Origin: Nitrospirales bacterium
GTDB taxonomy: Bacteria; Nitrospirota; Nitrospiria; Nitrospirales; UBA8639
Reading direction: 5' to 3'
DNA length: 42,224 nucleotides
Assembly: GCA_021604105.1 (NCBI GenBank)
Contig: BQIW01000037.1
Coordinates: 1-42,224 of the forward strand
The first letter of the stretch is position 1. The number at the start of each line of letters is the position of its first letter. Both the position numbers and the translations under genes were made by a program. Below, one piece after another: positions 1 to 42,224 of the stretch. The notes below the pieces were generated by a model that saw only the letters and a list, made by a program, of their open reading frames with translations, was not told the origin of the DNA and made no database searches.

Positions 1-1
1 A

Positions 2-1597
2 CCTTTTAAGGTCGGCACCATGGACACCACAGCCGATTACTATATCAGCGCGTCGGGCAATCATCAGGACGGCTTTCAGGATAACAGCCAGCAGGCACGC
101 GGACGGTTAAATGCCAACTTCGGATTTCAGATCGGTGATCATCAGGAAGTGCGCGCCTATATCCTGGGAGCCGAGGTGTCAGAAGCCCTCCCAGGGTCGA
201 TCACCCAAGAACAATTGGATTCCGATCGAAGACAGGCTAATACCTTGGGGGGAATTAACCCGTTCTCCTGCGGGCCAAACGAGGCCTGCAAGTGGGGGCG
301 ATACTATAGTTATATCCGGGTCGGGGCCGCCTATCGCAACGAATTCGCCTCCCACCAGTTTTTTGAGATTATCCCCTATTATTCATACCAGTACGTCGAT
401 CATCCTATTTTTCAAACAATCGTTCAGGACAATTATAATGTGGGAGGGGAAATACGATACGTCAATTCACATCCTATTTTTGGACATGAAAACAAGTTTC
501 TCATCGGCAATCAGCCACGATACGGAGACACCAATCAACGGCGTTTTGTCAACAATTTAGGCAAACGCGGAATTCAGACCCAAAATCTTACGTTGGAGAC
601 GACCAATCTCAGCACCTACCTGGAAGACCAATTCAACGTAACCGACAAATTCCTTGTCATTGCAGGCGGACGTTGGGAATACAGCATCCGGCAGGGCAGG
701 AATCAACTCTACAGTCCCTTTACGGGAGATTTAAATACCAGCGATACCGGCGTACGTCATTTCAATGCGCTTATCCCGAAGATGGGGTTCGTGTACCAAA
801 CCACCGGGACGTCGCAAATTTACGGAAACGTCAGCCGTGGGTACGAACCCCCGATCAATGTCGAATTGACCTCATCAATCAACCCCGACGGCACAGTCCC
901 CACGACCCCCTTCATCGACCTGGATGCGCAACGGGCCTGGCAGTTCGAAATCGGCACACGAGGCTCCACGGCGGATAACCGCTATACCTGGGACCTCACC
1001 TTCTATAATCTGGAAATGCAAAAGGAAATTCTGACCTTTAATGTCCAGAACCAACCGACCTATCAAAATGCCAAAGGGACGCGACATACAGGCATTGAAG
1101 CAGGAGGCAGTATGGTCGTGGCCAACGGATTGCTGGTTCAGGGTCCCAAAAACCAAAGCGACTCGATCTCCGTTCGTACCGCCTATACGTGGTCCTTATT
1201 TAAATTCACCGATGACGTGTACGGCGGAGGAGAAAATGGAACTCAAAAGTTCAGGGTGGCCAAGGACGGCAACCGGGTTCCCGGGGCGCCCGAGCACCAG
1301 CTTGCCGGGGAGGTACGCTATGACCATCCGGCGGGATTTTTTATCGCGCCGAATTTTGAATGGGTCCTCGCTGGATATTACGTGGACAGCGAAAATACCG
1401 CCAAGAACTCGGCCTATTTCCTCGTCAATCTGAAGGTGGGCTATAATTACAATAAGAACCTGTCCATTTTCGCAGAAGGACGAAACCTTTCCGATCAAAC
1501 CTATGCGGGTGCGGTCGTGGTCAATGATAGTCTGGGCCGGTATTTTAATCCGGGTCAGGGGATCAGCGGGTTTGGTGGAATCGAATGGAAATTTTAA
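2..1597 (+). CDS. TonB-dependent outer-membrane receptor, C-terminal barrel (partial, 5' end outside window)
   Basis: The reading frame is open to the left edge of the window, so the signal peptide and plug lie outside and only the beta-barrel part is visible (about 530 residues). It has the alternating aromatic/polar strands of a siderophore-type porin and ends in Trp-Lys-Phe, the terminal aromatic residue that outer-membrane barrels use for BAM-dependent insertion. Stretches such as YGNVSRGYEPP, and GRNLSDQTYAG near the end, are typical of FecA/FhuA-like receptors. Such receptors import iron chelates, or less often copper or other ligands, using TonB-ExbBD energy. An ExbD gene follows 180 bases downstream, which fits a shared uptake role. 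The substrate cannot be read from the barrel alone. Internal ATGs, including the one at 20, are not taken as starts. Confidence 0.9.
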   Translation, partial: PFKVGTMDTTADYYISASGNHQDGFQDNSQQARGRLNANFGFQIGDHQEVRAYILGAEVSEALPGSITQEQLDSDRRQANTLGGINPFSCGPNEACKWGRYYSYIRVGAAYRNEFASHQFFEIIPYYSYQYVDHPIFQTIVQDNYNVGGEIRYVNSHPIFGHENKFLIGNQPRYGDTNQRRFVNNLGKRGIQTQNLTLETTNLSTYLEDQFNVTDKFLVIAGGRWEYSIRQGRNQLYSPFTGDLNTSDTGVRHFNALIPKMGFVYQTTGTSQIYGNVSRGYEPPINVELTSSINPDGTVPTTPFIDLDAQRAWQFEIGTRGSTADNRYTWDLTFYNLEMQKEILTFNVQNQPTYQNAKGTRHTGIEAGGSMVVANGLLVQGPKNQSDSISVRTAYTWSLFKFTDDVYGGGENGTQKFRVAKDGNRVPGAPEHQLAGEVRYDHPAGFFIAPNFEWVLAGYYVDSENTAKNSAYFLVNLKVGYNYNKNLSIFAEGRNLSDQTYAGAVVVNDSLGRYFNPGQGISGFGGIEWKF

Positions 1598-1643
1598 CGA
1601 GTTCAGGCCGGAGACAATAGTTCATGAAACGGAATATTGAGGT

Positions 1644-1676
1644 TGTCACACCTAGTTCGTTATTCTAGGTGTGACA
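1644..1676. promoter_or_regulatory. Perfect 12-bp dyad between TonB receptor and exbD
   Basis: TGTCACACCTAG and its exact reverse complement flank a 9-nt spacer that starts TTCG. It lies 47 bases after the receptor stop codon. No T tract follows on either strand, so it is either a weak or Rho-assisted terminator, an operator, or an mRNA-stabilising stem. A second dyad with the same 12-9-12 geometry lies at 5458-5490. Confidence 0.6.
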
Positions 1677-1776
1677 CTCAATGAGCCAACAATTTAAGGG
1701 AAGAGGATTTTTTTAGATTCCCGTTCACCCTATCGGATAACCTTTTCGCCACAACGAACTGGACGTTCAGATTTTT

Positions 1777-2187
1777 ATGAGACTGTCTGCCGCCACACAG
1801 AAGAAAGCCCGCATCGAGATCATTCCGATGATCGACACGATGTTCTTTCTCTTGGTGTTCTTTATGATCGCCACACTCTCCATGACCATTCAGCATGGGA
1901 TGCCAGTCAACTTACCAACTGCCGACTCGGCCACGGATAAAGTTCCCGATCAAATTTCTCTCACGCTGACCCATGAAGGGACGCTCTACTACAACAAAGA
2001 ACTGATTGAATTACCGGAACTGGAAGTCCGGCTGACAACCCTCGGGCAAACCGATTCGGACCCCTCAGTCGTCATTAACGCCGATGAACAGGTTCCCCAT
2101 GGCCAGGTCATTAAGGTGATGGACATCATTCGATTGGCCGGAATTCCCAACATGGCAATTGCGACAAAACCTAATTCGGAACCATAA
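1777..2187 (+). CDS. exbD: ExbD/TolR-type biopolymer transport protein
   Basis: A 136-residue inner-membrane protein of the ExbD family, the proton-motive-force-coupled partner of ExbB that energises TonB and outer-membrane receptors. The N-terminal basic segment is followed by RIEIIPMIDTMFFLLVFFM, the family signature; the Asp of MID is the proton-carrying residue in the single transmembrane helix. The rest is the periplasmic domain. Length is normal for ExbD. No clear Shine-Dalgarno precedes the ATG. No exbB or tonB is visible beside it, so its partners must lie elsewhere or upstream of the window. It is followed after 13 bases by a small His/Cys exported protein, suggesting one transcript. 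Confidence 0.92.
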   Translation: MRLSAATQKKARIEIIPMIDTMFFLLVFFMIATLSMTIQHGMPVNLPTADSATDKVPDQISLTLTHEGTLYYNKELIELPELEVRLTTLGQTDSDPSVVINADEQVPHGQVIKVMDIIRLAGIPNMAIATKPNSEP

Positions 2188-2200
2188 GCGCCCGGACCCC

Positions 2201-2563
2201 ATGAAGCACCCCTCATTGGCCACATTCACCAATCTATACTCTCGATTGGCATCCGGCCTGATCGTGCTGTTGATTGGATTACATGTGGTGCTGTTGGGCG
2301 CGGGGGCATTCTGTGCTCCAAGTTCCCTGGACCCCAATCCTACGCATCATTCCCATCCGGCCGAATCCCTTTCCCTTCTTTGCTCATGGGCCTGTCATGT
2401 CGCCCAAATTGCCTCAGGCGCCGGTTCGATTACACAATGGGCGGCTCCGTTTCTTCCCCTCCTGCTCTGGTCTCTGAAACCCACATTTACCTTTTCCCAA
2501 TCCTCTCCAGTCCACATCTTCTCTCCTCGCGGCCCACCCGTTCGTTTTCTGGTTCATGGATAG
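2201..2563 (+). CDS. Small exported His/Cys protein with CSWACH motif (copy 1)
   Basis: A 120-residue protein of no family I can name with certainty. It has an N-terminal hydrophobic segment (about residues 14-37), a His cluster THHSH, then CSWACH, a second hydrophobic stretch, and an RGPP sequence near the end. Two other proteins here (3101-3430 and 22338-22676) share the same order: hydrophobic leader, His cluster, C-[ST]-W-[AT]-C-[HQ], hydrophobic stretch, R-[GA]-P-P tail. The layout loosely resembles DUF2946 proteins, which also carry His/Cys clusters and a C-terminal APP or GPP, but I cannot confirm membership. His and Cys spacing suggests metal or heme handling in the membrane or periplasm (inference). 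The start at 2201 lies 13 bases after exbD; an upstream in-frame ATG would overlap exbD. Confidence 0.7.
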   Translation: MKHPSLATFTNLYSRLASGLIVLLIGLHVVLLGAGAFCAPSSLDPNPTHHSHPAESLSLLCSWACHVAQIASGAGSITQWAAPFLPLLLWSLKPTFTFSQSSPVHIFSPRGPPVRFLVHG

Positions 2564-2803
2564 ATTGGGACCCAACCAGTCCATCCCAGAACACACATTT
2601 CAAGAGCAGCGTGTCATCGTGAGCAGCATGGTTGATGATTGAACCATCTCCATCTTCCATTGATTTGATGGAAAACGCTCCAGAAGAAATCACGCTCAAG
2701 CCCAATTGTAACCATTTCGTTCCGGACGCCTCTGGCAAGAACCGGAGACAAACACATGACGTTAATCATTTGACACAGCATACATGCTGCGGAAGGAGAC
2801 CCC

Positions 2804-3010
2804 ATGGACAAACAACTCTTGCGTGTCGGTGAAGCTGCTCAAACCTTAAATGTCAGCCGATGGACCATCTACCGGTGGGTTGAAGAGGATCGCCTCAAGG
2901 CGACAAAAATTGGAAAGGGCAGCTTACGCATTTTTCGGGATTCCATCGATACATTGATTCAACAAAATCGAAAAGACCATTGGGAATTCGCCATTACGGA
3001 ATGTCAATGA
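2804..3010 (+). CDS. Excisionase-type helix-turn-helix DNA-binding protein
   Basis: A 68-residue protein made almost entirely of one HTH_17/excisionase (MerR-like winged helix) domain: LRVGEAAQTLNVSRWTIYRW is the helix-turn-helix and the following KIGKGSLRIFRDSIDTLI forms the wing and last helix. A good ribosome site (GGAAGGAG) precedes the ATG. Proteins of this type act as excisionases on mobile elements or as small stand-alone regulators. No integrase or attachment site is visible nearby, so a local regulator is the more natural reading. It lies 14 bases upstream of the first copy of the 32-nt motif and could be a candidate binder of it, but nothing in the sequence proves this. Confidence 0.85.
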   Translation: MDKQLLRVGEAAQTLNVSRWTIYRWVEEDRLKATKIGKGSLRIFRDSIDTLIQQNRKDHWEFAITECQ

Positions 3011-3023
3011 ACCTGGAGGAAAA

Positions 3024-3055
3024 TGTTGCATTGATGAGTAGCCGTCCGTAGACAC
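3024..3055 (+). promoter_or_regulatory. 32-nt conserved motif, copy 1 (promoter or operator candidate)
   Basis: Matches the family consensus TGTTGCAT, two free bases, AT, one free base, AGTAACCATC, then YGTAGAC, with two differences. It lies 45 bases upstream of the second His/Cys protein. A TTGC block and a YGTAGAC block about 16 bases apart resemble -35/-10 spacing of an ECF-type promoter, but the spacer is conserved too, so a bound operator is equally possible. Confidence 0.5.
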
Positions 3056-3100
3056 CCTACACATGAAGAGCTAGCCTGACGGAAGAGATTATCGATATTT

Positions 3101-3430
3101 ATGCTGACACAACCAACGATGAGGAAGGCCACTCCCAGACAATCATTTGCCGTTCTCATGCTCAGCATGTGCTTCCTGCTCATGACTGGGGGCCTTGCCT
3201 ATACGGCTCCGGTCCACATCCATCACGGTCATCATGATCAGCACACCCATGGGAACAGTTGGTGTAGCTGGACATGTCAAGCCGGGCAAGGGCTTCAGGC
3301 CCTGTCAGCTGACATCCCCCGGTCCTTTTCTCTGTTGGGCCTTCTTCCGCTCTTCAAGCCGACTGCACCGGATCTCATCCGCCATCACCATAGCCCTTCT
3401 CGTGCTCCTCCCCGTTTTCTCTCCGTCTAG
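3101..3430 (+). CDS. Small exported His-rich protein with CSWTCQ motif (copy 2)
   Basis: A 109-residue protein with a hydrophobic leader (about residues 15-35), a dense His block (HIHHGHHDQHTH), then CSWTCQ, a second hydrophobic stretch (SFSLLGLLPLF), a short HHH run and a C-terminal SRAPP tail. It has the same architecture as the proteins at 2201-2563 and 22338-22676 with little identity outside the motif. It carries the strongest His cluster of the three, which fits copper, nickel or zinc binding or a metallochaperone role (inference). GGAAGAG lies about 14 bases before the ATG at 3101; a second ATG at 3119 lacks any ribosome site. Copy 1 of the 32-nt motif is directly upstream. Confidence 0.7.
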   Translation: MLTQPTMRKATPRQSFAVLMLSMCFLLMTGGLAYTAPVHIHHGHHDQHTHGNSWCSWTCQAGQGLQALSADIPRSFSLLGLLPLFKPTAPDLIRHHHSPSRAPPRFLSV

Positions 3431-3586
3431 ATTTGTCGTCTGATCCATAACAGTTCCTCTTTGGTGAAAGAGGAATTTAGAGGTTCTCTCATAGTCTCAA
3501 TCCAGTTGCGTGCCTTGAACAGACGCAGACACACGCGCATTTCTTCTCCGCATTCTTTAGTGAATAGGCAATGGAGGTACTGTCAC

Positions 3587-4333
3587 ATGTGGTATGATTC
3601 CTTGAAAACTTCCCGACCATCCTTCCGTTTCATGCTGTTGAACGTCCTTCTCATGATCCATCCAGGACACGGGTTCGCGCAGGATCAGGATATACTTCCT
3701 CTTCGACTTGATTCACGCCCCTTCAGCCCGGCGCTCTGTCAAAGCCACGGCCATGACAAATCCATCAGGATTCAGGTGGCAAAATATCGGGATCTCGTCA
3801 TTCGCCGAGTTCCCGGACAATTTGTACCGTCTGAATCGGGGCAAGCCAGAATCAAACAGTATGTCCATTTCATCAGATTGCAGGATTTAACCGACGGAAA
3901 CGTCACACAAGGCGCGATTGCCTTTGATCGGAATTATGCTGTGATCTTTACGGCAGACCACCCCGAAGGTGTAGCACGGAGCAAATTTATGGACTCACTC
4001 CCTGAACCCCAACACCGAATGGGAAACGCTGCCCTGAATACGTTTTTGCACCTTCGTCAGGTCTTTTACGCGGCCATCGATTCCTGCCGTTCGTATCCAC
4101 CCTTTGTCGTGTACGGTACGGACGAGGAAATTGACCGGATTGAAGCTGCCAGACGGACATTCGCCAAACGGGTCCATCAATTCAACAGTGATCCCTCCGC
4201 AACGTCTGCATTCACGTGGCACGAAACCGGGATGGCCGGTGGATTTGTCGATCCCGATGCGGGAATGGGCACAAACGTCAGCTACCAGGCGATGAATCCA
4301 CTCAATTTTTATATGCCTTCGCAATATCCCTAA
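3587..4333 (+). CDS. Exported protein of unknown function
   Basis: The start at 3587 is chosen because GGAGG sits nine bases upstream and because the protein then opens with a secretion signal (basic MWYDSLKTSRPSFRF, hydrophobic LLNVLLMIHPG, cleavage after GFA). The mature part of about 215 residues is soluble, with SHGHDKSIRIQ near its N-terminus and two widely spaced Cys. I do not recognise a domain. It lies between the second His/Cys protein and the cytochrome P460, in the same direction, with about 150 bases on the left, so it may be cotranscribed with the former. An upstream ATG at 3461 would add a non-signal-like leader of 42 residues and is not preferred. Confidence 0.75.
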   Translation: MWYDSLKTSRPSFRFMLLNVLLMIHPGHGFAQDQDILPLRLDSRPFSPALCQSHGHDKSIRIQVAKYRDLVIRRVPGQFVPSESGQARIKQYVHFIRLQDLTDGNVTQGAIAFDRNYAVIFTADHPEGVARSKFMDSLPEPQHRMGNAALNTFLHLRQVFYAAIDSCRSYPPFVVYGTDEEIDRIEAARRTFAKRVHQFNSDPSATSAFTWHETGMAGGFVDPDAGMGTNVSYQAMNPLNFYMPSQYP

Positions 4334-4382
4334 CCCAACAAATACGAAAAACGAGGGCTCTATGCCATACGCACCTTCTCGA

Positions 4383-4414
4383 TGTAGCAACAGCCAGTAT
4401 CCAGCTGTAGACGG
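4383..4414 (+). promoter_or_regulatory. 32-nt conserved motif, copy 5 of the family, upstream of cytochrome P460
   Basis: The most divergent of the six clear copies (about six differences from consensus), but it keeps TGT.GCA, CAGTA and CTGTAGACGG at the same spacing. It lies 115 bases upstream of the P460 start codon, in the same orientation as the gene. Confidence 0.4.
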
Positions 4415-4529
4415 ACTGTCAAGGCCATCGTATGCTGGAGCCACCATGTAATCGTTCTGAATGTGGCGTGTCACAAGGTATCGATTGCGTCAATCCGACA
4501 AGAAATCACCGAAGAGAGGATAAAGAAAC

Positions 4530-5081
4530 ATGCAGAAAATGAGTCTCGCGATTCTGACCCTGGTAATTCTCGTCTGTTCCTCTCCCACCATGCCCAATGC
4601 GGCCCAGTCCGGCCCCATGCCGAAAGATGGTGAGCTGGCGTTTCCTTCAGAATACCAATCCTTCCCCGTCTTTTTATCCGGGGTCCAAAAACCCGATGCG
4701 ATCCGCGACCTGTACATCAACCCGATTGGTGCCCAAAACCAACCAGGTCAAGCCTTTGCCAACGGGTCTATTTTGGTAATGGCCATCTACAACGCCAAGA
4801 AAAATGCCGAGGGGGCTTTGGAAAAAGGAACAGACGGAAAATTGGTGAAAGCCGATTTGGCCAAGATCTTTGTCATGCAAAAAGGAGCGGAATGGGGAAA
4901 AGGCGCTCCGGAAAATGTAAAAAACGGCGATTGGGTTTACGCAGCTTTCAAGGCCAATGGCGAACGGTTGAATGTTGATTATACGACCTGCCGTGGATGC
5001 CATTTACCCTTGGGAGAATCCAAAGACTTTGTACACCGGTATGATGAATATTTTGAGAAACGCATGCACGGGGAACATTAA
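4530..5081 (+). CDS. Cytochrome P460 family c-type heme protein
   Basis: A 183-residue exported heme protein. Residues 1-25 are a signal peptide ending in NAA. The body starts FPSEYQSFPVFLSG and contains YINPIG and IFVMQKG, the beta-sheet framework of the cytochrome P460/c'-beta family. Near the C-terminus is the heme site CRGCH (Cys154, Cys157, His158), followed by SKDFVHRYDEYF, a conserved tail of this family. Characterised P460 proteins of ammonia oxidisers and methanotrophs convert hydroxylamine or bind NO; a heme-Lys cross-link defines true P460, and I cannot assign that lysine here. The gene appears monocistronic: a 32-nt motif lies upstream and a strong hairpin follows at 5167-5219. 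Length is normal. AGAGGA precedes the ATG. Confidence 0.88.
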   Translation: MQKMSLAILTLVILVCSSPTMPNAAQSGPMPKDGELAFPSEYQSFPVFLSGVQKPDAIRDLYINPIGAQNQPGQAFANGSILVMAIYNAKKNAEGALEKGTDGKLVKADLAKIFVMQKGAEWGKGAPENVKNGDWVYAAFKANGERLNVDYTTCRGCHLPLGESKDFVHRYDEYFEKRMHGEH

Positions 5082-5166
5082 CCAATACCATGCATCCTTG
5101 CCTGTTTCCAGGAAGAACGGAACAGCGTAGACCATCCAGGGGCGGACCGGCCTCCAACCTTGGACG

Positions 5167-5219
5167 AGTAGGGTGAAGGTGGTTTGCACACGTGCGGCCT
5201 CCTAGACCTTCACCCTACT
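5167..5219 (+). repeat. Strong hairpin after P460 (copy C of the CCTCC-loop hairpin family)
   Basis: The arms AGTAGGGTGAAGGT and ACCTTCACCCTACT are perfectly complementary over 14 bp around a 25-nt loop that contains GCAC and CCTCCT. The stem core and loop resemble hairpins A (9319-9364) and B (12856-12901), but the loop-closing pair is T-A here and C-G there, a compensatory change that suggests selection on RNA structure. No T tract follows. Confidence 0.6.
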
Positions 5220-5457
5220 TCTATGCGCACCCCACTTCTTTCCTCCTCAACTTTGTTCAGCACGGGCAAAGGAATTCAGCCCAGAAAACCCCTACTCCGA
5301 CATCCGATACCATAGAACCAAAGGATGAAAGACCACAACCCGTTCCCGACCTGCAACGCAACCGTAGACCGCAGCCCGGCCCTATCCACTTCTCTTCATC
5401 TCAAACCGGCCGATTGGGCCTCCCAACTTCCTAAGCTTTTCCCTTTCCGGTCTTGAG

Positions 5458-5490
5458 ACTACACAGTCAATTATTCAATGATTGTGTAGT
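5458..5490. promoter_or_regulatory. 12-bp dyad with one wobble pair
   Basis: ACTACACAGTCA and TGATTGTGTAGT flank a 9-nt A/T-rich loop. The geometry equals the dyad at 1644-1676. It lies in a gene-free stretch (5082-5649) that otherwise holds only hairpin C and a copy of the 32-nt motif; I see no coding sequence there. Confidence 0.5.
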
Positions 5491-5572
5491 GTTCCCACAA
5501 CCAGATCTTCTGCCGGCCGGCCCTACCCTGATCACCGACCACTAAGATTTCACCCGACAACGGTGCAGGAGG

Positions 5573-5604
5573 TGTGGCATCAATCAGTAACCATCCGTAG
5601 ACTC
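5573..5604 (+). promoter_or_regulatory. 32-nt conserved motif, copy 2
   Basis: One of the two best copies, with a single difference from the consensus (TGTGGCAT instead of TGTTGCAT). It lies 45 bases upstream of a 22-codon leader ORF and 133 bases upstream of the DsbA-like gene, in the same orientation. The distance to the first start codon is the same as at copy 1. Confidence 0.55.
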
Positions 5605-5649
5605 ACGCCGCAAACTTTTCTATTTTGAAGCAAACGAAAGGGGTGAATC

Positions 5650-5718
5650 ATGGCGCCATCGCTTCAATTAAACGGCAACGCAACAAACCACTTCTTCGCC
5701 GAACGCCTTCAAACCTGA
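5650..5718 (+). CDS. Possible 22-residue leader peptide upstream of the DsbA-like gene
   Basis: ATG at 5650 follows AAAGGGG at good spacing and opens a 22-codon frame (begins MAPSLQLNG, ends AERLQT) that stops 19 bases before the DsbA-like start. The downstream gene itself has no evident ribosome site, so the leader could feed it ribosomes by translational coupling or act as an attenuator. This is inferred from the ribosome site and position only; the peptide itself matches nothing I know. Confidence 0.4.
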   Translation: MAPSLQLNGNATNHFFAERLQT

Positions 5719-5737
5719 AATTCGGATTACTCTGGCT

Positions 5738-6379
5738 ATGCACGTTCGTAACACCATTGCACTGATGAACCGGTTGTTTTTCGCCTGTCTGGCGACAGTG
5801 GCCACCATGATCCCCGCACTGGCATGGGACACGGCCCCTCGACCCATTTCCCTCCCAAGTCAAGAAGGCCTTCCGTTCAAGCCGATCTCGATGGACATTT
5901 ATATCGATTTTTACTGTCCGCATTGCCATGACTTCGTCACCACCATTCTTCCCCCGCTGAAAGAACAATTCGGACGTGCTTTAAACATCCAATATATCGG
6001 ACTTCCGGTGGTTGAAAATGCCTCCACCCTAGCCTTTGAAATCTACGAAGCCGCACGTCTTGAGGGTAAAGGAGAGGAAATGGCGCACCTGCTCTTTGAA
6101 ACCCTGCAAATCAAGGGCCGGTCGATTCAATCGATCAAGATGAGAGAATCGTTGTATCACACATTAGGACTCGACAGTGATCGAATGCATGAGCATCTCA
6201 AGTCCGGGCGAGCCAAAGATCGGGTGGAACAACAGCTAAGGCATGCCTTGAAAATCGGGTTGGATATGACACCGGTTGTGGTGCTTGACAGGAAATATCT
6301 GGTCATCGACACCTCGGCCGACAACCTCCGCCTGATTCTTGACGAACTTGTATCTCAAAAAACAAAACACACCCTCTAA
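5738..6379 (+). CDS. DsbA-like periplasmic thiol:disulfide oxidoreductase
   Basis: A 213-residue exported thioredoxin-fold protein. The signal peptide ends near residue 29 (IPALA). The active site is Cys60-Pro-His-Cys63, the same CPHC found in E. coli DsbA, preceded by MDIYIDFYC; a helical insertion follows, and Thr-Pro179 in DMTPVVVLD is the cis-proline that contacts substrates. It would introduce disulfides into exported proteins, which fits the many Cys-containing exported proteins and c-type cytochromes here. The VKOR-thioredoxin fusion 233 bases downstream is its natural reoxidising partner. The start at 5738 has no strong ribosome site; a leader ORF ends just upstream. Confidence 0.88.
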   Translation: MHVRNTIALMNRLFFACLATVATMIPALAWDTAPRPISLPSQEGLPFKPISMDIYIDFYCPHCHDFVTTILPPLKEQFGRALNIQYIGLPVVENASTLAFEIYEAARLEGKGEEMAHLLFETLQIKGRSIQSIKMRESLYHTLGLDSDRMHEHLKSGRAKDRVEQQLRHALKIGLDMTPVVVLDRKYLVIDTSADNLRLILDELVSQKTKHTL

Positions 6380-6555
6380 CGATTTATTCACATTCTCCAG
6401 GGACAGAGCCACGGCTCAACACCTCAATATCCCTCAATGATGCCAAAACCCCTTCCTTAATCAAGGCATTGAACTTCATAGGACATCTGAAGGTTTGACC
6501 GGATGTTCACCTATCCATCATGAGGGATGCCACCCTACCATGGCTTGTTATGGAT

Positions 6556-6578
6556 CTCCCCTACGGTGGGGAGTTTTT
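6556..6578 (+). terminator. Intrinsic terminator after the DsbA-like gene
   Basis: CTCCCC, a 6-nt loop, GGGGAG, then five T. It lies between the DsbA-like gene and the VKOR gene, only 34 bases before the VKOR start, so the two may be separate or attenuated transcripts. Confidence 0.65.
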
Positions 6579-6612
6579 GATACATTATTAATATTTCAAT
6601 GACCAGAACCTC

Positions 6613-7518
6613 ATGATACACTCGTTCACGATGGCAAAATCCAAACATCAAAAACAAACGATCGTTCCTGAAACAGCAAGAAAGACATCAAAAGCTCCGT
6701 CTTCCATGTTCTCAGGGGCGAACGCCCTGCTCAACCTTCTCATCATCATCCTGGCCGGTGCAGGACTGATGTTAACCGCTTACCTGACCTATACGGCCTC
6801 GTTCGAGGTTCACCCGGCATTTTGCAGCGAGGGTTCCGGCTGTGACATTGTACAGAGCAGTCGATGGGCCACCTTTCTGGGAATCCCCATGGCTTTGTGG
6901 GGTTTCGTGACCTATGTGGTGATTGCGGGGTTGGCGTGGTCCGGTCGTGGCAAATCCGGTAGTGGAACGGTGTTGATTTACGTGGCTATGACCGGATTCG
7001 CGGTCAGCGCCTACCTGACCACGGTCTCGGTCGTGGAGATCGAAGCCACCTGTCCATATTGCCTGACTTCATTTGCCATCATCGCGACAATCCTTGGTCT
7101 GGCTCTCGCTCGACGGCCTCCCGACTGGACGAAATCCCTGAAAGAGGCAGTCGTGATCGGCCTTCTCATCGTCGGCGGGCTTCATTTGCATTATAGCGGG
7201 GTGTTTGACGCCGCCGCCGGCCCGGAAGACCCCAAACTTCAAGCCTTAGCCATCCACCTCAATGAAACCGGTGCCAAGTTTTACGGTGCCTATTGGTGCC
7301 CCCGCTGCCAGGAACAAAAAGTCGAATTTCTTTCGTCCGCCAAACGGCTTCCTTATGTGGAATGTAGTTCTGGAGGACGAGGAAGCGCTCTCACCGCTCC
7401 CTGCGTCAAGGCTGACATTGAAAGCTACCCCACGTGGATCATCGGGGAACGCCGGTTAACCGGCCTCAAAACCCCGCAGGAATTGGCACGGGCCTCCGGA
7501 TTCGATTGGCAGGAGTGA
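6613..7518 (+). CDS. Vitamin K epoxide reductase (VKOR) fused to a thioredoxin-like domain
   Basis: A 301-residue integral membrane protein. After a basic cytoplasmic leader come four to five transmembrane helices of the VKOR domain (about residues 37-200), with the loop cysteines Cys71 and Cys77 and the quinone-reactive Cys147-Pro-Tyr-Cys150. The C-terminal periplasmic thioredoxin-like domain carries YWCPRCQEQK (Cys229, Cys232) and a TYPTW-like SYPTWII segment with the cis-proline. Bacterial VKOR-Trx fusions oxidise DsbA-type proteins and pass the electrons to quinone, replacing DsbB. Here it follows the DsbA-like gene, a typical pairing. The ATG at 6613 has a weak ribosome site; Met7 is an alternative start. 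Confidence 0.92.
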   Translation: MIHSFTMAKSKHQKQTIVPETARKTSKAPSSMFSGANALLNLLIIILAGAGLMLTAYLTYTASFEVHPAFCSEGSGCDIVQSSRWATFLGIPMALWGFVTYVVIAGLAWSGRGKSGSGTVLIYVAMTGFAVSAYLTTVSVVEIEATCPYCLTSFAIIATILGLALARRPPDWTKSLKEAVVIGLLIVGGLHLHYSGVFDAAAGPEDPKLQALAIHLNETGAKFYGAYWCPRCQEQKVEFLSSAKRLPYVECSSGGRGSALTAPCVKADIESYPTWIIGERRLTGLKTPQELARASGFDWQE

Positions 7519-7752
7519 ATGATCCGGCTTTGTCTTCCCCTCCATCTCATCCGACCTCCGTTTCCGGCCTCCCCTGTACCCACACCTTTCCGACTCCGGA
7601 AATCGTCGATTCCACCGCATCAACCCGTTGGAGCAACCTGATCCCGAGACATTTCCAGGATTGTGTGCCCGTGGGATAGCGGTTCCTAATATAGAGGATA
7701 TTCGTCGAAAGGTTCACGGGCGATGACACGGGAACTCTATCAGGAGGTGGTC

Positions 7753-8112
7753 ATGAAACCGGGATGGATCTATGCTTTCCTGCTTCTGAGTATCGTCCTA
7801 AGAGGTTGTGGAGCGGGTAGCCATATGATCACTCCCGAGCAGCTTGCTCGGGTAACCATTGGGATGACAACCCAACAACAGGTACAGAATCACCTTGGAG
7901 AACCAAAGAAAAAAATTATTGTTTTCGAAAATGAGAGGGAGTATACAAAGTGGAACTATTTACTCACGACACAGGTTCATGATCTTCAAACCGGTGTCCC
8001 ACCCATCGGGGTGACGCAAGTTCCGATTACCCGTGCTCACCGCCAAACCACGGAAGTGGGGATTATCTTCGATCAGAACGGCCTCGTCACAGAAATTCGG
8101 AAAAGAATGTAG
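7753..8112 (+). CDS. Small lipoprotein of the BamE/SmpA-like fold
   Basis: The start at 7753 is chosen for its ideal AGGAGG 6 bases upstream; the frame opens earlier but without support. The 119-residue protein has a hydrophobic leader and a plausible though weak lipobox (LRGC). The mature part starts ITPEQLARVTIGMTTQQQVQNHLGEP, the pattern of the SmpA/OmlA/BamE-like domain, in which a Gly-Met-Thr turn precedes a helix and an xLGxP loop, and ends in beta strands (VGIIFDQNGLVTEI). Such small lipoproteins stabilise outer-membrane assemblies or are of unknown role. It stands alone, 234 bases after VKOR. Confidence 0.7.
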   Translation: MKPGWIYAFLLLSIVLRGCGAGSHMITPEQLARVTIGMTTQQQVQNHLGEPKKKIIVFENEREYTKWNYLLTTQVHDLQTGVPPIGVTQVPITRAHRQTTEVGIIFDQNGLVTEIRKRM

Positions 8113-8164
8113 TAGAGCGAGCCATCATCGCTTCTCCCAGTAAGACCACCCTTCAGAACCACGA

Positions 8165-8201
8165 TGAGGGAGAACACGCATATGCGAATTCTCCCCCCTC
8201 A
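8165..8201. terminator. Imperfect stem between converging genes
   Basis: TGAGGGAGAA can pair with TTCTCCC...TCA across a 14-nt loop with a three-base bulge. It lies between the convergent lipoprotein gene and the minus-strand gene ending at 8235, so it may serve both. No long T tract is present. Confidence 0.4.
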
Positions 8202-8234
8202 CCGGAGTCAATAACGAAACGCCAATGATGTTTC

Positions 8235-8891
8235 TCAGTCTCGACCGCGAAATCCGTGTCTACGCGACTCGCCTTCCCTGAAAAATTTATTTCGATCATC
8301 GTCCTGATACCCATGGTGGTCTATGCCTCGATGGTCAAGAACACCTTTGGGGAAGGTCTGCGGATCTGCCACACAGGCAAACCGGCTGCCTTGGGGATTT
8401 TGCGTTCCGGCCCCGCATACCCATACTTCATCAAAAAATAATGGCCCGGCTTGCGGGTCGCTGAGATCATTGATCTCCCCCCTGACTCTGAACCCATATG
8501 CTCCGTCAATCGTGGGTTTGAACCAGGCATTGTACCGATTGTCGGCTCCGAAGGCCTGCTCGGGTTTGGCCAGTCGATGCTCCTGAATGATCGCGGAACC
8601 CACGCTTTCTTCCTTTCGAAACTGGACCTGCGCTTCAATATCCACCACGTCCCCATTACTCACGCTGATAGGCTTCCCGTCTGATGTTCTAGTCACAAAA
8701 AAATCAAGGGCGTTGACGACATCCTCAAATGCCGGTTCGATCCTAAACCCGACGGCTAAGGTATAGGGCCCGACTTCTCTGGGCTCATGAGGGTTGGCCA
8801 TGGCGACCGATTGCACCAACAATCCCACTGCCATCACGACACATATTCCCGAGCCCACTCCATACCATTTACCAACTCGCGTGCACAGCAT
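8235..8891 (-). CDS. Exported protein of unknown function
   Basis: The start at 8891 is chosen for AGGAGG eight bases upstream; an earlier ATG (8924) is not supported. The 218-residue product has a signal peptide ending at VAMANP and a mature beta-rich domain (VGPYTLAVGFRIEPAFEDVVNALDFFVT, later YGFRVRGEIND) that looks like an immunoglobulin- or YtkA-like sandwich. Two Cys (in WVCGAG and FACVAD) could form a disulfide. The tail is unusually rich in Asp, His and Arg. I do not recognise a family with confidence. It faces away from its right neighbour across a gene-free stretch of 640 bases. Confidence 0.75.
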   Translation of the reverse strand: MLCTRVGKWYGVGSGICVVMAVGLLVQSVAMANPHEPREVGPYTLAVGFRIEPAFEDVVNALDFFVTRTSDGKPISVSNGDVVDIEAQVQFRKEESVGSAIIQEHRLAKPEQAFGADNRYNAWFKPTIDGAYGFRVRGEINDLSDPQAGPLFFDEVWVCGAGTQNPQGSRFACVADPQTFPKGVLDHRGIDHHGYQDDDRNKFFREGESRRHGFRGRD

Positions 8892-9180
8892 ACCAGCATC
8901 CTCCTCTTTGGTGAACGTGAACATGAATACGAGAATTTTCCAGGAACCGGGCAGAAATATATCCTGTGATCGAAAAACTCGCTACCAAAGCATGCTCTTG
9001 CCTGCCAATGTTTGCACCATGAATTTTTCACGCGATGTTTTTGAACATCGGAAAGCCACTGACATGGCCTCTCGAAAGCGTGAAAAAGAAGGAAGATATT
9101 GAAAAGCTGTTTTCCCGAACCGGGTATGGGTGTGGCACTATTCGAAAGCTTTGAACATGTGTATCAGGAATATTCCCGGC

Positions 9181-9212
9181 TGTTGCACCGATTAGTAGGG
9201 ATCGGTAGAACA
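9181..9212 (+). promoter_or_regulatory. 32-nt conserved motif, copy 6 (head of composite repeat A)
   Basis: TGTTGCAC...AGTAGGGATCGGTAGAA matches the family at the same spacing with about six differences. It shares the AGTARGG variant with copy 3 (12717). As at copy 3, the 109-nt hairpin repeat begins 43-44 bases downstream, so the whole unit is duplicated. Confidence 0.45.
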
Positions 9213-9255
9213 ATCTCACCGGATCGGATACATTTTTCCTTGAAGCTGAGAGATC

Positions 9256-9364
9256 ATTGCACTCTTCCAGCGGAACCCGGAGCGGCGTGATTCATCCCTG
9301 CCCTACCCCGCTCCATTTCAGGGTGAAGGCATTTGGACTTGCAACCTCCTTGGCCTTCACCCTG
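9256..9364 (+). repeat. 109-nt structured repeat, copy A
   Basis: It aligns to 12793-12901 without gaps and with about a dozen mismatches over 109 bases. It contains two stems: GGAGCGG (9279-9285) with CCGCTCC (9308-9314), and CAGGGTGAAGGC (9319-9330) with GCCTTCACCCTG (9353-9364). The 22-nt loop of the second ends in GCAACCTCCTTG, holding the 8 bases ACCTCCTT found at the 3' end of 16S rRNA. No open frame is conserved. The surrounding stretch 8892-9529 has no gene. On the minus strand it lies in the 3' region of the peroxidase gene. Confidence 0.75.
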
Positions 9365-9529
9365 GCCAATGGCAAAGCTAAACTGATCAAGCTACTGACC
9401 TTCTTGTCATAGAGGCAATAGATGAGCAAACAGGACACCCCCTGGCAAAAGCCCCAAAACCATAGATGCCTCCGCCTGGCTCTACTGCTCCATTAATCCC
9501 CACAAACGCGACTTGCCACTGCCAGTTTT

Positions 9530-10960
9530 TTAATCTCCCAATGGTAAATTGCTAGGAACCGACTTTGGGACATCATTGCGCAAATCCAGGCTGCCTGTAT
9601 CGGTAAGAGCCTGTAGGAAAGCGAGCAGGTCGTCTACCTGTTTTTTTCTGAGAGGTTTTGCCTGCAACTCATTTGCGGCCGCAATGTTTGATAGGCGGCC
9701 GGGATCGTTCTGCACACCAAAATCAATGTCGTCAAGATCCGGTCGTCCCGGAAGGACAGCTTGGCTGTGGTCATAATTGAGGAGGGATTTTTCTGGGTTC
9801 AGGTGATGCTTTACCACCGCTCTAAGGGTGTTAAAGGCTCCGTCATGGCCCCATGGCCCGGTCAACGCCACATTTCGAAGGGAAGGCGTTCGAAACCGAT
9901 ACCGATCATTGACGTCGCCTGTCACCCTTTCACGCCCAAAATCCTCATGGCCATCGAATCCATCGCCTTTCCCTGGTCCAATCTGTGGCATACCAATGGC
10001 GTGAAAGCCCTGGTCAGTTTGGAAGACGCCAGAATGGCAAATATGACAACCCTTGTCTTTCCTATAAAAGAGAACCATCCCACGTTTTTGGGCTGGTGTG
10101 AGCACTCGATTCTTCCCGCGTAAATATTGATCAAAAGGGCTGTTATCGGCTCGCCAGGCTTTGGCCTCAAAAGCGGCAATGGCATTGGCTGCATGCACAA
10201 ACGTAATGTCTGCAGCTAACGTGATGTCGGGAAACGCACTCTGGAAATGATTGACATAGTCAGGAATGGCCCTCAGGCGTTCGGCCAACTGATCCCACAC
10301 GCCCCCCGGGCCAGCCAACCGGTTGATTGCGCCGGCATCGGCAATCGGATTCTCGCCTGGTTGCCCTGCCATTTCGGTATTGGAAGTGACGGGAAACATC
10401 GCTTGAGCAGCCAGGACGTTGTCTAATCCCAAGGGTAACGTATTGCCCGCAGGACTACGAAATCCCGAGGGTTGGGAGGAATCGACCTGCACGCGGCCAT
10501 CCGCAAACATCGTGTCAAACTCTCTGGCTCCGAGGTTGAACAGAGGGGGGGCATTCCGAGGAACCCGTTCAGTCACGGCGTCAGCGCCAACTCCCGTATC
10601 CCGAGTCACACCTAACCCCCGACCACCTTCTCCAATAGAAAGGGAGAGTCCGTCTCCGGTATCGGTCAGGGCATGGTGGCAAGTCGCGCAAGAAATATTC
10701 CGATTGCCACTGAGAATTTTGTCAAAAAATAATAGTTTTCCCAGCTCCACTTTCGCTGGAAGGGGAGCTCCATTATTAAAAAAATCCGAATCTATAGCCG
10801 GCTTTGGCCATCTCTCAGCGTAAGATAGATTCCCGGTAAGAGATGGGATAAGAAATATTCCTGTAAGGAAATACAATCTTGTGATAAGGCGAATGCAAGA
10901 TGTCTGGTGAGGCCGCCTCATGTGCAAAGCAAGTGATTTCATGAAATGCTCAAACATCAT
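9530..10960 (-). CDS. Diheme cytochrome c peroxidase/MauG-family protein
   Basis: A 476-residue exported protein with two c-type heme sites, CATCH (Cys91, Cys94, His95) and CHICH (Cys305, Cys308, His309). The first follows LGKLLFFDKILSGNRNISC, the usual lead-in of bacterial CcpA/MauG enzymes; RFRTPSLRNVALTGPWGHDGAFNTL in the C-terminal half is their second hallmark. CcpA members reduce hydrogen peroxide in the periplasm; MauG members modify proteins. It is longer than the standard 320-350 residues because of a long leader (signal sequence about residues 28-48) and an insert of about 80 residues between the hemes. The first of two adjacent ATGs is used; GAGGAG lies upstream. It stands alone on its strand. 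Confidence 0.9.
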   Translation of the reverse strand: MMFEHFMKSLALHMRRPHQTSCIRLITRLYFLTGIFLIPSLTGNLSYAERWPKPAIDSDFFNNGAPLPAKVELGKLLFFDKILSGNRNISCATCHHALTDTGDGLSLSIGEGGRGLGVTRDTGVGADAVTERVPRNAPPLFNLGAREFDTMFADGRVQVDSSQPSGFRSPAGNTLPLGLDNVLAAQAMFPVTSNTEMAGQPGENPIADAGAINRLAGPGGVWDQLAERLRAIPDYVNHFQSAFPDITLAADITFVHAANAIAAFEAKAWRADNSPFDQYLRGKNRVLTPAQKRGMVLFYRKDKGCHICHSGVFQTDQGFHAIGMPQIGPGKGDGFDGHEDFGRERVTGDVNDRYRFRTPSLRNVALTGPWGHDGAFNTLRAVVKHHLNPEKSLLNYDHSQAVLPGRPDLDDIDFGVQNDPGRLSNIAAANELQAKPLRKKQVDDLLAFLQALTDTGSLDLRNDVPKSVPSNLPLGD

Positions 10961-11271
10961 CAGAATGCTCCTCTTGTAAGATTTCTATGAAAACTTGTTT
11001 TTTGGGAAAAATAAGAGAGCGAAATTGTTTCAAAACATTTATGAATTCGATTGTAAAAATCCCGTGAATTCACACGAGTCCTCCTTTAGATTTGGGTACA
11101 CATTCAACAAGGTTCTACATGGACCGGGAGGAGCCTCATGGGATAAAGGGTGGCAAGAGACGCAGGAATTTATTCAGGAGGCCGATCAGCTCACAAAAAC
11201 AAGCGAGAGAGGCGGTGGCCCGAATTGCCTCCATCCACACCCAACACGACAAAAGTTCACCGTTGTCGCAT
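10961..11271. other. Intergenic stretch without recognisable gene
   Basis: About 310 bases between the peroxidase start and the terminator of the DsrE-like gene. The part next to the peroxidase is A/T-rich and presumably holds its promoter, but I cannot point to a clear -35/-10 pair. Overlapping short frames on the + strand give low-complexity peptides and are not taken as genes. Confidence 0.5.
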
Positions 11272-11272
11272 C

Positions 11273-11308
11273 AAAAAAAAACCGGCGACCAGGAATTTCC
11301 TGGTCGCC
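11273..11308 (-). terminator. Intrinsic terminator of the DsrE-like gene
   Basis: Read on the minus strand: GGCGACCAGGAA pairs with TTCCTGGTCGCC, followed by GG and a run of nine T. It begins 40 bases after the stop codon of the minus-strand gene ending at 11349. One of the clearest intrinsic terminators in the window. Confidence 0.9.
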
Positions 11309-11348
11309 ATCACTATGCACTTCGTGAATCAGTGCCACTCACACGCGG

Positions 11349-11903
11349 TCACCAATCTATCACGACAATGGGCTGCCCCTCTTCAGCCGGCGTGGTGAGG
11401 TAAGCGGGAACTTGAACCGGCGAGGAAGGCATGGGTCCGCCTACTTGGACTCCATGAATCAGATCATCCGCGGTCTTCCCATAGGTCTTTAATCCTAATC
11501 CGGTCGCGACCACTTCGATATTGCATAACAGCGGAGGATTCACAGCAACACGCCCAAGTAATTTACGGACAAGACTTTTTGCTTGTTTGGGATCATCATC
11601 ACCCGATTCAAGAGTCGGAACACGGTTTTTGGGATGCTTGAGATCTTTGAGGGCATTAAACACGCCGGCGTTCGAGAACAGGATACGGACCGTGCTGTGC
11701 GCAGCATCGGGAAGAAATTGACAGGTATGCTTGGCAAATAAGAGCCCGTTCGTCGTCCTGTCAGCATCAAAACTATTGATATGAACAACAACAGTACGAC
11801 CCTTTGCATCGCTTGCCTGAGCTGAGCCCACAAACGACAGGACACCAATTGTTCCTACGAACACCATTGCCATACAGGATGGCAATCTGCGAATCAATGA
11901 CAT
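11349..11903 (-). CDS. Exported DsrE-like protein
   Basis: A 184-residue protein with a signal peptide ending SAQAS. The mature part reads TVVVHINSFDADRTTNGLLFAKH, then VRILFSNAGVFNAL, LLCNIEVVATGLGLKTYGK and DDLIHGVQVGG, the strand-helix pattern of the DsrE/DsrF superfamily, in which a Cys after the third strand is often functional (here the Cys in LLCN). Cytoplasmic members relay sulfur; exported versions are common in chemolithotrophs and of unknown function. AAGGAGG precedes the ATG at good spacing, and a strong terminator follows, so it is a single-gene transcript. Confidence 0.75.
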   Translation of the reverse strand: MSLIRRLPSCMAMVFVGTIGVLSFVGSAQASDAKGRTVVVHINSFDADRTTNGLLFAKHTCQFLPDAAHSTVRILFSNAGVFNALKDLKHPKNRVPTLESGDDDPKQAKSLVRKLLGRVAVNPPLLCNIEVVATGLGLKTYGKTADDLIHGVQVGGPMPSSPVQVPAYLTTPAEEGQPIVVIDW

Positions 11904-12384
11904 AACGCCTCCTTGAGATGAGTGAAAGAATGAAATAATGTGAGGACTCCAAGGACCGTAAACTTCTCCTGCTTCTCCCGACCCGACTGTGCTCTGGGAC
12001 GCAACTCGGAACAGCAGTGGTGAGGGAGAATCTATGAGGAAACACGTGACGCAATATGTTCCCCCACGTTGCTACGTCACAGTCCTGGGAAATACCTTTC
12101 CAATGTGCTTTGCAACCGACATGCCGTAGGGCATTGTCTGTGGATGAAGAAGAAAAAGGACTGAAATTATTGAGCAGGTGAAAGGGGCTTAACGGTAGGG
12201 TTGATTTTTCTTCCTTAAAATTGGGGAATGGGTCTGCAAACGTTTGCAACATAATGAGGCTTTCATACCCAGTGTTATTTGCGGAGTGTAGTAAGGGTTG
12301 GCACACATGAGCAGACCAATATTCAACCCATGAATATTGCCAAGAACGGCAACGGAAAATGTGGAATGGTGCCCCGACCGTGTT
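11904..12384. other. Gene-free stretch upstream of the DsrE-like gene
   Basis: About 480 bases in which I see no convincing coding frame on either strand; the long minus-strand frame here overlaps the DsrE-like gene in another register and has no domain. It begins the decayed region that continues to about 13.3 kb. Confidence 0.5.
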
Positions 12385-12699
12385 TTATTTGGCTTCAGGA
12401 ATCATAAGAAAAAGTGCCATGTCCAGTTCGGCCGCTGACTTCGGCAATGGCCACGTCTCGTGTGCACATCGTCCGATGGCCCCGCCTTGACAGTCATGAC
12501 AGACATTGAGCCCTTGTAAATGTTTCGTTGGCCACGTAAGAGACTCACTCCATCAAGGTCACGGCTTCTTCTTTGAGCGCCAGACCATACGTTCCCCTCT
12601 TATTCATGACCCGCTTCCCATTCTCCAGCGAACCTTTTTAAAGATATCCGCAAAATCATGGAGGGAAGACCATTTCTCCCAGTGGGCACCCTGTAACAT
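12385..12699 (-). pseudogene. Possible decayed minus-strand gene
   Basis: On the minus strand, three protein-like segments follow one another in different frames: one starting MLQGAHWEKWSSLHDF, one with NKRGTYGLALKEEAVTLME, and one with GLNVCHDCQGGAIGRC that ends in a TAA at 12385. Two frameshifts would be needed to join them. The last segment has paired Cys (CHDC) and a natural-looking C-terminus. I do not recognise the family, and chance cannot be excluded. Confidence 0.3.
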
Positions 12700-12716
12700 C
12701 CCAACAACCCTCGGGG

Positions 12717-12748
12717 TGTTGTATCCATCAGTAAGGTTCTGTAGATCC
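12717..12748 (+). promoter_or_regulatory. 32-nt conserved motif, copy 3 (head of composite repeat B)
   Basis: TGTTGTAT...AGTAAGGTTCTGTAGAT matches the family at the same spacing with about five differences. Repeat B starts 44 bases downstream, mirroring copy 6 and repeat A. The linker shares GCTGA and CTCC/CCGG pieces with the linker of repeat A. Confidence 0.45.
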
Positions 12749-12792
12749 TTCTCCGGGTAACCGGGTATAACTCATAGGATGGCTGAACCAGT

Positions 12793-12901
12793 ATTGCACT
12801 CTTTCAGTTCCAACCGGAGCGGCGTGATTCATTCCTGACCTACCCCGCTCCACGTCAGGGTGAAGGCTGTTGGACTTGCAACCTCCTTGGCCTTCACCCT
12901 G
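12793..12901 (+). repeat. 109-nt structured repeat, copy B
   Basis: Gap-free partner of 9256-9364. Stem 1: 12816-12822 with 12845-12851. Stem 2: 12856-12867 with 12890-12901, both arms identical to copy A. The last 20 bases of the loop are also identical to copy A, including ACCTCCTT. Its right end abuts the remnant of a PepSY gene, so a rearrangement boundary may lie here. Confidence 0.75.
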
Positions 12902-13253
12902 TTTATCTTCCTACCGTATTCCGTTCTTCCAGAACATTTCATTGGCAGATCGGGTGAACTTTCCCCAAGGAGAGAGAGGGTTCTATCGGATCGTGAAAAA
13001 GGCGCCAGATGAGCGCTCCGATATCCTCCCGGCTCGAGCACTCTGGATTGACCAGTACAGCGGGCAGATTCTCCACACCTATGATCCCAAGCAGTTCACC
13101 GCAGGCGATGCATTCGGGCATTGGCTCTTTCCTCTTCACAGTGGAGAAGCCTTCGGTCTTCCCTGCAGGATCGGCGTTATACTCCTCGGATTGGTACCCC
13201 CGGTCCTCTTTGTCACCGGTACGATGCGCTGGCAACACCAACGGAGACGGTGA
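12902..13253 (+). pseudogene. C-terminal remnant of a PepSY-associated membrane protein
   Basis: The frame ending at 13253 encodes VNFPQGERGFYRIVK, then ALWIDQYSGQILHTYDPKQF, GHWLFPLHSGEAFGLP and a last transmembrane helix (IGVILLGLVPPVLFVTGTMRW). This is the end of a PepSY-associated TM protein (PiuB type), inner-membrane proteins of about 380-500 residues often encoded beside TonB receptors and linked to iron or copper reduction. Only about 110 residues remain. Upstream, the frame runs directly into structured repeat B, and no start or first half exists, so the gene is truncated. A small peptide could still be made from the ATG at 12870 within the repeat loop, but function is unlikely. Confidence 0.7.
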
Positions 13254-13512
13254 GGCATCTGAATTGGGTTGTCCACCCTTTTCACCGGAAGAATAATGAT
13301 GGGCCAAGACGTTAAAGACGGCCATCCAAGATTTCACCCCACCATCGGGTTTTTGAAAATACCTTTAAGGCCTAGGCCCTTTCCCCTCTTGTGCGTTTCC
13401 CCTCTATTTGATAGAGAAAACTTCTGTTTGTGTAGTCCGCAAAAATCCCCGTGTGATAGATTCGAACCCGCCAATATGACGGAACACTAGCATCGCCAAA
13501 AAGACTGCCACC

Positions 13513-16500
13513 ATGAAGGCCTTAACCTGGTTCATTAAAAACCCTGTCGCAGCTAACGTGCTCATGGGACTTATTATTATCTCCGGGCTCGTCGGGCTTT
13601 TCGCGGTAGAGAAGGAAGTGTTTCCCCGTTTCAGTCAGCAAAGGATCGATATCAATGCTTTCTATCCGGGCGGCAGTCCTGAAGAGATCGAACAACGGAT
13701 TTGCATCCCAATAGAAGAGGCCATCCATAATCTACCGGGAATCACCCGTCTAAATACCACAGCCGGGCAAACTGACCGAAAGGAAGCGGTCTGTGCGATT
13801 CACGTACAAGCAGCCGAAAACCAGGATCTCCAAACACTTATTGGAGCTATCCAGGCGCGTATCCAGAATATTCCCCACCTTCCGAAGGGGATGGATCGAA
13901 TAGAGGTGAAAGAGGGGCGGGCTTCCGATGATGATGGAGTGATCTGGGTGGCTCTGTACGGCCAAACCGATTTGATTTCGTTAGTCCGAATCGGAGAGGA
14001 GATCAAGGCTGCCCTTTCACGAATTCCAGGAGTCGAGGAAGCTGAAAATTACGGATACATTCCATACGAGTTAGCGATCGAAATTCCTTCGGAACGGTTG
14101 CGTCGATCCAAATTAACGCTCAGCGAGATTGCCGATGCCGTGCGACAAAGTTCCCTCAATCTGCCAGGAGGCCTTCTCAAAACCCAAACCGGCGATATTG
14201 TATTGCAAACCCAAGGGCAAGCCATCGATAAGGCCACCTTTGGGAGTCGAGTCCTACTTTCCAGCTCACATGGCAACACGGTCCGCCTCCAGGATATCGC
14301 AACCATCCGGGACGGTTTGGCTGAGCAAAACTTTTCATGGCACCACAACGGTTTGCCCGCGCAAGGTTGGGCTATCTACGCGAAGCAGGACGAAGTTGCG
14401 GTCGCCCGACGAGTCAAAGCCTATGTGACAGAGATGGCCCCACGCCTCCCGGAAGGCCTGAAGCTCATTTACTGGTACGACGATTCTCAAGCGTTCGACG
14501 AACGGGTCAGAACCTTGCTTGAAAACGGGCTTTTGGGTTTTCTCCTCATCTTTTTGCTCTTGACCCTCTTCCTGAATCGACAGCTCGCAATCTGGGTGGC
14601 AGCCGGGCTCGCCACGGCGTTGCTGAGTGCCTTGGCAGGCATGTGGGTGCTGGGCGTTTCCCTCAACATGCTCAGTCTATTCGGATTTGTGCTCGCATTG
14701 GGTATTTTAGTGGATGATACCATCATAGTGAGTGAGAGCATCAACCGGCATCAGAACGCTGCAGCACAGGCGTTCACCGGAACTGAACCCCCAAGACTGA
14801 GGAAAAAAATCAGGCGCTCAGCGACCATTGACGGGGTCAAGGAGGTGGCAGGACCCGTCACCTTGGCCGTGGTCACGACCGGCATCGCGTTTCTTCCTGG
14901 CCTCTTCCTCCATGGATGGGCTGACGCCTTGCTAGGCCCTATTTGCATGGTCATGGTATTGGCATTAGGGTTTTCACTTGTCGAAGCCCTGTGCATTCTG
15001 CCTGCTCATCTGACCGCAGCCGCTCCCATATCAACCCGATGGATGGCAACCCTTCGGCACAGAGTGACTCGTGGGCTGGAGGCGGTCATCCACCATGGAT
15101 ATTTGCCGTTTTTGGATCGATCATGCCGTCAACCCTATCTGATAATCGCGTTCTGCGCTTCAGCAATCATGATCACCGCCGCGCTGGTTTCAGGAGGCCA
15201 TGTCCGTCTGGCCATCCAGGCCGATGTGCCGAAAGATACGATTACCCTGTATCTCGATGCCCCCGCTGGGGCGCCATTTTCGACCGTACAGAAATTATCC
15301 ACCCAGATTGAAGAGGCCTACAAGCAATTACGTCATTCACTGGAAACCCGCCAACCACCTGATGAGCCCAGCCCCGTCTCCGGGATTGAGAGCATGATCT
15401 TCGATCATTGGTCAGGATTCTGGGTCGAGTTGGCACCGGGTGCCCGACAGCGATTTTCCGTCGAAACTATCGCACGGGAGTGGCGAGAATATATTGGCGA
15501 TATCGGAAAGGCCAAACTCGACTTTCTGTACAGACAGGGAGACAACTACTACGACCTGGAATGGGCAGTCAGCGCAACAGATTCTGAAATCATGCCCGCT
15601 GCGCTGGCCATGCTTACCGAACACCTTTCCAGCCTTCCTGGGGTGTTTGATGTCATGCATTCACACATCAAGGGCAAACCACAACTGAGTTTGGAACTTC
15701 GACCTGAAGCCGAGCGACTCGGGGTGCGACTTGAGGACGTGGCCACACAAGTGCGTCAGGCCTATCTGGGGGAAGAGGTACAACGGTTCCAGCGTCAACG
15801 TGAACAGGTCAAAGTCGTGGTACGCCTCCCCCTGAACGAGCGACGTGACTTTAATGATTTTCGGCAATTACCGATCCTGTTGCCCACGGGTGACCAGGCC
15901 CCCCTGGAAGTCCTGGCCAAATGGCGTTGGCTCCCTCAAACGGAGAGCATCACCAGACAGAACCGACAACAGTTGGTCTGGGTCAGAGCTCGGCTCAATC
16001 CGGAACTTGCCGATGCCAACGCCATCTACGCCACAATGCAAACAGGGTTTTTCGAAAACCTCAAGCAGCGTTTTCCCGGGTTGAGTATCAACGTCGGACA
16101 GACGCGACAAGACCAGATGGCTGCCTTCGAAACACTTGGACGCAATGCGCTATTTGCCGTCGGAATCATCTATGCCCTTTTAGCCGTCTCATTCCGTTCA
16201 TTTCGATACCCGGTCCTCATCCTCCTTGCAATCCCCATGGCCTGGGTAGGCGGTGTCCTCGCTCACTTTCTCCTGGGATTACCCCTTTCCATGGAATCAT
16301 TAGTAGGCATGATTGGCGCGAGCGGAGTCGTCATCAATGATAGTTTGGTCCTGCTCAATTACGTTCAACGACGCAAGCGGAAAGAGACAGCCCTTAGTCC
16401 ACAAGGTCTTATTTTCAGGGCCTGTGAAGTGCGTTTTCTTCCGATAGTGCTGACGTTTCTGACGACTTTGGTCGGCCTCGTGCCCATGCTGTTTGAGACG

Positions 16501-16677
16501 AGTGCTCAGGCTCAGTTCCTGGTTCCCATGGCCGTTGCATTAGCTGCAGGACTGTTTGGAGGATTGATCGCCACCTTATTGCTCGTTCCGGCCACGACGC
16601 TGATATTAGAAGGTTCCAGGCCCCAAACACACCCCACGACTCTGTCAAGTCATGGGGACACACCCGAATATTCTTAA
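13513..16677 (+). CDS. RND-family efflux pump, inner-membrane subunit
   Basis: A 1054-residue transporter of the AcrB/HAE-like RND superfamily. The N-terminal helix (WFIKNPVAANVLMGLIIISGLVG) is followed by a porter domain with YPGGSPEEIEQRICIPIEEAI, helices 2-6 (about residues 336-520) containing LGILVDDTIIVSESI near residue 400, where the paired Asp carry the proton relay, a second porter domain, and helices 8-12 with MIGASGVVINDSLVLL. With the next two genes it forms a complete tripartite pump. The VDDT signature favours organic or drug-like substrates over the heavy-metal CusA clade, but substrates cannot be deduced. No ribosome site is evident before the ATG. Confidence 0.93.
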   Translation: MKALTWFIKNPVAANVLMGLIIISGLVGLFAVEKEVFPRFSQQRIDINAFYPGGSPEEIEQRICIPIEEAIHNLPGITRLNTTAGQTDRKEAVCAIHVQAAENQDLQTLIGAIQARIQNIPHLPKGMDRIEVKEGRASDDDGVIWVALYGQTDLISLVRIGEEIKAALSRIPGVEEAENYGYIPYELAIEIPSERLRRSKLTLSEIADAVRQSSLNLPGGLLKTQTGDIVLQTQGQAIDKATFGSRVLLSSSHGNTVRLQDIATIRDGLAEQNFSWHHNGLPAQGWAIYAKQDEVAVARRVKAYVTEMAPRLPEGLKLIYWYDDSQAFDERVRTLLENGLLGFLLIFLLLTLFLNRQLAIWVAAGLATALLSALAGMWVLGVSLNMLSLFGFVLALGILVDDTIIVSESINRHQNAAAQAFTGTEPPRLRKKIRRSATIDGVKEVAGPVTLAVVTTGIAFLPGLFLHGWADALLGPICMVMVLALGFSLVEALCILPAHLTAAAPISTRWMATLRHRVTRGLEAVIHHGYLPFLDRSCRQPYLIIAFCASAIMITAALVSGGHVRLAIQADVPKDTITLYLDAPAGAPFSTVQKLSTQIEEAYKQLRHSLETRQPPDEPSPVSGIESMIFDHWSGFWVELAPGARQRFSVETIAREWREYIGDIGKAKLDFLYRQGDNYYDLEWAVSATDSEIMPAALAMLTEHLSSLPGVFDVMHSHIKGKPQLSLELRPEAERLGVRLEDVATQVRQAYLGEEVQRFQRQREQVKVVVRLPLNERRDFNDFRQLPILLPTGDQAPLEVLAKWRWLPQTESITRQNRQQLVWVRARLNPELADANAIYATMQTGFFENLKQRFPGLSINVGQTRQDQMAAFETLGRNALFAVGIIYALLAVSFRSFRYPVLILLAIPMAWVGGVLAHFLLGLPLSMESLVGMIGASGVVINDSLVLLNYVQRRKRKETALSPQGLIFRACEVRFLPIVLTFLTTLVGLVPMLFETSAQAQFLVPMAVALAAGLFGGLIATLLLVPATTLILEGSRPQTHPTTLSSHGDTPEYS

Positions 16678-16959
16678 ATGAACGCTCAAGACCCAACCTT
16701 GTGGGGATTTTGGGAACTTAAACGTCTACTATGGTAGGAAGACATACGAGAAGAAGTCGAAATTTTTACGTGGTCATTTGTATCTGCCATTAGGGAAACT
16801 GACTCAACCCATCGAATATAAAGGATCCAACAGGCTCCTTGCTCAGAATAGTAAATCTCAGAAGGCCGTAGGTTTTCCCGAAGAGTGTTTTTGCGAATTC
16901 TCATTCCGGTCTGGAACCCCACAACAACATATTCCAATCTCTTGTGAGGGTAATAGCAC

Positions 16960-18390
16960 ATGAGATGGCCAAAGATATGGATTCGCCACTACCGCCTCAT
17001 GACTGAAACATGCCGACCGCTCATCATGACGATCGGCGTCTGCCTCATCCTGCTGTCAGGATGCCTCTCGACCCCGGAACGTGATGGGGAACTCATCATG
17101 AGACATGTGCCCGACCAATGGTCCACGATCACGGACAGAACGGTCGAACGTGTCACGGATGGATGGGTGGACACGTTTCACCTGCCGATATTGACGGATA
17201 TGGTCCGCGAAGCGTTGAATTTCAACCACGATCTCAAAGCCGCAGCGGCTCGGGTAGAGGTCGCCCGAGCTAATGTACGCATTATGGGGGCTCCTCGCCT
17301 TCCTCAAGTGAATTTGATCCCGGACTTCCGCCATGGGCGTTTCGGAACATTCGATAGCGATATTGCCAACGAGGATTACAGTTTCATGGAAGTGGTCTTT
17401 AACCTTTCCTGGGAGCTGGACATCTGGGGACGAATTCGTGCAGCGCAGGAAGCGGCCTCATTAGACGCCATAGCCGTGGAAACGGATTTGCAGGGTGCCG
17501 CATTATCACTCGCGGCACGAACGGCACAGACCTGGTTTGAATTGCTTGAAGCCGACCTTCAAGAAAAGGTCGCCTCACACTCAGTCACCGATCGCCGTAT
17601 GCTCGTGGAGTTAGTCCGCGGTCGTTTTAACCGCGGACTCACACCCGGATTAGATCTTGGATTGGCGCTGACGGATCTCGCCAATGCTGAAGCTCAACAG
17701 GCCGAGGCACAAAATCAAGTCCAGCTGACCGCCCGCCGGTTGGAAGTTTTGCTTGGCCGTTATCCCGCCGGCGAATTGAATGCCCATTTACCATTACCGA
17801 CATTACCTGCAACGCTCGCGGCGGGTGTTCCCTCTGAATTGCTCAATCGCCGACCAGACATTGCCGCCGCCATGGAACGTCTGCGTGCAGAAGACCAGCG
17901 CTTCATTAGCGCCAACCTCGCGTTGTTGCCGCGCATCACCTTAACGGGGACCGGGGGAATCCGCAGTAATTCTTTGAAGGAACTGACGCAACCTGGTGCC
18001 CTCGCCTGGAATGTAGGAGCCGGTCTGCTCCAACCCATCTTTGCCGGAGACCAAATACAGGGTGAGATTGCACGGAACCGTGCCGCTGTCACCGAAGCTA
18101 TGGAGAATTTTCAACAAACCGCACTGGAGGCATTCCGTGAAGTGGAGCAGGCACTGGCAGCTGAAGAACAACTGTCAACACAGGAACACGCTTTATCGGA
18201 GGCGGTGAAACATGCCCAAGCGAACCAACAGATGGCGGTCTATGCCTACCGCCATGGATTTACGACCATTCTCACGCTGCTCGACAGCTTCCGCGGAACC
18301 TTAATGGCTCAAAGTGCTCATTTGACCGTCAAGCGACGCCTGCTGACCAACCGCATTGACTTATATCTTGCGCTTGGAGGCACCATATGA
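16960..18390 (+). CDS. Outer-membrane efflux lipoprotein (TolC/OprM/NodT family)
   Basis: A 476-residue protein with a lipobox LLSGC (Cys35) and two outer-membrane-efflux repeats of long coiled-coil helices (ALNFNHDLKAAAARVEVARANV; later AVTEAMENFQQTALEAFREVEQALAAEEQL). SWELDIWGRIR and NRRPDIAAAMERLRAEDQRF are characteristic of the NodT/OprM branch. It forms the outer-membrane channel of the RND pump encoded just upstream and is followed by the adaptor with a 4-base overlap. The start at 16960 is preceded by GAGGG; Met14 would give a shorter, more usual signal sequence and is an alternative. The 282-base gap from the pump gene has no other gene. Confidence 0.92.
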   Translation: MRWPKIWIRHYRLMTETCRPLIMTIGVCLILLSGCLSTPERDGELIMRHVPDQWSTITDRTVERVTDGWVDTFHLPILTDMVREALNFNHDLKAAAARVEVARANVRIMGAPRLPQVNLIPDFRHGRFGTFDSDIANEDYSFMEVVFNLSWELDIWGRIRAAQEAASLDAIAVETDLQGAALSLAARTAQTWFELLEADLQEKVASHSVTDRRMLVELVRGRFNRGLTPGLDLGLALTDLANAEAQQAEAQNQVQLTARRLEVLLGRYPAGELNAHLPLPTLPATLAAGVPSELLNRRPDIAAAMERLRAEDQRFISANLALLPRITLTGTGGIRSNSLKELTQPGALAWNVGAGLLQPIFAGDQIQGEIARNRAAVTEAMENFQQTALEAFREVEQALAAEEQLSTQEHALSEAVKHAQANQQMAVYAYRHGFTTILTLLDSFRGTLMAQSAHLTVKRRLLTNRIDLYLALGGTI

Positions 18391-19544
18391 CGCGAATACT
18401 GCTGCCCATCGGCGTGCTATTGATGGGCGTAATCACCGCCTTCCTTGTCCTGACCAATCGCTCCCAACCGGAGACAGAAAGACTCCAGCCGGAACCGCCG
18501 CAGGTTGAGGTCCTTGAGGTCCACCCCCAAAGTGTGCGTGTGACCGTGACCTCGCAAGGAGTCGCGATGCCGCGCACGGAGATTGATCTGGTCACAGAGG
18601 TAGCCGGCAAGGTGATTCATGTTCATCCCGCCTTCGCGGCCGGCGGATCGTTTCAACGCGGAGACATCCTCGTGGCGGTGGATCCCCGAGATTACCAATT
18701 CGCGAGGATTGAAGCGCAAAGCCGACTGGCGGAAGCCCAACGGCTCTTAGCCCAAGAAGAGGCGCAAGTCGAACAAGCACTGGAAGAATGGGAGGTGCTC
18801 GGTAAGGGTGAAGCGACACCGCTGGCTTTACGCACACCGCAACTTCGGGAAATACGTGCAAAAGTCGCTGCCGCCAAAGCTGATAGGGCTAAGGCTCGAT
18901 TGCAACAGACCCGCTGCGTGTTACGGGCACCGTTCGATGGACGAATTCGGGCTAAGCATGTAGACCTTGGCCAATACCTCGTTCCAGGAGAAAAAGTCGC
19001 CCGTCTCTATGCCACGGATAGCCTGGAAGTGCGTCTCCCCGTATCCATGGAACAATTAGCGTTTTTAGACATCCCATGGATCTCGGAAAAGAACGGGTCA
19101 ACACACACCGCGCCTTCCGTGACCTTACATACGACCATCGGCGAGGGCATGGCTCGTTGGGTTGGGTACATCATTCGAACCGAAGGCGCATTAGAACCAA
19201 CCTCCGGTCAGCTTTCCCTTGTCGCACGCGTCCCGCAACCGGATTCCGACCAAAATCATGGACGGCCCCTGCTACCGGGAACATTCCTCCAAGCGGAGAT
19301 CGAAGGCCTGGAATATCACCGTGTCTTTGTCATACCACCAGCCGTCGTGAACACCAGAACAGAGCAGGTTCTCGTCGTTGATGACGACAACCGGCTTAAG
19401 ATACAACAGCTCGACATATTAAAATCCGAAACCGATCGGATGATGGTCCGCGGGGGGTTGCAGGCGGGGGACCGGGTCATCCTGTCCGGTGTGGACGTCC
19501 CGATTGAAGGTATGCAGGTTACAATCTCTCCCTTTCCCCAATAG
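18387..19544 (+). CDS. RND efflux periplasmic adaptor (membrane fusion protein)
   Basis: A 385-residue HlyD-like adaptor. The N-terminal helix (residues 5-24) anchors it to the inner membrane. VTSQGVAMPRTEIDLVTEVAGKVIHV opens the barrel-sandwich (lipoyl) half, followed by a coiled-coil hairpin (AEAQRLLAQEEAQVEQALEEW), the second half LRAPFDGRIRAKHVDLGQYLVPGEKVARL, and a beta-barrel. It bridges the pump and the outer-membrane channel. ATG overlaps the stop of the preceding gene (ATGA), so the two are translationally coupled. The gene order pump, channel, adaptor is less common than adaptor first. Confidence 0.93.
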   Translation: MTRILLPIGVLLMGVITAFLVLTNRSQPETERLQPEPPQVEVLEVHPQSVRVTVTSQGVAMPRTEIDLVTEVAGKVIHVHPAFAAGGSFQRGDILVAVDPRDYQFARIEAQSRLAEAQRLLAQEEAQVEQALEEWEVLGKGEATPLALRTPQLREIRAKVAAAKADRAKARLQQTRCVLRAPFDGRIRAKHVDLGQYLVPGEKVARLYATDSLEVRLPVSMEQLAFLDIPWISEKNGSTHTAPSVTLHTTIGEGMARWVGYIIRTEGALEPTSGQLSLVARVPQPDSDQNHGRPLLPGTFLQAEIEGLEYHRVFVIPPAVVNTRTEQVLVVDDDNRLKIQQLDILKSETDRMMVRGGLQAGDRVILSGVDVPIEGMQVTISPFPQ

Positions 19545-19634
19545 TTTCATTCATCCGGTGAACATCCCGAATACTGAGGACCACTTTCTTTGCACAGTCA
19601 TCTTCCACATACGCATACCAGTGCTTTGGATAAC

Positions 19635-19665
19635 TATTGCATCGACAAGCAGGCGTTGTTGACCA
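19635..19665 (+). promoter_or_regulatory. Weak possible copy of the 32-nt motif
   Basis: TATTGCATCGACAAGC, then GTTGTTGACC, aligns to the family with one deletion and many differences. It is reported only because it lies in a gene-free stretch (19545-19916) on the same strand as the others. Confidence 0.2.
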
Positions 19666-19916
19666 CCATGCCTTCCCGCTCTATGTTTCATCGATCACGA
19701 CCGGTGGCAATCAGGGGAAGTGGGACGAAACTCCATCACATATGAGAGGCCTCGCTGAACAGCAAATGATTTCATGGCACACAAGACCGCATTTTCACTT
19801 TTGAACCAGATTGAGGAAGAAAATTAGCCTGAGACTTTTCTTTGGCTGGTTAGTATTTCTCTTCAATCCAACAGGTACGCTCCATCAGACAGCGACCGAA
19901 CTGGGGGATGCTTTTA

Positions 19917-20151
19917 ATGAAATATGCCAATTCAATTTTTCTGTTGGTGATGTTCCTCAATTTCCCAAGTTTCGTCTTTGCCCACGGCCCGTCCGACAGT
20001 GGGCGACCGGGTTGTAGCGGAGGCAGAGAAAGAAGCGGGTCATCTGGTCGCTCATGAAGTCTATTGGCGACGCCCAAGACAAAACAGCTTGAAATCCGTC
20101 TTCTCGCGTCCTCCCGGATTACTGGGTGCTTCTTCCCTACTCCAAGCCTAA
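19917..20151 (+). pseudogene. Decayed paralog of the small exported protein at 33807
   Basis: The ATG at 19917 opens with a signal peptide MKYANSIFLLVMFLNF ending FVFAHG, close to MKYFNILVILCSLFL...AWAHG of the intact gene at 33807. A few codons later the frame loses similarity, but the +1 frame continues ARPTVGDRVVAEAEKE...VATE-like, matching ARPQVGDRLVAEVSKK near the C-terminus of the intact protein. The middle (about 60 residues) is missing, so the gene has an internal deletion with a frameshift. The frame ends at TAA 20151. A GGGGG ribosome-like site remains upstream. Confidence 0.6.
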
Positions 20152-20172
20152 CCATTTTCCTTCGGCTTCGTA

Positions 20173-20301
20173 ATGTTCCTCCAGTTCTTTTGTTTCTACC
20201 CTCCCCTGTTGGCCGCTTCCCTCATATTGATAGTGCTTATAAAGAAACCGCTCATTCGCCGGATTCCTATACTTCTCCATTGGCTTGGGCTTGCGAAATA
20301 G
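20173..20301 (+). CDS. Possible 42-residue membrane peptide or gene remnant
   Basis: The frame reads as one hydrophobic helix (LLAASLILIVLIKK) flanked by basic residues. It is in frame with, and just after, the decayed gene ending at 20151. There is no ribosome site. It may be a remnant rather than an active gene. Confidence 0.2.
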   Translation: MFLQFFCFYPPLLAASLILIVLIKKPLIRRIPILLHWLGLAK

Positions 20302-20529
20302 ATAAGAAAAAAATCACTCGGTAACAATTCCGGAAAGATTGATCGATTCGAACTATTTCCTTTAAAAAATTACTGTAGTATCGGTGTGCATCCGGTGCGG
20401 TTATGGCGCAAACTCCACATTCGTAAAGTAGCGTACGCTTTCACCCTTCTGGTAAAAATATACACTCTCACATTTAGGAATGATGAACGTTAATCTTCTT
20501 CCGACATTCGAATATCCCAGGAGGCACCC

Positions 20530-21813
20530 ATGATAAGACCTGTACTTTTTGGAGCCACTTCCCTCGTCCTCTCGATGGGGCTGGGAGGTGAACTATACGG
20601 AGTCCTCGGAGCGGAACCATCTGTTTCAATGGTTCAGACCGGAGCTAAACACATCATCGACCATCAAGGCATGCAGACCACCGGCCCAGCCACCCAACTA
20701 GATAAAGACGGGACCCTTCACCTTGCCTGGGGCGGAGAAAAGCAGGAAGATCGAGGAGTCTTTTATCTCAAGGTTCCAGCGCAACAGGAACATTACCCAA
20801 CACCCATCAGAGTCAATCCATCCAGTCCTCCCTCCACTTCCCTCCACGAACCACCGGCCTTGGCATTAGGCCACAAAAACGATGTGTACATCACCTGGAC
20901 AACACCTCACCCCAAGGCCGGCGAAAAATTATTTACTAACCTTCTTCTCCTGAGCCGGTCACTTGATGGGGGGAAAACCTTTCTTCCTCCTGTTCGAGTC
21001 AATGACGACGACGCCGTCACCGGCCATTCGTTTGACCACTTAACCGTCAGTCCAAATGGTTCCGTGCATATCTCCTGGCTTGATGCACGGGAAGGGAAAA
21101 AAGATCCGGCCACCTATACCGTTTTTTCTGAAGATCAGGGCAAAACCCTCTCCCCAAACCTGAAAATTGACGAATCCAGTTGTGTCTGCTGCCGGACCCA
21201 TATGACCACTGCCTCCGATGGCACCGTCTATCTGGCATGGCGCAAGGTCTTGTCCGGGGCGGTCCGGGAAACGGTCGTATCTCGTTCAACCGATAACGGG
21301 AAATCGTTTTCTCCGCCGGTCATCGTGGGCAATGATCAATGGGTCTACGAGGGCTGTCCCCATCGCCCCGCGACCATGGGGGTCGACCGGCATGGACGCC
21401 TCTATGTCACTTGGTATACGGAAGGCCCGGATGATACTCCGGGTGTGTATCTGGCTTATTCTGATGATCGGGGAAAAACCTTCACGCCTCGACGTATGTT
21501 GAACATGTCCAAGGGGACGTTTCCCGACCATCCTCAACTGGCGGTGAATCAAGAAGGCCATCTACTCGTATCCTGGGAAGAGCAATCTCCGGTGCGGCGG
21601 GAAGTCGTGTTCACTTATTCCCTCGACCGGGGACAGACATTCAGTCCCCCGAAAAAGTTAAATGAGAAAAAAGCCAAAAGTCCGGCCGTGGCATTAAATG
21701 ACCAGGGACAAGCCGTCATTGCCTGGTCCGAGCAAGTGGCTTTCCCGGGATGGAGTACGGTAGTCCATCGTCTCTCTTTTCCCACCTCACGGACGGCTCA
21801 ATTACGCCCATAA
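20530..21813 (+). CDS. Exported BNR-repeat (sialidase-fold) protein with CxCC motif
   Basis: A 427-residue exported beta-propeller. After a signal peptide (to about residue 28) five Asp-box repeats of the S-x-D-x-G-x-T-F type are visible: SLDGGKTF (about 144-151), SEDQGKTL, STDNGKSF, SDDRGKTF and SLDRGQTF. The conserved arginine triad and catalytic context of true sialidases are not evident, so a binding or scaffold role is more likely than glycosidase. Unusual are CVCCRTH (Cys218, 220, 221) and GCPHRP (Cys276), which could bind a metal or form disulfides. It is followed two bases later by a TlpA-like thioredoxin, then a His/Cys protein and a TonB receptor, suggesting an operon for an outer-membrane uptake system. 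AGGAGG precedes the ATG. Confidence 0.85.
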   Translation: MIRPVLFGATSLVLSMGLGGELYGVLGAEPSVSMVQTGAKHIIDHQGMQTTGPATQLDKDGTLHLAWGGEKQEDRGVFYLKVPAQQEHYPTPIRVNPSSPPSTSLHEPPALALGHKNDVYITWTTPHPKAGEKLFTNLLLLSRSLDGGKTFLPPVRVNDDDAVTGHSFDHLTVSPNGSVHISWLDAREGKKDPATYTVFSEDQGKTLSPNLKIDESSCVCCRTHMTTASDGTVYLAWRKVLSGAVRETVVSRSTDNGKSFSPPVIVGNDQWVYEGCPHRPATMGVDRHGRLYVTWYTEGPDDTPGVYLAYSDDRGKTFTPRRMLNMSKGTFPDHPQLAVNQEGHLLVSWEEQSPVRREVVFTYSLDRGQTFSPPKKLNEKKAKSPAVALNDQGQAVIAWSEQVAFPGWSTVVHRLSFPTSRTAQLRP

Positions 21814-21815
21814 CC

Positions 21816-22337
21816 ATGACACCGCTTTCTCTGCTCGCTTCAGGAGTCCTGGGAATGGCCCTGGCTTTGGGAAATCCCATTTCTACTCCATTCATGCTTA
21901 CCCGAATCGATACCGCTCAAACCCTTCCTCCATTCCAGCTCCGCACCCTGCAGGGCACATCTATTCATTCGAATGAACTGGAAGGACGAGTCCTCATCCT
22001 GAATTTTTGGGCCACCTGGTGTGGCCCTTGTAAAGAAGAAATGCCCTCGCTAGAACGTCTTCGTCAAAAATTCCCTCCAGACCAATTAGCCATACTGGCG
22101 GTTACCACCGATATTCGTCCACGAGACATCAAAGTATTTTGGCAGCAACTCGAGTTGCATTTCGATGTCCTCCTGGATGAACAGGAAGAACTCTCTCAGG
22201 CGCTCATGGTCAGAAATCTTCCCACAACGGTGATTGTGGATACTCACGGACATCTGAGCAAACGAATCATGGGGCCCAGAGAATGGGATAGCCCTGAATC
22301 CGTCGCGTACATCCACACCCTCCTCAACCCGAAGTAA
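21816..22337 (+). CDS. TlpA/ResA-like membrane-linked thioredoxin
   Basis: The start at 21816, two bases after the preceding stop, gives a 173-residue protein with an N-terminal signal or anchor helix (residues 3-20). PPFQLRTLQGTSIHSNELEGRVLILNFWATWCGPCKEEMPSLERL is the AhpC/TSA-TlpA fold with active site Cys69-Gly-Pro-Cys72; RNLPTTVIVDTHG carries the cis-proline. TlpA-type proteins keep periplasmic cysteines reduced, for example in heme or copper insertion. The neighbours on both sides have clustered Cys (CVCC upstream, CTWACH downstream) and are plausible clients. A longer reading from 21750 would overlap the upstream gene and is rejected. Confidence 0.9.
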   Translation: MTPLSLLASGVLGMALALGNPISTPFMLTRIDTAQTLPPFQLRTLQGTSIHSNELEGRVLILNFWATWCGPCKEEMPSLERLRQKFPPDQLAILAVTTDIRPRDIKVFWQQLELHFDVLLDEQEELSQALMVRNLPTTVIVDTHGHLSKRIMGPREWDSPESVAYIHTLLNPK

Positions 22338-22676
22338 ATGCACCAGCGGCTTCAACCGATAGCCCTCCTGACATCAAGCCTGTTTCTCGCCATGCTCCTG
22401 GCATCCTCGGCGTGCATGGCCGTGCAGGACCTCTCTCTCGATTCTCCGGAATCGCATCACAGCAATACGAAACTTCTCCATGGGGTTCTTTGCACCTGGG
22501 CCTGTCACATCGGAAAACTATCGACAACGTCTCTCATCACCTCTCCATCGTGGTATTCGCCATTCCAGGAATTGGGCGCCATATCTTTTTTCCATTCCCA
22601 GCCTGGCTTGCTCCCTTCCCTTCCGAACAAATCTGCCAGGGCACCTCCACACGTCCTCTTGCTGTTTTCTTTTTAA
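22338..22676 (+). CDS. Small exported His/Cys protein with CTWACH motif (copy 3)
   Basis: A 112-residue protein whose ATG touches the TlpA stop codon, so the two are almost certainly cotranscribed. It has a hydrophobic leader (residues 8-29), SHHSN, then LCTWACH, a weaker second hydrophobic stretch and a SARAPP tail. The order of elements is that of the proteins at 2201-2563 and 3101-3430. It sits between a TlpA thioredoxin and a TonB receptor, which suggests that the Cys pair is redox-controlled and that the protein works with the receptor, perhaps in metal delivery (inference). Confidence 0.72.
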   Translation: MHQRLQPIALLTSSLFLAMLLASSACMAVQDLSLDSPESHHSNTKLLHGVLCTWACHIGKLSTTSLITSPSWYSPFQELGAISFFHSQPGLLPSLPNKSARAPPHVLLLFSF

Positions 22677-22860
22677 ATGTTTCTCAAGGCTCCGTTGTGA
22701 GTTGCGGGGGATTTACGCCTCCTTCCCCATACTCATGAATCCTAACCTGGGCCTCACCTGAACATTCCTTCAGTGAGCCTGATTCTTCGTTGCTGGCCAC
22801 ATGCATAGCCGGTTGGCTCATGCGTGTTCTATTCATCTTTTTTTGTAAGGAGATTATCTC

Positions 22861-25176
22861 GTGAAACAGTTTCTTTCTGTCTGTTCGTGGAATTGGTCAT
22901 GGCCAATCTTCGTCTTACTCTTGACCGCCCAAACCATTTTCAGCGTTTCCTCTCCAGCCCTTGCTGCATCACGCGACCCCTCTGCGATGACCCAAGAATC
23001 CCTTCTTCAGCAACAACAGGAATTGGAGGGGGAACTGGATCACATCAACAGCAGGTTAGAAGAAATCAGAAAACAACTTAGGGAATTAGATCACATACCT
23101 GCTTCCCAACAAACCGAGGAACAACGGCAGAAACAGGCGATACTCCAGGAGGAGGAAGTGGTGACACTCGAAGAAATGAGTATTGTCAGCACCCGGATTT
23201 TGAAACGTCCGGAAGGTCTGACACTCTCCTCCACCCCTCAATCGGAAACCGAATCCCAACCCACCCGAACGATGAAAGAATCCATGGAATCTCTTCCCGG
23301 CGTGGTACTCCGCCAGGCTAATGGACCCAGGGACTTCAGTATTTCCATTCGAGGATCCGGAATCAAAACGGCCTTTGCCATCCGGGATATCAAAGTCTAT
23401 GAAGATGGCTTTCAGCAAACGCAGTCGGATGGATTGTCACGCCTCGATATCCAGGACCCGTGGTTTATGAGATCGACCGAAGTGATCCGTGGAGCGGCCT
23501 CCTCACTGTATGACAATTATGCCCTGGGCGGAATGGTGCATTTTAAAACCCGACGGGGCAGTGACATCAATGGAGTCGAGGGGTTTTTTGCCGGAGGATC
23601 ATACGGATATAACAAACAGGCGGGCGCGTTCGGGCAACACTGGAAGAATCTTGATGTATCGTTATTTGCCAGTAACGCCGCTGAAAACGGGTATATCGAT
23701 CACAGTGGATATAATACCCAGACGTTGAATTTGAATTTCCGCTTCACCATTGACGAAAAACAGAGCCTGTACGTCAAAGCCATCACCAACTGGCTGGATA
23801 CGAAGGTGCCGACCCGGCTTACCAAGAGCCAATTTAATGCAAACGATCGTCAGGCCGGAACCGGAACGAAATCAAGGGATCAATCGCGTCTCGACCGCCG
23901 CACCATTATCGGATTAATGTATGAACGGCAGTTGACACCCAACCTCATCCTGACGACAGAAGGGGATTATGACGTCAAAGATATAAACCAGTATTTCAAT
24001 CAAATCTTCGATAATGTGAATACCAATTGGAAACACTATACCGATTTGCGCCACACCGGCCACATCTCTGACATGCCGCTGAACAGCTACCTCGGGTTCT
24101 TTATCAACAATATGGAACAGGAGGGGCAAACCTTTCAAAATTTGAATGACGGCCAAGGCACGCGCGGCACGTTGATCCAGAATAACCGGGGAACCATTCG
24201 AAATATCGGAGGACGATTCCGAGAAGAACTTACCTTCCTACCGAACTGGACCGTCGCCGCCGGTCTGGGTTTTGAACAGTCCATCGTGAGCATCCAGACG
24301 ATTAATTATACCAATGGGGAGGTCTCCAGCCGACCCAGCACCACCAAGACCTACTACAATTGGGCTCCTGAAATGTCCCTGACGTGGAGACCCAAAGCAG
24401 GCTATCGGCATTGGATCAGGGGTTCCACTGGATATGGCATCCCGCAATTCAGCAATTTGACTCGCAATCCGCTTACGGGTCTTCCCGGCTCCAATTTTGA
24501 CTTGGATCCCCAAAAAAATGTGAACGTGGAATTCGGTCATGAAGCCCAGCTTCATAATACCTTCAATATGCAACTTGTGGGATTCTGGATTTTCTTTCGC
24601 GATGAAATTATTTCGCAAAACATTTCAGGTACAAACACGGCCTCCGTCAATGCCGACTCTTCGGAGTATCGGGGTGTCGAGGTCTCCGCGGATTGGAGAC
24701 CGATACCCGGTTGGCAATTTCACGCTGCGTACACCCACATTGATGCCAAGTACATCAACTTCACAGACCGGTATCTAGTGAATGGCGTGGCCACCGAGGT
24801 CAAACAGGACGGCAATGACGTCCCCAACGTTCCTTCGGATGTCCTTAACATGAAGGCCATGTATGATGATGCGAAAAATGATTGGGGAGTCTGGCTTGAG
24901 TCTAATTATTACAATAGCTATTTCCTGAACAATGGCAATACCGTGGGAATTCCTTCCTACTGGATTCTAAACGTCAATTTTCACAAGACCTTTACCTTCA
25001 ACAATGATTGGTTTCGCTTTGCCAAGTTCTTTTTCGAAGTGAACAACATTGCGGACAAGACCTACGCAGCGTCAGGTCAGGTCGTGTCCGACGCGACACC
25101 CGACGCCAACAAACAACTGTTCTTTGCCGGGTATGGCCGCTCTTTTTACGGAGGTGTGACAATCGGAGTGTTCTAG
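22861..25176 (+). CDS. TonB-dependent outer-membrane receptor with N-terminal coiled coil
   Basis: A complete receptor of 771 residues starting at GTG 22861, with AAGGAG at good spacing. The signal peptide ends at SPALA (residue 35). Residues 48-98 form a Gln/Glu-rich heptad region (ELEGELDHINSRLEEIRKQL) that looks like a coiled coil; normal receptors go directly to the TonB box. VTLEEMSIVST (101-111) may be the TonB box. The plug follows (SLPGVVLRQANG, ISIRGSG, RGAASSLYDNYALGGMVHF) and then a 22-strand barrel ending in GVTIGVF. The fold resembles FecA/PupB siderophore receptors, but the ligand is unknown. It is the last gene of the BNR-TlpA-CTWACH cluster, 184 bases after the latter. Confidence 0.93.
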   Translation: MKQFLSVCSWNWSWPIFVLLLTAQTIFSVSSPALAASRDPSAMTQESLLQQQQELEGELDHINSRLEEIRKQLRELDHIPASQQTEEQRQKQAILQEEEVVTLEEMSIVSTRILKRPEGLTLSSTPQSETESQPTRTMKESMESLPGVVLRQANGPRDFSISIRGSGIKTAFAIRDIKVYEDGFQQTQSDGLSRLDIQDPWFMRSTEVIRGAASSLYDNYALGGMVHFKTRRGSDINGVEGFFAGGSYGYNKQAGAFGQHWKNLDVSLFASNAAENGYIDHSGYNTQTLNLNFRFTIDEKQSLYVKAITNWLDTKVPTRLTKSQFNANDRQAGTGTKSRDQSRLDRRTIIGLMYERQLTPNLILTTEGDYDVKDINQYFNQIFDNVNTNWKHYTDLRHTGHISDMPLNSYLGFFINNMEQEGQTFQNLNDGQGTRGTLIQNNRGTIRNIGGRFREELTFLPNWTVAAGLGFEQSIVSIQTINYTNGEVSSRPSTTKTYYNWAPEMSLTWRPKAGYRHWIRGSTGYGIPQFSNLTRNPLTGLPGSNFDLDPQKNVNVEFGHEAQLHNTFNMQLVGFWIFFRDEIISQNISGTNTASVNADSSEYRGVEVSADWRPIPGWQFHAAYTHIDAKYINFTDRYLVNGVATEVKQDGNDVPNVPSDVLNMKAMYDDAKNDWGVWLESNYYNSYFLNNGNTVGIPSYWILNVNFHKTFTFNNDWFRFAKFFFEVNNIADKTYAASGQVVSDATPDANKQLFFAGYGRSFYGGVTIGVF

Positions 25177-25203
25177 ATATTCAATGGTGGTTTTCAATGG
25201 ATA

Positions 25204-25244
25204 GGCCATGGGTGAGGGAGGCCGGAGTGCTCCCTCACCTGGCC
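25204..25244 (+). terminator. Hairpin after the TonB receptor
   Basis: GGTGAGGGAG (25211-25220) pairs with CTCCCTCACC (25230-25239), extended by GGCCA/TGGCC. It starts 28 bases after the stop. It lacks a T tract, so termination may depend on Rho. The rest of the gap to 25675 holds nothing I recognise. Confidence 0.55.
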
Positions 25245-25675
25245 GATCGTAATCCGATTGGCCTGCAGCCAATAGGTATGGAAGACGTGATCGGATGGAA
25301 CCAGAAATCGCCTGCATCAAACCTTCATCTTGATTTTCGCTCAAAAAACAAAAAGGCTTGTCATATCCAGTGACCCGCCTTTTCACATCTGTAATTGAAC
25401 GAGATCTAATGGGATTAATCCGTTACCAACATTCACCACCTTTTTCCTCACGATACGCCCCGTTCTACCTGCTACCCACATGTTGGTCATCATCCTTTAT
25501 GCCCCTTACATAACCTTTCCATTGAAAATGCTCTACCCGACAAACAATGTCAACTGCAAGCTACATTTGAGTCTGTGCAAAAAGGATTCTATATTCATAC
25601 CAGCGTCGCTCTGATGCCTGTACCATTGACCAGGCATAGATACCCTGAGCCTTTCATTGAATGCATTGGAAAATG

Positions 25676-25707
25676 TGTTGCATGCATGAGCAACCATCTG
25701 TAGACGG
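25676..25707 (+). promoter_or_regulatory. 32-nt conserved motif, copy 4
   Basis: One of the two best copies: TGTTGCATGC, then ATGAGCAACCATCTGTAGAC. It contains the inverted pair GTTGC/GCAAC. It lies about 330 bases upstream of the cupredoxin-like exported protein, in the same orientation. Between them I see no confident gene. Confidence 0.5.
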
Positions 25708-26033
25708 TTTTGGTGGCTAGTCCTATACTCTCCTCCAGTCAGACAGACCTTTATGTGGTTTTTATAACATGACGATCCATAAGGAAACCCTGACCAACGT
25801 TACAGCGTGTTGCTCTTTTGGATGGAAGGTGCAATAGGGAACCCTGACCCCCTAGGAAAGCCTTCTTCCTTCTGTGGAGAACGATCGGGATGGAGCCTGG
25901 TATCGCCTACCTCCGCTGTTCATCCCGGTCTTCACGGAACCTGAAACCTGCGCACGAAAGCATGAGATTCATGCCGATCCATGAATCTACAGACGTGATG
26001 TTCAATCACTATTTGGTTTCCAAAGGAGGATTT

Positions 26034-26531
26034 ATGATGCGTGGCTCTGTTATCATTTCAGGATTTATTTTGTTCGGTCTCCTGTGTGTCGGATCACCCG
26101 GGTTTGCGCTTCAATCGGGTGGCGTCGAAATCGGCGATCTCGAAACAGGCTCTGTAACAGGACAACCCTTTAAGCGTCTTGATGTAGATCTCGCATTTAC
26201 GGCGATGCAAATTTCCGGGAAAAATGCCTGGTACCCCCCGACAGCTATTCTTAGCCTTGTCGCAGGTGGAACGGGCGGACGAGCCGGACGACCGGTATTA
26301 TTTCAAGTGACCAATACACTGTCTACAGACTATACGTTTCATCTTTCAGCTGACTCGGCAATGGCCGGACCAACATCCTTAAATACCACCCTGGTTTTAA
26401 AACCAGGAGAAACAAAGTATATCGGCATACCAACGAGCGATTTGACCTATGTCACCGCCAATAATTTATTAATTTATGGCAATCCAGCAGACCAGGGAGG
26501 CCTATCCGGCCAATTACTGATTATTCGATAA
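26034..26531 (+). CDS. Exported protein with cupredoxin-like fold
   Basis: The start at 26034 (or the adjacent ATG at 26037) is chosen for AAAGGAGG just upstream; the frame is open from 25890. The 165-residue protein has a signal peptide ending in FALQ. RPVLFQVTNTLSTDYTFHLS and VLKPGETKYIGIPTSDL recall the beta-sandwich of cupredoxin-like domains, but there is no Cys and only one His in that region, so a type-1 copper site is absent. A strong terminator follows 30 bases after the stop, so the gene seems monocistronic. Copy 4 of the 32-nt motif lies upstream. The function is unknown. Confidence 0.75.
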   Translation: MMRGSVIISGFILFGLLCVGSPGFALQSGGVEIGDLETGSVTGQPFKRLDVDLAFTAMQISGKNAWYPPTAILSLVAGGTGGRAGRPVLFQVTNTLSTDYTFHLSADSAMAGPTSLNTTLVLKPGETKYIGIPTSDLTYVTANNLLIYGNPADQGGLSGQLLIIR

Positions 26532-26560
26532 GTCCGGGTTCCGGCAACCGACTTACAGTA

Positions 26561-26599
26561 AAAAAGCCCTGCCTTCATGATGAAAAGCAGGGCTTTTTT
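26561..26599 (+). terminator. Intrinsic terminator after the cupredoxin-like gene
   Basis: AAAAAGCCCTGC pairs with GCAGGGCTTTTTT around a 14-nt loop. The T run ends the + strand transcript; by symmetry it would also work on the minus strand. Confidence 0.9.
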
Positions 26600-26816
26600 G
26601 CGTGAGTGGCAGAAGGTCATCGCACATCAATAGAAGAAACCTCCCCTATCGAGGAGCCTATCTGTCAGGTGGACAATAGCCTCTGGCCCTGAGGCTTACT
26701 TTTTCCATTTCCCTGATTTAAATTCTAGAAAACCAGCAGGCAATACGATACAATTTTCAACCTGAGTTTTTCTGAATCTTCCCGATTGCAAACCCCTCGA
26801 CTGAAAGAAGATCCTC

Positions 26817-27893
26817 ATGGTCAATCCAAGTCATGGCATTCTATTCCGCGCTAAGTCACAAAACATCACGTGGCAGAGAATGCTCCTATGCCTTATATTC
26901 CTCTGGCCCCTGCCAGCCTTCGGGCACCAGGCCGGAAATTTGTATCGGGATGCCCTTTCAGCTATTGAAAATCAGAATTTCAAGACTGCCCAATCATTAC
27001 TCGAACAAGCCATCCAGGAATTTCCGGGTTTTCCTGAAGCCCATCATCTGTATGGTTTGGTGGATTTTCAACTGACTCAGCAACCTGAACGTGCGATTTC
27101 CTCCATTCAACAGGCCATCCGCCTAAACCCGAATTTAGCTCAAGCGCAGTATGATTTGGCGCTACTCTTTATCAAGCAAGATCATATAGAAGAAGCTCAA
27201 AAAGCGGTTCAGCAAGCCCTCGCTATCTATCCGCGTTTTTGGGAGGCTCGGCTTACACTCGCTAAACTATTGGACAAGCAGGAACTCACGGATCAGGCTA
27301 TTGAGGAATACCAGACAGTTCTAACCCAACAACCCTACCAAGAAGAAGCGCTGTTTCATCTGGCTACTCGGTTTATGCAAGGTCAAGATTACGACCAAGC
27401 ACAGCTCCTGCTTACCCTATTGACAGAACACCATCCCCATAAAACGGACGGATGGTTATTGCTTGGCCGGATTGCTGAACGGCAGAATCAACCCCAACAG
27501 GCCTTACAGGCTTACCAACACGTCATTCAAGCCAATCCAGAACATTCGGAAGCCCACTACAATCTTGGATTTCTTTACCAACAGCAAGGGAACCTACAGA
27601 AAGCCATCGAACATTTCCGACGCGTCAGTGAACTCAGGCCTCAGGATGCGGAGGCTTTCCTCAATCTTGGAGTCCTCTTTGCAGGAAACCAACAGTTCGG
27701 GGAGGCAGAACAAGCATACAAAGCGGGAATCGCCTTGCAACCAGATTCCCTGGAAGGCCATTTCAATCTTGGAGCCTTTTACGAATTCCACAAGCAGGAT
27801 CTCACTCAAGCACAAATCCACTACCAGAAATACCTTGCTCTTGGCGGAACAGATACACGAATCCAACAATTGCTTAACCAACTAGAGCAATAG
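26817..27893 (+). CDS. Exported TPR-repeat protein
   Basis: A 358-residue protein. A hydrophobic segment near residues 20-36 (MLLCLIFLWPLPAFG) is a signal sequence. The rest is about nine tetratricopeptide repeats with the W/L-G-Y-A-F-A-P pattern, for example EAHYNLGFLYQQQGNLQKAIEHFRRVSELRP and the units before and after it. TPR arrays bind partner proteins and occur beside Tad pilus genes (TadD type). The VWA/TadE cluster begins 480 bases downstream on the same strand, so a role in that assembly is possible but not shown. The start is the first ATG; a later Met22 is an alternative. Confidence 0.85.
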   Translation: MVNPSHGILFRAKSQNITWQRMLLCLIFLWPLPAFGHQAGNLYRDALSAIENQNFKTAQSLLEQAIQEFPGFPEAHHLYGLVDFQLTQQPERAISSIQQAIRLNPNLAQAQYDLALLFIKQDHIEEAQKAVQQALAIYPRFWEARLTLAKLLDKQELTDQAIEEYQTVLTQQPYQEEALFHLATRFMQGQDYDQAQLLLTLLTEHHPHKTDGWLLLGRIAERQNQPQQALQAYQHVIQANPEHSEAHYNLGFLYQQQGNLQKAIEHFRRVSELRPQDAEAFLNLGVLFAGNQQFGEAEQAYKAGIALQPDSLEGHFNLGAFYEFHKQDLTQAQIHYQKYLALGGTDTRIQQLLNQLEQ

Positions 27894-28372
27894 AATATTC
27901 CCATCTGTTTAAGAAATTCCCCGAATTCTTCATCAGGACCGCTCCTGTCAATGATTTGATATCCCCTCATTTCCTGAGTCTTCCCAATATTCTTTCTCCT
28001 TAAGGATCATGGGCTTCGGTCATTGACACTTTGACCCTCAAGGCTAATCCGAAGCAATTGCATTTCCTCACTCCATGTCTTTGATCCACGGCTGTAACCC
28101 GCTGAGCACTATGGCCCATTGATTATGGACGGAATGTCCAGGTGTTTCCAAAAAAATCTGTTCTAAAGATTCGAAAAGTACAAACTTTCTATCATAACGA
28201 CACACAAATTCTAGAAACCCAGCCATTCGTAAATTTTTTCAATTGGCAAGTTTTTCAATTTTCAGTCGATATTCTCCTACCAAAGAACCTCCGCCTTGTA
28301 TTAATGAAAAATAAATCAGTTGGTGTGAGGTTTGTGAGGTTATTGATCCTTTTATCCAGGGAGACATGGAAA
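27894..28372. other. A/T-rich gene-free stretch before the Tad-like cluster
   Basis: A frame is open from 28142 into the VWA gene, but it lacks a ribosome site and its residues look non-coding, so I treat it as leader. The last 150 bases are markedly A/T-rich and probably hold the promoter of the cluster. No hairpin or repeat is evident. Confidence 0.45.
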
Positions 28373-29692
28373 ATGGGACGCAATTCAATCAAGGGGATAC
28401 AGAATCCGTTACGAAACCAACACGGGGCATACATCCTGATTACCGGCATCGCTGTTGTGGTCCTGTTTGGATTTGCAGCCCTGGGCATTGAAGTCGGACG
28501 GTGGTATGCCATCCAGGGAGAAATGAGTAAAGCCATTGATGGGGCCGCCTTTGCGGGGGCCAAGAATGTCAACAACCCGAATATTACCGATTTACACGGG
28601 TTTGTCGAACAAGTGGCTCAAGCCAACTTCCCTCCAGGACTGTTAGGAACTGACGCACCAACGTTTGTGGTCTCCGACGACGGAAACGGAAAAGTCACGG
28701 TGCAAGGTAACACGAACTCCATCAATTCACTTTCGAGAGTGGTTGGGGGAGGCCACGACACGACCGCTATTGCTGCCGACGGATCCGCAAAACTTCGTAA
28801 CGCGGAAATCGCCTTAGTTCTCGACGTGTCGGGGTCGATGGGAGGCAGCCCCATTAGCGATCTGAAAGATGGGGCTAAGAGCTTCGTAGAAAACTTCACC
28901 GATCAACAAGCTGATAATAGATTTGCATTATTGACCTTTGCCACAGGGGTCCAAAAACCATTCCCTATGGACCACGGATACGTCTCCCCCATGACTTCAG
29001 CCATTAATGGACTTAGTGCGTCAGGGGGAACCAATGCCGAAGATGCGTTAGCCCAAGCCCTGACCCTTCCCTGGTCCGATCAATCCGGGGTTCCCGCGAA
29101 TGAACGCACCAAACAAGTTGTCATTTTTTTCTCGGATGGAAATCCATCAGCCTTCCGAGGCCAATTTAAACATGAAGGGGTGACTTTTGATGGAGTGGCG
29201 GCTTTGGACGGAGGCTATGCCAGTGTTTATAGTTATATGGGGTATCCCGACCCACAGGCATCCTACGATAGTTCATTTTATGTCAATTTTACCGGTGATG
29301 GAAAAAAAACAGGAACATCTTGTTCCCAGAGAAAGTTTGGTAGCACATGGTATTACTCGGTCAAATGGGACATTTTCCAAGATAGCACATATGGATTGAA
29401 TAGCTTCGGCCCAACTTACGGGATGGATACTGAACACTGTGGTATGACCAATCCCACACCCTTGGGAGACTATGTGAACTACCTGGTTCGTCAAATGGCC
29501 ATAGACAATGCCCAGGCCATCAAAAACAACGGAATTGAAATTTATACCATCGGCTTGGGGAATATAGACCAAAACTTCTTGAGTGCTCTCTCCAGTGGAC
29601 CAAAATTTGTCTATTACACCCCGGATTCATCAGAACTTGAAGGGATTTTCCAACAAATTGCTAATATTCTCAAACTCGTCCTTATTAGTTAG
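28373..29692 (+). CDS. TadG-like protein with von Willebrand factor A domain
   Basis: The start at 28373 follows AGGGAG at nine bases. The product of 439 residues begins with a TadE/TadG-type N-terminus: a short basic segment, NQHGAYILITGIAVVVLFGFAALGIEVGRW (a single helix with an acidic residue after it) and AIDGAAFAGAK. The VWA domain follows, with the metal-ion-dependent adhesion motif DVSGSMG (DxSxS) and FFSDGNPS. Proteins of this kind are exported with the Tad apparatus and act as surface adhesins or assembly factors. The C-terminal part has four Cys. It heads a cluster with two TadE-like genes. No TadA ATPase, TadB/C or Flp pilin is in the window. Confidence 0.88.
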   Translation: MGRNSIKGIQNPLRNQHGAYILITGIAVVVLFGFAALGIEVGRWYAIQGEMSKAIDGAAFAGAKNVNNPNITDLHGFVEQVAQANFPPGLLGTDAPTFVVSDDGNGKVTVQGNTNSINSLSRVVGGGHDTTAIAADGSAKLRNAEIALVLDVSGSMGGSPISDLKDGAKSFVENFTDQQADNRFALLTFATGVQKPFPMDHGYVSPMTSAINGLSASGGTNAEDALAQALTLPWSDQSGVPANERTKQVVIFFSDGNPSAFRGQFKHEGVTFDGVAALDGGYASVYSYMGYPDPQASYDSSFYVNFTGDGKKTGTSCSQRKFGSTWYYSVKWDIFQDSTYGLNSFGPTYGMDTEHCGMTNPTPLGDYVNYLVRQMAIDNAQAIKNNGIEIYTIGLGNIDQNFLSALSSGPKFVYYTPDSSELEGIFQQIANILKLVLIS

Positions 29693-29769
29693 GCAACCAC
29701 GATGCCACACGATTGCAGACACAACACGCGGGCCGGGGATGATAAATCCACATGCAGGAGGGTTCCCCA

Positions 29770-30303
29770 ATGAACAGTTTGATCAGGTCTTTTCGGAAAC
29801 TGATGTCTCCTTGCCAGACCGAATCGGGAATCTCGGCTGTGGAAGTGGGAGCAACCATGCTGGTGTTCCTCACCGCTCTCCTTGCCGTAGCGGAAATGGG
29901 TTGGTTTTTTGTGCACCAGAATACTCTCACGTCTGCAGTACGAGAGGGCATTCGTATTGGAACTGTTGGTGCAACTTCAGTCGATGGCAATGGGAATGCC
30001 TTATCCCGTGAAAATTCAATAAAACAGGCGATTCACCAAAGCGCCTCAGCGGTCATGGACATTGACCCGTCGCAAATTTTCATTTTCCCCGTCGATGCCG
30101 ATTGGACCGATCCCGACGATCCGGCTGTCGTAGCAACCGCTAGCGCCGGTGGTGCAGGAGCGTTTATGCGAGTCCGGGTAAATTTCACCCATCAATTTTT
30201 CACACAATTGATTGGTGGATTATTTGGACCAGGAGATTCCATTGTCATTTCGTCCGAGGGAACCTATCGCAATGAAAATTTTATCTTGGGAGGCGGCTCA
30301 TGA
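29770..30303 (+). CDS. TadE-like pseudopilin protein (1)
   Basis: The start at 29770 is chosen for GGAGGG at good spacing. The 177-residue protein has a basic lead of about 18 residues, then ISAVEVGATMLVFLTALLAVAEMGWFFVHQNTLTSAVREGIRIG, the TadE signature, in which a Glu sits early in the single hydrophobic helix, as in pseudopilins. The rest is a soluble exported domain. TadE and TadF are minor components of the Flp/Tad pilus system. It lies 77 bases after the VWA gene and overlaps the next TadE-like gene. Confidence 0.85.
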   Translation: MNSLIRSFRKLMSPCQTESGISAVEVGATMLVFLTALLAVAEMGWFFVHQNTLTSAVREGIRIGTVGATSVDGNGNALSRENSIKQAIHQSASAVMDIDPSQIFIFPVDADWTDPDDPAVVATASAGGAGAFMRVRVNFTHQFFTQLIGGLFGPGDSIVISSEGTYRNENFILGGGS

Positions 30304-30878
30304 TGGCATCCCTATTACAGCCTGGGCAAAATGAACGGGGAACCGCTTCCATCGAACTTGCTTTTTCCCTCATGATTTTCCTCTTCGTCGCATTTGGAAT
30401 CGTTGAATATGGAAGCATCATCAATGAACGCAATGCTCTCACACAGCTAGCAAGGGAAGGTGCAAGCCTCGCCTCGCGAAATTTGACGACCAGTCAGAAC
30501 ATGATGGACCTTCTCGGCTCAACCGACAATGCACTAGACTTTAAAAACCAGCCATCCAAATATCGTATTTACTTAGCCCAAATCACCGCTGGGACCGTCG
30601 CGAACAATAACCCCTCCTGTGCGGTTGTTGAAAAGGGAGGCTTAAACGGCTCAGGTGTAGCAGCTCCAGCACTTCCGAATTGTGATTTGCCGCAAAATCT
30701 TTACGACTATTTGGTGTATGTTCCCGGCACCGGTGCAATAGTACAACAATTTACCGTATTAAAGGTCTATTATGAACATGACCCGATAACCCCGCTCGGA
30801 GCATTAGCCACGCAATTTGGATGGGGGGCAGGCAGCGTGGGGAATAGTGTGACCCTGTTCAGCCAAGCGATTTTTTGA
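30300..30878 (+). CDS. TadE-like pseudopilin protein (2)
   Basis: A 192-residue protein starting four bases inside the previous gene (ATGATG over the TGA), so translation is coupled. NERGTASIELAFSLMIFLFVAFGIVEYGSIINERNALTQLAREGA is the TadE motif with the early Glu. The C-terminal domain has two Cys (CAVV, NCDLP) that could form a disulfide. It closes the VWA-TadE-TadE cluster; no terminator is obvious. Confidence 0.85.
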   Translation: MMASLLQPGQNERGTASIELAFSLMIFLFVAFGIVEYGSIINERNALTQLAREGASLASRNLTTSQNMMDLLGSTDNALDFKNQPSKYRIYLAQITAGTVANNNPSCAVVEKGGLNGSGVAAPALPNCDLPQNLYDYLVYVPGTGAIVQQFTVLKVYYEHDPITPLGALATQFGWGAGSVGNSVTLFSQAIF

Positions 30879-31124
30879 CCAATGACTCAAAAGTCTGTTC
30901 TCATAACATCTTCCCGCACCATAGACTTTTAGGTTGAATAATACAGCAATCTATCCTACAGACTTGCGAAGCAATCAGGCCGGGCCAACACACCCTTCAC
31001 AGTCGTTCTTCTCATGCCTTCCATTGTTAAGGAACGAGGGTTGGTATAGGGGAGTGTTGAATAATAAGGATGTTCAAGGGCAAATTTGCGCAGGATGAGA
31101 TTCCTCATCAAAGGCTCCGGGTCG

Positions 31125-31258
31125 GTTCAAAAAAGCATGCCCTGAGGCTTCCCGAAGGGTCCGTCCAGCCAGGCCGCAGCCGTTTTTCCGCGCGGAGCGT
31201 ACGCTGAGTACGTGAGCACGGGAAAAGGGCGAGAACGCCGCTGGCGGCTTTTTTCAAC
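31125..31258. repeat. 134-bp palindrome-rich element with 12-bp inverted ends
   Basis: GTTCAAAAAAGC at the left and GCTTTTTTCAAC at the right are inverted copies with one mismatch. The interior is G/C-rich, unlike its surroundings, and contains GCCGCTGGCGGC before the T6. It codes for nothing and looks like a MITE- or REP-type intergenic element, perhaps acting as a terminator for the TadE cluster. The rest of 30879-31395 shows nothing I can name. Confidence 0.5.
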
Positions 31259-31395
31259 AGACCCTTCTGATTATCAGGATAAAATTTCTGACTGGAGGAT
31301 TGACTACCCCTTAAAGCCATTCAATCACTGTCCAAATCTCCTACAGCGGCAGCATATCGCGATAATCGAGACACCTTCGCTTCCCAATTTTTGGT

Positions 31396-32979
31396 CTAAT
31401 TTGCAGGATTTTTTCGTTGTTCAATAAGACTGTTGATTGTAGACTTGAACATCTGCAGGTCGGTCGAGTCCACGCGAATGGCCATATCTTGTTCCAACTC
31501 GGTTAAGGGCTCCTCTTTGGCCTTTTGCTGTTCCATGACTCCAATCGTCGCGTCAGAGGCATCGGTCTGTTGTTTTGCCCGACTTGCTATTCGCTCCGCC
31601 AACACTTCATCTGGCGCCCAGACATCCAAAATGAGAATGGACACATGCCGTTCCTGAGCGAGTCGGATGAATGATTGTCTTTGTGCGACCTCAAGAAATG
31701 TAGCATCCACAACTACAGAATAGCCCGCCTGTAACATCGTATTAGCAAGATCCCATAACCGATCATAGGTATCACAATTCATGTCTGACGCGTACAACCT
31801 CTTTAACGTTTCCTGACCAGTGCCGGTTTTACGTTGTTCGGCATGGATCCGTTTCCGTTCCACATCGGATCGTACTCGCATGACACCCAAGGCTTTCACC
31901 ACCTCAGTAGAAACCGTCGTTTTCCCAGTCCCAGACACTCCATGCATCAGTATCAACATGGGAGGAGAAGGCAACATCAATCGATGGGCCAACTCCACGT
32001 ATCTGATTATTTCTTTAAGGATATCCTCCCGTACCGGGTTTCCTGGTTCGACCTGATCCAGACGCAAGGCAGCCACTTTAGCTCGAACGAGTGCCCGATA
32101 AACCTCATACAACCGGAACACACACATCCCGACATAGTCACCAGTCACTTCCAGATAACAGTTTAAAAACCAATAGGCCAAATCCACTCGGCCCCTGCTC
32201 TCTAAATCCATGACCAAAAACGCGACTTCACTGATGACATCAATCCAACGCAACTCTGGTTCAAATTCCAGAGCATCAAACACACAGATCCGCCCCTCAA
32301 ATAGGGCAATATTTCCTAAATGAAGATCACCATGACATTCTCGAATCTGCCCTGAAGATTTGCGGTCTCTGAGTTTTGGCTTCAATCGTTTCCATTCCTG
32401 ATTTGTCCATTCCTCGATATCCTTCAAATAGAATTGAAGCTGCACAGGGAGTGCAGCAAGAGGAATGTCTTCGAAGCACTCTGCTATGGGACCCCATACC
32501 CTATCCGGCTCTCCGTAGGGAAAGGGATCTCCTGCAGATTCAATCCGGCAATGGAATGTTCCGATATCTATGGCCAGTTGACCGACCTCCGATTCATGCA
32601 GGTTGCCTGTCTCAAGGAGATGGTGAAATTCCTGATCGGGAGGAAATTGTTTCATTTTGACGGCCCATTCAATCGGGATCCCGTCGCCATCCATACGCGG
32701 ATTTGACGAAGACCCGGTGATGGACACCACACCCAGATAGAGTTGTGGAGCTAGACGTCTGTTGAGACGAATCTCTTCTTCACAAAACCTCCTCCGTTTT
32801 TCAAGTGTGGAAAAATCAAAATATGAAAACAACACCGGTTTTTTAATTTTGTAGACATACTGACCGGTTAACAACACCCACGAAATATGGGTTTCCACCA
32901 ACCTGACCTCACTCACAAGGTGTGAATAACATTTCGGGTTCTGCAGCGATGCGACTAACTGGGAAGAAGTCGTAGCCAT
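31396..32979 (-). CDS. Aminoglycoside-phosphotransferase-like kinase fused to a P-loop NTPase
   Basis: A two-domain protein of about 527 residues. The N-terminal half is a phosphotransferase-fold kinase: catalytic loop CHGDLHLGN (about 216-224) and metal-binding FDALEF (about 235-240). The C-terminal half starts with a Walker A GVSGTGKTT (about 347-355), followed by RSDVERKR and DATFLE typical of AAA_33/zeta-toxin-like small-molecule kinases. This fusion is widespread in proteobacteria and Nitrospirota; its substrate is unknown and antibiotic resistance should not be assumed. The ATG at 32979 is used; a GTG lies one codon upstream. No ribosome site is clear. It stands alone between opposite-strand genes. 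Confidence 0.88.
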   Translation of the reverse strand: MATTSSQLVASLQNPKCYSHLVSEVRLVETHISWVLLTGQYVYKIKKPVLFSYFDFSTLEKRRRFCEEEIRLNRRLAPQLYLGVVSITGSSSNPRMDGDGIPIEWAVKMKQFPPDQEFHHLLETGNLHESEVGQLAIDIGTFHCRIESAGDPFPYGEPDRVWGPIAECFEDIPLAALPVQLQFYLKDIEEWTNQEWKRLKPKLRDRKSSGQIRECHGDLHLGNIALFEGRICVFDALEFEPELRWIDVISEVAFLVMDLESRGRVDLAYWFLNCYLEVTGDYVGMCVFRLYEVYRALVRAKVAALRLDQVEPGNPVREDILKEIIRYVELAHRLMLPSPPMLILMHGVSGTGKTTVSTEVVKALGVMRVRSDVERKRIHAEQRKTGTGQETLKRLYASDMNCDTYDRLWDLANTMLQAGYSVVVDATFLEVAQRQSFIRLAQERHVSILILDVWAPDEVLAERIASRAKQQTDASDATIGVMEQQKAKEEPLTELEQDMAIRVDSTDLQMFKSTINSLIEQRKNPAN

Positions 32980-33175
32980 CACATTAAGGCCATGGGACCC
33001 ATGAAAGAAGATAAGAGTATGTTGTTTCGTATGACCCTCACTGAGTGCATGTGCCCATCCTACCCAATTTCATTGCCGTTCACCAAGCAGGAAATAACAT
33101 TCAAGTGATGATGATCCTTCATTTGACTTGTGAAGAAAATCCCCGAACAGGTACACTATAAACAGCTGATCAATT

Positions 33176-33781
33176 ATGTTGAGACGAATCAAAATCTTTT
33201 TCATTATCATTCTTCTCCTATTGGTCGGGTCCACCTTAGCTGCGCTCTGGTTGTTACCTGGCACGTTCTCCGCCAAAGCCACCCCGCCCGAATGGGAAGT
33301 GAAGGCGGCCAGGTTTATCCGCCATCTGGCAACGCCGAGCCACTTTCTCAAAATGTCAAACCCCGTCCCTTTTTCTCCTGAAAATCTTGCACAAGCCCGG
33401 CATCATTTTGCCGATCACTGCGCCACCTGCCATGCCAATGATGGAAGTGGGAAAACACATATGGGGCCGAATTTCTATCCTCCTGTTCCTGACCTCAGGG
33501 ACCCTGCGATTCAAGACATGGCTGATGGAGAATTATTTTATGTCATCCATTACGGCATTCGATTTACTGGAATGCCCGCCTGGGGGAAAGGTCTGCCGGA
33601 AGAAGATTTCGATAGTTGGAAATTAGTTCATCTCATTCGACATTTCCCCAATATCACACCTGAAGAAATTGCGGAGATGAAACAATATAATCCTCTTACC
33701 CGTGAAGAACGGGAGCAACAAGAAGCCATTGATCAATTTTTATCAGGAGAAGATGTCTTCCCCCAAGAGCACCATCATTGA
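33176..33781 (+). CDS. Membrane-anchored monoheme cytochrome c
   Basis: A 201-residue protein with an N-terminal anchor helix (residues 7-28) and one class I cytochrome c domain: CATCH (Cys82, Cys85, His86), GPNFYPPVPDL, and Met133 in TGMPAWGK as the likely sixth heme ligand. The tail is acidic and ends HHH. It would shuttle electrons at the outer face of the inner membrane. The next gene, a small exported DUF5666-like protein, starts 25 bases after the stop with its own ribosome site, so the two form an operon. The start ATG lacks a clear ribosome site. Confidence 0.88.
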   Translation: MLRRIKIFFIIILLLLVGSTLAALWLLPGTFSAKATPPEWEVKAARFIRHLATPSHFLKMSNPVPFSPENLAQARHHFADHCATCHANDGSGKTHMGPNFYPPVPDLRDPAIQDMADGELFYVIHYGIRFTGMPAWGKGLPEEDFDSWKLVHLIRHFPNITPEEIAEMKQYNPLTREEREQQEAIDQFLSGEDVFPQEHHH

Positions 33782-33806
33782 TTTTATAATCAAAGGAGTC
33801 ACCATC

Positions 33807-34130
33807 ATGAAATATTTCAACATTCTGGTCATTTTGTGCTCCCTGTTTCTGACCTCCCCCGCCTGGGCCCATGGCGATGCTCCTCATGTAATGGGAACCG
33901 TCACCGAAATGGGAAATGACCATGTGGTGGTCACAACTCCAAAAGGGGAATCCGTGACTCTCGCCTTTCATCCTCAAATTACGTTTCAACAAAATGGCAT
34001 TCATGTAGAACATGCCCGGCCGCAGGTTGGGGACCGCCTCGTGGCCGAGGTTTCAAAAAAGGACGTTCCTGAAAACCGAGACTGGGTTGCAACCGAAATC
34101 ACATTTTCCACACCAAAGAAGAAGCCTTAA
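33807..34130 (+). CDS. Small exported DUF5666-like protein
   Basis: The start at 33807 follows AAAGGAG; earlier in-frame Mets overlap the cytochrome gene. The 107-residue protein has a clear signal peptide ending AWAHG. The mature domain has the order HVMGTVTEMGNDHVVVTTPKGESVTLAF, then RPQVGDRLVAEVSKK, the alternation of strands and a Gly-Asp turn seen in OB-like DUF5666 domains. In several bacteria such domains accompany copper or cytochrome genes, but no function is established. A decayed paralog lies at 19917-20151. Cotranscribed with the preceding cytochrome c. Confidence 0.75.
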   Translation: MKYFNILVILCSLFLTSPAWAHGDAPHVMGTVTEMGNDHVVVTTPKGESVTLAFHPQITFQQNGIHVEHARPQVGDRLVAEVSKKDVPENRDWVATEITFSTPKKKP

Positions 34131-34182
34131 TTGATGAGCACGATTCACCTCTCAGCATGAGGAACACAAGTCATTCAGTTTT

Positions 34183-34555
34183 TTAGGGGGAGAAGCCGAA
34201 TCCAGGCCTCCATCCGTATGGATCGAACTCAAATTTGATTCTTCCCCTATATTCATTCTTCTCAATGTAATTGGTGTTTCTGATCCTCAAGGATTTTGAG
34301 CATTTTCCCCTGCCATCAAGAGTCCATGCCAACAGGATGTCCATGACCAGATAGCTAGCGATACCTCGGAACTCCCTGACGACCAGACTCACAAACAAGT
34401 CCGACAGAGCCAAGATTGGGCAAATGGGTTGGAGTGCCTATCCACCAAACGGCAGCCGTTCTGAGATACCATCTGCGAGAATTGAAGCCAGGCCCGATAG
34501 CGTAGAAATATCTCGGATCAACAGAATCATCAAATTCATCTAATTGTATTTGCAT
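34183..34555 (-). pseudogene. Possible frameshifted minus-strand gene
   Basis: Two adjoining minus-strand frames look protein-like: the upstream one (34555 leftward) contains DPRYFYAIGPGF and RTAAVWWIGTP, and the downstream one contains DLFVSLVVREFRGIASYLVM and ends in EFDPYGWRPGFGF. One frameshift near 34410 would join them. I do not recognise the product. Neither frame has a ribosome site, so this is a weak call. The remainder of 34131-34602 is empty. Confidence 0.3.
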
Positions 34556-34602
34556 CTTTCTCGCTGGAGGAATATGCTGTAAAAGGATGATGAAGGAGCA
34601 AG

Positions 34603-35214
34603 ATGACTTACTCGAGGGCCATTAGTCTCCCACCTGTTGTTTTTCCCTATAAATTGGTTTTCCTTTTATTTCTCACCGTGTTTTGTGTCAGTGGATGCTC
34701 TACCACCTACAAAAGCACTCTCCCTCCTGATCTGGCCGAACACATCGACCCTCTATTACTGTTCCCGCGCATTAAAGAGGATCCTGACAGCTTCAAGGGA
34801 AAACTGATTATACTTGGAGGTCAAGTCCTGGCGGCAAAACGCTTACAGGATTCAACCCAACTCACGATCCTTCAATTACCCCTCATAGATGAACAGGAGC
34901 CCACAACTGAACTTACGCAATCCCAAGGACGATTTATTGCAGAACAGAAAAAATTTCTAGATCCCGCCACAGTTCCCCCTGGAACCCGGCTCTCCTTGGT
35001 TGGAGAACTCTCCGGCTCTGTCCAACAGAGTCTCGATGAAACTATATATACCTATCCCACTCTCACCATTAAACATTTCAAAGTCTGGCCAGCGTATTCT
35101 CCTGATTTCAACCGGTATGGACCCTATCCTCAACCCTTCTTCTATCCCTATGCGTTTCCTTACTGGGGAGGATATGGCCGGTTTTATCCGTATTATCCGT
35201 TTGGTTATTGGTAA
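34603..35214 (+). CDS. Slp-family outer-membrane lipoprotein with Tyr/Pro-rich tail
   Basis: A 203-residue lipoprotein. The hydrophobic leader ends in VSGCS, a good lipobox. The mature part has FPRIKEDPDSFKGKLIILGGQVLAAKRLQDSTQLTILQLPL and TRLSLVGELSG, the OB-like Slp domain (starvation-inducible lipoprotein family). The last 45 residues are rich in Tyr, Phe, Pro and Gly (PQPFFYPYAFPYWGGYGRF), a low-complexity extension common in Nitrospira-type Slp proteins but absent from E. coli Slp. The role is outer-membrane maintenance under stress in characterised members. AAGGAG lies upstream of the ATG. Confidence 0.87.
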   Translation: MTYSRAISLPPVVFPYKLVFLLFLTVFCVSGCSTTYKSTLPPDLAEHIDPLLLFPRIKEDPDSFKGKLIILGGQVLAAKRLQDSTQLTILQLPLIDEQEPTTELTQSQGRFIAEQKKFLDPATVPPGTRLSLVGELSGSVQQSLDETIYTYPTLTIKHFKVWPAYSPDFNRYGPYPQPFFYPYAFPYWGGYGRFYPYYPFGYW

Positions 35215-35366
35215 GACACTCTCCCAAAATCACCGGCTCACCTTCTCCATAAATTTACCAAAGACACCTGGGATTCAAGCACACCATTTTTCTATAGGTT
35301 GGGAAAATCCAAGAACTCCATTTGTCATGGCTTCCAGATTCAACATTGGTAAAATATTGGAGTAAC

Positions 35367-35397
35367 AAAAAAAAGGGAGGAGGCAGGGCCTCCTCCC
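35367..35397 (-). terminator. Intrinsic terminator of the minus-strand gene ending at 35442
   Basis: On the minus strand GGGAGGAGGC pairs with GCCTCCTCCC around a three-base loop, followed by eight T. Perfect 10-bp stem, 45 bases after the stop codon. Confidence 0.92.
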
Positions 35398-35441
35398 ACA
35401 GGAAACAAGGATTCAACGTCGGTAGGGACTGGACAGCGAAT

Positions 35442-36293
35442 TTACAACTTTGTGTCCTGGTGATTTTCTTGGGATATGGGTTCAGTTGCCATCTCTTCTT
35501 CTGACGGGGCTTCCATTGGTTGCTCTTCGCTGACAGAGACTTCTCCAATTGTGGAATCTTCCACAGGAGGAATTTCTTCAATAACTTTGGCCTCCACTGA
35601 AGCCGGAGCGATGACCGCCACACTATCAAAATCAGCCATTAACCCAATCGTATCTTCTCCTCCGTCTAACAGAAGAGTAATATTCGTGGTCTCGTTCCGC
35701 CATTCCGCCACCATCTTTAGATGACCACGAAGCAGAGCTTGTCCCCAGAGACTTTGATCGTATTGGTACAAGGAATCTAACCAGATTTCCTGAACCGATG
35801 TCGGCATACCATAGGACTCGGTTATCCAATTTTGTAACGTATGAAAATCTTTCACATAGTCCACGGCATCATCATGTTTGGGTTCAAATAAATAACTCGC
35901 CTGTGCAAGTTGATCTTCATAAAACGTGTAGGTTAACGACGCGTCAATTCCTTCGATTTGACGACGATACCCTACTCGCTGCTCGTAGGGCTCCAATACC
36001 GGAGATTGAAGTTCCCAAACCGGTTGCACCGGTTCATTCAGTTTGACCTCTTGGGCATTCATTCCCCACTCCGTGCTTCGCCGTTCAAAAGTCTGGGGTT
36101 GAACAGGAACGACCGTTTTTTGAATGACGGAAGGTTGCGATTGATGGTGGGTGGGGCCCGCCAGTAAATGACCATTCGAGTCCCGGTGACGGGTCAATAT
36201 CAAATATTCAGAGACCTCAGAGGCAAAACATGTCGGTAACAAGGTTGTTCCCATCATAAAAACTACGCCCGTCAAGATAAAATGTGTTTTCAT
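35442..36293 (-). CDS. Exported protein of unknown function with acidic tail
   Basis: The start at 36293 is chosen because it gives a signal peptide (MKTHFILTGVVFMMGTTLLPTCFAS); the open frame reaches 36488 but its extra 65 residues are not secretion-like. The 283-residue product has a middle domain (GIDASLTYTFYEDQLAQASYLFEPKH, then WITESYGMPTSVQEIWLDS, LLRGHLKMVAEWRNETTNITLLLDG) that resembles periplasmic proteins whose strands track a quantity computed from a growing sequence; I know no family name. The last 60 residues are a Glu/Pro-rich linker-like tail. It is a monocistronic gene ending in a strong terminator. Confidence 0.75.
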   Translation of the reverse strand: MKTHFILTGVVFMMGTTLLPTCFASEVSEYLILTRHRDSNGHLLAGPTHHQSQPSVIQKTVVPVQPQTFERRSTEWGMNAQEVKLNEPVQPVWELQSPVLEPYEQRVGYRRQIEGIDASLTYTFYEDQLAQASYLFEPKHDDAVDYVKDFHTLQNWITESYGMPTSVQEIWLDSLYQYDQSLWGQALLRGHLKMVAEWRNETTNITLLLDGGEDTIGLMADFDSVAVIAPASVEAKVIEEIPPVEDSTIGEVSVSEEQPMEAPSEEEMATEPISQENHQDTKL

Positions 36294-36734
36294 AGCGTTT
36301 CCCATTGTCCCCAAGGTTTTCAATCGCAAGGAATGATCGGAGGATCCCTGAAAGGATGAACACACAGGTTTACCTCCCATTATCACTACTCGTTCGTCAC
36401 TATAGGATAGTGTCGGTTGTTGAGGAGGGAACTTGAGGGGAGGGGGGAAACAGAAGTCTGGTATCCAGACAAATCGAACATTCACCATCCCACTTAAGGA
36501 TTTGACATATTGAATAACAGAATCACTGAAAGAGAAGTATGCACCTTACAAAAAGAGGAGCAATCGATCATAAGAAGAAATCTAATTGAGCATTCAATTC
36601 AAGACATTTTACAAAACGGGCCGTCACTGGGGGAACCAATCTAGAACAAGAGCGGTCATGGGGGCAAAGAGAGAAGAAGGAAAAAACACCAAACTTTAGG
36701 TGGAAGAATGGCAAATATGGAACGACAGAGACTG

Positions 36735-37220
36735 TTAACACCAGGCAACATTGTTAGAGAAATCTCCCCCACTTCCAGCCAATGGTTGTGCGAGAATTTC
36801 CGCCCAATGCGTTCTCAAATTGGTAAACATCTGAAGATAGCCGCTATAAGAATTGGGTTTTTGGATGTATCCATTCACCCCCATCCCGGCGGTATGACAG
36901 ATATCTCTTGGAGCTTTTGACGTCGTTAACACCACAATGGGTATAGATGCTAAGAGTGGATCCTTCTTGATTTCAGTAAGAACTTCCTCGCCGGTCATGT
37001 AAGGCATATTCAGATCCAGAAGGATCACGCTGGGACGTGGTGCGAAATCTCTCCTCGAAAATAAACCACGGCAATACAAGTAATCCAGTAATTCGGTGCC
37101 ATCATTCACACACCGCAATTCCTGTCCTACCGGGATTTCGTCCCATGCCTCTTTGACAATTTCACAATCATCGGGATTATCGTCAACAAGCAGAACCGTG
37201 TGGATAGGTAAAGTTGTCAT
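36735..37220 (-). CDS. Single-domain response regulator (Rcp1/CheY-like)
   Basis: A 161-residue receiver protein with no output domain. Acidic pair Asp13-Asp14 (VLLVDDNPDD), phosphoacceptor Asp69 in VILLDLNMPYMTG, Thr99/Thr100 in VVLTTSKAP and Lys121 in GYIQKPNS are all present. The Tyr-Leu-Tyr-Cys-Arg-Gly segment before the phosphoacceptor strand is typical of the Rcp1 group that partners bacteriophytochrome-like or other hybrid kinases. No histidine kinase is nearby. The gene lies 133 bases after the HAD gene on the same strand; no ribosome site is obvious. Confidence 0.92.
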   Translation of the reverse strand: MTTLPIHTVLLVDDNPDDCEIVKEAWDEIPVGQELRCVNDGTELLDYLYCRGLFSRRDFAPRPSVILLDLNMPYMTGEEVLTEIKKDPLLASIPIVVLTTSKAPRDICHTAGMGVNGYIQKPNSYSGYLQMFTNLRTHWAEILAQPLAGSGGDFSNNVAWC

Positions 37221-37352
37221 CAGTTTTCTGGAATTAGGAAAACAGGAAATTCAGGATACGGGGTCATACCCGCTTCTCAACAGCAAAAAACCTCTACTCT
37301 CTATCGGCAATTTCCTTAAAAAACTTTCCTGCAACACGCAGCATTTGGACAC

Positions 37353-38021
37353 TTACGTCTGTGCGAATCCCGTCGGAACACCAGCCGCCATCAAAGAAGG
37401 AACCTTGAGATGAGAGGAGAACAACTGTCGCAAAGGAGGAGACTCAGGGATATGTTTGGGCCAATCAGGGAGATGTCGGACATGCAACCATTGCACCAGA
37501 GCATCCCAACCACTTACCCGAATAATATCAGCATGGGAAATTGCACGATTCCAGGGTTGATCCATAACAAAGACTTGTCTGTCGAGCGCACGATAGGCCT
37601 GAATATGGTGAGGATGATCGTCAATTGCGGCTGTTATCGATTCGGGAATGTCGGTTTTCTCCTCAGTGTGGTACAGCGCATCAAAAGGAAGACCATGTCC
37701 TTCTAACCAACGAAGAGTCTGAGGTCGTGAATACGGACGCCGAGCCGTCACAATGATAATCCGATAGCGACGATGGATGAGTGTCAAGGCCAGTTTTGCC
37801 CCGGGAAACAGGGGTAACCGTGGGATAGACTCCTGGTGAAACCGAGAGAAAATCTCTTCAAGCAGCTCAGGCGCTAAATGGCTAGCATCTAATCCACCCG
37901 CACTGCCATACAGACCCACAGGCCATAACCTTCCTGTCAATTCCTGAAATAAACGCTGCACCTCAGGTTCCGCCCGGCCTAAGACATTATCAATATCAAC
38001 CGCAAAACATGGTCGGACCAT
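37353..38021 (-). CDS. HAD-superfamily 5'-nucleotidase-like phosphatase
   Basis: A 222-residue cytoplasmic protein with HAD motifs: FAVDIDNVLG (nucleophile Asp9, general acid Asp11), IIIVTARRPYS (motif II Thr) and ITAAIDDHPHHI (motif IV Asp pair). The layout with a small helical cap after motif I resembles the NT5C/YqfW deoxyribonucleotidase group, so it may dephosphorylate nucleotides or a similar small molecule. The C-terminal 50 residues (WLHVRHLPDWPKHIPE onward) extend beyond the usual domain. GGAG lies nine bases before the ATG. A terminator lies upstream, separating it from the S16 gene. Confidence 0.8.
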   Translation of the reverse strand: MVRPCFAVDIDNVLGRAEPEVQRLFQELTGRLWPVGLYGSAGGLDASHLAPELLEEIFSRFHQESIPRLPLFPGAKLALTLIHRRYRIIIVTARRPYSRPQTLRWLEGHGLPFDALYHTEEKTDIPESITAAIDDHPHHIQAYRALDRQVFVMDQPWNRAISHADIIRVSGWDALVQWLHVRHLPDWPKHIPESPPLRQLFSSHLKVPSLMAAGVPTGFAQT

Positions 38022-38143
38022 AGAAAATTACTCCATAGATATTTCCTTGAACATGTAAGACTACAAGGAGAATGTCCCAAGACAGCAGTCGTTCCTTGCC
38101 ATTTTTTCTACCATAGAAATATTCGAACCAAACAAGCAAGCGG

Positions 38144-38187
38144 AAAACAAAGCCCTTTCACCTACCACACAAGGGGAATAGGGCTTT
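38144..38187 (-). terminator. Intrinsic terminator after the S16 protease gene
   Basis: On the minus strand AAAGCCCT pairs with AGGGCTTT across a 23-nt loop, continuing into TTTGTTTT. It lies 54 bases after the protease stop codon at 38241. Confidence 0.7.
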
Positions 38188-38240
38188 CATCACTCACAGA
38201 GATCACCAGATACAGGAACGGATGTTCAGCAGGCGGGAAT

Positions 38241-39041
38241 TTAGTGGGTGAGGCTTGCAGTAAGGGACTGGTCTTTAAGATGACTTCGAAGAGGCCGTTG
38301 CGTTAACTTGAGATAGGCGTGTTTGATAGATCCCACCGGTGTCACTTCCATGAGAAACGGGGTTTCCCAATCATCATCCGCCACGTCCGGTTCCTCTGGA
38401 ATGAGGACCCGTCGATACCGTTGTTCATGCGCGGCCAGAATCTTTAACGGGACTCCTCCCACAGTTCCCACATGTCCATCCGCCGTGACGGTCCCCGTCA
38501 GAACCGTCTCCTCATCCACGTGCTCATTTTTAGCAAGGGCAACAACATTCAAGGCCGCCATCGCCGATAAACTTTCCCCGTACAGCGTGACTCCTGGATA
38601 GGGCAACATGAACCTGACTGTCCAGGAATCAGGGTTCAGCCCGGCTGCTTCAACCACCAGAACCAAAGCGTCTTTGACCGATTGCTGGGCATACGGTGAA
38701 AACTTCCCTGGCCTGGAAAGAAATTGAAGATCCATACCCTTGTGATCCCGCCGCTGAAGAAATTCCAATTGAATTTCCGCCACAATTCCAACTTGTTCAG
38801 ATTGTGCATTCATCGTGGTCCCAAGAATGGGAATCACTGTTCGAACATGCTTGATTGGTGGATTCGATTCTGAAGCGGCATGCCCGGATGAAGGAAGCCA
38901 CCATGACAGGAACACCGAGAGGAAGACACCGATAAGGAAGGACCCAGATGTCGAGCGTCTATCCCATTGGATACCACCCACAACAACACAGAAATTTGAA
39001 AAACTCCCCTGAAATGATGCTCGACGTCCACCCATCGCCAT
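38241..39041 (-). CDS. Secreted or membrane-anchored Lon-type (S16) protease domain protein
   Basis: A 266-residue protein that has only the proteolytic domain of Lon and no AAA ATPase. An N-terminal hydrophobic helix (about residues 34-55) points to export or anchoring. YGESLSAMAALNVVALAKN carries the likely catalytic Ser (Ser159 of this reading), and VLTGTVTADGHVGTVGGVPLKILAAHEQRY carries the partner Lys200, in the same order as in Lon; the family's GPSAG is replaced by LSAM. Stand-alone secreted S16 proteins are known but poorly studied. ATG 39041 touches a G-run; the second ATG at 39035 has better spacing to it and may be the real start. Confidence 0.82.
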   Translation of the reverse strand: MAMGGRRASFQGSFSNFCVVVGGIQWDRRSTSGSFLIGVFLSVFLSWWLPSSGHAASESNPPIKHVRTVIPILGTTMNAQSEQVGIVAEIQLEFLQRRDHKGMDLQFLSRPGKFSPYAQQSVKDALVLVVEAAGLNPDSWTVRFMLPYPGVTLYGESLSAMAALNVVALAKNEHVDEETVLTGTVTADGHVGTVGGVPLKILAAHEQRYRRVLIPEEPDVADDDWETPFLMEVTPVGSIKHAYLKLTQRPLRSHLKDQSLTASLTH

Positions 39042-39359
39042 CCCCCGTGAAAGCTGTCTTCATCCTTTTCGGCCTGGCAAGGAAGACACTTAACCCTCAG
39101 GAGGTCAGGCACCATATTTCCCTGTGTCTGATAGTCCCTGTGCGTTATCCATTCACAGATTTTTCTTTCATTGCCCAACGAAACTTCTCCCCTATCACAA
39201 CAGATCCTTAGATATGGCAAACCCTTCGAACTCATCACGTGTTCACTACTTGAGGAGGAGGTTAAGAACAGCCGAAAGAACGCCGATGAGGACACACAGG
39301 CATTTCCCACAAAAAAGAAATGCAATTTCCTTCCTAAGAACGCCTCATCGGTTATACAT
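39042..39359. other. Divergent promoter region
   Basis: About 318 bases between the S16 protease (minus) and the HD-GYP gene (plus). A long + frame runs through from 39171 but starts at a TTG and gives an unconvincing peptide, so I treat it as leader. No clear promoter box or repeat is visible. Confidence 0.4.
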
Positions 39360-40634
39360 ATGGCCATCAAACGAATTCCAATAACCTCCGCTCAAGTGGG
39401 TATGTACCTCTGTGGAATCGACCGATCATGGCTAAAAACTCCATTCCTCCTACACCGGTTTCTCATTAAATCTTTCACCGATATTGCCAAATTACAACAC
39501 GCCGGAATTCAGGAAATCACCATTGATACTGATCGTGGGCATGACGTGGTATCAAATTCCGAGCCGCCACACACCCATGGTGATGTCTCATCCACCCCGC
39601 ACTCACCAATACCTGATTCCTCCCGCCCGCCCGAAGTCGCACGACTTCACCAGCTTTCACCCTCTGTTCAGGGCAAATCACTATCCGGTGAACTCACTAC
39701 GATGAAGATGGTGCGGATGTATATGCTTGAAGGCGTCCAGGATATCCTCCACACGTTGCAGAAAACCGGCCGGCTCGCCATGGAACAGGTTCATCAGATC
39801 ACTGAATCCGTCATGGCTGAATCCCTCCGACATGAAGAAGCCTGCATCGCCATGATTCGGACTAGAGACTTTTCTCCGGCCTTATTCGATCACGCACTCG
39901 CGGTCAGTACCTTAGCCGTTTTATTGGGAAGAGCAGTGGGGTTGGACAATACCGCGTTACAACACCTGGCAAGCGCGGGCCTTCTTCATGACACAGGGCT
40001 CTTGAACATTCCTCAAGTCCTTCACCGACCACTCAACCAGTTATCTGACACAGAATTAGTCCTTTACCATAAACATCCCCATCGAGGGATTGAGATGCTT
40101 TCCCAACAGTCGAGTCTCGCGGACGAAGTTGATACGTTAATCCGGGAACATCATGTGGCCCTTGATGGCTCAGGATATCCTGCGAATAGTGATCCAGCCA
40201 AAATTCAAACATCCAGCCGAATCCTTCGTATTGTCGACGAATATGATGAATTGTTAACCGGTCACCACACAGGGAATCCCCTCCCGGTCAGAATTGCCCT
40301 CCAAACGTTGTATCAACAAGGCAAAAAAGGGATATTAGATGGCGCATTAGTGGCGACTTTCATTAATCTTATTGGAATCTATCCCACCTATGCCCTGGTG
40401 GAATTGAGTACCGGGGAACGGGGAATCGTCACAGCGAACTCCAGAGATAATTTGCTTCATCCCACGATCCTCCTTTTCCAGGACGCCATTCATCAATTTT
40501 TTCCTGAACCGATCCCGTTTAACTTCTCTGTCCTCTCCTCTCATGAATCACAGCCAGAAATTGTGCGGGTCCTTGCTCCCGAACAAGTCGGCATTGACCT
40601 CGATTCTGCTCTGGAAAATTGGATGTCGTTGTAG
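39360..40634 (+). CDS. HD-GYP domain protein with DUF3391 N-terminus
   Basis: The start at 39360 is chosen because the DUF3391 domain begins right after it (IKRIPITSAQVGMYLCGIDRSWLKTPFLLHRFLI). The 424-residue protein then has a linker and an HD-GYP domain: FDHALAVSTLAVLLG, SAGLLHDTGLLNIP (the HD pair), HPHRGIEML and REHHVALDGSGYP (the GYP signature). HD-GYP proteins degrade cyclic di-GMP to GMP. The usual HD-x-G-K is HDTGL here, so the Lys is replaced and activity should be checked. No ribosome site is evident; a longer reading from 39171 is possible. Confidence 0.9.
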   Translation: MAIKRIPITSAQVGMYLCGIDRSWLKTPFLLHRFLIKSFTDIAKLQHAGIQEITIDTDRGHDVVSNSEPPHTHGDVSSTPHSPIPDSSRPPEVARLHQLSPSVQGKSLSGELTTMKMVRMYMLEGVQDILHTLQKTGRLAMEQVHQITESVMAESLRHEEACIAMIRTRDFSPALFDHALAVSTLAVLLGRAVGLDNTALQHLASAGLLHDTGLLNIPQVLHRPLNQLSDTELVLYHKHPHRGIEMLSQQSSLADEVDTLIREHHVALDGSGYPANSDPAKIQTSSRILRIVDEYDELLTGHHTGNPLPVRIALQTLYQQGKKGILDGALVATFINLIGIYPTYALVELSTGERGIVTANSRDNLLHPTILLFQDAIHQFFPEPIPFNFSVLSSHESQPEIVRVLAPEQVGIDLDSALENWMSL

Positions 40635-40844
40635 CCATCCTTGCCTGTCGGTCAGATAGCACATACACCCTCAACCCAACAGAAAAGACCAGGTTCCCCC
40701 TGTTTTCAACCGCAATCCACAGCATTTCCAACGAAGAAACACCACTGAGCCAGCCCGCAAGTTCCAAAAAATACTGTCGATACAGGCCCAAGCATGACCC
40801 CAGGATGTCTCACCGCATCAGCGGCGAAACGGAGGGCTCAAAAA

Positions 40845-41177
40845 ATGGAACAGATCCGACAGCAACAGCCCACAAAAACATGGCGTCTCTTGGGCCTCAC
40901 AGGCCTGGCCTTCCTGGTCGCGTTCTTCCTGAATGAAGGACAAGCCCGAACGCTGCCCATGCCTTCCCCCAGTCAATACCTCAACGTCCAAAGGACTCAC
41001 CCCACCAACATGACATCAAAGACCCACCCCTTAGAAAAAAATCGTGCATCCCAATCCACGAAATCCACCAACCACCGTGGGGGAGGGTCAAAGGACAGAG
41101 ATCGGGTGGATCCAATACTCAAGAAAAAATTCGGATTAGCCATTTTATTTCTCGGAACGTTGGCAGAAAAGAGCTAA
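40845..41177 (+). CDS. Small membrane-anchored protein of unknown function
   Basis: The start at 40845 is chosen for an excellent GGAGGG eight bases upstream; an in-frame ATG at 40794 lacks one. The 110-residue protein has a short basic lead, one hydrophobic segment (LLGLTGLAFLVAFFL, about residues 15-29), a long polar, Ser/Thr/Lys-rich stretch and a C-terminal hydrophobic patch (FGLAILFLGTL). It could be a bitopic or hairpin membrane protein. I know no homologue. It follows the HD-GYP gene by 210 bases on the same strand. Confidence 0.5.
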   Translation: MEQIRQQQPTKTWRLLGLTGLAFLVAFFLNEGQARTLPMPSPSQYLNVQRTHPTNMTSKTHPLEKNRASQSTKSTNHRGGGSKDRDRVDPILKKKFGLAILFLGTLAEKS

Positions 41178-41272
41178 CACCCTTTTTGGTGATGGCCGAA
41201 TTCTTTCCGGAACGGGGGCACGACCCTATCCACAGGGACAAAGAATTGAGAAAATGCGGATCGGGATGTGAA

Positions 41273-42224
41273 TCACTTTGACATTGAAGGAGGTGAGGAG
41301 TCAGCGGTCAAAAAAGTCGGAGATACATCTTCTAATGCCAACAACAACGCATGCGTCCCGGAACGCCCGTGACCATTGGCTTGGATCGCCATATAGAGCT
41401 TTCGAACGAGTGAAAGCCCTGTCAGAAGTAAGCCCATTCGCTTGGCTTCATCTAACGCCATACCCATATCTTTAATAAAATGTTCCACAAAAAAACCTGC
41501 CTGGAAATCACGTTTCAATATCCGAGGCGCCAGATGGTCAAGTGTCCAACATCCTGCAGCCCCACTGGATATGGAGCGCAACAAGGTTTCTCCATCCAGC
41601 CCGGCTTTGTGGGCATACAATAACGCTTCACATACACCGATCATCGTGCCCGCAATCGTTATTTGATTACAGAGTTTGGCATGTTGCCCGCATCCTGCTT
41701 GACCTTGATACACTAAAGTTTTTCCAAATACGGACAAGATCGGCTTGACCGCTTCAAATGCCTGGGGATCTCCACCCACCATAATGGACAACGTACCATC
41801 TCTAGCCCCAACGTCACCCCCGGAAACCGGCGCGTCAAGCGCCGAGGCAGATTTTGAAGTGGCCAAACTGGCTAATTCACGGGCTAACGTCGGCTCAGAA
41901 GTGGTGAAATCCACGAAGACCTGACCCGGCCGAGCCTGTGACATCAGCCCACCTGGTTGAAGATAAATCCGACGAACATCCTGAGGAAAGCCCACCATGG
42001 TACAAACCACATCGACCTCCGCAGCTACGGCGGCCGGAGACTCTGCCCACCGGGCGCCTTGATCCAACAACACCTGAGCTTTAGAAGGGGTGCGGGTATT
42101 GACCGTCAAGGCATATCCCGCACGAATAAGATGTTCGCACATGGGCGTGCCCATCACTCCAGCACCAATCCATCCGATTCGAACAGGCGAAGGAAGAATA
42201 AGAGGATCGGCCGTAGGGGAAGAG
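41273..42224 (-). CDS. 3-hydroxyisobutyrate dehydrogenase-like NAD(P)-dependent oxidoreductase (partial, 5' end outside window)
   Basis: The frame is open to the right edge, so the start lies outside. The visible N-terminal part includes RIGWIGAGVMGTPM, the GxGxxG dinucleotide-binding turn, showing that an internal GTG/ATG start near 42157 would destroy the Rossmann fold and is wrong. APVSGGDVGARDGTLSIMVGG is the substrate-binding signature of beta-hydroxyacid dehydrogenases, and NQITIAGTMIGVCEAL follows the position of the catalytic Lys (AKLCN). Relatives reduce tartronate or glyoxylate semialdehydes, succinic semialdehyde or similar. Substrate is not readable. About 317 residues are present, so it is nearly complete. 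Confidence 0.9.
   Translation of the reverse strand, partial: SSPTADPLILPSPVRIGWIGAGVMGTPMCEHLIRAGYALTVNTRTPSKAQVLLDQGARWAESPAAVAAEVDVVCTMVGFPQDVRRIYLQPGGLMSQARPGQVFVDFTTSEPTLARELASLATSKSASALDAPVSGGDVGARDGTLSIMVGGDPQAFEAVKPILSVFGKTLVYQGQAGCGQHAKLCNQITIAGTMIGVCEALLYAHKAGLDGETLLRSISSGAAGCWTLDHLAPRILKRDFQAGFFVEHFIKDMGMALDEAKRMGLLLTGLSLVRKLYMAIQANGHGRSGTHALLLALEDVSPTFLTADSSPPSMSK

Follow-up and report, generated by a model that had tools for sequence, protein, structure and literature searches.

To our knowledge, the systems in which a nascent peptide is understood to sense a metal and regulate a gene are few and come from Proteobacteria. The tetrapeptide R[AG]PP is a ribosome-arrest motif that blocks peptide bond formation (PMC10951233), and proteomes avoid it, save close to the C-termini of small proteins, many of them exported, that are encoded 5' of other genes (PMC12992588). 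Upstream ORFs (uORFs) with RAPP or RGPP precede TonB- and copper-related genes and also thioredoxin genes (PMC12992588). The DUF2946 protein CruR of B. pertussis (BP2923), in which a CXXC motif is followed by 45 residues, RAPP and the gene of a TonB receptor, is responsible for copper control of that receptor (PMC9426467), and its arrest was demonstrated in vitro (PMC12992588). CutF of R. capsulatus contains a CxxxC motif and, about 45 residues on, a Pro-rich end, and CutF-like peptides were also reported before nickel/cobalt genes (PMC9973294). Both CruR and CutF act in cis as nascent peptides (PMC9426467, PMC9973294). A general survey of RAPP peptides took in Nitrospirota genomes. Our literature search found no paper joining Nitrospira with DUF2946, so the copies described here appear to be undescribed.

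The window studied here is the whole stretch of 42,224 nucleotides that was analysed from a Nitrospirales bacterium, and it makes up a complete contig. It contains three short ORFs (Table 1) that had been picked out in a preliminary description made from the letters alone. All three are open reading frames whose translations are as described there, each with a hydrophobic leader, a His cluster and one of the motif pairs CSWAC...RGPP, CSWTC...RAPP and CTWAC...RAPP. In an alignment of the three copies, the invariant columns include HH, C-W-C and R-x-P-P, and the gap from the second Cys to the Arg is 44, 41 and 44 residues in copies 1, 2 and 3, respectively. The association with TonB-system or thiol-redox genes held for the TonB and thioredoxin link, and copy 1 directly follows exbD, but copy 1 heads a small HTH gene and not a transporter gene. 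The true start of the secreted-protein gene behind copy 2 is probably the ATG near 3587, and a cytochrome P460 gene (4530-5081) comes after it. In the congener G019, the receptor corresponding to the truncated one is headed by a CxWxC/RGPP ORF (L049:13646-13990), and the receptor at the contig start probably once had its own leader peptide. Next to the cluster, genes at 5738-7518 encode a DsbA-like thioredoxin and a membrane protein that looks VKOR-like from its sequence and ends in a CPRC-type domain; close to leader peptides that contain Cys, the two may work as a pair in oxidative folding. A di-haem cytochrome c peroxidase/MauG-type gene lies on the minus strand at 9530-10960.

Table 1. Leader-peptide ORFs of the window, their motifs and neighbouring genes.
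Feature	Position	Strand	Remarks
TonB-dependent receptor truncated by contig start	20..1597	+	
ExbD, upstream neighbour of copy 1	1777..2187	+	
Copy 1, putative leader-peptide ORF, 120 aa	2201..2563	+	hydrophobic leader, HHSH, CSWACH, RGPP, 7 aa tail
CxWxC codons of copy 1	2381..2395	+	pattern search, sequence
RGPP codons of copy 1, putative arrest site	2528..2539	+	dN 0, dS 0.38
68-aa HTH_17 protein gene, 3' of copy 1	2804..3010	+	Shine-Dalgarno GGAAGGAG; kept in congeners
Copy 2, putative leader-peptide ORF, 109 aa	3101..3430	+	HIHHGHHDQHTH, CSWTCQ, RAPP, 5 aa tail
CxWxC codons of copy 2	3263..3277	+	pattern search, sequence
RAPP codons of copy 2, putative arrest site	3401..3412	+	dN 0, dS 0.85
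Secreted protein without Pfam/NCBIfam family, 3' of copy 2	3461..4333	+	recurs behind copy-2-type uORF, 10 loci
TlpA-like thioredoxin, directly 5' of copy 3	21750..22337	+	
Copy 3, putative leader-peptide ORF, 112 aa	22338..22676	+	HH, CTWACH, RAPP, 8 aa tail
CxWxC codons of copy 3	22491..22505	+	pattern search, sequence
RAPP codons of copy 3, putative arrest site	22638..22649	+	dN 0, dS 0.93
184-nt gap, copy 3 to receptor	22677..22860	+	conserved T-tract; Shine-Dalgarno TTTTTTGTAAGGAG at end (alignment)
TonB-dependent receptor, Plug and barrel, PqqU/YncD-like, 3' of copy 3	22861..25176	+	

We consider it likely that the product of each of these ORFs is a nascent peptide that regulates in cis as CruR and CutF do; it would switch the downstream gene by metal-dependent ribosome stalling, with copper as the most probable metal. 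The family is by no means confined to the three copies. That number is correct for the window, but the genome has at least five: the spaced DNA pattern matches seven places in it, of which five are real family members (the reversed pattern matches none), and the two additional copies found by pattern and profile lie 5' of a TonB gene and 5' of an outer-membrane barrel gene. A further, sixth match appeared in the profile search with E up to 0.1. The spaced pattern is present in 53 of 60 relatives. A profile built from 42 diverse members, which are 12-28% identical to the first member, matched 146 of 147 Nitrospirales genomes and all 124 high-quality ones, with 1-12 copies each; homologues thus exist well beyond this genome, and the Cys pair is conserved in them. 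In a phylum-wide sample, clear matches were restricted to the same class, with three genomes outside it at E values of 0.006-0.009. Nearly all relatives retrieved through one copy type bore the label Nitrospira, Nitrospirales or Nitrospirota, with N. moscoviensis and N. defluvii among them.

Every small ORF (60-260 aa) in about 100 loci was enumerated. CxWxC occurs in 241 of them, R[AG]PP followed by 0-15 residues ends 236, and 228 possess both. Since most loci were chosen through the Cys end of the motif, the independent test is only the coupling of the two ends; what carries information is that an ORF with CxWxC hardly ever lacks R[AG]PP at its other end. PP[AG]R and A[AG]PP, used as control tetrapeptides, end an ORF in just 10 and 8 cases, and in the long ORFs of the same loci (208,898 residues) RAPP and RGPP together occur just twice. 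The gap from Cys to Arg in the 228 ORFs is 41 (n = 153), 42 (n = 57) or 44 residues (n = 16), with 38 and 43 once each, and R[AG]PP lies 1-11 residues before the stop codon in every counted member. Among the 215 distinct members, 99.5% have a hydrophobic leader, assigned by hydrophobicity only, and 100% have at least two His within the 25 residues preceding the first Cys. A few members were observed to depart from CxWxC; they carry CAFAC, CFSAC, CTLLC or CTLFC, and none has CXXC. A second type of RAPP-ending small ORF was observed in Nitrospira (L186:1441-1833; also in L187, L188, L192, L195, L198, L199, L200, L206 and L208); it contains DICQWVQHH, a later single Cys and the end SRAPPQV, lacks CxWxC, and matches DUF2946 weakly at about 21 bits.

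Selection acts on the encoded residues, as the preliminary description had supposed for the motif. In all five orthologue groups of the genus examined, the R-x-P-P codons have a dN of 0 with a dS of 0.38-1.08. Constraint in these groups is strong on the His/Cys box (dN/dS 0.04-0.23), a plausible metal-binding site, as had also been suggested; it is weaker on the linker (0.20-0.62) and for the most part absent from the tail that follows PP (0.17-2.07, and 0.8 or above in four of the five groups). Overall dN/dS is 0.40 for copy 1 (orthologues in 4 congeners), 0.21 for copy 2 (8 orthologues) and 0.26 for copy 3 (6 orthologues); as pairwise values average over related sequences, all these ratios are descriptive. 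The fixed R-x-P-P and the free tail together indicate that the peptide is translated and that its function stops at the second Pro. It is conceivable that the conserved element is an RNA leader in which the peptide is incidental, and a Shine-Dalgarno sequence and a T-tract are indeed conserved before the receptor gene; but synonymous change with zero amino-acid change at R-x-P-P in five groups, and no significant structure between ORF and next gene, make this highly improbable.

The preliminary description favoured a membrane metallochaperone or a metal carrier switched by redox state. On this reading the mature exported protein would work in trans, together with the TonB system. The conserved His/CxWxC box, the export leader and the neighbouring genes of TonB-dependent receptors, ExbD, and TlpA-like and DsbA-like proteins would all suit such a carrier. 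However, an arrest peptide would be expected to have no function beyond the second Pro, as is seen here, and a carrier would not. The near-terminal position of R[AG]PP, a known arrest motif, in all counted members, the mostly unconstrained tail, the linker of 41-44 residues, in which paralogues agree in length more than in sequence, and the location of the ORF before its target gene all argue against a carrier, and CutF, the described relative, is rapidly degraded after export (PMC9973294). We regard the carrier as unlikely and prefer the arrest leader peptide.

The genes behind the ORFs fall into recurrent classes: 185 of the 228 ORFs lie within about 420 nt 5' of eight gene families. The place expected of a DUF2946/CruR ORF is the first in an operon with a TonB receptor or copper genes; the commonest downstream family here is a Phenol_MetA_deg-type outer-membrane barrel (75 ORFs), together with TonB-dependent receptors (30), TlpA-like thioredoxins (22) and TonB genes (26, in two families of 16 and 10). 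The other families are a 524-aa protein without known family (16 ORFs), the secreted protein found behind copy 2 (10), and an HTH-type group (6). The spacing tracks the downstream class, being 42 or 44 in 30 of 30 ORFs before TonB-dependent receptors, 41 in 74 of 75 before barrels, and 41 in 21 of 22 before TlpA-like genes. The modules often occur in tandem, for example six within 13 kb in locus L051. The barrel family itself is uncharacterised and has a CGAVTCFVVIGSQQQVPQAG-like start (L051:3687-4904 and relatives), and the protein of about 524 aa, located behind CxWHC-type leader peptides in Nitrospira, is a putative lipoprotein (L051:5359-6918 and relatives). One scanned TlpA-like member passes the SCO1/SenC cut-off. 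Identification of the copy-3 receptor as a known copper receptor was rejected; its nearest models and solved structures are PqqU/YncD. This receptor gives a separate link to the described systems: three plasmid homologues of it were examined, in Acetobacter, Gluconobacter and Bradyrhizobium, and all are preceded by a small ORF with a near-terminal RGPP. The Bradyrhizobium ORF is a clear DUF2946 member (42.4 bits) in an operon with a gene for a 'copper uptake system-associated protein', and on the Acetobacter plasmid PepSY comes after the receptor gene, and the adjoining gene, on the opposite strand, is an SCO gene.

These neighbourhoods bear on what the peptides would respond to. The same arrest leader could sense zinc or another metal, or thiol oxidation through a disulfide across CxWxC. 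The TlpA-like genes directly behind 22 members and the TlpA/DsbA-type neighbours point in this direction, as do the RAPP/RGPP peptides reported before thioredoxin genes (PMC12992588) and the CutF-like peptides before nickel/cobalt genes (PMC9973294). On the other hand, the closest characterised relatives are copper-responsive, the Cys and His box and the SCO-like and TonB neighbours fit copper, and related receptors occur in copper-associated operons of Proteobacteria; a signal other than copper is possible, but we hold it to be the less probable choice. The combination of RAPP and an export leader is also common to monitors of Sec/YidC (PMC10987492), and the peptides could accordingly be secretion monitors like SecM or ApdP that report how much capacity Sec or envelope biogenesis has, and their Cys/His box would do no more than tune export. 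Genes of the sec/yidC type are absent among the downstream genes, and such a function leaves the strict Cys/His conservation unexplained; it is very unlikely.

The arrest leader peptide that we favour can be compared directly with the described systems. The Nitrospirales peptides share with CruR the export leader, the Cys pair ahead of RAPP, the position of RAPP near the stop codon, and the long gap before a TonB-dependent receptor gene. They differ in the three residues between the Cys (CxWxC instead of CXXC), in the occurrence of several modules per locus and in the several types of downstream gene, and the distance to RAPP, equally rigid in both, is 41, 42 or 44 from the second Cys versus 45 ± 1-2 in DUF2946/CruR. 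With CutF they have in common the CxxxC spacing, the Sec leader (here by hydrophobicity only), the Pro-rich end about 45 residues further on, and the location 5' of the controlled gene; unlike CutF, they show no multicopper oxidase downstream and no strong hairpin over the next Shine-Dalgarno sequence, and they have a near-invariant Trp and a His cluster ahead of the Cys box. Like ApdA, ApdP, ApcA and the uORFs of S. lividans, they are small exported or membrane proteins encoded 5' of a gene and carrying a C-terminal R[AG]PP or a close variant (PMC10951233, PMC12992588), but those of the ApdA/ApdP/ApcA type whose function is known serve as monitors of Sec/YidC or of other pathways, whereas the Nitrospirales family couples a strict Cys/His box to the motif.

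DUF2946 had been named as the nearest resemblance, and this was borne out by weak matches of its profile PF11162 to 15 of 42 family members, which often reach the last profile position, where RAPP lies. The best copy in the window scored 12.6 bits, and none of 118 Nitrospirales genomes passed the gathering cut-off of 23.7 bits (best, 22.8 bits). Pfam and NCBIfam searches with the window proteins and the 42 members gave no convincing family, and pMOL30, sought as a source of DUF2946 controls, yielded sub-threshold matches only. Judged by the curated score on these sequences, the family is not DUF2946, while a distant common origin is plausible because of the weak matches. The view that this signature belongs to no described family thus holds only in part: the members fall below the PF11162 cut-off, but R[AG]PP is a published arrest motif, and the relatives CruR and CutF are described cis-acting nascent peptides. 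By analogy, the family most likely works like CruR and CutF without being filed as a member. New relative to the known systems are the CxWxC sensor, the gene-matched spacing and the arrangement of sensor and gene as modules in tandem, and also that the scores do not reach the cut-offs of the databases.

In the mechanism that we propose, the hydrophobic leader would target the nascent peptide to the membrane, and the ribosome would stall once R-[A/G]-P-P sits in the peptidyl-transferase centre. At this point 41-44 residues would have been made since the second Cys, and the His/CxWxC box would be just out of the tunnel, at the exit port or the Sec channel. With the box at this distance from the catalytic centre and just clear of the tunnel, a metal or an oxidant could reach it and alter the stall; most probably copper would bind the emerged box. 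The ORF typically lies about 50-230 nt 5' of the gene for a TonB receptor, TonB, a TlpA-like thioredoxin or an outer-membrane barrel, and because of this placement stalled or released ribosomes could set the expression of that gene. The read-out might be Rho-dependent termination, by analogy with CruR, or access to the next ribosome-binding site, as in CutF, and the likely logic for the receptor copies would be ON at metal scarcity. The analysis establishes the motifs, the spacing, the selection on the encoded residues and the position 5' of recurrent gene families, whereas stalling, metal binding, the identity of the metal, and the sign and route of regulation are what we infer. Copper, if it is the signal, would either prolong or relieve the stall, a point on which CruR, in whose model copper relieves the stall and Rho termination follows, differs from CutF.

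Some observations count against the arrest switch. The receptor behind copy 3 is nearest to PqqU/YncD rather than to any known copper receptor; the gene behind copy 1 is of the HTH type, a less obvious fit to a metal-import switch; and strong or conserved hairpins are lacking, while C-richness of the Rho type is only slight. Between ORF and next gene, folding z-scores were -1.45, +1.32 and -1.58, with no strong or conserved hairpin, the first value belonging to the gap 3' of copy 3, which has no clear structure. A stem that might sequester the Shine-Dalgarno sequence at copy 3 was considered and set aside, as the GAG...CTC pairing of 3-4 bp is too short to claim. The median C/G ratio of the ORFs is 1.29 versus 1.18 required by their amino acids, a slight excess for Rho sites, and the 150 nt 3' of the ORF are not C-rich in the same composition test; C-richness was rejected as a Rho-site signal, since amino-acid composition explains most of it. 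Consensus promoters and terminators near the ORFs showed no excess over shuffles. The structure and composition tests favour neither Rho termination nor access to the next start site as the read-out.

The Nitrospirales are an order of environmentally central nitrifiers, and nearly every genome of the order carries multi-copy arrays of these ORFs that current protein families miss. The rigid spacing between Cys and arrest motif (41, 42 or 44, by downstream gene) predicts where the sensor would be positioned when the ribosome stops. The family offers a concrete candidate for how Nitrospira adjusts its metal uptake, and it gives a likely role to proteins without a named family. More tentatively, Nitrospira and its relatives may control envelope metal supply by an array of sensor peptides that are tuned individually, as many as twelve in a genome and several in tandem per locus, each with its own His/Cys box and gene-matched tunnel spacing. 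The genes of one locus could then answer to distinct metal levels or distinct signals (metal or thiol redox), and no transcription factors dedicated to this would be needed.
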